In this document: positions 1 to 32,962 of the stretch, piece after piece
Position numbering within the stretch: the stretch's first letter is position 1
Layout of the letters: every line of letters begins with the position of its first letter
Virus record (IMG/VR): IMGVR_UViG_3300029993_000021
Span: 1-32,962 of that record
Source of the DNA: a virus
Length of the DNA: 32,962 nucleotides
Reading direction: 5' to 3' (one strand)
Notes under the pieces: generated by a model
What the model saw: only the letters and a program-made list of their open reading frames with translations
Told to the model about the DNA's origin: nothing
Database searches by the model: none
Translations under genes and position numbers: made by a program

Positions 1-1
1 C

Positions 2-310
2 AACGTGGCCAATCTGTCGACGCTGCCAGCCACTTACGTGCAGCAGGTGCAGCAGGCCGTGGCCGCGACGTTCGCCGATGGCTTCCTCTCGGAAGATGGC
101 ACGATCGCCGTCAGTCGTGCGCGCATCGGCGGGCAGATCGTTGCCGCCGAGTATGCCGCGCCATTGCTCGCCCTGGGCAACATCACGCCCGTGGCCCTGT
201 TCGTAAGCACGACAGCCGCCCCGAGCTCGGGCGCGTCACTGACACCAGGCATCGACCAGCAGCCGGTCTGCCTGGCGCTTAACATCACCGTAAACGCAGT
301 GAGCATTTGA
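2..310 (+). CDS. Baseplate J-like protein, C-terminal part (truncated by window edge)
   Basis: The reading frame is open from the window edge to a TGA at 308-310, so only about the last 100 residues are seen and the true start lies upstream. The visible part ends in a short beta-rich segment with a GIDQQP turn and an NITV strand, resembling the C-terminal domain of phage baseplate J (P2 gpJ / Mu gp47 family). These wedge proteins hold the baseplate at the tip of a contractile tail. The assignment rests partly on position, because a DUF2612-like baseplate gene follows with overlapping stop and start codons and a tail fibre gene comes next. An internal GTG at position 5 is not taken as a real start. 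Confidence 0.6.
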   Translation, partial: NVANLSTLPATYVQQVQQAVAATFADGFLSEDGTIAVSRARIGGQIVAAEYAAPLLALGNITPVALFVSTTAAPSSGASLTPGIDQQPVCLALNITVNAVSI

Positions 311-996
311 CTGTGAGCGCCTATCTCGGCAAGACCGTGATGAAGCAGTTCAGCAACTCCAACACCTTGTTGGCGCTGCTGGCCGACTTCGATCAATGGG
401 TCGACGTGTCGCAATTTAGCGCCGGGTTCCTGGCCAACGTGTGGGACATCTCCACGGCGCAAGGCTTCGGTCTGGACATCTGGGGGCGCATCCTCGGCCA
501 GTCGCGTTACCTGCAGATCGAGCAGCTACCCGGCGATAACTTCGGCTGGAATATCAATGCGCATCCGGGCACGCAATGGCAGCCCTGGTCGCAAGCGCCC
601 TGGTACAACGGCGCGGCCGCCGGTACAACTGCCTTTCCCCTGCAAGATGAGGCGTACCGTCAGCTGCTGCTGGTAAAGGCTGCGGCCAATATCGCTAGCT
701 CCGACTGTCCGTCAATCAATGCGCTCATGCGCTCAATGTTCGGCAGTCGCGGGCGTTGTTATGTGGGCTACGACCCGGCGCACCCGATGCACATCGGCTA
801 TCACTTCGAGTTCTTTCCCTCCCCGGTCGAACAGTCCATTATCGAGTCGGGGCTGTTCCCGCAGCCCGCTGGCACGACGGCCGAATACATCTACGAGACG
901 TTGACCTATAATCCCTTTGGGTTCGCGGGCGCTAATACCGGCGCCGATCCTGCCGCTGTCACAGGGTGGAGTCAAAGCCCGTTCTATCAGCCATAA
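307..996 (+). CDS. DUF2612-like baseplate/tail protein
   Basis: This 229-residue protein has the family pattern of DUF2612 baseplate proteins: a helical N-terminus with 'LADFDQWVDV', then 'GFGLDIWGRILGQSR' near residues 50-65, and 'DEAYRQLLLVKAAANIASSD' near 115-134, where the chain prepares for an 'IN-L' segment. Such proteins sit next to baseplate J in many contractile-tail phages and are thought to connect the wedge to tail fibres. The start is either TTG 307, which overlaps the upstream TGA, or GTG 313. Both are non-ATG, and translational coupling is likely. The tail fibre gene begins 9 bases after the stop. Confidence 0.75.
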   Translation: MTVSAYLGKTVMKQFSNSNTLLALLADFDQWVDVSQFSAGFLANVWDISTAQGFGLDIWGRILGQSRYLQIEQLPGDNFGWNINAHPGTQWQPWSQAPWYNGAAAGTTAFPLQDEAYRQLLLVKAAANIASSDCPSINALMRSMFGSRGRCYVGYDPAHPMHIGYHFEFFPSPVEQSIIESGLFPQPAGTTAEYIYETLTYNPFGFAGANTGADPAAVTGWSQSPFYQP

Positions 997-1005
997 GGCC
1001 ACGCC

Positions 1006-2352
1006 ATGCAAATTTCCGCAACCCCGCTCAAATGGACCATTCCGTTCGCCACCAACGACAGCGCGAAAGTGGAGCTGCCTGCGACCACGGCCGACCCCAC
1101 GCGTTTCTCGTTGTCGCTAGGCTCGCCCCCGTTGACCGGTCAGCCGCCGGAGTCGGGCGGCGTGCCGCCGCAGCTGGAAGACTTCAACGGCGCAATGAAC
1201 CAGATCGCCCGTTTCACCTGGTGGGCTATGGGCGGCGGTCCACTCCCGTTTGACGCGACATGGTCGGCCGATCCAAACGTCAACGGCTACGCTAAAGGCG
1301 CCATGATCTCGACTGCGGATGGCCAGGGCGACTGGATCTCCGTTGTCGACAACAACACAGCCAATCCCGACACCGTCGGCACGAACTGGGTGCCCGGTTA
1401 CAACTACGGCACGCTAGCGCTTACGGGCCAGACAGGCGGCACGGTTACACTGACGCCCGCGCAGGCCGTTAAGCGCAGCCTGTCGATCGCGGGCGTACTG
1501 ACCAGCAACCTGGTCATCGTCGTGCCGCCATGGCTGCAGGAGTGGACCGTTACCAACACGAGCACAGGTGCCTTCACGGTGACCGTGAAAACCGCTGCAG
1601 GCTCGGGCGTGATAATTCCACAAAATAGTTCGCCTACGCGCGTGCGCGGTGATGGGACGAATACCACCCAACTTGCGGAAAATATTGCCCCAGGCGCATC
1701 GGCGACGCAGCCCCTGCAGGTGCAGCAAAAAGGCGTGCAGCGTGTCACAGCTTCGGGCAACTTCACCGTCCCGGTCGGCGTGACGACGATTTGGGTGTCA
1801 GGTTGCGCAGGTGGTGGTGGTGGTGGTGGTGGTAGTGGTAATTCAGGCGGCCAAAGTCTTGGTGTGGGCGGCGGCGGCGGCGGCGGCGGCGGCGCTGGGC
1901 AGTCCATCATCCGCGTACCTTTCACCGTCACACCGGGGCAGGTGATTGCCGTCACTATCGGTGCCGCCGGTGCCGCCGGTGCCGCCGGCGGTAATACTGT
2001 CATCGGCGCCTTGCAGACACTTACCGGAGGCGGCGCCGGGGCTACCGGGGGGTTTGTAATCAGCAACACGATTGCGGGCGGCGGCCCGGGCGGCTTGGGC
2101 GGCTCGGGTTCTCCGTCTGGCCAGAATGGCTTCGACGGTAACCTCATGGGTTCAGGCGGTGATGGTGCTGCTACACCTTTCGGCGGTGGCGGCCCTGGTG
2201 GTCGCGCGGGCACCAATGGGGGCGTCCCTGGTGGTGCGGGCGGCGGTTTCGGTGCGGGCGGCGGCGGCGGCGGCGGCGCTTATGGCACCACGGCAGGAAA
2301 TGGCGCCACCGGTGCTGCCGGTACCAGCGGTATCGTTATCTTCGAATGGTAA
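1006..2352 (+). CDS. Glycine-rich tail fibre / adhesin
   Basis: This 448-residue protein begins with a short N-terminal segment typical of phage fibre proteins that attach to the baseplate ('PPQLEDFNGAMNQIARFTWW', residues about 51-70). A middle region follows with a 'GTNWVPGYNYG' motif and beta-rich sequence. From about residue 265 onward it is dominated by long glycine runs and GG-x-GG repeats, as in the glycine-rich domains of phage adhesins that fold as polyglycine type II helices. It ends with 'GIVIFEW', a common C-terminus of such domains. The glycine tracts are encoded by GGT and GGC trinucleotide runs (1810-1834, 1868-1893, 2266-2279) and a 9-base tandem near 1961-1990. It most likely binds the host surface. 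It is the last gene of the rightward tail block and converges on the lysis cassette. Confidence 0.75.
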   Translation: MQISATPLKWTIPFATNDSAKVELPATTADPTRFSLSLGSPPLTGQPPESGGVPPQLEDFNGAMNQIARFTWWAMGGGPLPFDATWSADPNVNGYAKGAMISTADGQGDWISVVDNNTANPDTVGTNWVPGYNYGTLALTGQTGGTVTLTPAQAVKRSLSIAGVLTSNLVIVVPPWLQEWTVTNTSTGAFTVTVKTAAGSGVIIPQNSSPTRVRGDGTNTTQLAENIAPGASATQPLQVQQKGVQRVTASGNFTVPVGVTTIWVSGCAGGGGGGGGSGNSGGQSLGVGGGGGGGGGAGQSIIRVPFTVTPGQVIAVTIGAAGAAGAAGGNTVIGALQTLTGGGAGATGGFVISNTIAGGGPGGLGGSGSPSGQNGFDGNLMGSGGDGAATPFGGGGPGGRAGTNGGVPGGAGGGFGAGGGGGGGAYGTTAGNGATGAAGTSGIVIFEW

Positions 2353-2364
2353 AGATCGATGGTG

Positions 2365-2382
2365 CCGGCACTACTGTGCCGG
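2365..2382 (+). terminator. Hairpin between convergent tail fibre and Rz genes
   Basis: CCGGCAC and GTGCCGG pair in a 7-base-pair stem around a TACT loop, followed by GCTTTGTTGT. It lies 13 bases after the tail fibre stop, so it can end rightward late transcripts. The right half overlaps the last codons of the convergent Rz gene. The U tract is interrupted, so strength is uncertain. Confidence 0.5.
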
Positions 2383-2901
2383 GCTTTGTTGTCGTTCGAT
2401 CGCGAGCAGCGCCTGCAAGGCGATTATTTGCTGACCGAGCTGGCGCTCGCGGGCGTCAGCGATGTCCCCGGCTCGAACAGCAGCGATTGAATTTGTGAGG
2501 CGGTCTGCAAGGGCTTGGGTGGCGGCAGCATCAGCGGCGCGGGAACGGCTGGCAGCGACGGACACTGTGCCAGGGCAGGCGACGGTGGGCGCTTCATCCC
2601 GCAGGCGCACAGTGCCAGCGGCAACAGCAGTAGTGACAGCATCAGCAACGGCGGGCGTCGTTTCATGGTTCAAGGCCTCGTAGTGGGTAGCGGTCTGGGC
2701 GAACTGCTGCGTCCAGCTTAGGGTCTGCGTAGTGCTAGCGAGCGCCTGACGGTCGGCGGCGGCGGTCTGCACCGCCTTGGCGGCGTCCCACTGCGCTTGC
2801 ACACTCGTGGCGCCCTTGTGATGGCACCACAGGCCGAAGCCCGCCAGGGCGAACAGGAGGACGGCTACCGCGGCGAGTTTGACGTATATGGACGCGAGCA
2901 T
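2371..2901 (-). CDS. Rz: Rz-like inner-membrane spanin subunit
   Basis: This 176-residue protein has a single N-terminal membrane anchor at about residues 6-25 (VKLAAVAVLLFALAGFG), then a long Ala/Gln/Arg-rich helical periplasmic domain, as in Rz i-spanins. With Rz1 it would fuse inner and outer membranes in the last step of lysis of a Gram-negative cell. The start at 2901 is chosen because CTGGAG lies 7 bases before it and the membrane segment follows directly. A GTG at 2940 would add 13 residues. Rz1 lies wholly inside this gene in another frame, which independently supports the call. It is the last gene of the leftward lysis cassette. Confidence 0.85.
   Translation of the reverse strand: MLASIYVKLAAVAVLLFALAGFGLWCHHKGATSVQAQWDAAKAVQTAAADRQALASTTQTLSWTQQFAQTATHYEALNHETTPAVADAVTTAVAAGTVRLRDEAPTVACPGTVSVAASRSRAADAAATQALADRLTNSIAAVRAGDIADARERQLGQQIIALQALLAIERQQSPAQ
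2424..2666 (-). CDS. Rz1: Rz1-like outer-membrane lipoprotein spanin, nested in Rz
   Basis: This 80-residue protein has a lipoprotein signal peptide: MKRR, a leucine-rich core, then 'LALCACGM' with a fitting lipobox L-C-A-C ending at Cys22 (Cys20 is an alternative). The mature part is proline-rich (PSLPAVPAPLMLPPPKP), as is typical of Rz1 o-spanins. The whole gene lies inside Rz in a different frame, the lambda-like embedded arrangement. A GAGG sequence lies about 8 bases before the ATG. It would be lipidated and anchored in the outer membrane, where it pairs with Rz across the periplasm. Confidence 0.85.
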   Translation of the reverse strand: MKRRPPLLMLSLLLLPLALCACGMKRPPSPALAQCPSLPAVPAPLMLPPPKPLQTASQIQSLLFEPGTSLTPASASSVSK

Positions 2902-2963
2902 GGGCGGGCTCCAGGTGGGTACAGCACGAGCCAGATGCACCAGGTCAGCAAATTGGCCTTCAT
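2865..2963 (-). CDS. Possible 32-residue hydrophobic peptide coupled to upstream gene
   Basis: The ATG at 2963 overlaps the TGA of the preceding membrane-protein gene as ATGA. The short frame begins with a hydrophobic, Trp-rich stretch (MKANLLTWCIWLVLYPPG) and stops at 2865 inside the start of Rz. The coupling and the membrane-like N-terminus are suggestive, but the Shine-Dalgarno is weak and the second half is Ser/Pro/Arg-rich and unremarkable. It could be chance. Confidence 0.25.
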   Translation of the reverse strand: MKANLLTWCIWLVLYPPGARPCSRPYTSNSPR

Positions 2964-3223
2964 GGCGGCGGGTTCTTCTGTTCGGTGATGGCCTTCACCG
3001 CGACGGCGGCGCCGAGCGCGGCGATGACCAAGGATAGCCCTTCACCATAATGGTTATGGTCAAAGGGCACCTTGTTGACGATCACGTTCCAGGCGCTAAG
3101 CACCAAGTACTCGATGCCACCGAGGAACGCCAAGAGTCCGCCAACCACGCGCACCACATCAGGCGTCGCATTGTCGCGCTCGCTGAATAGGTGGAGCAGC
3201 AGCTGGCGGATCTTGCCCAACAT
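2960..3223 (-). CDS. Small membrane protein, holin candidate
   Basis: This 87-residue protein has two predicted membrane segments, about residues 23-45 (VVRVVGGLLAFLGGIEYLV) and 62-79 (GLSLVIAALGAAVAV), a short polar linker and a charged, proline-ended tail (EQKNPPP). Two membrane segments and this size fit a class II holin, and the gene sits between endolysin and Rz/Rz1 in the lysis cassette. The start ATG directly abuts the TAA of the upstream gene. The holin role is inferred from topology and position. The two other single-segment membrane proteins nearby could be the holin or antiholin instead. Confidence 0.6.
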   Translation of the reverse strand: MLGKIRQLLLHLFSERDNATPDVVRVVGGLLAFLGGIEYLVLSAWNVIVNKVPFDHNHYGEGLSLVIAALGAAVAVKAITEQKNPPP

Positions 3224-3517
3224 TTAAGCCGCGGGCTCGCTATCGGCTGCGGGCGCGAGCGCCACTTCGGGGGCAGCTGCCGGTGCGTCGGTCTTAGCCG
3301 CTAGCGTGGCCAGCGTCGCGGCGGCGTCGATCTGGGCCTGGGCGTAGTCGCGCAGCTGCTCGAACGTGTCGAAACGATAGCCTTCGTGGCCCATCAGGTG
3401 CAGGAAGTCGTCACCGATACGCGCGACCAGGCTGGTCTCGGTCAGGGCGATGGTGGACGTGTTGGCGGCAGCGGTCTGCGCCTGCGGCGGCTTGGGGGTC
3501 AGGACGATGATGCTCAT
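3224..3517 (-). CDS. Small Ala-rich protein of the lysis cassette, function unknown
   Basis: This 97-residue protein has no membrane segment. The middle reads 'LVARIGDDFLHLMGHEGYRFDTFEQLRDYAQ', an ordinary folded-looking segment, and the C-terminal third is a low-complexity Ala/Pro/Asp/Glu tail. Its ATG overlaps the TGA of the upstream membrane protein as ATGA, so it is co-translated with the lysis genes. I do not recognise a family. Confidence 0.65.
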   Translation of the reverse strand: MSIIVLTPKPPQAQTAAANTSTIALTETSLVARIGDDFLHLMGHEGYRFDTFEQLRDYAQAQIDAAATLATLAAKTDAPAAAPEVALAPAADSEPAA

Positions 3518-3849
3518 GGGCGTTTAGCTCCAGTGGGTTGGTTGAGCTGCGGGGCCATCATGTAAATGGCGTCCAAGTGGTCTTTCATGTTCAAGTAAAG
3601 CATACCGCCGCCCAGGACGGCTAGTATCGTGATCAGTGACAGCACGGCGCAAAAGATGGCGGAGAACACGGAAAGCAGCATCAGACGATGCGTCTTGCCG
3701 TCATCTACTCGAACCGATACGTTGCCGGTGTGCATGGTGGCGCTGGGCTGGCCATCCGTCGCGTGTCGCTGTGGAAAGCGCTCCATCGTGTTTTGCAACG
3801 CCCGCGCCGCTTCGATCCATTCGCGCATAAGCCCGGGGTCCAGTTCCAT
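3514..3849 (-). CDS. Single-span membrane protein of the lysis cassette
   Basis: This 111-residue protein has a soluble N-terminal part (MELDPGLMREWIEAARAL and following) and one strong hydrophobic segment at about residues 58-80 (LMLLSVFSAIFCAVLSLITI), then a short charged tail. The ATG at 3849 is preferred over far-upstream starts because the extra sequence would overlap the next gene and looks like shadow coding. It could be a holin, antiholin or lysis regulator, but the sequence does not decide. The gene overlaps the next one by ATGA. Confidence 0.65.
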   Translation of the reverse strand: MELDPGLMREWIEAARALQNTMERFPQRHATDGQPSATMHTGNVSVRVDDGKTHRLMLLSVFSAIFCAVLSLITILAVLGGGMLYLNMKDHLDAIYMMAPQLNQPTGAKRP

Positions 3850-3860
3850 GTGAATCCCTA

Positions 3861-4076
3861 TTAGCTGATGTTGAGATGGCCGGCGATGCGGCTGGTAAGT
3901 TTGGTCAGTTCCTGCAGCTCGGTGTACATGCGATCGAGCATTTCCTTGTTGGCAGTGTGCTCGGCCATGTCCGATTCCAGCTTGCTGACGCGCTGGTCGA
4001 GGCGGCGGATGAACCAGCCGCCCGCAGCGGCGACGGCGCCGGTCGCCCAGACCATGATGGGATCGTTTGGCATCAT
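3861..4076 (-). CDS. Short membrane-anchored coiled-coil protein
   Basis: This 71-residue protein has an N-terminal hydrophobic stretch (MVWATGAVAAAGGWFIRR) followed by a heptad-like helix (LDQRVSKLESDMAEHTANKE and onward), so it probably forms a membrane-anchored coiled coil. The ATG overlaps the endolysin TGA (ATGA), showing tight coupling. Small anchor-plus-coil proteins occur in phage lysis cassettes, but the exact role is not evident. Confidence 0.6.
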   Translation of the reverse strand: MMPNDPIMVWATGAVAAAGGWFIRRLDQRVSKLESDMAEHTANKEMLDRMYTELQELTKLTSRIAGHLNIS

Positions 4077-4543
4077 GCGAGTGTGCCTCCGGCGGCAAGG
4101 TAGGCGGCGCGCAGGTCGCTCGGCGCGTTTTGATGTTGTTGGTACGAGTTGCCAGGCAAAGATGCCCATATGTTTGCGACCTTCATCACGGCCTGGTCGA
4201 AGCGCCCGGCCTGAATGTCGGGAATCGCGCCCTGCTCGTGGATCTGCTGGAGCGCTACCTTGTCCTGGCTCAATGGGCTGAAGTCGGGTAGCTGCAGCAG
4301 CGATCGGTAAGCGGGCCACCAGCGGTGCAGCAGCTGGTAGCGGCCGGCCGCCGTCGAGTTGAACCGCTGGTTGTAGATATTCGGATGATCGGCGTAGCTC
4401 ACAAAGAGCTGCCCGCCTACCAGCACGTTGTAACCATCGTCGCTTTTGGCCAGCAGCGCCGCGCCAATTTCCGACACGGCGAGCATGTCGAGGAAGGCGC
4501 AGACGTTTTGGCCGCCCGCTTCGCTGGCTGATATGCGCGGCAT
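4073..4543 (-). CDS. Endolysin, lambda R-like lytic transglycosylase
   Basis: This 156-residue protein aligns by eye along its whole length with lambda R. It has 'AFLDMLAVSE' with the catalytic glutamate at about residue 25, then 'GYNVLVGGQLF', 'YADHP', 'STAAGRYQLLHRWWPAYR', 'DFSPLSQDKVALQQI' and 'ANIWASLPG'. Lambda R cleaves the MurNAc-GlcNAc bond and leaves 1,6-anhydro ends. There is no signal peptide, so release through a holin is expected. The start at ATG 4543 gives a normal R-like length. A TTG at 4573 would add 10 residues and overlap RusA. A Shine-Dalgarno before 4543 is poor, so the start is not certain. It lies between RusA and the membrane proteins. Confidence 0.9.
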   Translation of the reverse strand: MPRISASEAGGQNVCAFLDMLAVSEIGAALLAKSDDGYNVLVGGQLFVSYADHPNIYNQRFNSTAAGRYQLLHRWWPAYRSLLQLPDFSPLSQDKVALQQIHEQGAIPDIQAGRFDQAVMKVANIWASLPGNSYQQHQNAPSDLRAAYLAAGGTLA

Positions 4544-4562
4544 CAGGAACCCGTGTCGGTCA

Positions 4563-4946
4563 TCATGTCGCAAGTATACCGTTAGACGGGCTCGCGTCCA
4601 CCTCGCGAATGGTCAGCGTCACATGGCCTTTACCGGACGGCGCGCCGCGCTCGATTAGCAGCCAGTCGATTTGTGAGTCGTCCAGCCACACGCGTTGCTC
4701 CGTGAGGGTGTCGAAACACAACTTTTCCCGGTTCGCGACATCGAATAAAGGGCCCAGCGCCGCTGGCGCGTGTAGCACCATCTGCACGGCCAGGCGGCCA
4801 GTCAGCGGCGACACCAGCCCACTTGGCAACGCACTGGCCAGCTGTTTTTTGTACTTGCGCGCCGCGGCTGACAGCAGAATGCGGCCGCCGACCGCGCGAT
4901 ACAGCCGGTTGAGTGACGGCGGCCAGGGGAGGGTCAGCAGTACCAT
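4563..4946 (-). CDS. rusA: RusA-like Holliday junction resolvase
   Basis: This 127-residue protein has 'LPWPPSLNRLYR' at residues 6-17, the typical RusA opening (PPS-N). It also has the catalytic region 'FDVANREKLCFDTL' (about 68-81) and 'WLDDSQID' (87-94). RusA resolves branched DNA made during recombination and packaging. In RusA proteins the first catalytic motif is usually D-x-D-N; here the second acidic residue is Ala (DVAN), while the first Asp, Lys75, Asp79 and the later Asp-Asp pair are kept. The ATG at 4946 has GAGGG just upstream. A longer TTG-started form would run through a hairpin and a parS-like site and is rejected. Confidence 0.8.
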   Translation of the reverse strand: MVLLTLPWPPSLNRLYRAVGGRILLSAAARKYKKQLASALPSGLVSPLTGRLAVQMVLHAPAALGPLFDVANREKLCFDTLTEQRVWLDDSQIDWLLIERGAPSGKGHVTLTIREVDASPSNGILAT

Positions 4947-4963
4947 GCGGCCCTCAAACGGAA

Positions 4964-4985
4964 CAGGGCGCCCAGAGGCGCCCTG
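4964..4985 (-). terminator. Perfect 9-bp hairpin in the SSB-RusA gap
   Basis: On the minus strand CAGGGCGCC and GGCGCCCTG form a perfect 9-base-pair stem with a TCTG loop, followed by TTCCGTTTG. It may act as an intrinsic terminator or attenuator between SSB and RusA, or as an mRNA 3' end stabiliser. It directly abuts the parS-like site at 4986, so both share the same 58-base gap. The U tract is short, so termination may be partial. Confidence 0.55.
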
Positions 4986-5001
4986 TGTTTCACGTGGAAC
5001 A
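4986..5001 (-). promoter_or_regulatory. parS: Perfect parS (ParB-binding) site
   Basis: The minus strand reads TGTTCCACGTGAAACA, identical over all 16 positions to the bacterial chromosomal parS consensus TGTTNCACGTGAAACA (N is C here). It lies in the non-coding gap after the SSB stop and beside a hairpin. parS is the loading site for ParB, which recruits ParA/SMC in chromosome and plasmid segregation. No ParA or ParB gene is visible in the window, so the likely binder is the host ParB or a phage protein encoded elsewhere. Sequence identity is seen; binding is inferred. Confidence 0.75.
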
Positions 5002-5004
5002 GGC

Positions 5005-5643
5005 TTACGCAAACGGGTTCGCCGTTGCGGGCTTGGTCGACTGCTGGAACGGGTCAGCGGCAGTAGAGCCCGACGACGCGCCCGTGGCGGCGCTCCCGGA
5101 CGGGCTAGCAGCGGGCTCCTGCTTGACGACGTTCATGTCAGCGTAGCCCGCAAACGCATTAGCTGCCGTGTTGCCGATGTTGAGGCGCTCGCCATCGCTC
5201 ACAGCCATCACGCCGTCGAGATTGAACGAGATGCCGCCGCCTTCGTTGGGCCAGTAGTAGGCCGAGAGAGCCGCACGCACTTTCTTGCCCGCATAGAACT
5301 TCACACGGATGTCAGCCGTATGCGTGGCCTGGTCCAGCTGGTTGCCGCCTTCATCGGCCAGATACGGCGGGAACTGCGTCGCCGCGCGGATGATGAACCA
5401 GTCAGCCGGCACGCCCGGGACGGGCTTGTCGAGCTGCGAGTTACGGCGCACGCCGACTTTCAGGCCATTGAGCGAACCGCCCGGGGCGACCTGCTTGGCG
5501 ATCGCCTGCAGGTCGTTTGCCGCGTCCGGCGCGAAGGCCAGCAGGGCGTAGAACTGCAGCGGGTTGCCGGCTTTCTTGCGGTTGGGCTGGGCGGCGGCCA
5601 GAGCGTGGTGAGTCAGAATTGCAACGTGATCAGAGATAGCCAT
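5005..5643 (-). CDS. DUF2815-like phage ssDNA-binding protein
   Basis: This 212-residue protein contains 'LQFYALLAFAPDAANDLQAIAKQ' (about 29-51), 'FIIRAATQFPPYL' (83-95), 'VKFYAGKKVRAALSAYYWPNEGGGISFNLDGV' (in pieces 113-145) and 'AFAGY', the pattern of DUF2815 proteins, which have a gp2.5-like OB fold and bind single-stranded DNA. The C-terminal tail is low-complexity (Ala/Ser/Gly/Thr) and ends 'PFA', resembling a disordered SSB tail though not acidic. It follows the Cas4-like nuclease gene and precedes RusA, forming a recombination/replication module. The ATG at 5643 has CGGAG about 9 bases upstream. Confidence 0.8.
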   Translation of the reverse strand: MAISDHVAILTHHALAAAQPNRKKAGNPLQFYALLAFAPDAANDLQAIAKQVAPGGSLNGLKVGVRRNSQLDKPVPGVPADWFIIRAATQFPPYLADEGGNQLDQATHTADIRVKFYAGKKVRAALSAYYWPNEGGGISFNLDGVMAVSDGERLNIGNTAANAFAGYADMNVVKQEPAASPSGSAATGASSGSTAADPFQQSTKPATANPFA

Positions 5644-5761
5644 TTAGTAAACTCCGAAGTATGAGAATTACGGATTAAGTGTGGCCGCGCTGGGGTGACT
5701 TTGCTGCCAGGGGTTGCAGGTAGGTCACAAGGCCAGCCGCCGACGCCGCCACGGTGAAACA
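5644..5761. other. 118-base non-coding gap between the Cas4-like nuclease and SSB genes
   Basis: No open frame of note. It contains a weak inverted pair GTGAC/GTCAC (about 5694-5732) and, near the SSB start, an AT-richer stretch (TAATTCTCATACT on the minus strand) that could hold a -10 element for SSB. No clear -35 partner was found. Confidence 0.35.
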
Positions 5762-6976
5762 TTATGCGTTCTTTTCGGGCTTGTCAAGTGTCCTGTGTGC
5801 ATATTTGTCGAACGTTGCAGCGACGGTCAGCGGGTCGGCCGCCTCAGTGGTCAGGATGGCGCGGGCCCCTGCGGCGCGCTTGATCAGCGTGACCTGCATC
5901 TCAGCCGGAATAGCCGCCAGTGCCTCGCCGATGGCTGCAGGGGCCAGCAAGTCCAGGCGGTTAAGTGCTAGCAAGGTAAACACGGCTGCGTCGGGATCGG
6001 CCCACATCTTACGACCGGTGGCCACCTTCACCACCAGGCCAGCGGCGCCCTTGTCGGCCATCTCGTCGATGCGCTCCTCGATGTCCTCCCAAAAATGCTT
6101 GAACGCCGACTTGACCGACCACAGCGCGAGTATCTCCGCATCGGTCATGTCGTGCACCAGCGCCGCCTGGGTGTGCGCCTGGAGCGCTACCTTGCCGGCG
6201 GTGCTGACTGCCGGGCAGCGGGCATTCTTGGCCACCGGGCAATAGCGGCAATGGCTGCCCGGTACGGGCGTCGTGAGTAGGCCCGCGAACGCCGCTTCAA
6301 CCTGGCGGGCCTCGGCCAGTAGCTTGGCACGCTCGGACGCCAGCCACGTCTCGGGCAACAACAACACCTGCCCGGGCTCGCCGTGGATCCGCCGCGGCTG
6401 GTAGATGGCCAGCCCGACCGTCAAGGGCGCGAGCTTGAACGTCTCGGCAGCGGCGACCGCGTAGGCGGCCACTTGCGCGTTGGGGGCGTCGACTGTGCCC
6501 ACGTCCACCTCGCCAAAGCCGTATTTGTAATCCACGCCGGCCAGTCGCCGAATGCCCGGGAACCACAGCAGGCAATCGGCCGTGCCGAACAGCGGCGGTG
6601 TGATGCCATCCACGGCCACGCGTTTCTCCAGCACGACCGAGACATCGGGGAAATTGCCCACTAGCGTAGCAATGAACGCCGCGTAGTCCTGCCCGTGCAG
6701 GCGCATTTTGGCGTTCCAAGCGTTGACCGTCTGGCCTTTCAGGTCCAGACCGGCGGGCGGCTGGTACTCGGGCGGGATGCCGGGTTTCGCACCTTCCAGC
6801 CCGAACCGCTGGCGCACGTAGAACTCCGCCACCTTGTGGGCGATGGTCCCCTCCTCGGCAGCCGGACCTGACTCGTTGGGCAAATTCTCGCTCCACGGGA
6901 CTGAGACCGCGCATTTGGACCAGCGCGACCGGGCGGACATTGACAGTTTGCTATGAAGTTCTTGTGTTTCGCTCAT
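5762..6976 (-). CDS. DUF2800 Cas4/AddB-like PD-(D/E)XK nuclease with Fe-S cysteines
   Basis: This 404-residue protein is of the DUF2800 type. Nuclease motifs are visible: 'HKVAEFYV' (47-54), 'GTADCLLW' with Asp134, and 'VDYKYGFG' with Asp149 and Lys151, the D-x-K of a PD-(D/E)XK core, followed by 'QVAAYA' (168-173). A single early Cys (22) plus 'HCRYC...C' (Cys243, 246, 254) gives the 1+3 cysteine layout of Cas4 and AddB nucleases, which bind a 4Fe-4S cluster. It would act as a DNA end-processing nuclease in phage recombination. It starts the leftward operon that reaches SSB, RusA and the lysis genes. The start ATG 6976 is preceded by AAAGG and a CCACCACA leader. Confidence 0.8.
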   Translation of the reverse strand: MSETQELHSKLSMSARSRWSKCAVSVPWSENLPNESGPAAEEGTIAHKVAEFYVRQRFGLEGAKPGIPPEYQPPAGLDLKGQTVNAWNAKMRLHGQDYAAFIATLVGNFPDVSVVLEKRVAVDGITPPLFGTADCLLWFPGIRRLAGVDYKYGFGEVDVGTVDAPNAQVAAYAVAAAETFKLAPLTVGLAIYQPRRIHGEPGQVLLLPETWLASERAKLLAEARQVEAAFAGLLTTPVPGSHCRYCPVAKNARCPAVSTAGKVALQAHTQAALVHDMTDAEILALWSVKSAFKHFWEDIEERIDEMADKGAAGLVVKVATGRKMWADPDAAVFTLLALNRLDLLAPAAIGEALAAIPAEMQVTLIKRAAGARAILTTEAADPLTVAATFDKYAHRTLDKPEKNA

Positions 6977-7008
6977 GGTGCGGCCTTTGTGGTGGATATG
7001 TGGGCGCG

Positions 7009-7037
7009 AACTTAGCGCATTTCCGGGCTAACGTCCA
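7009..7037 (-). promoter_or_regulatory. Candidate leftward promoter for the nuclease-SSB-RusA operon
   Basis: On the minus strand TGGACG (7032-7037) lies 17 bases before TAAGTT (7009-7014), 33 bases upstream of the nuclease start. Each hexamer is only a partial match to sigma70 consensus, but spacing is ideal and the place is right. Confidence 0.45.
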
Positions 7038-7084
7038 TTATTCGAAATTTCCGCGCGTCAGCCTCACGACAGTGAATACTGAGG

Positions 7085-7234
7085 ACTGACGAGATTCTTG
7101 TCAGTTTCCTATAAAGCCCTCTACTCCCTATTATACAATAAATAGAAACCCCCCTTTGTACTTATCTCTGAATTCTGTTTTGGTAGACTCTCCGTGTAGA
7201 GTGTTTTCTTGTCAGTTCGTCAGTATCGTCAGTA
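7085..7234. repeat. TYGTCAGT octamer repeats in the divergent control region
   Basis: TCGTCAGT or TTGTCAGT occurs at 7085-7092 (minus), 7098-7105 (plus), 7209-7216, 7217-7224 and 7226-7233 (plus). The last three are back to back with 8- and 9-base periods. The first two face each other around a 5-base spacer. The region 6977-7294 has no gene, is more AT-rich than its surroundings, and separates the leftward nuclease operon from the rightward packaging genes. The repeats look like operator or origin iterons. Possible -10 sequences (TATTAT at 7130-7135) lie between the two clusters. Confidence 0.55.
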
Positions 7235-7294
7235 CTACCGCCAGGGTAAAAGGCCAAAATGCAACAAACCCGCACGTTAGGCTAAACTTGGGCC

Positions 7295-7771
7295 ATGACT
7301 GCTACCGCCTTCGACCTGCAGCCCGTCAAAGCGTCCCTTGTGGCCGATCTGGTCGGGCTGATCAATATCAACCTCGCCGACTTGTTGCAGGTGAAGGCCA
7401 TCACGTGCGGCAGCTGCGACGGGGTAGGCGTACTGGGCGATGCGGAGATGCGCACCGAGATGACCTGCGCTACCTGCGGCGGTCTGGGCGCAGTGGAACA
7501 GTTCGTGTTCGACATGGCCCGGATGAAGTCCGTGCAATTCGGCCGGCTGATTGAGGGTTGGGATGTAAAGCAGGGCCAGATCGTCCCGAAGCTGCGCAGC
7601 AAGGACAAATCGTTCGCCATGCTGGTCAAGCTGCTGGGCTTCGATAAGGCCATTCTCGAAATCACCAACGCGGCGCCCTTCGCCGAGTCCATCTCCGACC
7701 AGCAGCGCGAGACGTACGTGGAGCAGCTCAAGGAGCTAGCTGCCGCCGGCCTTCTGGATGCCCGCCAGTGA
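7295..7771 (+). CDS. Putative small terminase subunit with DnaJ-type zinc motif
   Basis: This 158-residue protein lies directly before the large terminase and overlaps it by GTGA, the usual place of TerS. Residues 38-64 carry two C-x-x-C-x-G-x-G half motifs (Cys38/41 and Cys58/61) as in DnaJ zinc fingers, separated by 16 residues, enough for one zinc site. The C-terminal half is helical with 'KSFAMLVKLLGFDKAILEIT' and 'YVEQLKELAAAGLLD'. TerS recognises phage DNA and regulates TerL. Here the assignment comes mainly from position, since the sequence does not match a TerS family I recognise. A motif GGCTAAACTTG lies just before the ATG. Confidence 0.6.
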   Translation: MTATAFDLQPVKASLVADLVGLININLADLLQVKAITCGSCDGVGVLGDAEMRTEMTCATCGGLGAVEQFVFDMARMKSVQFGRLIEGWDVKQGQIVPKLRSKDKSFAMLVKLLGFDKAILEITNAAPFAESISDQQRETYVEQLKELAAAGLLDARQ

Positions 7772-9282
7772 CCGGCGCGTGCCTAGCCGTTACCCACCCG
7801 CCCAACGTGGCCGCGAGCCCTGGCGGTGGCAGTCTGCAAGCCGTGGACCCCATTCAGTTCTTGATCGAGGCGGCGCGAACCAATTACGCCGCGTTCGTGT
7901 CTGCCGTACACCGGCCGCGCTTCCGGCACTCGGCCTTCTCGGCACGGGTGTGCCGGGAAATTGACGTCTTCGTGGAAGACGTGCTGGCCGGCAAGCGCCC
8001 GGTCCTGATGCTCACGGCAGGCCCCCAGCACGGTAAGAGTTCGCTTATCGCACGCTGCCTGCCGCCCTATTTGTTCGGCCGGCTGACTGGCGAGTTGCCT
8101 GCCGTGCGTATCGCTTGCGCGTCCTATGCACTCAGTTTGGCGCGACGCAACACGCGCGACGCAGCGGGCATCATGGACGAGCCCATCTACCGGGCCATCT
8201 TCCCGCACACCGCGCTCATCGGTTTTAAGGGTACGCGCACGTCCGACGGCTTCGATGTGCCGCAAGGCGGTGGCTTGCGCGGCGTGGGCGTGGGCGGCGG
8301 CCTCACGGGTTTCTCGCTTGACATCGCCATTGTGGACGACGCCACATCCAACGCTCAGCAGGCGCTATCGACCGTCGTGCAGGACGGGCTAGAGGCATGG
8401 TACGAGTCCGTACTCATTACCCGCCTGCAACAGCGATCGGGAACCGTCATCATTGGCACACCCTGGTCAGCCAACGATCTGTTAGCGCGCGTGCGGCGTA
8501 AAATGGAAGGTGATCCGCGCTTTCGGCGGCTGTCGTTCCCGGCGCTCAACCTACCCAGCGAGATTGGCTACGACCCAGAGCTGCCGGAAGGCGCGCTCGT
8601 TCCTGAATTGCACAGCGAGGCCAAGCTGCGCGAGATGAAAGCCCACATGTCCGAGATGTGGTGGGCATCTCTTTTTCAGCAAACCCCGCTCGCAGAATAC
8701 GGAGCGATCTTCAAACGCGATCATGTTCAATATTACCGACGCGCTGAGCTACCGGCGAACCTCGTTCAGTGCATAATTTCGGTTGATGCTACCTTCAAGG
8801 ATGGCGACGCGAGCGATTATGTCGGCGTCGGCGTATGGGGCAAGACAAGCGACGATCGAGTGTGGTTGCTGGACTGGCGGCGTGAGAAACTCGCGTTTAT
8901 GGCCACAGCATCGGCTATCGTCGATCTCAAGAAGAAGCACCCACGGGTAGCGCGCATCTACATCGAGGACGCAGCCAACGGCAGCGCCTTGATCGACATG
9001 TTAAAAAAACACATTACCGGTCTCGTCGGCGTGCCGCCGATGGGCTCGAAAGAAGCGCGTGCCCATGCGGTAAGCTGGGTCTGGCAAAATAAGTGCGTCA
9101 TGCTCCCCCATCCTGACGAGAATCCCGGCATCGTGCCGGTTGTGGCCGAGATCACCAGCTTCCCCGACGTGGCCAACGACGATATGGTGGACATGATGAC
9201 TATCGCATTACATCAACTATGCTTGCGGTCGCCGATCGCCTCACTTATCACAGCGGACGTATTACGGATGGCAACCCAATGA
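7768..9282 (+). CDS. terL: Terminase large subunit
   Basis: This 504-residue protein is the ATP-driven packaging motor and nuclease. The ATPase shows a Walker A variant 'AGPQHGKSS' (84-92), Walker B 'LDIAIVDD' (184-191) and a coupling-type 'IIGTPW' (228-233). The C-terminal RNase H-like nuclease has 'IISVDATFKDG' with Asp340 as the first metal ligand and a late 'NDDMVDMM' acidic cluster. Length is normal. The start is GTG 7768, overlapping the upstream TGA; the portal gene follows with an ATGA overlap at 9279. So three packaging genes are translationally coupled. Confidence 0.95.
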   Translation: MTGACLAVTHPPNVAASPGGGSLQAVDPIQFLIEAARTNYAAFVSAVHRPRFRHSAFSARVCREIDVFVEDVLAGKRPVLMLTAGPQHGKSSLIARCLPPYLFGRLTGELPAVRIACASYALSLARRNTRDAAGIMDEPIYRAIFPHTALIGFKGTRTSDGFDVPQGGGLRGVGVGGGLTGFSLDIAIVDDATSNAQQALSTVVQDGLEAWYESVLITRLQQRSGTVIIGTPWSANDLLARVRRKMEGDPRFRRLSFPALNLPSEIGYDPELPEGALVPELHSEAKLREMKAHMSEMWWASLFQQTPLAEYGAIFKRDHVQYYRRAELPANLVQCIISVDATFKDGDASDYVGVGVWGKTSDDRVWLLDWRREKLAFMATASAIVDLKKKHPRVARIYIEDAANGSALIDMLKKHITGLVGVPPMGSKEARAHAVSWVWQNKCVMLPHPDENPGIVPVVAEITSFPDVANDDMVDMMTIALHQLCLRSPIASLITADVLRMATQ

Positions 9283-10913
9283 CCAAGCGTCGGAACAAAC
9301 AGCAAACCCCCCGCCGCCCGACCGTGCCGGTTCCGCTACCCAAGCCGGCACAACCTGGCGCGCCTGCCGATCCAGCTCACAAGGCGTTGACTGGCCCCGC
9401 CGTCGGCACTCTCGCACTGGAGAATGCGCCGCGCGGATCGGCTAGCCCGTCCATAGCCGCGGCGACCGCGCACACGGTGGACCCGAAAGCGTACCGGCAG
9501 GCGGAGCGCAAGGCGGCCGAGATGGCGCTGGACTTCAATGGCCAGTCGAGCAATGCGCTGACCTTCGTGGAGTCCACCAGCTTTCCGGGCTTTCCGACCC
9601 TGGCGCTGCTCGCCCAGCTGGCCGAGTACCGCACCATGCACGAGACGCTCGCCGACGAGGTGGTGCGCATGTGGGGCAAGGTGAAGGCCGCGGGCGACGC
9701 CTCGCCGGAGACGCTGGCCGCCATCGAGGCAGAACTCAAGCGCATCGACCTGCGTGCGCACGTGCGCCAGGCGGTCGTGCACGACCAGGCCTTCGGTGGC
9801 GCGCACATGTTTTTCAGCATGAAGGACGACAAGACCGCGCGGGATACCCCGCTGGTGTTCCGTCCGTACAGCGTGCCCAAAGGCTCGTTTATCGGCGTGC
9901 GCGTGGTCGAGCCCTACTGGGTGACGCCGAACTTCTACAACTCGATCGACCCCACGGCGGCGGATTTCTACAAGCCATCGTCGTGGTGGCTGATCGGTAT
10001 CGAAGTACACGCCACGCGCCTGCAGACGATCGTGTCGCGGCCCGTGCCAGACATGCTCAAACCCACGTATTCATTCCGCGGCATCTCGATGTCGCAGCTG
10101 GCCATTCCCTACGTCGACAACTGGCTGCGCACGCGCCAGTCGGTCAGCGACACGGTCAAGCAGTTCAGTGTGTCAGGCGTGGCGATGGATCTGGCTCAGG
10201 CCTTGCAGCCGGGCGCGAACGTCGAGCTGCAGCAGCGCGCCATGCTGATCAACGCGTACCGCGACAACCGCAATCTGATGTTGCTGGACAAGGCGACCGA
10301 GGAGTTCTTTCAGGTCAATACGCCGCTGTCCGGGCTTGATGCGCTCCAGGCGCAGAGTCAGGAGCAGATGTCGGCCGTGTCGCATATCCCGCTGGTCAAG
10401 CTGCTAGGCCTCACGCCGACTGGCCTGAACGCCTCCAGCGAGGGCGAGATTCGGGTGTTCTACGATTACGTGCGCGGCTACCAGAGCAACACGCTGACGC
10501 CGCTCCTGCAGAACGTGCTCAAAGTCGTGCAGCTGTCTCTGTTCGGTGCGATCGACGATGGCATCACATGGGAATGGGAGCCGCTGCAGGAACTCACCGC
10601 GCTGGAGGCGGCCGACAAGCGCAACAAGGACGCCGACGCCGACCAGAAATGGGTGGACATGGGCGCGATCAATGCGCAGCACGTCGCGCAGCGCCTGGCG
10701 GCGGATCCGTCTAGCGGCTATTCCGGTATCTTTGACGGCACCGACGCCGTCGAGCCGGCCGACGACGACATCGCAGGCATCACCCAGCAAATTCTACAGA
10801 TCGGCAACGAGGGCGCCCCGAATGACAACCTCAACGAACCTGCAAGCGCCGGGCAAGAAAGAGAAGAAACTCCCGCCGATCCTGCCCAACCACGGAACGG
10901 AAGCGGCCTATAA
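9279..10913 (+). CDS. Portal protein, DUF1073 family
   Basis: This 544-residue protein matches DUF1073-type portals: 'LAQLAEYRTMHETLADEVVR', 'VRQAVVHDQAFGGAHMFF', then 'EPYWVTPNFYNSIDPTAADFY', 'IPYVDNWLRTRQSVSDTVKQ' and 'VKLLGLTPTGLNASSEGEIR', where the last is the family's G-LN-SSE-EIR hallmark. A basic, proline-rich N-terminus (TKRRNKQQTPRRP) is probably disordered. The portal forms the dodecameric vertex through which DNA is pumped. ATG 9279 overlaps the terL stop. The last 92 bases overlap the gpF-like gene in another frame. Confidence 0.9.
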   Translation: MTKRRNKQQTPRRPTVPVPLPKPAQPGAPADPAHKALTGPAVGTLALENAPRGSASPSIAAATAHTVDPKAYRQAERKAAEMALDFNGQSSNALTFVESTSFPGFPTLALLAQLAEYRTMHETLADEVVRMWGKVKAAGDASPETLAAIEAELKRIDLRAHVRQAVVHDQAFGGAHMFFSMKDDKTARDTPLVFRPYSVPKGSFIGVRVVEPYWVTPNFYNSIDPTAADFYKPSSWWLIGIEVHATRLQTIVSRPVPDMLKPTYSFRGISMSQLAIPYVDNWLRTRQSVSDTVKQFSVSGVAMDLAQALQPGANVELQQRAMLINAYRDNRNLMLLDKATEEFFQVNTPLSGLDALQAQSQEQMSAVSHIPLVKLLGLTPTGLNASSEGEIRVFYDYVRGYQSNTLTPLLQNVLKVVQLSLFGAIDDGITWEWEPLQELTALEAADKRNKDADADQKWVDMGAINAQHVAQRLAADPSSGYSGIFDGTDAVEPADDDIAGITQQILQIGNEGAPNDNLNEPASAGQEREETPADPAQPRNGSGL

Positions 10914-11763
10914 GGCGGCGCTTGAGCGCGAAACCCGCACGATGGTCAAGAGCTACCTGTGGTGGATCTCCAATCGTTACCAGACCGCTGTGGAAGCCAA
11001 TGCCGACGCAGGGCGCATCCCCGATCTAGCGCAGGACGCCGCACCGAAGACTGCGCAACAGCGCCTTCTCGCAGAGCTAGGCCGGCTGCAAAAACATTGG
11101 GAGAGTCACTTCAAGGACGTCGCCAAGCGCCTGGCTACGCGCTGGGTTGGGGCGAGCTACAGGGACAACGCGAACGCGTGGAAGGCCCAGGCGCGGCGCG
11201 CCGGCTTCACGGTAGACATGCAACGGACTCCGGCGCAGCGCGCGGTGCTGGACGTGGCCGTGCCGGAGAATGTGTCGCTGATCAAGTCCATCCCACAGCA
11301 GTTCGCCACCGACGTGCACGGCATCGTGACCCGTTCGTTCCTAGCCGGCCGCGACCTGCATACCATGGCCGACGCATTGCGTAAGCGCGGCAGCATCACC
11401 GTCGACCGTGCGGCGCTGATTGCGCGCGACCAGTCGAACAAGCTGACCGCAGATATGAACGCTGCGCGGCAACGCGAATTAAGCCTGTGGTGGGCCGTGT
11501 GGAAGCATTCGAGTGCCGGCAAGGAGCCTCGCGTCAATCATGTGCGCGCGAGCCGAGAGGAGTGGATTTTCAACACTCAGGTGGGAATTGATTTCGGCGA
11601 CGGTTTTGGGTACGTACTGCCAGGAAAGGCTATACGTTGCCGTTGCGGGTCACGTACGTTGATTCCGGCGATTGGCCGCAACCTGGCTAGCGGCAAGGTG
11701 TTTGACCCCGAGAAACTAGAGCCTGTGCCCGGTTTCCCGGGCGCGTACCGCCAGCGCGACTAG
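10822..11763 (+). CDS. Mu gpF-like minor head protein
   Basis: This 313-residue protein has the Phage_Mu_F layout: helical N-terminal two thirds ('YLWWISNRYQTAVEANADAG', 'GIVTRSFLAGRDLHTMADAL') and a C-terminal domain with 'AARQRELSLWWAVWKHSS', 'VNHVRASREEW', 'GYVLPGKAIRCRCGSRTL'. The His, Pro and paired Cys match the family signature. It is a minor capsid/ejection protein made next to the portal. The start ATG 10822 lies inside the portal gene. A far-upstream in-frame start is rejected because it would overlap the portal by hundreds of bases and the extra residues are Arg/Ser-rich shadow sequence. Its TAG shares the palindrome CTAG with the convergent gene's stop. Confidence 0.9.
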   Translation: MTTSTNLQAPGKKEKKLPPILPNHGTEAAYKAALERETRTMVKSYLWWISNRYQTAVEANADAGRIPDLAQDAAPKTAQQRLLAELGRLQKHWESHFKDVAKRLATRWVGASYRDNANAWKAQARRAGFTVDMQRTPAQRAVLDVAVPENVSLIKSIPQQFATDVHGIVTRSFLAGRDLHTMADALRKRGSITVDRAALIARDQSNKLTADMNAARQRELSLWWAVWKHSSAGKEPRVNHVRASREEWIFNTQVGIDFGDGFGYVLPGKAIRCRCGSRTLIPAIGRNLASGKVFDPEKLEPVPGFPGAYRQRD

Positions 11764-11933
11764 ATCTTTCCTTTCTCCACGCACTGGGATAGGTGGGCGT
11801 CGATAGCTTTGGTCCAAATATCCATCAAGGTGCACGTTACGTGGCGCTTCGTGGTTCGCTGGAATTTAGATTCCTCACGAATCGAATCGCGCACCTGCTC
11901 CAACGTCATCCTGCTATCTCGTTCGGCGGTCAT
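11760..11933 (-). CDS. 57-residue protein, last gene of the methyltransferase/RNA ligase cassette
   Basis: Read on the minus strand, ATG 11933 overlaps the methyltransferase TGA (ATGA) and the frame stays open for 57 codons to a TAG at 11762-11760. The product is charged and helical (begins MTAERDSRMTLEQVRDSIRE, later 'MDIWTKAIDAHLSQC', ends EKGKI). No family is recognised. The coupling and the exact interlocking with the gpF stop support it as real. Confidence 0.6.
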   Translation of the reverse strand: MTAERDSRMTLEQVRDSIREESKFQRTTKRHVTCTLMDIWTKAIDAHLSQCVEKGKI

Positions 11934-12409
11934 GGGTTGTTGTCCTTGCTGAATATGAGTAGTACGCAGTCCACGGGCGAAACGTGCTGTGCGCCAACGA
12001 ACTTCGACTTAGGTTTGAAGAATCGCGGCACAGCGCCAAGCTCAAGCGCACGATGAAACCAGCGGGCGTTAGTGCGGGCAGGAACGAGGAAAACGGCCAG
12101 CTCCGCATCCGGCGCAAGTTCAAGGAACGGTGCGATATTTGACCACGGTGGATTGCAGAACACGCGCTCACCAGCCCAAGGCAACTGTTCGTCAGCGGTC
12201 GATGCGCGTGGCAACAGGCCGTTCCCAGGCTCCGACGCGCCGTCAAGCGTGAAATGGAACTCAGCGTGCAGAGGGTCAAAGACCTTTGCTGGCGTGCACC
12301 GGTTCTGGCGGCGCCCCCTGCCGTACCATTGGACGTAAGCCGACTTCATCCGGCCCGGGTAATCACTGGTTACTTCTAGAACTTGGTTCATGGTAAGCAA
12401 GTCGCTCAC
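11930..12409 (-). CDS. Phage DNA N-6-adenine methyltransferase (Dam-like)
   Basis: This 159-residue protein has the phage Dam family order: 'CTPAKVFDPLHAEFHFTLDG' (38-57), 'LPWAGERVFCNPPWS' with the catalytic NPPW at 86-89, then 'APFLELAPDAELAVFLVPARTNARWFH' in pieces, and 'VPRFFKP'. It transfers a methyl group from AdoMet to adenine in DNA, probably to avoid host restriction or mark phage DNA. Its ATG overlaps the TGA of the upstream gene. It sits in a leftward cassette inserted between gpF and the head protease genes. Confidence 0.85.
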   Translation of the reverse strand: MSDLLTMNQVLEVTSDYPGRMKSAYVQWYGRGRRQNRCTPAKVFDPLHAEFHFTLDGASEPGNGLLPRASTADEQLPWAGERVFCNPPWSNIAPFLELAPDAELAVFLVPARTNARWFHRALELGAVPRFFKPKSKFVGAQHVSPVDCVLLIFSKDNNP

Positions 12410-12765
12410 GACTTCCCCCTCACCATCGATTCGGTCGTTTCTTCGCGTGGCGGCAATTTCCCGTCAGCCACGTTTCGGGCGATAGCTTTCTCAGTCATCT
12501 TCACGGCATGTGCGATAGCGTCATCCTTCGACCAGTCGCGATAGCAATTGTCGTGGTTGACGATGTTTATCCATTGCGTATCCCAAAGGCGAACCTCACC
12601 GGCACCAACCACCACGGGACGCTCAAGGATTTCTTTCAGTGCATCGGCGTGCTTATGAAGCCTCAGGTATTCTTCGTAAGAGCATTCGCCCTTCAGGTAG
12701 CGATTCGCGTCCTTCTTGATCGCATCCACCAGCTCCCGCATAGCGCGGTTGTCGGGGGTTATCAT
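12406..12765 (-). CDS. Conserved-looking phage protein of unknown function
   Basis: This 119-residue mostly helical, charged protein includes 'DAIKKDANRYLKGECSYEEYLRLHKHADALKEIL' in pieces and 'VNHDNCYRDWSKDDAIAHAVKMTEKAIARN'. It has no membrane segment and no motif I recognise. ATGA overlaps link it to the RNA ligase upstream and to the methyltransferase downstream, so the three are translated as a unit. Confidence 0.65.
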   Translation of the reverse strand: MITPDNRAMRELVDAIKKDANRYLKGECSYEEYLRLHKHADALKEILERPVVVGAGEVRLWDTQWINIVNHDNCYRDWSKDDAIAHAVKMTEKAIARNVADGKLPPREETTESMVRGKS

Positions 12766-13307
12766 CGCTGCATCCCTTTCGGCACGTCGTCTTTCTCGAT
12801 GGTCTTTTTGAATCCAACCCCAGCGGCAACGTGAAAAACCACTACCCCTTCGGGCTTAGTGAAGCCAGGAACTGCGCGGCTACCATTCATCGCCAACTCA
12901 GACAGGGCGGCGTTGATGGATTCCTGACTGAATTCGCCTCGATACAGTGTCGGAACAACGTGGCAGCATGAAGGGCGGCCATCGCCGTCCCATCTAGTCA
13001 CGTTAAAAAGAGAAAATCGTTTCTCTCTCAGGCCATACCCCCGCTGAATGCCGCAGCCCCACCACTCGCCAAAATGGCGGCCCGGACCAAGCTTCAATAT
13101 TTCATCGCGGTTCTCGTTTACCCACGCAGCAAAGCCGAAGTTGTCATCTTTAGGCGTGATCCATCGTGTTCGACTTCCGGGCAACAGAAGTCCGTCTTCA
13201 GTGATATAAATCTGAGCATTCGTGCCGTCTAACTTTTCTGTAACGACGATTTCCCGAGCCAGTCTAGCCAGCTTAGGAAACTCAATGAATTCGATAATTT
13301 CACTCAT
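12762..13307 (-). CDS. RNA ligase family protein (Rnl2-like nucleotidyltransferase domain)
   Basis: This 181-residue protein shows all motifs of a covalent nucleotidyltransferase. Motif I is 'EKLDGTN' with the adenylated Lys25. Motif III is 'GEWWGCGIQRGY' (80-91, Glu81), IIIa 'FSLFNVTRW' (98-106), IV 'PEGVVVF' (Glu153), and V 'FKKTI' (166-170). The 'GEW-G-GIQ-Y' and 'LFNVTRW' wording is that of the RNA ligase family (PF09414). Only the catalytic domain is present, with no C-terminal domain as in T4 Rnl2. It would seal nicks in RNA, perhaps repairing tRNA cut by host defences. ATG 13307 is chosen because upstream residues overlap the preceding gene. Confidence 0.8.
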   Translation of the reverse strand: MSEIIEFIEFPKLARLAREIVVTEKLDGTNAQIYITEDGLLLPGSRTRWITPKDDNFGFAAWVNENRDEILKLGPGRHFGEWWGCGIQRGYGLREKRFSLFNVTRWDGDGRPSCCHVVPTLYRGEFSQESINAALSELAMNGSRAVPGFTKPEGVVVFHVAAGVGFKKTIEKDDVPKGMQR

Positions 13308-13312
13308 TTCGC

Positions 13313-13585
13313 CTACTCCTTGATCGCGTTGAATACGGCGGTGAGGGCAGCATCCCAGCACTCGTATGCCGTGTGCGCACCAGACACAAGCTTTACCGAA
13401 TACGCCTCGTGAGCAATCGACGACAACTCAGGCGTCACCTCAAGGGACTGGATGGCAGCTTGCCAGCCCATCTCCATAGCCCGGCGCATGTCGCCATCTG
13501 TAGGCATACCTAGAGGATTGTTGTGCGCACGGGCTAGCTTGTTGCTAATCAGGTCGATGTACCACTTCTCAAACTTCGCGTTCAT
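13313..13585 (-). CDS. Hypothetical protein, first gene of the leftward cassette
   Basis: This 90-residue protein begins MNAKFEKWYIDLISNK and contains 'GDMRRAMEMGWQAAIQS' and 'AYECWDAALTAVFNAIKE', an amphipathic helical protein typical of small phage morons. ATG 13585 is chosen because it lies about 22 bases after the predicted transcription start of the promoter at 13614-13642; longer starts would sit at or before the -10. No family is recognised. Confidence 0.6.
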   Translation of the reverse strand: MNAKFEKWYIDLISNKLARAHNNPLGMPTDGDMRRAMEMGWQAAIQSLEVTPELSSIAHEAYSVKLVSGAHTAYECWDAALTAVFNAIKE

Positions 13586-13613
13586 GTCTAGCCCTATGGT
13601 GGATGGTAAAGGC

Positions 13614-13642
13614 ATTCTCACACTCTTAGATTGACGTGTCAA
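13614..13642 (-). promoter_or_regulatory. sigma70-type promoter of the methyltransferase/RNA ligase cassette
   Basis: On the minus strand a perfect TTGACA (13637-13642) is 17 bases before GAGAAT (13614-13619). It fires into the leftward cassette. The -35 is half of the inverted repeat TTGAC-GT-GTCAA (13631-13642), so a repressor may bind there. Confidence 0.7.
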
Positions 13643-13646
13643 CACC

Positions 13647-13676
13647 TTGACAGCATAAACTCGCACGTTCACTAAT
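13647..13676 (+). promoter_or_regulatory. Candidate rightward promoter before the protease/scaffold gene
   Basis: TTGACA at 13647-13652 is followed after 18 bases by ACTAAT (13671-13676), about 27 bases before the protease start. It overlaps the control region of the opposite-facing cassette promoter. A perfect 14-base palindrome, GCGCACGCGTGCGC (13678-13691), lies where transcription would begin. Confidence 0.4.
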
Positions 13677-13702
13677 TGCGCACGCGTGCGCGCTTAGCTA
13701 CC

Positions 13703-15076
13703 ATGCGACGCATGCCTGATAACCGCATCATATTTGCTTTCGATAAGCAGACCGCGCGCAGCCGCGACGCGGATGGCCGGATGCGCGTCAAGAACTGCAT
13801 TCTGTCCACGGCGGAAATTAACCCTTACCGCGGCTCGGAGATCCCAGGCTATGACCAGTTGGGCCTCAAACCCAATCACGTCTATGACCTGTATCGCGAC
13901 CCGGACGAGATGGCCAGGGCGGCGTCGACCTTCGAGGGCGTGCCGTTGATGATCAAGCACATCCCGCAGACCGCCGACGACCCGCGCAAGGAATATCAGG
14001 CCGGCGCGGTCCATTCGGTCAAATTTGACGGCAAGCACCTGCGCGGCGATTTGCTCGTATCCGATGGCAAGGCCATTGACCTGATCGAATCCGAAGCCAT
14101 GACCGATCTGTCGTGCGGTTACCGTTACAAGCCCGATATGCAGGCCGGCGAAGTGAACGGCCGGCGCCACGATGGCGTAATGCGCAATATCGAAGGCAAC
14201 CACGTCGCACTGGTCGACGACGGACGCGCTAGTGGCGCGCACGTCGCCGATAGCGCACTATTTGACCCGCAAGGGCCGAACCCATCCATGCAAGGAGTAG
14301 ACGAAATGGCAGGTGAGAATAACCTCCCGGCAGGTGGGCCTCCCGGCTCGGCTGCAGGCGAAAATCACGAAGATTCCGCAATGGCCCAGGTAGGCCAGGC
14401 GCTCAAGCACATTGCCGGTTTGCTGGAGAATATCCACGGCAAGCTGGGCGGCAACGCGGGCGAAGCGAAGCCCGCGGCTGAGCCGATGGCCAATGCCGCC
14501 AACGCTGAAAACGCCGAGGACGAGGATCCGACCAAGAAGGAAGGCCGCGAGGCGGAAGACGGCGAGCTGGATCCGGCCGTGAAGTCCAAGGGCGCCGAGG
14601 ACGAGGCCAAGGAAGGCGAAGGCGAAGGCGAAGGCGCGATGGACGAGGAGGGTGAATACCCCATGCCCAAGCAGGCCGAGCAGGAAGGCACCCCGGCGCG
14701 TGGCGGTAAGACCATCGCTATGGACGCCGCTGTGCGCAAGCACACCCAGACCGCTGTCGCTGCTGCGCTTAAGCAGGAACGCGAGCGTGCGGCGGGTGTG
14801 GAGCGTGCCAAGCGTGTCACGCGTGGCGTGCTCGGCGATGTCATCGCCATGGACAGCGCCGCCGGCATCTACCGCGAAGCGCTCAAGACCGTGGGCATCG
14901 ACCCGGCGAATGTGCCTAAGGGCCAGGCGCGCGTGGCGTGGGACACCTACGTGGCGACCGCTGGCCGCGCGGCCGGTGTGCGCCAACAGACCGAGATGGC
15001 TATGGATTCCGCTGGTGTCACGACTTACCAGAACGGCGTGCTAGCCTCCCTCTCCAAGATCCGCAACCTGGGCTAA
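13703..15076 (+). CDS. DUF2213 prohead protease with C-terminal scaffold
   Basis: This 457-residue protein has an N-terminal DUF2213 protease-like domain: 'GVPLMIKHIPQT' with His86, 'SVKFDGKHLRGDLLVSD', 'MTDLSCGYRYKP' with Ser137, and 'EGNHVALVDDGRA' (164-176), consistent with the His/Ser dyad of S78-like prohead proteases. Residues about 200-330 are very acidic low-complexity sequence (GEGEGEG, EDED), and the rest is helical, typical of a capsid scaffold. So protease and scaffold are joined in one gene. A strong internal start at 14306 could make scaffold alone. ATG 13703 or 13712 are both possible starts; neither has a strong Shine-Dalgarno. Confidence 0.85.
   Translation: MRRMPDNRIIFAFDKQTARSRDADGRMRVKNCILSTAEINPYRGSEIPGYDQLGLKPNHVYDLYRDPDEMARAASTFEGVPLMIKHIPQTADDPRKEYQAGAVHSVKFDGKHLRGDLLVSDGKAIDLIESEAMTDLSCGYRYKPDMQAGEVNGRRHDGVMRNIEGNHVALVDDGRASGAHVADSALFDPQGPNPSMQGVDEMAGENNLPAGGPPGSAAGENHEDSAMAQVGQALKHIAGLLENIHGKLGGNAGEAKPAAEPMANAANAENAEDEDPTKKEGREAEDGELDPAVKSKGAEDEAKEGEGEGEGAMDEEGEYPMPKQAEQEGTPARGGKTIAMDAAVRKHTQTAVAAALKQERERAAGVERAKRVTRGVLGDVIAMDSAAGIYREALKTVGIDPANVPKGQARVAWDTYVATAGRAAGVRQQTEMAMDSAGVTTYQNGVLASLSKIRNLG
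14306..15076 (+). CDS. Nested in-frame scaffold protein (internal start in the protease gene)
   Basis: A perfect AAGGAG (14292-14297) sits 8 bases before an ATG at 14306 that is in frame with the protease gene, exactly where the protease domain ends and the acidic scaffold begins. Translation here would give a 256-residue scaffold (starts MAGENNLPAGG) without the protease. This is the lambda C/Nu3 arrangement. The start signal is much better than that of the parent gene. Confidence 0.6.
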   Translation: MAGENNLPAGGPPGSAAGENHEDSAMAQVGQALKHIAGLLENIHGKLGGNAGEAKPAAEPMANAANAENAEDEDPTKKEGREAEDGELDPAVKSKGAEDEAKEGEGEGEGAMDEEGEYPMPKQAEQEGTPARGGKTIAMDAAVRKHTQTAVAAALKQERERAAGVERAKRVTRGVLGDVIAMDSAAGIYREALKTVGIDPANVPKGQARVAWDTYVATAGRAAGVRQQTEMAMDSAGVTTYQNGVLASLSKIRNLG

Positions 15077-15090
15077 AGGAAAAAACAACC

Positions 15091-15591
15091 ATGTTTCAGA
15101 ATCAGGTGTACATCAATCCGGCCCAGGCAGTCCCCGGCGATTTCGCGTCGACTAACCCGATGGTCTTCAAGCTGTCGGGCGCCGGTAAGTGCGTGGCCGA
15201 CGCATCAGGTGTCAGTGTGGGCCGCTTCGCCGTGCTCAACACCGACGGCACCGTCACCTCCATTCCGGGCGTGACCCCGGCACCGATCCAGCGCCTGGGC
15301 TTCGTGAACCGCGTGAATAACGCGCAGATCGTGACCTATCTGGCCGAGTCGGGATACACGATCCAGCCGGGCCAGCCGGTGTCGCTGTTCGGCACGGGTG
15401 ACTGGTTCGTGAAGGCCGACGCCATCACCGGCTCACCGACGCGCGGCGCACTAATCGCGTGGGATTTTACCACCGGCCTCATCAACATCGGCGCCACGAT
15501 CGCCGGCAACCTCATCGACACCGGCTACACGCTGGTCAGTGAGTCGGCGACGGTGGGCGCCACCGTCATCATCAGCAACACGGGCGCATAA
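15091..15591 (+). CDS. Head decoration / structural cement protein (gp24-like)
   Basis: This 166-residue beta-rich protein with 'VYINPAQAVPGDFAST', 'VGRFAVLNTDGTVTSIPG', 'QRLGFVNRVNNAQIVTYLAESGYTIQPGQPVSLFGTGDWFV' (in pieces) and 'TGLINIGATI' fits the structural cement proteins found between the DUF2213 protease and the DUF2184 capsid in related phages. It would bind the capsid surface and stabilise it. TAAAGGAAAAAACAACC before the ATG gives an AAAGGA Shine-Dalgarno. The stop lies 8 bases from the capsid start. Confidence 0.75.
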   Translation: MFQNQVYINPAQAVPGDFASTNPMVFKLSGAGKCVADASGVSVGRFAVLNTDGTVTSIPGVTPAPIQRLGFVNRVNNAQIVTYLAESGYTIQPGQPVSLFGTGDWFVKADAITGSPTRGALIAWDFTTGLINIGATIAGNLIDTGYTLVSESATVGATVIISNTGA

Positions 15592-15598
15592 GGGACAC

Positions 15599-16612
15599 AT
15601 GACCATGAAAGACTCTCAGCTTATCGCCCAGCTTGCCTCGCGCGGTGTCGTGCTGGCCCCGGGTGTGACCGACATCTCGACCCCCTCCAGTGCTTACGCG
15701 ATGGACGCAGCGAGCCTGACGCCGACCCTTATCGGCACCCCGAACGCGGGTATCCCCACGTTCCTGACCACCTACGTTGACCCAAAGGTGATCGAAGTCC
15801 TCGTCGCCCCGATGAAGGCCGCCGAGATTGTCAGCGAGTCCAAGAAGGGCGACTGGACCACCTTGACGGCTGCCTTCATCCAGGCTGAGCCGACCACACG
15901 TGTCGCCACCTACGGCGACTATTCGTCGGACGGCACCAGCAACACGAACGTCAACTATCCGCAGCGCCAGTCCTACTTCTTCCAGACCTGGACCCGTTGG
16001 GGTCAGCGCGAGCTGGCCATGGCCGGCGCGGGCCGTGTGGATTGGGCCGCCCAGCTCAACTATTCCAGCGCGCTGGGTATCGCCAAGTTCCTGAACTCAA
16101 CGTACCTGTTCGGCGTGGCTGGCCTGCAGAATTACGGCCTGACCAACGACCCGCGCCTCGTGGCCCCGGTAGCCGCTCCGGTCAACTGGGCAACCGCAAC
16201 CCCGGATGCGATCTACAACGACATCGTGACCAGGTACGGCCAGCTGGTCACCCAGTCGGCGGGCATCATCGAGCAGGAAGACGAGCTGCGCCTGGCCGTC
16301 GCTCCGAGCGCAGCAGCCAACCTCAACAACACGAACATCTATGGTCTGTCCGCCGCCAAGCTGATTCGCGACGCGTTCCCCAAGATGTCCATCGTCACCG
16401 TGCCGGAGTTCGACACGGCTGCCGGCCGCCTGGTGCAGCTGTGGGCACCGGTCATCGAGGGTCAGGAATCGGCAACCTGTTCGTTTACCGAGAAGATGCG
16501 CGCGCATGCGATCGAGACGTACAGCTCGTACTACCGCCAGAAGAAAAGCGCCGGATCGTGGGGTGCAGTGATCTTTCGTCCTCTGGCGTGTGCACAGACC
16601 CTTGGGGTGTAG
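15599..16612 (+). CDS. Major capsid protein, DUF2184 family
   Basis: This 337-residue protein shows the DUF2184 pattern: 'GIPTFLTTYVDPKVIEVLVAPMKAAEIV' in pieces, 'DWTTLTAAFIQAEPTTRVATYGDYS', 'NVNYPQRQSYFFQTWTRWGQRELA', 'LFGVAGLQNYGLTNDP', and a C-terminal 'AHAIETYSSYYRQKKSAGSWGAVIFRPLA'. It forms the HK97-fold capsid shell. AAGGGA precedes ATG 15599; ATG 15605 two codons later is equally possible. It is followed by a strong terminator, consistent with high expression. Confidence 0.92.
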   Translation: MTMKDSQLIAQLASRGVVLAPGVTDISTPSSAYAMDAASLTPTLIGTPNAGIPTFLTTYVDPKVIEVLVAPMKAAEIVSESKKGDWTTLTAAFIQAEPTTRVATYGDYSSDGTSNTNVNYPQRQSYFFQTWTRWGQRELAMAGAGRVDWAAQLNYSSALGIAKFLNSTYLFGVAGLQNYGLTNDPRLVAPVAAPVNWATATPDAIYNDIVTRYGQLVTQSAGIIEQEDELRLAVAPSAAANLNNTNIYGLSAAKLIRDAFPKMSIVTVPEFDTAAGRLVQLWAPVIEGQESATCSFTEKMRAHAIETYSSYYRQKKSAGSWGAVIFRPLACAQTLGV

Positions 16613-16635
16613 TCGTTAACGATAGTTTAACGTTT

Positions 16636-16665
16636 AGAAAGGCCCGGCTCATGCCGGGCCTTTCT
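16636..16665. terminator. Strong bidirectional terminator after the capsid gene
   Basis: AGAAAGGCCCGGC and GCCGGGCCTTTCT form a perfect 13-base-pair stem with loop TCAT, carrying its own A and T tracts on both strands. It ends capsid transcription 24 bases after the stop. For the convergent endonuclease gene the stop codon lies in the loop (16649-16651), so its last residues are encoded by the right arm. Confidence 0.9.
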
Positions 16666-18166
16666 GCATCCAACGCCACAGTTTCTTCCCGCTGTCCCAC
16701 ATGCGAAAAGCGTTCACGGCGTCCTCGATGTCCCATTCGGTACGGAGATCAGTCGCGGGATCGAATGCCAAGTCGGTGCGGCCTATCTGTCGCAGCCGCG
16801 CCGGCAGTTGTTTACGGGCCCAGGAACTCTTAGGCCGGAAGCCGAGTGCATGGTGATACACGCGATAGTCAGGCGGGATCTCGCGCGCCAGCTCGAAGCC
16901 CATGTGTGCGTACGTGCCGCCGTCGAACCAGTCGTTGGCGGAGTAGGAAACAACTTCGCGGCAGCCCAGCGTGCGCACGGCGTGCGCGAATAACTTGGAT
17001 GCGCCGCCCCGCACGCGCGCTGACGTAGCGAACCGCGTGAGATCCCACACGCCCGACTCGACGCGGTTGCGGTCATAAGCGTCCTTAGCTAACGTCATCA
17101 CCGCGACCAGGCCGTGCGCGGGGTGCACGAGTCCGAACCGGTGTGCATAGACTGCGCCCGGCTGCTGCGGGTGGTGACGATCGAGAAACGCTACCGTTTC
17201 GGTATTAGGAATCGGCTCAACCGTGCAATCGCGAGCATGCAGCGCCGGACGGTTGTCGCAGCCCAGCGCCGCCCGTAGCAGATTCTCGAAAGGCGCCCGC
17301 CGCTCGGTCCAGTCCTTGCAGGCAATGGCGATCAGCCGGTAGCCCGCAGCCTTGCACGCTTGATGCTTAATACGTGCTGCGGCCCGCTCGCGCGTGCGCC
17401 GATCGGAATGCCAGTACACGTCATTTAGCTCAATAGCTACGCCACGCGACGGCACGACGATGTCTAGTTCTTTCGGCTTGATGATGGTCCGATCGGACTG
17501 GTAGGCGTCAGGACAGAGCGCCTGCACGAAAGCGAACAGGTCGCACTCGGTCGGTGAAGGGGCGCCGCTGACGCATTTTTGGCACCCGTAGCCGTGTCCG
17601 TGGTTTGCAGGAGTCTGCTCGAATGGTCCGTGTTTAGGGCAGACGATGGTGACTTTGTCGAGTGCCTGGCGGTAGACCGTCTGCGAGTAGTTGTATTTGT
17701 CGCCATGGGCGGCGCGCGCACGTTCCACGAAATGCGCCAAGTCTTTCTGGCGCCCCGCTGCTTTGCGCAGGTTTCCGCATGCGGGGCAGCCTCGCCCCTG
17801 TGTGTGCCAGCCTGCTACCTGCTTGAAAGGACCGTGCGCTGCACAGCCTATCGCCACACATAGCTGATCGCCGCGATATTCCACGTGGCTATAGTCATAC
17901 AGGTCACCATGCACTGCGCGGGCTTTGACGATCCAAGCTGGCGTGTCGAAGCGCTGCCTATCACCGCGCGCGATGTAGCTGCATTCTCGGCAATGGTCGC
18001 CTTCAGCGTGCTTGCCCGCCGCTTGCTTGAAGGGTCCGTGATCCGGACAGATGATGGTGATCTTGGCCTTGCCGCCGTGGATCGTCTGCGGCGGATAGGT
18101 GTAGCGGTCGCCGTGTTTTGCGGCGAAACGAGCCAGCCAGGTTTCTGTGGTGATAGGTGCGTTCAT
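16649..18166 (-). CDS. Free-standing Vsr-like (EDxHD) homing endonuclease with zinc repeats and acyltransferase-like tail
   Basis: This 505-residue protein has three tandem repeats of about 53 residues at 10-62, 77-130 and 144-198, each ending H-G-x-F ... H ... C-x-x-C ('HGPFKQVAGW', 'GRGCPAC'), like the DUF723 zinc repeats of phage endonucleases. The nuclease follows: 'PTECDLF' (Glu207), 'KELDIVVPSRGVAIELNDVYWHSD' in pieces with Asp235, Glu246, His253 and Asp255, the pattern of the EDxHD (I-Bth0305I/Vsr-like) family. The C-terminal 200 residues look like a GNAT fold ('RGGASKLFAHAVRTLG', 'MGFELAREIP', 'YYHALGF'-like). It probably cuts DNA of rival phages near the capsid locus and spreads itself. 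Function of the tail is not known. Confidence 0.8.
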   Translation of the reverse strand: MNAPITTETWLARFAAKHGDRYTYPPQTIHGGKAKITIICPDHGPFKQAAGKHAEGDHCRECSYIARGDRQRFDTPAWIVKARAVHGDLYDYSHVEYRGDQLCVAIGCAAHGPFKQVAGWHTQGRGCPACGNLRKAAGRQKDLAHFVERARAAHGDKYNYSQTVYRQALDKVTIVCPKHGPFEQTPANHGHGYGCQKCVSGAPSPTECDLFAFVQALCPDAYQSDRTIIKPKELDIVVPSRGVAIELNDVYWHSDRRTRERAAARIKHQACKAAGYRLIAIACKDWTERRAPFENLLRAALGCDNRPALHARDCTVEPIPNTETVAFLDRHHPQQPGAVYAHRFGLVHPAHGLVAVMTLAKDAYDRNRVESGVWDLTRFATSARVRGGASKLFAHAVRTLGCREVVSYSANDWFDGGTYAHMGFELAREIPPDYRVYHHALGFRPKSSWARKQLPARLRQIGRTDLAFDPATDLRTEWDIEDAVNAFRMWDSGKKLWRWMQKGPA

Positions 18167-18220
18167 GGCTTCAGGTTATCACGTCTGACGCGTGGGGCGC
18201 AATGCTTAGCACAGCACTCA

Positions 18221-18232
18221 GTTTGATATGCT
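18221..18232 (+). promoter_or_regulatory. Extended -10 promoter, copy 1 (GTTTGATATGCT)
   Basis: GTTTGATATGCT contains TG-n-TATGCT, an extended -10 with TATGCT at 18227-18232. The same 12 bases occur at 19512-19523. The expected start is about 18239. It points into a stretch without genes that ends at a terminator (18284-18310). No -35 was found. Confidence 0.6.
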
Positions 18233-18238
18233 AGTGTC

Positions 18239-18310
18239 GTTTGAGACCTCCGGCGGAGTGGGCGCCGCCGCAGCTCGAACAGGAAGGCCGCCGCAAGGCG
18301 GCCTTTCTTT
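18239..18310 (+). ncRNA. Candidate small structured RNA (about 72 nt)
   Basis: The predicted start of the extended -10 promoter falls on GTTTGAG (18239-18245), which pairs with CTCGAAC (18274-18280) in a 7-base-pair stem with one G-U. Inside it CGGCGG (18251-18256) pairs with CCGCCG (18265-18270) around an 8-base loop. A terminator hairpin with T-rich tail closes the unit at 18284-18310. There is no rightward open frame. Promoter, fold and terminator in register make a stand-alone RNA gene likely, but expression is unproven. An alternative is a transcriptional insulator. Confidence 0.5.
18284..18310 (+). terminator. Intrinsic terminator of the candidate small RNA
   Basis: AAGGCCGCC pairs with GGCGGCCTT (9 base pairs) around GCAA, followed by TCTTT on the plus strand. 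The opposite strand lacks a U tract, so it serves rightward transcripts. It abuts the stop of the leftward gene at 18309. Confidence 0.8.
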
Positions 18311-18524
18311 ATGACACGGTGATGCGCACGACTCCCCCACCCGTAGCATGCAACCAGCGGCTTTGGATAGCACTTGGTTGGTTATGGACCCAACTGTCAC
18401 CAGGCGTCCGCATGCGCCAAGCAATAAAGGCAGCCTGCGCGGTCGGGCCGCAACCACACCAGCGACCATCCGCGCAGTACCATGCTGGGTAGTGTTTTGA
18501 CTTGGTGAGATGCGGCTTGTTCAT
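18309..18524 (-). CDS. Small protein of unknown function
   Basis: This 71-residue protein begins MNKPHLTKSKHYPAWYCADG and has 'GCGPTAQAAFIAWRMRT', resembling short phage proteins that display a substrate-like motif, but no family is recognised. It is tied by an ATGA overlap to the upstream gene, and is the last of four small leftward genes. Confidence 0.6.
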   Translation of the reverse strand: MNKPHLTKSKHYPAWYCADGRWCGCGPTAQAAFIAWRMRTPGDSWVHNQPSAIQSRWLHATGGGVVRITVS

Positions 18525-18940
18525 CGTGGGCCGCCATAGGGCGGACCACTAAAGTACGTAGGCGCAGGCGTGCGGCGCCGGATGCCATAAAGCCCCGCAA
18601 CCTCATCCAATGCTGCACCGCTAGCTACTTGGACGGCCGCAGCCCGTTCGGCCGCAGCGCCGCAGCCCGCCATGATGCCTAGCAAGCGCTCGCGCAGCTC
18701 GTCGTCGGACTCGACAGCGGGCGCGGGCGCAGCCTTCGGCGCTAGCGTGCGGCCTAGCGTGATGTTCTTGCTGGCCCGCACGTGCCGGTTGGCGTACGTC
18801 CAGACCTCGCCGGTCTCGGTGATGAAGATCGTCCAGTACAGATCTGATTCCGGGCCGTAGTCGATCAGCAGGTGCGCGAAGCCTTCGCCCTTTGGGCAGG
18901 TCATCGGCAGTGGCGGGTTGAGCTGCAGGGCGGTGCTCAT
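18521..18940 (-). CDS. Hypothetical protein of the small leftward cassette
   Basis: This 139-residue protein has a beta-rich first half ('MTCPKGEGFAHLLIDYGPES', 'YWTIFITETGEVWTYANRHV') and an Ala-rich helical second half ending in Pro/Gly-rich sequence. No family is recognised. The first half looks like a small folded domain seen in phage accessory proteins. It starts 1 base after the stop of the next upstream gene and overlaps the following gene by ATGA. Confidence 0.65.
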   Translation of the reverse strand: MSTALQLNPPLPMTCPKGEGFAHLLIDYGPESDLYWTIFITETGEVWTYANRHVRASKNITLGRTLAPKAAPAPAVESDDELRERLLGIMAGCGAAAERAAAVQVASGAALDEVAGLYGIRRRTPAPTYFSGPPYGGPR

Positions 18941-18941
18941 A

Positions 18942-19232
18942 TCAGCGTGTCCATCGTTCGCGTTCCTCTAGCATGGCCGGTGTCAGGGCCGGATTGTGGT
19001 CGCACCAGCGCGAGCCGCGCCGATGCGGAAAGTGATAACCCTGGCAGCCCGAACGGTCGGGCCGGCAAGTGTCCTTGCGGTGCCGCTCGTGCGCCTGGCG
19101 CCACCCGTCGACCCGTAGCAGCCCTTTGCCGCAGTGCCGGCACTTAGGCGGACGCACATAGGACTCAGGGTGCCAGCGGATCGTCTGGCGGGCCTGGCAG
19201 GCTTTGCGGCGGCAGCGACAGGGCCAGCTCAC
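18942..19232 (-). CDS. Cys/His-rich small protein, putative zinc binding
   Basis: This 96-residue protein has 'CRCRRKAC' near the start, 'PPKCRHCGKGLL' (C-x-x-C), and later 'HRKDTCRPDRSGCQGYHFPHRRGSRWCDHNP'. The many Cys and His residues suggest one or two zinc sites. It is Arg-rich and could bind nucleic acid. GTG start at 19232 lies 2 bases after the upstream stop. Function unknown. Confidence 0.6.
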   Translation of the reverse strand: MSWPCRCRRKACQARQTIRWHPESYVRPPKCRHCGKGLLRVDGWRQAHERHRKDTCRPDRSGCQGYHFPHRRGSRWCDHNPALTPAMLEERERWTR

Positions 19233-19234
19233 GG

Positions 19235-19435
19235 CTAAGCCGCCGTGAGCGCGGATTCAACCATGTTCATTTCGCGACTGACCGGCTTACCCTTCTCGTT
19301 GACCTGCACCACGCCGTAGATGTGCTCGCCGACCGTTTCCGACCAGCGATGGCCCATTACCACGAAAACGCCATAATGACGGCCGTTGACCGCCTGGTGG
19401 GTGCAAAACTTGGCTTCGGGAATCATCGTGGTCAT
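19235..19435 (-). CDS. Small protein, first gene of the leftward cassette
   Basis: This 66-residue protein begins MTTMIPEAKFCTHQAVNGRH and has 'YGVFVVMGHRWSETVGEHIYGVVQV', a short beta-rich fold. No family recognised. The start at 19435 is well supported by AGGAGA 7 bases upstream and by a promoter at 19462-19490; a start at 19474 would lie upstream of the transcription start. Confidence 0.65.
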   Translation of the reverse strand: MTTMIPEAKFCTHQAVNGRHYGVFVVMGHRWSETVGEHIYGVVQVNEKGKPVSREMNMVESALTAA

Positions 19436-19461
19436 GGCGCTGTCTCCTGTGGTGTGGATGA

Positions 19462-19490
19462 AGCTTAGGCGCACCTCACGGCGATGTCAA
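19462..19490 (-). promoter_or_regulatory. sigma70-type promoter of the small leftward cassette
   Basis: On the minus strand a perfect TTGACA (19485-19490) lies 17 bases before TAAGCT (19462-19467). The leader that follows carries the recurrent ATCCACACCACA motif before the Shine-Dalgarno. It is divergent from the rightward promoter at 19512. Confidence 0.7.
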
Positions 19491-19511
19491 CAACTATTCT
19501 AGGCTCATTTT

Positions 19512-19523
19512 GTTTGATATGCT
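19512..19523 (+). promoter_or_regulatory. Extended -10 promoter, copy 2 (GTTTGATATGCT)
   Basis: This is the same 12 bases as at 18221-18232, with TATGCT at 19518-19523 in TG-n context and an expected start near 19530. It restarts rightward transcription of neck and tail genes after the leftward cassette. Confidence 0.65.
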
Positions 19524-19565
19524 GACCGCACCAAACCGTTCGCCCACCTACACGGAGAATCTTCC

Positions 19566-19943
19566 ATGCCCGCTCCCAAGCGTTCCGCTAAGACCGTTTC
19601 CATCGCCTGCAAACTGCCGCAGGGCCTGACCGTTCACCTGCTCGCTGCCGATGGTACCGCCGGCCCGGTGGTCAAGCTGCACGGCGCCAATTCGCCGTTC
19701 AACATCGCCGGCCATGGCATCACCCAGAATGTGCCGGTCGAGCACTGGGAAGCCATCCAGAAGCAGCATGCGCATGCGCTGTGGCTCAAGAACGAGTTCG
19801 TGTTCGCCAACGGCGACGGCGACGATCTGATCGAGGAAGCCAACGACAAGACCAAGAACCGTAACGGGTTCGAGGCGATCGACCCGAACAATCTGCCGGG
19901 TGTGATCCAGAACGACGGCGAAGACGATCCGGGCAAGGCTTAA
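19566..19943 (+). CDS. Hypothetical virion/head protein
   Basis: This 125-residue protein has 'VSIACKLPQGLTVHLL', 'GITQNVPVEHWEAIQKQHAHALWLKNEFVF' and an acidic tail ending 'NDGEDDPGKA'. Similar small proteins follow the DUF2184 capsid gene in related phages, but their role is unclear. ATG follows CGGAGA. Four bases separate it from the DUF4054 gene. Confidence 0.65.
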   Translation: MPAPKRSAKTVSIACKLPQGLTVHLLAADGTAGPVVKLHGANSPFNIAGHGITQNVPVEHWEAIQKQHAHALWLKNEFVFANGDGDDLIEEANDKTKNRNGFEAIDPNNLPGVIQNDGEDDPGKA

Positions 19944-19946
19944 ACC

Positions 19947-20423
19947 ATGGCCATCGTCGTCTTCGATCCGGCGGCCTTCATCGCCGAGTACCCCGAGTTT
20001 ACCTCGGTGTCGACGGGTCGACTGACGGCGATGTTCATTCTGGCCGAGCAGGCGATCCTCGACAACACGGACAACTCGCCCGTGATGGACGTGGATTTTC
20101 GCACCCAGCTGTTCTACATGCTGGTGGCGCACTTGTTGACCATCTTTGGAGCCAACCCGACCGTGCCGACTAACCCGCCGCCTGGCCGCATCAGCCAGGC
20201 GACGGAAGGCACGGTGACGGCCTCGTTTGAATATGTCATGCCGGCAGGCTCGGCCATCGCGCCCTGGTTCCTGCAGACCAAGTACGGCGCGATGTACTGG
20301 ACCTTCACCGCGCCGTTCCGCTCGCTAAAATACGCCTTCAACGGCGGTAGTGGCATCGGTTTTGCGATCGCCTACGGCTCGCGCCCTGTCGTCGGGTTCG
20401 TGCCGGAAGGGTTCGTGCCGTGA
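19947..20423 (+). CDS. DUF4054-like head-tail connector
   Basis: This 158-residue protein has 'FIAEYPEFTSVSTGRLTAMFILAEQAIL', 'QLFYMLVAHLLTIFGAN', 'GRISQATEGTVTASFEYV' and 'APWFLQTKYGAMYWTFT', matching DUF4054 proteins, which act as head completion or adaptor proteins below the portal. Its stop overlaps the GTG of the next gene. Confidence 0.8.
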   Translation: MAIVVFDPAAFIAEYPEFTSVSTGRLTAMFILAEQAILDNTDNSPVMDVDFRTQLFYMLVAHLLTIFGANPTVPTNPPPGRISQATEGTVTASFEYVMPAGSAIAPWFLQTKYGAMYWTFTAPFRSLKYAFNGGSGIGFAIAYGSRPVVGFVPEGFVP

Positions 20424-20902
20424 GCGTGACTCGCCGCGGGCTGCGCCTGCCATCGAGCATGGCCGACCAGTTCAAGCCGGGCAGCGTACGCGCTGGCGTG
20501 CTATCCGGTGCGACGTATCCGGCTGCCGTGCTGACCAACGCGGCCACAGGCGAGAAGCGCCCGGATCCGCGCGCCGGCATGCCGGTAGCGCTCATTGCCG
20601 CCGCGCTCGAATACGGCGAGGGGCAGAATCATCCGCGACCCTTCATGTCGACCACGTTTGCCAAAGAGTCCAGCACCTGGGCCAACGCGTTCACGACGCT
20701 ACTAAAGAACGGCGAAGGCGCCGAGTCGGCGCTGGGCACGGTGGGCCAGGTGATGAAAGAGGACGTGCGCGCTACTGTGCTCGAATGGCCGGCAGATAAC
20801 GCCGAGTCGTGGGCCGAGTTCAAGGGCTTTTCACATGGTTTGATTCTGACCGGACACCTGTCAAACTCCATCGAGTCCGAAGTGGCCATGGGGAAAGACT
20901 AA
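20420..20902 (+). CDS. HK97 gp10-like neck / tail completion protein
   Basis: This 160-residue protein carries 'ALIAAALEYGEGQNHPRPFMSTTFAKES', the 'EYG-.-HPRPFM' signature of gp10/virion-morphogenesis proteins that join head and tail, followed by 'TGHLSNSIESEV' at the end. The GTG start at 20420 overlaps the previous TGA. Its TAA overlaps the HNH endonuclease ATG. Confidence 0.8.
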   Translation: MSVTRRGLRLPSSMADQFKPGSVRAGVLSGATYPAAVLTNAATGEKRPDPRAGMPVALIAAALEYGEGQNHPRPFMSTTFAKESSTWANAFTTLLKNGEGAESALGTVGQVMKEDVRATVLEWPADNAESWAEFKGFSHGLILTGHLSNSIESEVAMGKD

Positions 20903-21465
20903 TGGAGCAGTGGAAGCCGGTTGTAGGGTTTGAAAGTCAATACGACGTGAGCAACCGGGGTCGCGTGCGGCGGCGCGCTCGCACTGTTATGCGCAGCACA
21001 GGCGCCAGTTACAAGGTGTCCGAGAAAGTATTGTCGCCCGTGACTTACGGGCACAAACGTCTTTATCTGGGTATCGGATTCAAAGTCGCGCCCAAAACTA
21101 GCCGTGTGTTTGGCGTGCATCGTTTGGTAGCTGAGGCGTTTTTGCCGAATCCCGAACAGTGGCCTGACGTTAATCACAAGAACCTCGACAAGCTGGACAA
21201 CCGCGTCGAAAACTTGGAATGGTGCACCAAAGTAGCGAACCAAGAACATGCAGCAAAACGCGGTCGTTTCCACGGTCGAACCAATCCCAACGCGCGTTAT
21301 AAGCTGCAGCCCGAACAGGTTGATGCGATCCAAGCGCAATTGGCTGCGGGCGCTTCGCAAGCGTTACTAGCGGCCGAATATGGCGTTTCGCGCACAATGA
21401 TCAGCATGATCAAGACAGGCCGGACTTGGGCGCAGCCTGCCGAGGTGTACGCACATGTCGTGTGA
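20902..21465 (+). CDS. HNH homing endonuclease (NUMOD4 + HNH_3)
   Basis: This 187-residue protein has an N-terminal NUMOD4 domain ('EQWKPVVGFESQYDVSNRGRVRR', residues 2-24), an HNH domain with 'HRLVAEAFLPNP', 'DVNHKNLDKLDNRVENLEWCT' in pieces (about 73-113), and a C-terminal helix-turn-helix ('LLAAEYGVSRTMISMIKTG', about 153-172). It is a free-standing intron-less homing endonuclease, cutting near its own locus in related phages. ATG 20902 overlaps the TAA of the neck gene, so it is inserted cleanly between late genes. Confidence 0.9.
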   Translation: MEQWKPVVGFESQYDVSNRGRVRRRARTVMRSTGASYKVSEKVLSPVTYGHKRLYLGIGFKVAPKTSRVFGVHRLVAEAFLPNPEQWPDVNHKNLDKLDNRVENLEWCTKVANQEHAAKRGRFHGRTNPNARYKLQPEQVDAIQAQLAAGASQALLAAEYGVSRTMISMIKTGRTWAQPAEVYAHVV

Positions 21466-21474
21466 GGTGCGCTA

Positions 21475-21906
21475 ATGGGGTTTTTTCTCAACATGCACGA
21501 CATCGTGCGCGGGGCGATTACGTCGGTCAATGACGACGTGCCGGCCATGTGGTACAGCTCCACGGGCTACACCAACAACCAGGGCATTCTGACGCCGACA
21601 TTCACCACGTTAGCCATCACAGTGCAGGTCCAGGCGAAGGACCACAGCGGGCGGGTGCACGACCGCGCGCTGAACTACTCCACCGACTTCACGACCGTCT
21701 ACGCGTACGGCAACCTGGCCGACATGAGCCGGCCCGACGGCCAAGGCGGCGACATCCTCAACATTGGCGGCGAGTGGTGGTACATCAGTCGCGTGAATGA
21801 GTGGTGGCCCACCTGGTGCAGCGTGGAAGTCTCCCGGCAGGTCAACGCCACTACGCTCGCGCAGCTGCAAGCGCTGATCGCCAACGGCACGGTACCTGCG
21901 CCATGA
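21475..21906 (+). CDS. Phage neck/head completion protein
   Basis: This 143-residue protein has 'MHDIVRGAITSVNDDVPAMWYSSTG' near the start and 'ILNIGGEWWYISRVNEWWPTWCSVEVSRQV' near the end, the latter typical of head-completion/stopper proteins. ATG 21475 or ATG 21493 may be used. Position between the gp10-like and tail terminator genes supports a neck role. Overlaps the next gene by ATGA. Confidence 0.7.
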   Translation: MGFFLNMHDIVRGAITSVNDDVPAMWYSSTGYTNNQGILTPTFTTLAITVQVQAKDHSGRVHDRALNYSTDFTTVYAYGNLADMSRPDGQGGDILNIGGEWWYISRVNEWWPTWCSVEVSRQVNATTLAQLQALIANGTVPAP

Positions 21907-22439
21907 GTGCGGTAGCGACTCTTAGCGCCCGTGAGGATGTCGTGTTCAACGGCGTGTGGCAGTGGATCGTGCAGCTGCTGGACGTGCCCGATCAGGCCAG
22001 CGTGTTCAAGTCCAACCCGAACATGGCCGCGACGCCCGTGGGCACCTATGCGGTGATCCAGCCAGGCGTGCGCCTACGCCAGAACCAGGGCGTGCGCACC
22101 TACGACCCCGTTGGTGGCTTCCAGATCGTGGAACGCTCCACGACCTACTACTACCAGGTGGATTGCTACGGGCCGCTCGCGCCCGATTGGGCCGATACCT
22201 TCGCCATCGCCTGGCGCTCGCTGTGGGGCTGCGACAACAACGCCGCATCGGCTGTTTTCACACCGCTTTACGCCGACGAGCCCGTGCAGTTGAACTTTGC
22301 CAACGGCGAGCAGATGTACGAGCAGCGCTTTATGATCAAGTTATACGCGCAAGTCAGTCAGACCGTGTCGCTGCCGCAGGATTTCTTCACCGAAGTGCCG
22401 CCCACAACCCTCATCGTGGCGGACAACTTGCCGCCCTGA
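21903..22439 (+). CDS. Tail terminator / neck protein (LIC_12616-like)
   Basis: This 178-residue protein contains 'MAATPVGTYAVIQPGVRLRQNQGVRTYDP', 'ERSTTYYYQVDCYGPLAPDWADTFAIAWRSLWGC' in pieces, and 'YADEPVQLNFANGEQMYEQRFMIKLYAQ', as in the LIC_12616 type of tail terminator proteins. It would cap the tail tube and join the neck. The sheath gene follows after a short gap with a promoter. Confidence 0.75.
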   Translation: MSAVATLSAREDVVFNGVWQWIVQLLDVPDQASVFKSNPNMAATPVGTYAVIQPGVRLRQNQGVRTYDPVGGFQIVERSTTYYYQVDCYGPLAPDWADTFAIAWRSLWGCDNNAASAVFTPLYADEPVQLNFANGEQMYEQRFMIKLYAQVSQTVSLPQDFFTEVPPTTLIVADNLPP

Positions 22440-22452
22440 TTTGCTATAGAAT
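22440..22452 (+). promoter_or_regulatory. Extended -10 promoter before the tail sheath
   Basis: TTTGCTATAGAAT has the TG-n-TAT arrangement of the other rightward promoters (TTTGATATGCT), with TATAGA at 22445-22450. It lies 36 bases before the sheath GTG and would boost expression of sheath and tube, which are needed in many copies. No convincing -35. Confidence 0.55.
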
Positions 22453-22485
22453 CCCTCTCGCAACCCTTTTCCTGGAGCCCGACCC

Positions 22486-23973
22486 GTGACTATCCCTATT
22501 AGCAAGAAAGTGCAGGTGCTGCCGGGTGTCGTCCCGGGTGGCGGCGCGGGCTCCAGCCAGAACGGCCTGGTGGTGACGCAAGACCCTTCCGTGCCGCCCG
22601 GCCAGGTGCTCGACCTGACCAGCGCACTAGCTGTGTCCAACTGGTTCGGCCCCGCCGCGCCGGAAACCACACTGGCCAACAACTATTTCCCGGGCATCGT
22701 CAACGGTGGCCAGCTGCCGTTCGATTTGAAGTTCGTGGGCTACGCGCTGACGGCAGCCCCGGCCGGCGTGTATGGCGCCTCGACGGCGAACCTGACCCTA
22801 GCCGCGCTGCAGAGCCTGACCGGCACGCTGATCGTGACCACGGCCGCGCTGCATACCTCCACGACCATCAACCTGGCCGCGGCCACCAGCTTCGCCAACG
22901 CGGCGACGATCATGCTGGCGGCCTTCACCTCGCCCGACTTCACGATCGCCTACGACGCACAGCGCCAGCGCTTCACGCTGACCACGACGGCCACCGGTCC
23001 GACGGCCGTGTGTTCGCCCATCACCGGCACGCTGGCGACCGCTGTCGGCCTCTCGGCGGGCGTGGGCGCGTTCAATCAGGCGACCGGTGCGGCCGCTGAC
23101 ACGCCCGCCTCGGTGATGAACCGCGCGATCAGCCAGACGACCAACTGGATGACCTTCACGACCAGCTACGCGGCCGTGATTGCCGACCGTCTGGCCTATG
23201 CCGCATGGAATAGCGGGCAGAACTTCCAGTATGCCTACATGGCCTGGGATACCGAAGCGGCCTCGATCGTGCCAAACAACGCCGTCTCGTTCGGCGCGCA
23301 GGTGTTCGCGCAGCCCTATCAGGGCACGGCGCCGCTCTACGGTGGTGTCGACACGGCCGGCGCCTCGATGGGTTGGGCGGCTTCCATCAACTTCAGTGTT
23401 CAGAACGGTCGTACGAACTACGATTCGCGCCAGTTCGTCGCCGGCACGGCGGCCACGGTGACCGATAAGCCCACCTCCGATGCGCTCGACTCGAACCACT
23501 ACAGCTATATCGGCGCGTTTGCCAATGCGGCCAACAATTTCACCACGTCGGTAAACGGCTACCTGTCCGGCTCGTTCCTGTGGCTCGACACCTACGTCGA
23601 CCAGATTTATCTCAACCGCCAGATTCAGCTCGCGCTCTACCAGGCGCTGATCAATTACAACTCGATCCCATACAACCAGGACGGCTACACAGAGCTTTAT
23701 AGCGCGGTGCGCGACGTGGCCAACCAGGGCGTCGTCTCGGGCATCATCCGCCAGGGTGTGACGCTGTCGGAGAGCCAGCAGAACCAGGTGGACGCCCAGG
23801 CTGGCCGGACCATCAGCACGACGCTGCAGACGCAGGGCTGGTATTGTCTGTTCGGCGACCCGGCCAACGTTGCGCAGGCACGTCAGAATCGCACCAGCCC
23901 GGCGGCTACCTTCTGGTACACAGATGGCGGCTCGATTCAGCAGATCACCATCAACTCCACCGCGGTCATTTAA
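22486..23973 (+). CDS. Tail sheath protein, DUF3383 family
   Basis: This 495-residue protein starts with 'MTIPISKKVQVLPGVVPGGG' and shows the DUF3383 sheath arrangement: 'DLTSALAVSNWFGPAAPETTLANNYF', an inserted Ala/Thr-rich domain (about 80-210), 'YAYMAWDTEAASI', 'SMGWAASINFSVQNGRTNYDSRQF', 'GYLSGSFLWLDTYVDQIYLNRQIQLALYQAL' in pieces and a C-terminal 'VAQARQNRTSP'. The contractile sheath shows that the virion is a myovirus. GTG start with CTGGAG upstream. Confidence 0.92.
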   Translation: MTIPISKKVQVLPGVVPGGGAGSSQNGLVVTQDPSVPPGQVLDLTSALAVSNWFGPAAPETTLANNYFPGIVNGGQLPFDLKFVGYALTAAPAGVYGASTANLTLAALQSLTGTLIVTTAALHTSTTINLAAATSFANAATIMLAAFTSPDFTIAYDAQRQRFTLTTTATGPTAVCSPITGTLATAVGLSAGVGAFNQATGAAADTPASVMNRAISQTTNWMTFTTSYAAVIADRLAYAAWNSGQNFQYAYMAWDTEAASIVPNNAVSFGAQVFAQPYQGTAPLYGGVDTAGASMGWAASINFSVQNGRTNYDSRQFVAGTAATVTDKPTSDALDSNHYSYIGAFANAANNFTTSVNGYLSGSFLWLDTYVDQIYLNRQIQLALYQALINYNSIPYNQDGYTELYSAVRDVANQGVVSGIIRQGVTLSESQQNQVDAQAGRTISTTLQTQGWYCLFGDPANVAQARQNRTSPAATFWYTDGGSIQQITINSTAVI

Positions 23974-23982
23974 GGAACCGAC

Positions 23983-24414
23983 ATGGCAGGCACACTCACT
24001 GTTGCTAACTCGGTCCTCGCGATGACGACCGAGGCGCTATTCCCACAGGCCCAGCGCCTGCAGGGTTACGGCGCGGATGACGCTTTCGACTTTGAAAATG
24101 TTGAAAACGGAGAGTATTCGATGGGGATCGACGGCCAGCTGTCGGCGGGTTTCGTGTTTAACGAAATCCCCCTCGGCATCACCTTGAAGGCGGACAGCGC
24201 GTCACTGTCGCTGTTTGAGCAGATTTACCAGTACGAGGTGACCAACCGCACCAAGCTGGGGCAGAACCTGACCATTACGCTGCCGGCGGTGTCCAAGCGC
24301 TACGACCTGACGGGAGGCTTCATGCGTCGATACAAGGCGCCGAGCGGCAAGAAGATACTGCAGCCTGGTGTGGTGGAGTTCGTATTCGCTCGCCTGACGG
24401 TCAGCGCACTGTAA
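23983..24414 (+). CDS. Tail tube protein (DUF3277/phiTE type)
   Basis: This 143-residue protein has 'FDFENVENGEYSMGIDGQLSAG', 'LKADSASLSLFEQIYQYE', 'GQNLTITLPAVSKRYDLTGGFM' and a C-terminal 'GVVEFVFARLTVSAL', matching inner tail tube proteins of DUF3277 type. It follows the sheath by 9 bases with AAGGAA upstream. The tail tube carries DNA into the cell. Confidence 0.85.
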   Translation: MAGTLTVANSVLAMTTEALFPQAQRLQGYGADDAFDFENVENGEYSMGIDGQLSAGFVFNEIPLGITLKADSASLSLFEQIYQYEVTNRTKLGQNLTITLPAVSKRYDLTGGFMRRYKAPSGKKILQPGVVEFVFARLTVSAL

Positions 24415-24416
24415 CC

Positions 24417-25007
24417 ATGGCAGCGCCCACGGCCGCTGGTGTGATGTTCACGCATGGCGGCCGTGTGCTGTGGCTCAAGCGTCGCCCGTCTGCAGTACAG
24501 GGTGGGCGCTGGGGCTTTCCTGGCGGCACGATCGAGCAGGGCGAGTCGGCCGAGCAGACCGCGCGGCGCGAGACCAAAGCAGAAATCGGGCTCGATTACA
24601 CCGGCCCGCTGACACCATTGTTCACAACCAAGGACGGCTTTGCGTGTTTCGGTGCGGCGCTACCTGATGCGTTCGTGCCGGATTTGAACGACGAGCATAC
24701 GGCATCGCGCTGGGCCGGCTTTGACGATCTGCCCGAGCCGGTCATCCCTTCCACCCTTACAGAGCTAGCCGATATGCCCCTCATCGAAGGCAAGAGCGAT
24801 AAAGCCCGCTCGGAAAACATCAAGACCGAAATTAAAGAGGGTGGCAAGGCCCCCAAGCAGGCCGAGGCGATCGCCTACAGCGTACAGCGCAAGGCCGGCG
24901 GCAAGGATTCCAAGGGCGCGAAGGACGGCTACGACGTGCAGGCCGCACTCATGGCGCTCACGGGCATCGCGGATGGCTACATGGCGCAGGACCGCAAGCG
25001 CAAATAA
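24417..25007 (+). CDS. NUDIX hydrolase with C-terminal phage extension
   Basis: This 196-residue protein has a NUDIX box at 37-59: 'GGTIEQGESAEQTARRETKA' followed by EIGL. Compared with G-x5-E-x7-RE-U-x-EE-x-GU, one of the paired Glu residues is Ala (position 55); Glu43, Glu52 and Glu56 remain. Residues about 118-165 carry 'DKARSENIKTEIKEGGKAP' and 'QAEAIAYSVQRKAG', a helical segment seen attached to various phage proteins. It may hydrolyse a nucleoside diphosphate derivative. Its place, directly after the tail tube and before the terminator, is unusual. AAC precedes the ATG just after the tube stop, so coupling is likely. Confidence 0.85.
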   Translation: MAAPTAAGVMFTHGGRVLWLKRRPSAVQGGRWGFPGGTIEQGESAEQTARRETKAEIGLDYTGPLTPLFTTKDGFACFGAALPDAFVPDLNDEHTASRWAGFDDLPEPVIPSTLTELADMPLIEGKSDKARSENIKTEIKEGGKAPKQAEAIAYSVQRKAGGKDSKGAKDGYDVQAALMALTGIADGYMAQDRKRK

Positions 25008-25033
25008 GAAAGGGCCGCGTGAGCGGCCCTTTC
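25008..25033 (+). terminator. Terminator closing the rightward late operon
   Basis: GAAAGGGCCGC and GCGGCCCTTTC pair perfectly (11 base pairs) around GTGA, with GTTTCGT after. It begins at the NUDIX stop and lies between converging transcription units, so it may work in both directions. Confidence 0.85.
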
Positions 25034-25054
25034 GTTTCGTGTCTGCGAATCTGA

Positions 25055-25231
25055 CTAAAGCTCGAAGTTCGTCAGGGCCAGCAGCAGTGCGACGGTAAAG
25101 AGAATGCCTGCGGCCGTGTTGATCGCTCCGCGCGACACCCGACCTGAACGCCCGTGCTGGTGCGCAGCGGTAGCCACGTTAAGCATGATCAGGATGAAAA
25201 GCGCCCAACGTACCGGTTCCCAGGTAGTCAT
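25055..25231 (-). CDS. 58-residue two-span membrane protein
   Basis: Read on the minus strand from ATG 25231 to TAG 25057-25055. Two hydrophobic segments, about residues 9-22 (WALFILIMLNVATA) and 38-53 (NTAAGILFTVALLLAL), flank a basic loop (HGRSGRVSRG). It ends NFEL. The gene lies 3 bases after the stop of the preceding leftward gene. It is probably a membrane protein of the early region, such as a superinfection-exclusion or host-takeover factor; the sequence alone does not say. Confidence 0.6.
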   Translation of the reverse strand: MTTWEPVRWALFILIMLNVATAAHQHGRSGRVSRGAINTAAGILFTVALLLALTNFEL

Positions 25232-25234
25232 GGC

Positions 25235-25876
25235 TTAGCCTCCCGCCAGCTGCGTAGCCTTCCAGGCCATCGCCGCACGGTGACGGCTCACCTGCTCGGG
25301 CGTGTGGCCGGCGATGTTGGCCGGCACGTCGGCCAGCTGCATCGTCTCGTTATAGGTCGGGAAGCCGTGCTTGGCGATGAAGTCGCGGCCTTCATTGATA
25401 TGCGCCAGGCGGTCAGCGCCGTCGAACAGCGCAGCCATTTCGGCAATCTCCGCACGGGCCTGGCCGCCATTTGACGCCACGGCGGGTTCCGCTTTGAGAT
25501 TGTCCAGCGGGCTCGTCTGCGGGACGCTAGGCTCGTCGCCCGTCTCGGTGGCTACCACAATAGCGGCCGCCGACTGCGCGGCCTTCTCGGCCTCAATCTC
25601 GGCCTTGGTGCGGCGCTTGCGTTTGGCCGGCTCGGGAGTGTGGCCGCTGGTAGCGGGCTCAGGCACGCCATCGTCGGGCAGGTTGTCGACGTCACGCAAC
25701 GCAGTCTCGGCAGCGCGGTCGAATTGGCCAGATTCGGTTAGGTCTTTCACGAATTGCTCACTGCCACGCAGGGTAATTTCCCCGCAGGTCAGCTCTGCGA
25801 TGGTGTCACGGCGCACATAGCCCATGGCCTTGAGCATGTCGTTCAGTTCATCTAGATTGTTGAAAATCAGTTGCAT
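25235..25876 (-). CDS. Early-region protein with basic linker, function unknown
   Basis: This 213-residue protein has an N-terminal small domain ('LIFNNLDELNDMLKAMGYVR', 'ELTCGEITLRGSEQFVKDL'), a disordered middle with a basic 'PAKRKRRTKAEIEAEKAA' (about 83-100), and a C-terminal helical domain ('LAHINEGRDFIAKHGFPTYNE', 'HTPEQVSRHRAAMAWKA'). Similar layouts occur in phage replication accessory proteins, but no family is certain. CGGAGAA precedes the ATG; the leader carries CCCACCACC. Confidence 0.65.
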   Translation of the reverse strand: MQLIFNNLDELNDMLKAMGYVRRDTIAELTCGEITLRGSEQFVKDLTESGQFDRAAETALRDVDNLPDDGVPEPATSGHTPEPAKRKRRTKAEIEAEKAAQSAAAIVVATETGDEPSVPQTSPLDNLKAEPAVASNGGQARAEIAEMAALFDGADRLAHINEGRDFIAKHGFPTYNETMQLADVPANIAGHTPEQVSRHRAAMAWKATQLAGG

Positions 25877-25903
25877 GGTGTTCTCCGGTGGTGGGGTGAG
25901 GGT

Positions 25904-26194
25904 TTAGCGGGCAGCGCGCTGTGCGCTACGGATGGACTGCAGGTTACGCATCTGGACCAGGCGGGCACGATGGCCCGTCTCGTCCTCGCGGATGGCCGCC
26001 TGGAGCTTGCCAACGCGCTCCAAGCCCATCTCGTTCGTGTTGCGCACGGTATAGATGGCCCGGCTGGACGTGCCAAGCAAGGCCGCCGCGCGCTCGATGC
26101 CCAGGGCGTCGGTCAAGTCGGTGACCGAAAACAGATCCAGCGGCAGGGTGTAATAGTCCTCGGGCTTGCGTTCCGAAGCGGCGGTCTTGGTCAT
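25904..26194 (-). CDS. Putative small helix-turn-helix regulator
   Basis: This 96-residue protein carries a helix-turn-helix-like segment 'DALGIERAAALLGTSSRAIYT' (29-49), followed by a helical basic tail. Such small proteins act as transcription regulators in phage early regions. It has its own candidate promoter at 26226-26255 and lies at the downstream part of the early operon. Confidence 0.65.
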   Translation of the reverse strand: MTKTAASERKPEDYYTLPLDLFSVTDLTDALGIERAAALLGTSSRAIYTVRNTNEMGLERVGKLQAAIREDETGHRARLVQMRNLQSIRSAQRAAR

Positions 26195-26225
26195 TGTCGG
26201 GCGTTCCGTTTGTATATGTGAGCGG

Positions 26226-26255
26226 AGTGTAACGCTAAACTTGCGGCGCGGTCAA
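26226..26255 (-). promoter_or_regulatory. Candidate promoter for the HTH gene
   Basis: On the minus strand TTGACC (26250-26255) is 18 bases before TACACT (26226-26231), or 17 before TTACAC. The -35 overlaps the stop codon of the preceding gene. The box GCCGCAAGTTTAGCG between the elements resembles boxes in other early leaders (GCCGCAAACT). Confidence 0.55.
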
Positions 26256-26638
26256 TCCGCGATGCGATAGGCAATGACATCTGCGGTATGGCCGGTATGC
26301 TGCCAATAAACAGCACCGGCTGAAATATTCTTAGTGACGCGACCGCTTCGGTACTGAATATCGACTCGCGTGGACGCTAGTGCGGGCAGGAACGAACCGC
26401 CGCGCCAATCGACCCAATGGCCGGCGACGGTCAATGTGGGCTTAGCGGCCTTGAGCGCGTCGGGGTGCTGCGCCCATTTGGCATAGCCGGCGAGCTGCTG
26501 CCAATCCTCGGCCGAGGCGCCATCGGTAGCCATCGCCACCAGGCGGCGTGCGATAGCCCGGGCGGCGATCTGTTCGGAAAGGGTCAGCGTGCCCCACTTG
26601 GCGCCGGCTTCCAGCGCGTCAATCATGGTGTTGCTCAT
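26252..26638 (-). CDS. Hypothetical early protein
   Basis: This 128-residue protein has a helical N-terminal half and a C-terminal beta-rich half with 'VDWRGGSFLPALASTRVDIQYRSGRVTKN' in pieces and 'DVIAYRIAD' at the end, an ending shared by many small phage proteins whose role is unknown. The leader contains TGTGGTGA twice (plus-strand reading, 26650-26657 and 26661-26668) and TTACACT. Confidence 0.65.
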   Translation of the reverse strand: MSNTMIDALEAGAKWGTLTLSEQIAARAIARRLVAMATDGASAEDWQQLAGYAKWAQHPDALKAAKPTLTVAGHWVDWRGGSFLPALASTRVDIQYRSGRVTKNISAGAVYWQHTGHTADVIAYRIAD

Positions 26639-26688
26639 ATCGGTCTGCCTGTGGTGATTGTGTGGTGAGTGTAATGGATAGTTGGTCT

Positions 26689-26754
26689 TTACGCCATAGC
26701 CGCCAGCACGCGCTGGCAGGCAGCGTCGGGGAGCATGATCGGCAGGCTATTCAT
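26689..26754 (-). CDS. Possible 21-residue peptide coupled to DNA polymerase
   Basis: ATG 26754 overlaps the polymerase TGA as ATGA and is preceded by GAAAGGAT. The product (MNSLPIMLPDAACQRVLAAM and one Ala) is too short to classify. The coupling is the only support. Confidence 0.3.
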   Translation of the reverse strand: MNSLPIMLPDAACQRVLAAMA

Positions 26755-28721
26755 CAATCCTTTCTCCAGCGCGGCGATACGTAGCCAGCCGCTTCCAATG
26801 GCAACCCTGGCGCCCATCTCGGCGCGATGCGCATACGCTCCAGCAGTTGCTCCAGGCGCTCGTGGGCACGTTCAATCGGCACTTCCAGCACCATCTGGTC
26901 ATAGACCTCATGCACGATGTCCTCGACCTTATCGACCGACAGCATGATCAGCCAGAACAGGTCGCGGGCAAGCCCTTGCGTCATGTTGTTGGAAAGGATC
27001 TTGCGGTCGAGCGTCTCGACGTAGCCCTCGGGCTTGTCATAGACGGCGATCGGCGCACTCGCACCCGGGTCCAGGTACAGGCGGGCATTGTGGTAGCTGA
27101 TCGCGCGCCCGCTTGGCAGCTCCATGCGCAATGCGTGCTGGTCACGCACGAAGGTCACCTCCGAGCACCAGCCACGGCCCACGGGCACGCGCACGCGCTT
27201 GCCCGGCTGGTCCAGCGCGATCAGCACGGCGTACTCAAGCACGGCCCACCAGCGCTCAAAGGCGGGGCGGGCTTCACGCCATTTCCATACGATGTCGGTC
27301 ACCGCGTCCGGTTCGAGGTGCACGCCGTAGTTCGCCGCCATCGAGACAAACGCGCCATCCCCGCCGCCGTAAGATAATGCGAGGGAGGCGCATTTTCCTA
27401 CCTGTCTCTGATCTTTCGTGACATCCGCGTATTCGACACCGAAAATACCCACAGCCGACGTTTTGTAAGGATCGCCACCCGCCTCATAGACGGTCAACAT
27501 TTCCTCGTCATTAGCGAGCCACGGGCTCATGCGCGCTTCGATGCCGGACAAGTCCGCATCGACCAGCGTGTGGCCCGGCTTGGTAGCGCAGAACAGCGAA
27601 CGCTGCGCATCGGCCAGGGCAGCTAGGATCGGGCCCACTTCCGGGCTAGACAGGTAACCGATGTCGTGGCGCTTGCATGCGTCCAGGTAGCGCTCGCAAT
27701 CCTCGGCCGAGCGGCCAGGGCGCGGACGGGCCACGTTGAGCAACTGCACGCCGCCGCAGCCGCGCGCGGTGGTGCGACCGGACAGCGCGCCGTGGTAGAC
27801 AGTCGCGTGACACATGCGGCTGTCCACATGGGCGCGCAGGATCGCGCCGGCTTTCTTAGGGGCGCGCGAGGCGTCCAGGCGCAGGGCCAACACCTCACGC
27901 AGCGCCGCGGGCAGGTCCGGGCGCCCCATCAGGGTTTTGAGTGTCTCGCGGCCGGCGTCGTCCATATCCTCGCCCATGGTCGCCGCATAGTCCTTGATCT
28001 TGCCCACCTCGGTGGTGGACAACAGCCCGCCCTGCGTGGCCACGGCTAGGTCATAGTTGAGCTGGGCCTCGGCGAAGGCAGTCAAATCCTCCATGGCCTG
28101 GGCAGCCTCGACATCGCAGCCGAAGCCACGCATCGACACGCGCATGTGTAGCTCAAAGAACTGCTGCTCCAGCGGCGGCAGCGGTACGGTCGCATTCCAC
28201 AAGCCGAACATCGCATCCGTGTCGATCAGCGCGTACTTGTACAGCCGCGCGTACTCCTCCGGGTGCGTTTGGGGCGTGTATTCGGGATGCGCGGCCAGTA
28301 GCAGCATGATCGGCTTGGCTTCGGTGTCTTTCTGCACCGGCAGCCCCATCGCTTCGCACGCACCGGCCAGCGAGCCCGGCAGGCCGTTGTAGCGTGCACG
28401 GGCGGCGCTACAGCGCACCTGTTCAATCTTCAGCTCGGGCAAATGGGCGTAGCGTGGATCCCGACGCAGCACGTCGTTCCAGATGTGGAAGTCGAACGGT
28501 GCGTTGTGGGCTACGAACTCACCACCGCTAGCCAGGTGCGCTACGATGCGTTGCGGCACGATCTGGCCGGCCTCCCACAGCTCCGCCGCGGGCATGTCGG
28601 GGAAGCGCCACGTGAAACAGGTGGCGCGTGTGGACGGATCGGCCAAGTAGCGCGCCAGACCAGACACGGCCAGATCGCAGTTACTTGAGGTCTCGAAGTC
28701 GAGAAATAGCTGTGTGGTCAT
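26754..28721 (-). CDS. DNA polymerase I-like (family A) with 3'-5' exonuclease
   Basis: This 655-residue protein has a proofreading domain: Exo I 'FLDFETSS' (6-13), Exo II 'FVAHNAPFDFHIWND' (69-83) and Exo III 'YALIDTD' (163-169). Polymerase motif A is 'VDADLSGIEAR' (Asp390), motif B 'RQVGKCASLALSYGGG' (Arg439, Lys443, Tyr451), and motif C 'HEVYDQMVLEV' (Asp608). Usual motif C is V-H-D-E; here it is V-Y-D-Q, keeping the catalytic Asp but replacing His and Glu. It replicates phage DNA. No 5'-3' exonuclease domain is present, typical for phage enzymes. The leader ends CCCACCAC right before the ATG, with no strong Shine-Dalgarno. Confidence 0.95.
   Translation of the reverse strand: MTTQLFLDFETSSNCDLAVSGLARYLADPSTRATCFTWRFPDMPAAELWEAGQIVPQRIVAHLASGGEFVAHNAPFDFHIWNDVLRRDPRYAHLPELKIEQVRCSAARARYNGLPGSLAGACEAMGLPVQKDTEAKPIMLLLAAHPEYTPQTHPEEYARLYKYALIDTDAMFGLWNATVPLPPLEQQFFELHMRVSMRGFGCDVEAAQAMEDLTAFAEAQLNYDLAVATQGGLLSTTEVGKIKDYAATMGEDMDDAGRETLKTLMGRPDLPAALREVLALRLDASRAPKKAGAILRAHVDSRMCHATVYHGALSGRTTARGCGGVQLLNVARPRPGRSAEDCERYLDACKRHDIGYLSSPEVGPILAALADAQRSLFCATKPGHTLVDADLSGIEARMSPWLANDEEMLTVYEAGGDPYKTSAVGIFGVEYADVTKDQRQVGKCASLALSYGGGDGAFVSMAANYGVHLEPDAVTDIVWKWREARPAFERWWAVLEYAVLIALDQPGKRVRVPVGRGWCSEVTFVRDQHALRMELPSGRAISYHNARLYLDPGASAPIAVYDKPEGYVETLDRKILSNNMTQGLARDLFWLIMLSVDKVEDIVHEVYDQMVLEVPIERAHERLEQLLERMRIAPRWAPGLPLEAAGYVSPRWRKD
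28604..28619 (-). promoter_or_regulatory. Degenerate parS-like site inside the polymerase gene
   Basis: The plus strand reads AGCGCCACGTGAAACA, 13 of 16 identical to the parS consensus, with an uninterrupted 12-base CCACGTGAAACA. The mismatches are all at one end. It is inside coding sequence (Cys-Phe-Thr-Trp codons), so it may be chance. Confidence 0.3.
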
Positions 28722-28782
28722 GTGGTGGGCTCGGTGGCGGTCTTTCGTGATTGTAGCGCTTTATTCACGTCTTTGTAGTAGT

Positions 28783-28995
28783 TCATAGCGAGTACATCCA
28801 CACCACGCGACGAATAGACGGCCCGCGCTCAGGCGGGTAGTAGGCGCGGCGAGTTAGCGCGCCGCGGCGCCACAGGTCACGTAGATAGGCGCCGGTAAGC
28901 CGTGAGTTGCGGTCAAGTTCCGCAGCGATGTCAGCGGCGGTGCCTGGGCCATCGGCTAGCGCATGTTCGATCTTGTGTCGTAATGAAGCCTTCAC
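28783..28995 (-). CDS. Small winged-helix protein
   Basis: This 70-residue protein begins at GTG 28995, which overlaps the upstream TGA. 'LRHKIEHALADGPGTAADIAAELDRNSRLTGAYLRDLWRRGALTR' (in pieces, about 5-50) reads as a winged helix-turn-helix with a following beta wing, like DNA-binding regulators. Downstream is the polymerase gene. An upstream start would add Arg/Gly-rich residues overlapping the previous gene. Confidence 0.65.
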   Translation of the reverse strand: MKASLRHKIEHALADGPGTAADIAAELDRNSRLTGAYLRDLWRRGALTRRAYYPPERGPSIRRVVWMYSL

Positions 28996-29183
28996 TGATC
29001 GAGCGCCAGCTCGTCTTCCCACACCCAGTCCACACCCCCGCAAAACCACTGGATCAGGTAGATATTAATGGCGGCGTCGCCTTTCCATGGCTCGTATTTG
29101 CGGCTATCGCGGACGCACCCGCGCCTGTCGCCGTGCATCTCTATCACGCGGGCATTCAGTTCGAACTTAAAAGCGCGGGTCAT
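28992..29183 (-). CDS. Small early protein
   Basis: This 63-residue protein begins MTRAFKFELNARVIEMHGDR and has 'INIYLIQWFCGGVDWVWEDEL', a beta-rich small fold. No family recognised. Its start is well placed: AAGGAG 8 bases upstream, inside the last codons of the helicase gene, with a 17-base overlap. Confidence 0.65.
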   Translation of the reverse strand: MTRAFKFELNARVIEMHGDRRGCVRDSRKYEPWKGDAAINIYLIQWFCGGVDWVWEDELALDQ

Positions 29184-30996
29184 AACGGAAACTCCTTAGA
29201 TTACCCTCATGGATGAATCGGCATTCCGTAAGGAATACCTGACCATTTTCAAACTTTGTAAGGGTAATGTCAACAGGCTGCGGGATCAGTTCACGTTGCA
29301 AGACGACGCGGTAAGCCTCGCCCGGCACGTTGCGACCGGTGGCCGCCTGAAAGAACTTGCGGGCCTGGGCGTAGAATTTCGGGTCCGCCTGGGTGCGATC
29401 GAAGTCCAGGCGCAAGGCGTAGGGGCCAAAGTCGGTCGTGAAAGCGAAGTTCAGCACGCTGTTACCCTCGGGCACGACGGACATATCGCGCACCTCCAGC
29501 TGGCGCGTCAGTTTGCAGGCCTCATCCTTGAGCACGACCGAATCCTCATCGTGCAGCTCGTAGGAGTCGCCCTCGCCAAAGATGGACCGCTCGGTCTTCT
29601 CGCGGCGCTGGCGCAATGCCAGGAAGCCCTGGCGCGGCCGGCCGCACTGGCGACAAGTCATGTGCTCGGCGTCGTTTAAATAGCCGCAGGCCTCGGTGTC
29701 TTTCTCCATCAGCTCCAGCACCAGGCGCAAGTCCGGCTCGGGCTGGGTGGGGTTATTGACCGGAAAGCGAATGGACGATTTCTCGCGCATGGCTTTCTGT
29801 TTGCCCGCCTGCACGGGCATATGCACGACCTCATCGGTGCAGCGCCACAGGCCAGCGCGCGAGTCGCCCTCGTCCACGGCGGCATTGATCGGTCCATGCC
29901 GAGCGATGTTGCCGCCACCGTCCAGTAGCAGCACGTTCTCTTTGCCCGGATAAGGTCGAAAGCCGCGCCCCACGATCTGCCGCCACAGCACCAGCGACTT
30001 GGTCGGGCGCAGGCATACCAGGCAATCAACGAACTTGGCGTTGAATCCCGTGGTGAGCATGGCCACGCTGACCACGTGGCGCTGGGCCTTGGCTAGATAC
30101 GACTCGATACCTTCCACACGTTCGCCGTGCTCCAGGTCGCCATGGATCAACACGGACGACTCGCCGGCCTCCACCAGCGCGCGGTGAATCATCTGGGCAT
30201 GCTCGATGTTCACCGCGAACCACATGAAATGCTTGCGGTCGGTGGCGTTATCGAGTGCTACAGTGACCGCTTCCTTGGTGACCTCCATGGCGCGGCGGGC
30301 CAGCTCGGCCTCGCCGAAGTCGCCGCCCTTGGTCTTGACGCCTGCGGTATCGACCTGCGGGAAGCGAATCGTGGGCGCGACCACCGGTGCCAGGAAGCCC
30401 TCGCGCACCAGGCGGTTGTAGTTGCGCCCCGATGTCAGGTCGTACACCTTCGCGTTGAACAGCCCGCATTGTGTGAGCGGGACGACCTTCTGGCCTTTCA
30501 TGCAAAAGCCGGTGGCGGTCAGCGCGATGAACCGCATGCCCGGGTTGTTGGCGGTCAGTTCGTCGACGATTTTGCGCGCGGTCTTAGCGCCCACGTCGAA
30601 CCCGTGCGCCTCGTCCACGATCACAAAGTCGATACGGCCAAAGCGCTTGGCCTGGCGCGTGACGGACTGAGGCGTGCCAAAGATGATTTGCGACAGGCGG
30701 TCTTTCATCTTTAGCCCGGCGCAGTAGACGCCTACGCGCGACACCAGCGCCGGGGGTAGATAACCCATGGCCTCGTCGACGTTTTGCTTGACCAGCTCCA
30801 TGGACGGCGCCAGCACCATCACACGAGCGCCGGGCCACTGTAGGTTAATTTCCTCGGCTAGCATCGCCGCCAGCAGGGCCTTGCCGCCGCCCGTGACAAT
30901 CTCGGCGAGTGGGTTGGCGTTACCGGCGACAACGAGCGCGCCCATGATGGCGCTGCAGGCCTCGGCCTGATACCAGCGCGGGACAAGCTTACCCAT
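29167..30996 (-). CDS. SF2 DEAD/DEAH-box helicase
   Basis: This 609-residue protein has Q-type 'PRWYQAEA' near the start, motif I 'VTGGGKALLAAML' (34-46), motif II 'VDEAH' (127-131), motif III 'TAT' (160-162), motif IV/V region 'VLIHGDLEHGERVEGIESYL' in pieces, 'MLTTGFNAKFVD', and motif VI 'QIVGRGFRP' (340-348). After the helicase core is a Cys cluster (Cys437, 448, 451: 'TCRQCGRP') that may bind zinc. It would unwind DNA or remodel complexes in replication. Motif I ends K-A instead of K-T/S, losing the usual hydroxyl that helps bind magnesium. Confidence 0.9.
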   Translation of the reverse strand: MGKLVPRWYQAEACSAIMGALVVAGNANPLAEIVTGGGKALLAAMLAEEINLQWPGARVMVLAPSMELVKQNVDEAMGYLPPALVSRVGVYCAGLKMKDRLSQIIFGTPQSVTRQAKRFGRIDFVIVDEAHGFDVGAKTARKIVDELTANNPGMRFIALTATGFCMKGQKVVPLTQCGLFNAKVYDLTSGRNYNRLVREGFLAPVVAPTIRFPQVDTAGVKTKGGDFGEAELARRAMEVTKEAVTVALDNATDRKHFMWFAVNIEHAQMIHRALVEAGESSVLIHGDLEHGERVEGIESYLAKAQRHVVSVAMLTTGFNAKFVDCLVCLRPTKSLVLWRQIVGRGFRPYPGKENVLLLDGGGNIARHGPINAAVDEGDSRAGLWRCTDEVVHMPVQAGKQKAMREKSSIRFPVNNPTQPEPDLRLVLELMEKDTEACGYLNDAEHMTCRQCGRPRQGFLALRQRREKTERSIFGEGDSYELHDEDSVVLKDEACKLTRQLEVRDMSVVPEGNSVLNFAFTTDFGPYALRLDFDRTQADPKFYAQARKFFQAATGRNVPGEAYRVVLQRELIPQPVDITLTKFENGQVFLTECRFIHEGNLRSFRYDPRF

Positions 30997-31055
30997 TGTT
31001 TAGCCTTATGTGGTGGATTTCAGGCGGTTAGTTTAGCGCAATCGGCAGTTTGCGG

Positions 31056-31256
31056 CTAGTGGCGCCACACCGGGTGGCCGTGGTCAACGATCCACCGCAC
31101 GAAGGGCAAGCCCAGTAGTGTCAGGACGCACACGACCAGACACCAGCACGCGATGGCCAGCAGCACTACCGGCCACACGGCGGGGCGTTCGGGGGTGTGG
31201 CCCTGCGACATGCGGGCTTCCGCGCGTCGGGTAAAGTGATTGTCGGGAGTATCCAT
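31056..31256 (-). CDS. 66-residue single-span membrane protein
   Basis: One hydrophobic segment at about residues 28-50 ('VWPVVLLAIACWCLVVCVLT'), basic/polar N-terminus, and a short end HPVWRH. Three bases separate it from the preceding stop. The first ATG (31256) is chosen; a second Met at residue 16 is possible. Role unknown; small membrane proteins are common in early regions. Confidence 0.6.
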   Translation of the reverse strand: MDTPDNHFTRRAEARMSQGHTPERPAVWPVVLLAIACWCLVVCVLTLLGLPFVRWIVDHGHPVWRH

Positions 31257-31259
31257 GAC

Positions 31260-31928
31260 TCAGGCCCCCGCATCGCACAGATACAAGAACTGGCAGCCGG
31301 GCGATTGCAGTTCGATCAGTGCGTTAAGTGCAATCGTGCATGCGGTAGCCAGCACTTCATCACGGGCGCCGCCTACGCCGGCGTAGGCGGCGTAGGCGGC
31401 GGCGTAGGCGGCGTAGGCGGCGTAGGCGGCGGCGTAGGCGGCGGCGTAGGCGGCGTAGGCGTAGGCGTAGGTGCGTGCTACTGACTTAGCATTTAACGCA
31501 GCTTCGCGATTGCCGTCCTTTTCACACTGTCGCGCAGCTGCTTCGAGTTTCTCACTATGCGCCGGATTGCCAATCTTGGCACGTAGCGCCCGCGGCACGA
31601 TCTGTCGAATAGTCTGTTCGGTCACAATGCGCACGAACTCCTGTTGATCGATGCTATCTGAACCGAGCTGCGCGACAGCCAAGCGACGCAAACCCTCGGT
31701 GCGGGCTGCATCGGAACTCCAGAGTGCGTCGTTGATACGGATCTTGAAAATGCGCACAGCGTCGCCGACACATGTCGGCCTGTCGCTATGCGGCAAACCC
31801 ATGGCGTAGCACACGGCCGCCTCGACGCACATGGCGCCTGGTGTGGGCTTACCGAGTCCGTCGACTAGCCCGGCGTCGACCGTATCGAGTACTTTGCGGG
31901 CCAACGTTTCGTTCAATTCGTAAGACAT
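31260..31928 (-). CDS. Hypothetical protein with an Ala-Tyr tandem repeat
   Basis: This 222-residue protein has a folded-looking first two thirds ('VDGLGKPTPGAMCVEAAVCYAMGLPHSDRPTCVG' in pieces, 'FKIRINDALWSS', 'VRIVTEQTIRQIVPRAL'). Then come about 33 residues built almost only from AYAA/AYA units (residues about 151-183). A short hydrophobic end follows ('VLATACTIALNALIEL'). The repeat is encoded by GGCGGCGTAGGC-type units on the plus strand (about 31377-31472). The N-terminal part resembles a common phage protein of unknown role. Strong promoter at 31959-31987 and leader CACACCACACC. Confidence 0.7.
   Translation of the reverse strand: MSYELNETLARKVLDTVDAGLVDGLGKPTPGAMCVEAAVCYAMGLPHSDRPTCVGDAVRIFKIRINDALWSSDAARTEGLRRLAVAQLGSDSIDQQEFVRIVTEQTIRQIVPRALRAKIGNPAHSEKLEAAARQCEKDGNREAALNAKSVARTYAYAYAAYAAAYAAAYAAYAAYAAAYAAYAGVGGARDEVLATACTIALNALIELQSPGCQFLYLCDAGA
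31377..31472. repeat. GTAGGCGGC-type tandem repeat within a gene
   Basis: Repeats of GCGTAG joined by GGC or GGCGGC run for about 95 bases, all in multiples of 3, encoding Ala-Tyr units on the minus strand. Length change by slippage would keep the reading frame. Confidence 0.85.
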
Positions 31929-31958
31929 GTGCTTATCCTTGGTGTGGTGTGTAGGGCG

Positions 31959-31987
31959 AATGTAAAGGACTATTCGGCCTTTGTCAA
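31959..31987 (-). promoter_or_regulatory. sigma70-type promoter of the AYA-repeat gene
   Basis: On the minus strand a perfect TTGACA (31982-31987) is 17 bases before TACATT (31959-31964), 30 bases upstream of the start codon. It overlaps the end of the preceding leftward gene. Confidence 0.75.
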
Positions 31988-32155
31988 GCGCTTCCGCCGC
32001 GCCTCCAGCTGGCGCTGGCGCTTCAGTTCATTTCGTGCCTCGCGCCGGCCCTGTGTGTAGGCGGCCATGAGTAACGCCGTGGTTTCGTCGCGGCACATCG
32101 TGTCGGCGCGCCTCCATAGTTTCTCGAACGCGGCCGTTACGGTCTTACTGCTCAC
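31970..32155 (-). CDS. Small basic helical protein
   Basis: This 61-residue protein begins MSSKTVTAAFEKLWRRADTM and ends in a charged helix (RQRQLEARRKRLTKAE). GTG 32155 overlaps the upstream TGA (GTGA). Positive charge suggests nucleic acid or membrane interaction; no family recognised. Confidence 0.6.
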   Translation of the reverse strand: MSSKTVTAAFEKLWRRADTMCRDETTALLMAAYTQGRREARNELKRQRQLEARRKRLTKAE

Positions 32156-32454
32156 GGCTGCACCACTGACGGAACAAACGGCGCCGTATCCGGGCAGGTC
32201 TGAAACACCAACACGATCACCTCGCGACAGTAGGTCTTTTCCTGCGGCCAGGGCTTGTCGGGCGTGGGCTTGGTGCCCATCGGGTGTTTGTGCAGCCGCG
32301 ACACCATGGTGCAGTCTTTGCCAAGCCGCTGGAGCAGCTTAAGCGGGACCGGCTGGGCGCAGCTTAACCAGCGAGAGGCTTCCTCGACGGTGAACATGTC
32401 GGGCGTGCCGGCGGGCACGGCGTCATCGTAGACGGTGGGTTTGTAGGTGCTCAT
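32152..32454 (-). CDS. Small early protein, function unknown
   Basis: This 100-residue protein begins MSTYKPTVYDDAVPAG, with 'MFTVEEASRWLSCAQPVPLKLLQRLGKDC' in pieces and 'CREVIVLVFQTCPDT'. The middle looks like a helix-turn-helix-type helical pair but is not convincing. ATG 32454 overlaps the upstream TGA. A longer upstream start would overlap the preceding gene with Arg/Gly-rich sequence and is rejected. Confidence 0.6.
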   Translation of the reverse strand: MSTYKPTVYDDAVPAGTPDMFTVEEASRWLSCAQPVPLKLLQRLGKDCTMVSRLHKHPMGTKPTPDKPWPQEKTYCREVIVLVFQTCPDTAPFVPSVVQP

Positions 32455-32867
32455 GCCACCACCTGCTGCCAATCCCCCGCCGACACGTTCTGACCGCGCA
32501 CGCCGCCATAGAAATGATCGCCGGGCCACACAAGCGATCCACCGTAGTACCCGTTCGACTCGTTGCGGTAGTCAATCAGCAGCTCGCCGCGATCGGTGAG
32601 GATCTTGAAACCATAGAACTCCAGCTCGCCGCCGCGCGTGTCCAACTCGGCGTGCAATTCGACCTCCTCGGCCGAGACGACTACTGCAGGGAGCCCGAGT
32701 GCAGGCAGGTCGATATGCTCGACCCACGTATGCGAGCAGCATTCCGCACGGCACTTGGCGACGATTTCGCCAGCGTCTGTGGTGAACTTGATGGCTGTTT
32801 CGTCTTCGGCCAGGTAGACGGCCGTGATGGTACGGCCGACGAGAATGTGAGTCTTAGGCTGCGACAT
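32451..32867 (-). CDS. DUF7448-like protein
   Basis: This 138-residue beta-rich protein has 'TAVYLAEDETAIKFTTDAGEIVAKC', 'ECCSHTWVEHID' and 'GELLIDYRNESNGYYGGSLV'. The order (acidic 'EDET', CCS-x-W-x-E, then a 'Y-NESNGYY-G' end) matches a family of small phage proteins of unknown role (DUF7448-like). It starts a leftward operon; the leader has AACCACACC and GCGGAGA. Confidence 0.65.
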   Translation of the reverse strand: MSQPKTHILVGRTITAVYLAEDETAIKFTTDAGEIVAKCRAECCSHTWVEHIDLPALGLPAVVVSAEEVELHAELDTRGGELEFYGFKILTDRGELLIDYRNESNGYYGGSLVWPGDHFYGGVRGQNVSAGDWQQVVA

Positions 32868-32962
32868 GGTGCAGATTCTCCGCGGTGTGGTTGGCGAAAG
32901 GGTTAGGCGCAGTTTGCACTAATGTTTCGCACATATCAATGAAAGTTTGCGGCGCAGTGTAG
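32868..32962. promoter_or_regulatory. Leader/control region at the right edge
   Basis: Non-coding. On the minus strand it has ATTGATATGTG (like the rightward -10 elements), GCCGCAAACT near the window edge, and GCAAACTGCGCCTAACC closer to the gene. The leader motif CCAACCACACCGCGGAG precedes the start. Exact promoter not resolved. Confidence 0.4.

Follow-up and report, generated by a model that had tools for sequence, protein, structure and literature searches.

Bacteria rely on the ParB–parS pair as their main centromere system. Phages P1 and N15 and the extrachromosomal mycobacteriophages encode their own ParA and ParB and are maintained as plasmid prophages. The parS sites of bacterial chromosomes were reportedly reviewed by Livny et al. 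in 2007, and the original phi29 paper by Meijer et al., from 2005, is said to have reported parS sites in that phage. At parS, ParB undergoes CTP-dependent clamp loading and spreading, activates ParA, and recruits SMC (PMC12704722, PMC10197239). Our reading of the open-licence literature found only isolated cases of foreign DNA that exploits the ParB of another replicon. The phi29 genome is entrapped in spores in a Spo0J (ParB)-dependent manner, according to PMC9437464, which cites Meijer et al. 2005 (EMBO J), and the parS mimics of SGI1 are bound by the ParB of its helper IncC plasmid, which stabilises SGI1 (PMC10954446). No survey of orphan parS sites in phages was found in the same literature.

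A single parS site behind the ssb gene

The window, by which we mean the whole stretch of DNA analysed here (32,962 bases), is an IMG/VR virus fragment of 62% GC and part of a Naesvirus-like (Bcep781-like) myovirus. It encodes a terminase, portal, Mu-F-like head morphogenesis protein, major capsid, and tail sheath, together with a DNA polymerase, helicase, exonuclease, Gp2.5/Enc34-like SSB, and RusA. The nearest isolated relatives by SSB, at 37-41% identity, are the Burkholderia phages Bcep1, Bcep43, Bcep781, and BcepNY3 (Naesvirus) and Xanthomonas phages such as XapPhi1 and KPhi1, all of which have the gene order exonuclease, SSB, RusA in common with the window. These isolates, all lytic myoviruses, have genomes of 44-49 kb, which makes the window roughly 70% of a genome. 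No tRNAs were found, and an SSB profile search of genome_contigs returned no SSB relatives in bacterial genomes. Separately, the genes for an endonuclease and an RNA ligase family protein lie on the minus strand inside the plus-strand structural gene block (Table 1).

Table 1 Features of the window discussed in the text.
Feature	Positions	Strand	Description and evidence
parS	4986..5001	-	TGTTCCACGTGAAACA, exact match to the chromosomal ParB-binding consensus TGTTNCACGTGAAACA
Hairpin	4964..4985	-	GC-rich, CAGGGCGCC-TCTG-GGCGCCCTG, directly abutting parS; RNA fold z -2.9
ssb	5005..5643	-	Gp2.5/Enc34-like single-strand DNA-binding protein, 212 aa; phrog_112 8e-10, phrog_16841 2e-44, PF10991 5.5e-7
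rusA	4563..5012	-	RusA-like Holliday junction resolvase; phrog_34 5.6e-25, PF05866 5.6e-11
Exonuclease	5762..6976	-	Upstream of ssb, same recombination gene block; phrog_69 2e-51
Endonuclease	16649-18166	-	HNH/homing-type; phrog_559
RNA ligase family protein	12762-13361	-	PF09414

The initial annotation had called a perfect parS on the minus strand, and the match is indeed exact, with 3 nt separating it from the end of ssb. It is the only copy in the record, where the next best site has three mismatches, so the abundance of near-matches that would have pointed to chance was not seen. Under models of base composition and of first- to third-order Markov chains, the expected number of such sites on both strands of the record is between 1.8e-5 (base composition) and 6.9e-5 (third-order Markov), and the earlier estimate of about 6 in 100,000 was thus right.

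The hairpin into which parS runs has a weak T tail and probably marks where the ssb transcript ends, although a terminator scan did not call it. Its stem is conserved, with paired changes in relative L140, its RNA fold z ranges from -2.1 to -3.0 in relatives, and in most relatives, those without parS among them, the ssb stop is followed by a hairpin. A scan of the region for consensus promoters and terminators gave nothing at parS itself.

In line with the initial annotation of the window, no ParA or ParB gene was found, and this extends to six related records: neither ParB_N (PF02195) nor the ParA-type AAA_31 (PF13614) was matched in any of the seven (G000-G006), one of which is 45.5 kb long. 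An integrase (PF00589) was likewise not found in these seven records. The window, itself a fragment, therefore resembles a phi29-type phage in having parS with no ParB or ParA of its own, no integrase, and virulent kin in Naesvirus, rather than a phage-plasmid with its own parABS. For the part of the genome missing from the window, the absence of parB would follow only by way of the 45.5-kb relative. A phage-encoded ParB or ParA and a temperate lifestyle were both considered, and neither was found in the window or its six relatives; the plasmid-like state suggested earlier finds no support in the gene content.

Conservation of parS among related phages

Using searches for SSB relatives and a search for parS followed by CAGG, we identified six lineages that carry the site: the window with L135, L168 (= L150), L169 (= L003), L170 (= L004), L171 (= L144), and L173 (= L158). 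The SSBs of the other five are 59-75% identical to that of the window. In all six, parS starts 4-7 nt past the ssb stop and runs directly into the hairpin, and every record has exactly one parS, the 45.5-kb relative included. Three lineages have TGTTCCACGTGAAACA, one has TGTTTCACGTGGAACA, and two have TGTTCCACGTGGAACA, and each of these fits the chromosomal-type 16-bp sequence TGTTNCACGTGNAACA exactly. That five divergent relatives have the site in this one place, and vary only at the two degenerate positions of bacterial parS, indicates a true parS rather than a coincidence.

The 14 fixed positions of parS are invariant across the six lineages (14/14), versus 8/52 fourfold ssb sites, counted in conserved codon boxes, over the same six sequences. 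The probability of 14 invariant positions is about 4e-12 at the fourfold rate and 7e-6 at the whole-gene rate. This comparison shows that the site is kept by selection, and since it is read in a different frame in L158 and precedes a different gene in L150, selection acts on the DNA itself and not on an encoded protein sequence.

On the SSB tree, the six parS lineages form one group with support of 93/84, and the presence of parS requires a single change, a value that none of 500 shuffles reached (0/500). The sister lineage L172 (65% identity) has no parS but retains the hairpin at the junction. No exact parS is present in the whole records of the other SSB relatives outside the six, and Bcep1, XapPhi1, KPhi1, and PhiXhv-28 have none within two mismatches. 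The initial annotation had made much depend on related phages having the site at this position; five divergent lineages do, but L172 and more distant relatives do not, a pattern that fits a single gain of parS, as read from the tree. One-mismatch sites occur elsewhere in the records of two relatives, inside a tail gene in L182 and, in L176, between a stop codon and a hairpin in the same layout but at another gene.

The rusA start and the coding status of parS

The earlier claim that parS lies in a 58-base non-coding gap is doubtful, as it depends on a rusA start at ATG 4946. The alternative is TTG 5012, from which the rusA frame stays open across parS. This frame is also open through the gap in L003, L004, and L144, with similar residues (VP(S)R[EG]TQG). 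Moreover, the residues [FYW][EQ]GR, upstream of ATG 4946, are kept even in relatives that lack this ATG, and in L004 and L144 an ATG in the rusA frame overlaps the ssb stop (ATGA). Based on the open frame, these residues, and the two overlaps, parS in the window, as in L003, L004, and L144, probably falls within the 5' part of rusA and would be translated VPRETQ. We also note that ATG 4946 is not conserved and the upstream frame is, so automatic gene calls may truncate rusA.

Coding nonetheless does not explain the site. In L158, parS is read in another frame (MFHVEH), and in L150 a different gene lies downstream, after the hairpin. The window codons over parS (GTT CCA CGT GAA ACA) all end in A or T in a gene set with 77% GC3, and the joint synonymous probability of these five codons is 3.6e-5. 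The earlier argument, that parS is not forced by a protein because the region is non-coding, is not supported, since rusA probably reads through the site.

parS in phages at large

Among 50,697 phage records, TGTTTCACGTGAAACA with flanking A/T occurs in 315 and TGTTCCACGTGAAACA in 147, with 0 for the control palindrome in each case, and TGTTCCACGTGGAACA occurs in 58. Examples are AB910393 16588-16603, PQ741025 7919-7934, and NC_011048 10445-10460, the last being the phi29 genome, which has further matches in the record. The extended motif TGTTNCACGTGNAACACAGG gave 27 matches in IMG/VR and its same-letter control palindrome 0. parS in isolated phages is therefore far above chance, with the 16-mer of the window over-represented hundreds of times among sequenced phages, and its strong enrichment over control palindromes again favours a true parS over coincidence. 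A ParB_N match (E 0.001) is missing from 47 of 50 parS-bearing viral records. By a crude ORF analysis of viral records, 38% of the sites are intergenic compared to 13% of bases.

Hosts among the matches listed are Listeria, Microbacterium, Arthrobacter, Gordonia, Bacillus, Lactobacillus, Pseudomonas, Stenotrophomonas, and Vibrio, and Microviridae are also found among the parS-bearing phage records. The only enterobacterial entries among the matches listed are ten Klebsiella records, mostly jumbo phages of about 350 kb, several of which have parS in a coding gene. A dependence of parS on the host is no more than suggestive, given that the records are not independent and that these hosts are those among the matches listed. 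The P. aeruginosa phages KPP25 and CRPAP1904 have a stop codon, parS, and a strong terminator in the same order as the window, and this layout arose separately there.

Several parS-bearing viral records contain clusters of up to 12 sites. Contigs of this kind are L054 (record G080), L027, L070, and L136; in G080 (169,219 b), 12 parS are packed into some 19 kb that spans the joined contig ends, and a contig family with terminase and portal genes has 4-5 parS within about 1 kb. ParB_N was not matched in the cluster records G080, G068, and G036. In P. syringae phages of 98-100 kb, including phiPsa374, phiPsa267, and phiPsa315, the direct terminal repeat contains parS, some 370-410 bp in from the left end, so each genome would enter with two copies. 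In the related phage contigs L143 and L145, TGTTTCACGTGAAACA precedes the major capsid gene by a few bases.

These observations may reflect a general and repeatedly evolved strategy in which phages borrow host ParB through an orphan parS, with the window clade as one cleanly dated gain. We hold this broader reading tentatively. Taken as a whole, it has somewhat less than even odds. The strategy would span tailed phages and Microviridae, and Gram-positive and Gram-negative hosts alike, and would be largely limited to ParABS hosts, with the sites commonly next to terminators at the ends of genes.

Discussion

We favour the reading, with a probability of roughly 0.6, that the window carries a functional orphan parS that loads host ParB and so couples the phage genome to the segregation machinery of the host. 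By analogy with phi29/Spo0J and SGI1, we infer that after infection the host chromosomal ParB, with CTP, would be loaded as a sliding clamp at the phage parS and would spread from there along adjacent phage DNA. ParB could in turn couple the phage genome to nucleoid ParA and to SMC, which ParB recruits. The most likely benefit would be that phage genomes, while infecting or replicating slowly, are held at the nucleoid and passed on to the daughter cells if lysis is delayed. It counts against this reading that partition is of no obvious use to a strictly lytic phage, and that most Naesvirus-like relatives have no parS and do without it.

An unlikely alternative use of the same site is titration, in which multiplying phage parS would draw ParB, and SMC with it, off the host chromosome, disturbing segregation and freeing resources. 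One site per genome, as found, would suffice for this since replication multiplies the copies, and some other viral records have up to 12. However, titration would favour many dispersed sites, and the window clade has kept exactly one. The gain would also be small because parB is dispensable in several hosts, among them P. aeruginosa (PMC5521831).

It is improbable, too, that the site serves local gene control, with ParB acting as a roadblock at the end of ssb that, together with the hairpin, sets read-through into rusA and the lysis genes. The precise position of parS, which in 6/6 lineages begins 4-7 nt past the ssb stop and abuts the hairpin, would suit this, as would the recurrence of the layout in KPP25 and the L176 record. 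In P. aeruginosa, ParB represses promoters adjacent to parS (PMC5521831). But L150 has another gene downstream, and a different gene lies upstream in KPP25 and the L176 record, so the site appears to follow gene junctions and not a given gene. Many other phages, moreover, have parS away from terminators, as inside gene 10 of phi29.

The palindrome could also be an RNA element, either a second terminator hairpin or an attenuator of the ssb-rusA transcript, which we regard as very improbable. It adjoins a strong conserved hairpin and folds as an RNA stem in L158 and L144. Against this, TGTTCC..GAAACA in the window, L003, and L150 breaks the central pair, so that 3/6 lineages lose the pair and keep the parS consensus, and an RNA stem is ruled out on this basis. 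Compensatory changes that leave the parS consensus were not seen among the six lineages, where variation tracks the consensus and not base pairing. The predicted fold of the window uses the neighbouring hairpin and not the palindrome, and the junction hairpins of relatives work without one.

That the site arose by coincidence, or simply follows from the protein sequence at the N terminus of RusA, can scarcely be maintained, because the open frame and similar residues of four lineages, which would suit it, are outweighed by L158 and L150 keeping parS without that frame, by the window codon choice, by conservation beyond that of fourfold sites (P ~4e-12), and by a chance expectation of 2-7e-5, which together rule out both chance and protein coding as the cause.

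If host ParB is indeed borrowed, ParB, and probably SMC, would be expected on phage DNA in many lytic infections, and chromosome-segregation proteins would be infection factors. The sister lineage L172 provides a natural control, and a search with the single parS motif gives a way to find such phages. The case described here is a clade of lytic phages outside Bacillus that keeps one perfect parS under measurable selection.

Comparison with known systems

The window site has the 16-bp consensus and the degenerate positions of bacterial chromosomal parS, but it lies on a phage, in a genome with no ParB gene, and away from a bacterial oriC. Like P1, N15, and the extrachromosomal mycobacteriophages, the window phage is phage DNA with a centromere-like site; unlike them, it has no ParA or ParB genes in the records covered (G000-G006). 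It resembles SGI1 as a mobile element that has no ParAB of its own and a parS that the ParB of another replicon would bind. SGI1, however, is an integrative mobilizable element whose parS is of the plasmid type, with another sequence, and binds the ParB of a helper plasmid rather than a chromosomal one.

In comparison to phi29, an unrelated podovirus of 19 kb whose host forms spores and whose site lies in gene 10, with more than one match in the record, the window clade has one site, located after ssb. The nearest isolated relatives of the window infect the non-sporulating Burkholderia and Xanthomonas, and spore entrapment is therefore probably not the purpose of this site. The likeness is nevertheless direct, as phi29 is virulent, has the identical 16-mer, and is reported to have its genome carried into the spore by host ParB (PMC9437464).

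Follow-up and report, generated by a model that had tools for sequence, protein, structure and literature searches.

The window analysed here, 32,962 bases long, is an entire virus record and comes from a phage that is kin to the Bcep781 group and to Xanthomonas phages, the closest named major capsid proteins (MCPs), those of Bcep1 and Bcep781, being ~65% identical to its own. A minus-strand block (16649–19474) separates the MCP gene from the virion operon, which opens with n125, a conserved gene for a 125-residue protein of unassigned function. The predicted model of this protein (pLDDT 71) had no match in the PDB, and its homologues are all uncharacterized viral proteins. A small RNA had been predicted in a gap with no gene. 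At the unit itself this is correct, but the gap is bounded by minus-strand ORFs, one starting at 18166 and one ending at 18309, so the terminator of the unit also faces a convergent minus-strand gene. Elsewhere in the window, an RNA ligase (Pfam PF09414; 12762–13361, minus strand) lies in a minus-strand block among the head genes, a NUMOD4/HNH endonuclease gene (20809–21465, plus strand), probably a further mobile insertion, sits within the virion operon, and the protein encoded at 31260–31928 (minus strand) carries a long Ala-Tyr repeat (AYAAYAAAYAAY...).

Table 1. Features of the window bearing on the candidate small RNA and its proposed target.
Feature	Position	Strand	Details
Terminase	7768		
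Portal	~9219		
Major capsid gene (MCP)	15602–16612	+	PHROG 264; start approximate, as in relatives
MCP replacement terminator	16636–16665		13-bp perfect inverted repeat
HNH/homing-endonuclease-like gene between MCP and small RNA	16649–18166	−	PHROG 559
Putative extended −10 promoter	18221–18232	+	GTTTGATATGCT; TGn 18224–18226, TATGCT 18227–18232; 5 nt before the conserved block
Candidate small RNA unit, ~72 nt	18238–18310	+	Predicted start 18238–18240, end in T-run; conserved in L003–L006, L008 and L009
Hairpin 1	18239–18280	+	Outer stem GTTTGAG 18239–18245/CTCGAAC 18274–18280; inner stem CGGCGG 18251–18256/CCGCCG 18265–18270
Apical loop, proposed seed	18257–18264	+	AGTGGGCG (RNA, AGUGGGCG); constant apart from a G-to-A change in L008
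Intrinsic terminator	18281–18310	+	12-bp stem 18281–18292/18297–18308, GCAA tetraloop, T-run to 18310
Convergent ORF facing the small RNA terminator	18309–18524	−	
Putative promoter of n125, next gene of the virion operon	19512–19524	+	GTTTGATATGCTG; motif GTTTGnTATGCTG kept in the clade
Proposed target site in the n125 leader	19541–19547	+	CGCCCAC, complementary to loop GUGGGCG
n125, proposed target, heading the operon after MCP	19566–19943	+	PHROG 2085; 125 aa, function unassigned

The nested stems and the intrinsic terminator of the original prediction are all present (Table 1), and the terminator was also detected by a terminator scan. The minimum free energy of 18237–18309 is −44.3 kcal/mol (z = −4.4), a value that none of 200 shuffled sequences equalled. 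The unit contains no conserved ORF, as no frame survives the indels of L006 and L009, and an 18-residue small ORF (GTG at 18258) was excluded because indels in the relatives disrupt it. Two further readings of the RNA were dropped: that of the loop as a CsrA site, its GGA context being a misfit to ANGGA, and that of the loop, or of ACCUCC in the internal loop, as an anti-Shine-Dalgarno sequence, the internal loop not being conserved.

A search of viral contigs with the MCP yielded 70 loci, two of which, L002 and L007, nearly duplicate the window and are not counted as separate lineages. The stretch 18238–18313 aligns to six other lineages (L003, L004, L005, L006, L008 and L009), in most of them starting exactly at 18238, and conservation halts at the T-run, while the flanks on both sides are unrelated in most pairs. 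Pairwise identity of the unit within these seven phages is 84–100%, as against 52–76% at the four-fold degenerate sites of MCP, and the L005 copy is identical to that of the window. The nine variable columns are concentrated in unpaired positions (8 of 23 unpaired versus 1 of 52 paired; Fisher p = 0.0002), the terminator tetraloop remains of GNRA type (GCAA in the window; GCGA, GGAA and GTAA in relatives), and the inner stem of L006 lacks one base pair on both sides. Covariance-model matches with E<1e-17 were confined to the seven phages, and a second, alignment-based search for relatives gave no further close members. A tight DNA pattern found no copy in the GTDB species genomes, and neither INPHARED nor PLSDB contained a full match. 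The one tight match outside these phages, in L233, is a coding coincidence, and the matches to a loose pattern are mostly chance hits in coding sequence. Rfam gave no match at the gathering threshold in the window or three sister loci, and its hits at relaxed E-values were weak, chance or terminator-like. Since the edges of conservation fall at the predicted start and at the T-run, the comparative data favour the discrete small RNA, with a promoter and a terminator of its own, that had been proposed. That this is a genuine RNA unit is strongly supported by these patterns, and it is highly probable that the unit is discrete and functional.

The MCP stop codon (GGC GTT TGA G) falls within the conserved block in L003, L004 and L008, and this overlap indicates that the element was ancestrally the 3′ end of the MCP mRNA. 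In these three phages the element shares its 3′ end and terminator with that mRNA, as in a 3′UTR-derived RNA, whereas in the window it has been displaced. The intervening gene is an HNH/homing-type endonuclease (PHROG 559) in the window and in L009, a GIY-YIG-like homing endonuclease in L005, where its stop codon overlaps the element, and a different plus-strand gene in L006. Where displacement has occurred MCP ends at another terminator. In an MCP tree the seven phages form one clade (98/96) in which attached and displaced forms are interleaved, although the inner forks are weakly supported. This interleaving implies that displacement recurred and that the unit survived each time, so displacement probably took place more than once. 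The description of a free-standing small RNA therefore applies to the unit as it stands in the window and requires amendment for its ancestry at the capsid mRNA 3′ end.

At least two families of free-standing homing-type endonucleases have used the 3′ end of MCP as an insertion hotspot (window, 16649–18166; L005, 7098–8027; L012, ~7098–8070; L239, 5056–6111, XapPhi2), and insertions at this position are also found in the named Xanthomonas phages XapPhi1–6. Tandem MCP paralogues occur in L014 (2280 and ~3024) and L026 (1001 and ~1806), where the palindromic hairpin GTTTCACGTGAAAC, in this or a variant form, and a terminator come after the second paralogue; the same arrangement follows the MCP of L024 and L025.

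The extended −10 sequence GTTTGATATGCT, with its TGn and TATGCT, is present ahead of the unit as predicted, and its identity over 12 bases to a second promoter is confirmed, the window's two copies of the 12-mer (18221 and 19512) matching without mismatch. The 13-base form of this motif in the clade, GTTTGnTATGCTG, occurs in the window with at most one mismatch only at these two sites, against a chance expectation of 0.13 per 33 kb over both strands. A plain sigma-70 scan misses the site ahead of the small RNA because no convincing −35 precedes it and because TATGCT fits the −10 consensus at only four of six positions; the promoter would thus be of the extended −10 type. Ahead of n125, GTTTGnTATGCTG has been conserved in the clade while the rest of the leader diverged, and it is found there with no or one mismatch in six of the seven phages, the L009 copy being more diverged. 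At the small RNA unit it lies at a fixed distance in the window (one mismatch) and, in weaker form, in L009 (two mismatches). Across the seven phages the window unit is the sole site with at most one mismatch beyond the n125 promoters, and the other matches recovered when two mismatches were allowed are scattered. This own promoter is likely to be active in the phage, and the motif supports the predicted start and co-expression with the n125 operon; its assignment to a ‘late’ class we infer from the genes that it serves.

Among the relatives, an intergenic TATACT precedes the element of L006 at the same 5-nt spacing. L005 has TATATT at this spacing but within endonuclease codons, and this site and the TATACT of L012, likewise located in an endonuclease tail, were downgraded as promoters since they may be coding coincidences. 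The GIY-YIG-like endonucleases (L005, 8001–8027; tails of L012 and L033) end in GKF(A/E)Y, the codons of which yield TATATT or TATACT directly ahead of the L005 and L012 elements and may thereby supply a built-in promoter for sequence behind the insertion. No promoter was seen before the element in L003, L004 or L008, where a free RNA would consequently need to be produced by processing.

A second version of the element, type B, is found between the MCP stop codon and the terminator in L010, L011, L013 and L221, with the same two-hairpin architecture as type A, the version of the seven phages, and the loop ACUGGACCA. In L012, which belongs to the MCP clade of L010, L011 and L013, type B is displaced behind a GIY-YIG-like endonuclease and has the loop CUUGGACCA. 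The two types have in common their position, their architecture and the A(C/G)UGG start of the loop, and common descent is likely on these grounds. Compensatory changes in the stems, proposed as a check of the original prediction, are seen in this sister clade, where, over four sequences, 4 of the 10 stem pairs have both bases replaced around an unchanged loop core; none was found in the type A stems, which hardly vary within their close clade. A hairpin GTCTC-AGTGGT-GAGAC also precedes the post-capsid terminator in L016 and L021, with a close variant in L017, and its loop begins with AGTGG, as does that of type A.

Through GUGGGCG, the type A loop AGUGGGCG has a complementary sequence in the n125 leader of each of the seven phages. 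The matching sequence is CGCCCAU overlapping the start codon in L004, L006, L008 and L009, GCCCAC between the Shine-Dalgarno sequence and the start in L003 and L005, and CGCCCAC at −25 in the window, farther upstream than in the other phages. The sole changed type A loop, that of L008 (AAUGGGCG), converts a G–U pair with the leader into an A–U pair. When the loop was paired with the start regions of genes in 13 conserved families, n125 was its best mean partner (−12.8 kcal/mol versus −9.8 for the next), the match having first been spotted by eye. Permuted loops equalled this pairing in 2–6 of 336 cases depending on the measure (p ~0.01), a post hoc estimate for a match of 6–7 bp. After the cost of opening the leader, net pairing energies of −3.6 to −12.4 kcal/mol remain, which is still favourable. 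In type B, the loop core UGGACCA is in turn complementary to UGGUCC directly before the n125 start in L011, L013 and L221, and the record of L012, an out-of-sample case, combines the core of the B loop with UGGUCC in the leader of n125. In a cross-test the A loop paired as well with only 1 of 41 non-A leaders and the B loop with none of 45 non-B leaders, although the relatedness of the n125 leaders within each clade leaves few independent observations of the match. A comparison of whole 3′UTRs with leaders found no general pairing signal in the other relatives. The complementarity is suggestive of n125 as the target, an assignment towards which we lean slightly, and that the unit is a base-pairing regulator of some kind is reasonably probable.

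The reading that we favour, by a modest degree, is that of a capsid-derived base-pairing small RNA of ~72 nt, free-standing in the window, which represses n125. Its ancestral state would be the 3′ end of the major capsid mRNA, as kept in L003, L004 and L008, and insertion of the homing-endonuclease-like gene between MCP and the element would have made it a free-standing unit in the window, where the RNA would be made from the extended −10 at 18221, stopped by the intrinsic terminator and transcribed alongside the virion operon through the common promoter class. The 8-nt apical loop, with GUGGGCG as the seed, would pair in trans with the n125 leader, limit initiation and so lower translation, tying the output of n125 to capsid synthesis or to its own operon; in phages with the attached form the same sequence would couple the capsid mRNA itself to n125. 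If the pairing with n125 occurs, repression is much to be expected over activation. More tentatively, the two sister clades may be taken together to suggest that the 3′ end of the capsid mRNA regulates the next virion gene in trans, with loop and leader co-evolving, and that after the endonuclease split selection kept a free-standing small RNA gene with the promoter class of its target operon.

The element could instead be no more than a strong bidirectional terminator with a stabilizing hairpin upstream, ending the capsid transcript on the plus strand and a convergent transcript on the minus strand and having no function in trans. Its position next to the capsid gene and opposite a convergent gene in L003, L004 and L008, the family-wide occurrence of post-capsid terminators and the ability of the stem to fold on the opposite strand are all in keeping with this. 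We nevertheless consider it unlikely, as the terminators of relatives diverge freely whereas the loop and 5′ arm of the element are almost invariant, as the displaced unit has a promoter of its own and no coding gene even though the capsid gene has acquired a new terminator, and as the loop–leader matches of two clades would be left unexplained. It is also rather improbable that a real small RNA acts here on a host mRNA, a host RNA-binding protein (as, for example, an Hfq or CsrA sponge) or a phage protein instead of n125: the invariant loop, the GGA at the stem–loop junction, the U-rich tail and the sequence-invariant stems, which suggest contacts beyond pairing, would suit such a partner, but neither a host target nor protein binding predicts that the sister clade should have a different loop and that each loop, within its own phages, should fit the leader of one and the same gene. 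A site acting as DNA, such as a recombination junction or the target of a homing endonuclease, located where the capsid gene ends and homogenized by repeated homing, might be suspected from the two unrelated endonuclease families inserted here and the overlap of the L005 endonuclease stop codon with the element, but is very improbable given block edges that coincide with the predicted start and terminator and are sharp where co-conversion predicts graded ones, variable positions that are unpaired (p = 0.0002) and a promoter motif at fixed spacing.

Functional small RNAs of lytic phages are, to our knowledge, scarce, and targets are known for even fewer. The natural series described here, with capsid-attached, displaced and free-standing forms, the last with a promoter, and with two loop types and their matching leaders, makes the origin of small RNA genes from mRNA 3′ ends directly testable and likewise opens RNA control of virion stoichiometry to direct test. 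It suggests a route by which a 3′ end beside a hotspot for mobile endonucleases may become an independent gene. Both the origin at the capsid 3′ end and the likely partner go beyond what a single sequence could reveal.

Comparison with known systems places the candidate window RNA outside every Rfam family, and no sequence relation was found to the stand-alone phage small RNAs sRNA1 and sRNA2 of PAK_P3, PreS and VpdS, which resemble it as short non-coding phage RNAs (PMC4933390; PMC12197685). The PAK_P3 RNAs, from a virulent phage, reach high abundance late in infection but differ from the window RNA in their position between other genes, and no target is established for them (PMC4933390), while PreS and VpdS are set apart as Hfq-dependent RNAs of temperate phages (PMC12197685). 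DicF, from a defective lambdoid prophage of E. coli K-12, is like the proposed RNA in being phage-derived, of 3′UTR origin and a base-pairing repressor with a Rho-independent 3′ end; it differs in its host target, ftsZ, and in its processing by RNase E, where the window RNA would have a target in the phage virion operon and a promoter-defined start (PMC9438474). The window RNA appears most like the 3′UTR-derived small RNAs, although free-standing. OppZ of Vibrio cholerae and DapZ of Salmonella share a terminator with an mRNA, as the element does in L003, L004 and L008, and DapZ has a promoter near a stop codon, as here (PMC9438474; PMC7398697). The window RNA departs from both in lying among phage virion genes and in being detached from its parent gene. 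OppZ, a 3′UTR-derived RNA that adjusts part of its own operon (PMC9438474), represses that part to set stoichiometry, as is proposed here (PMC9438474; PMC7398697), and may serve as the closest working analogy for the mechanism.
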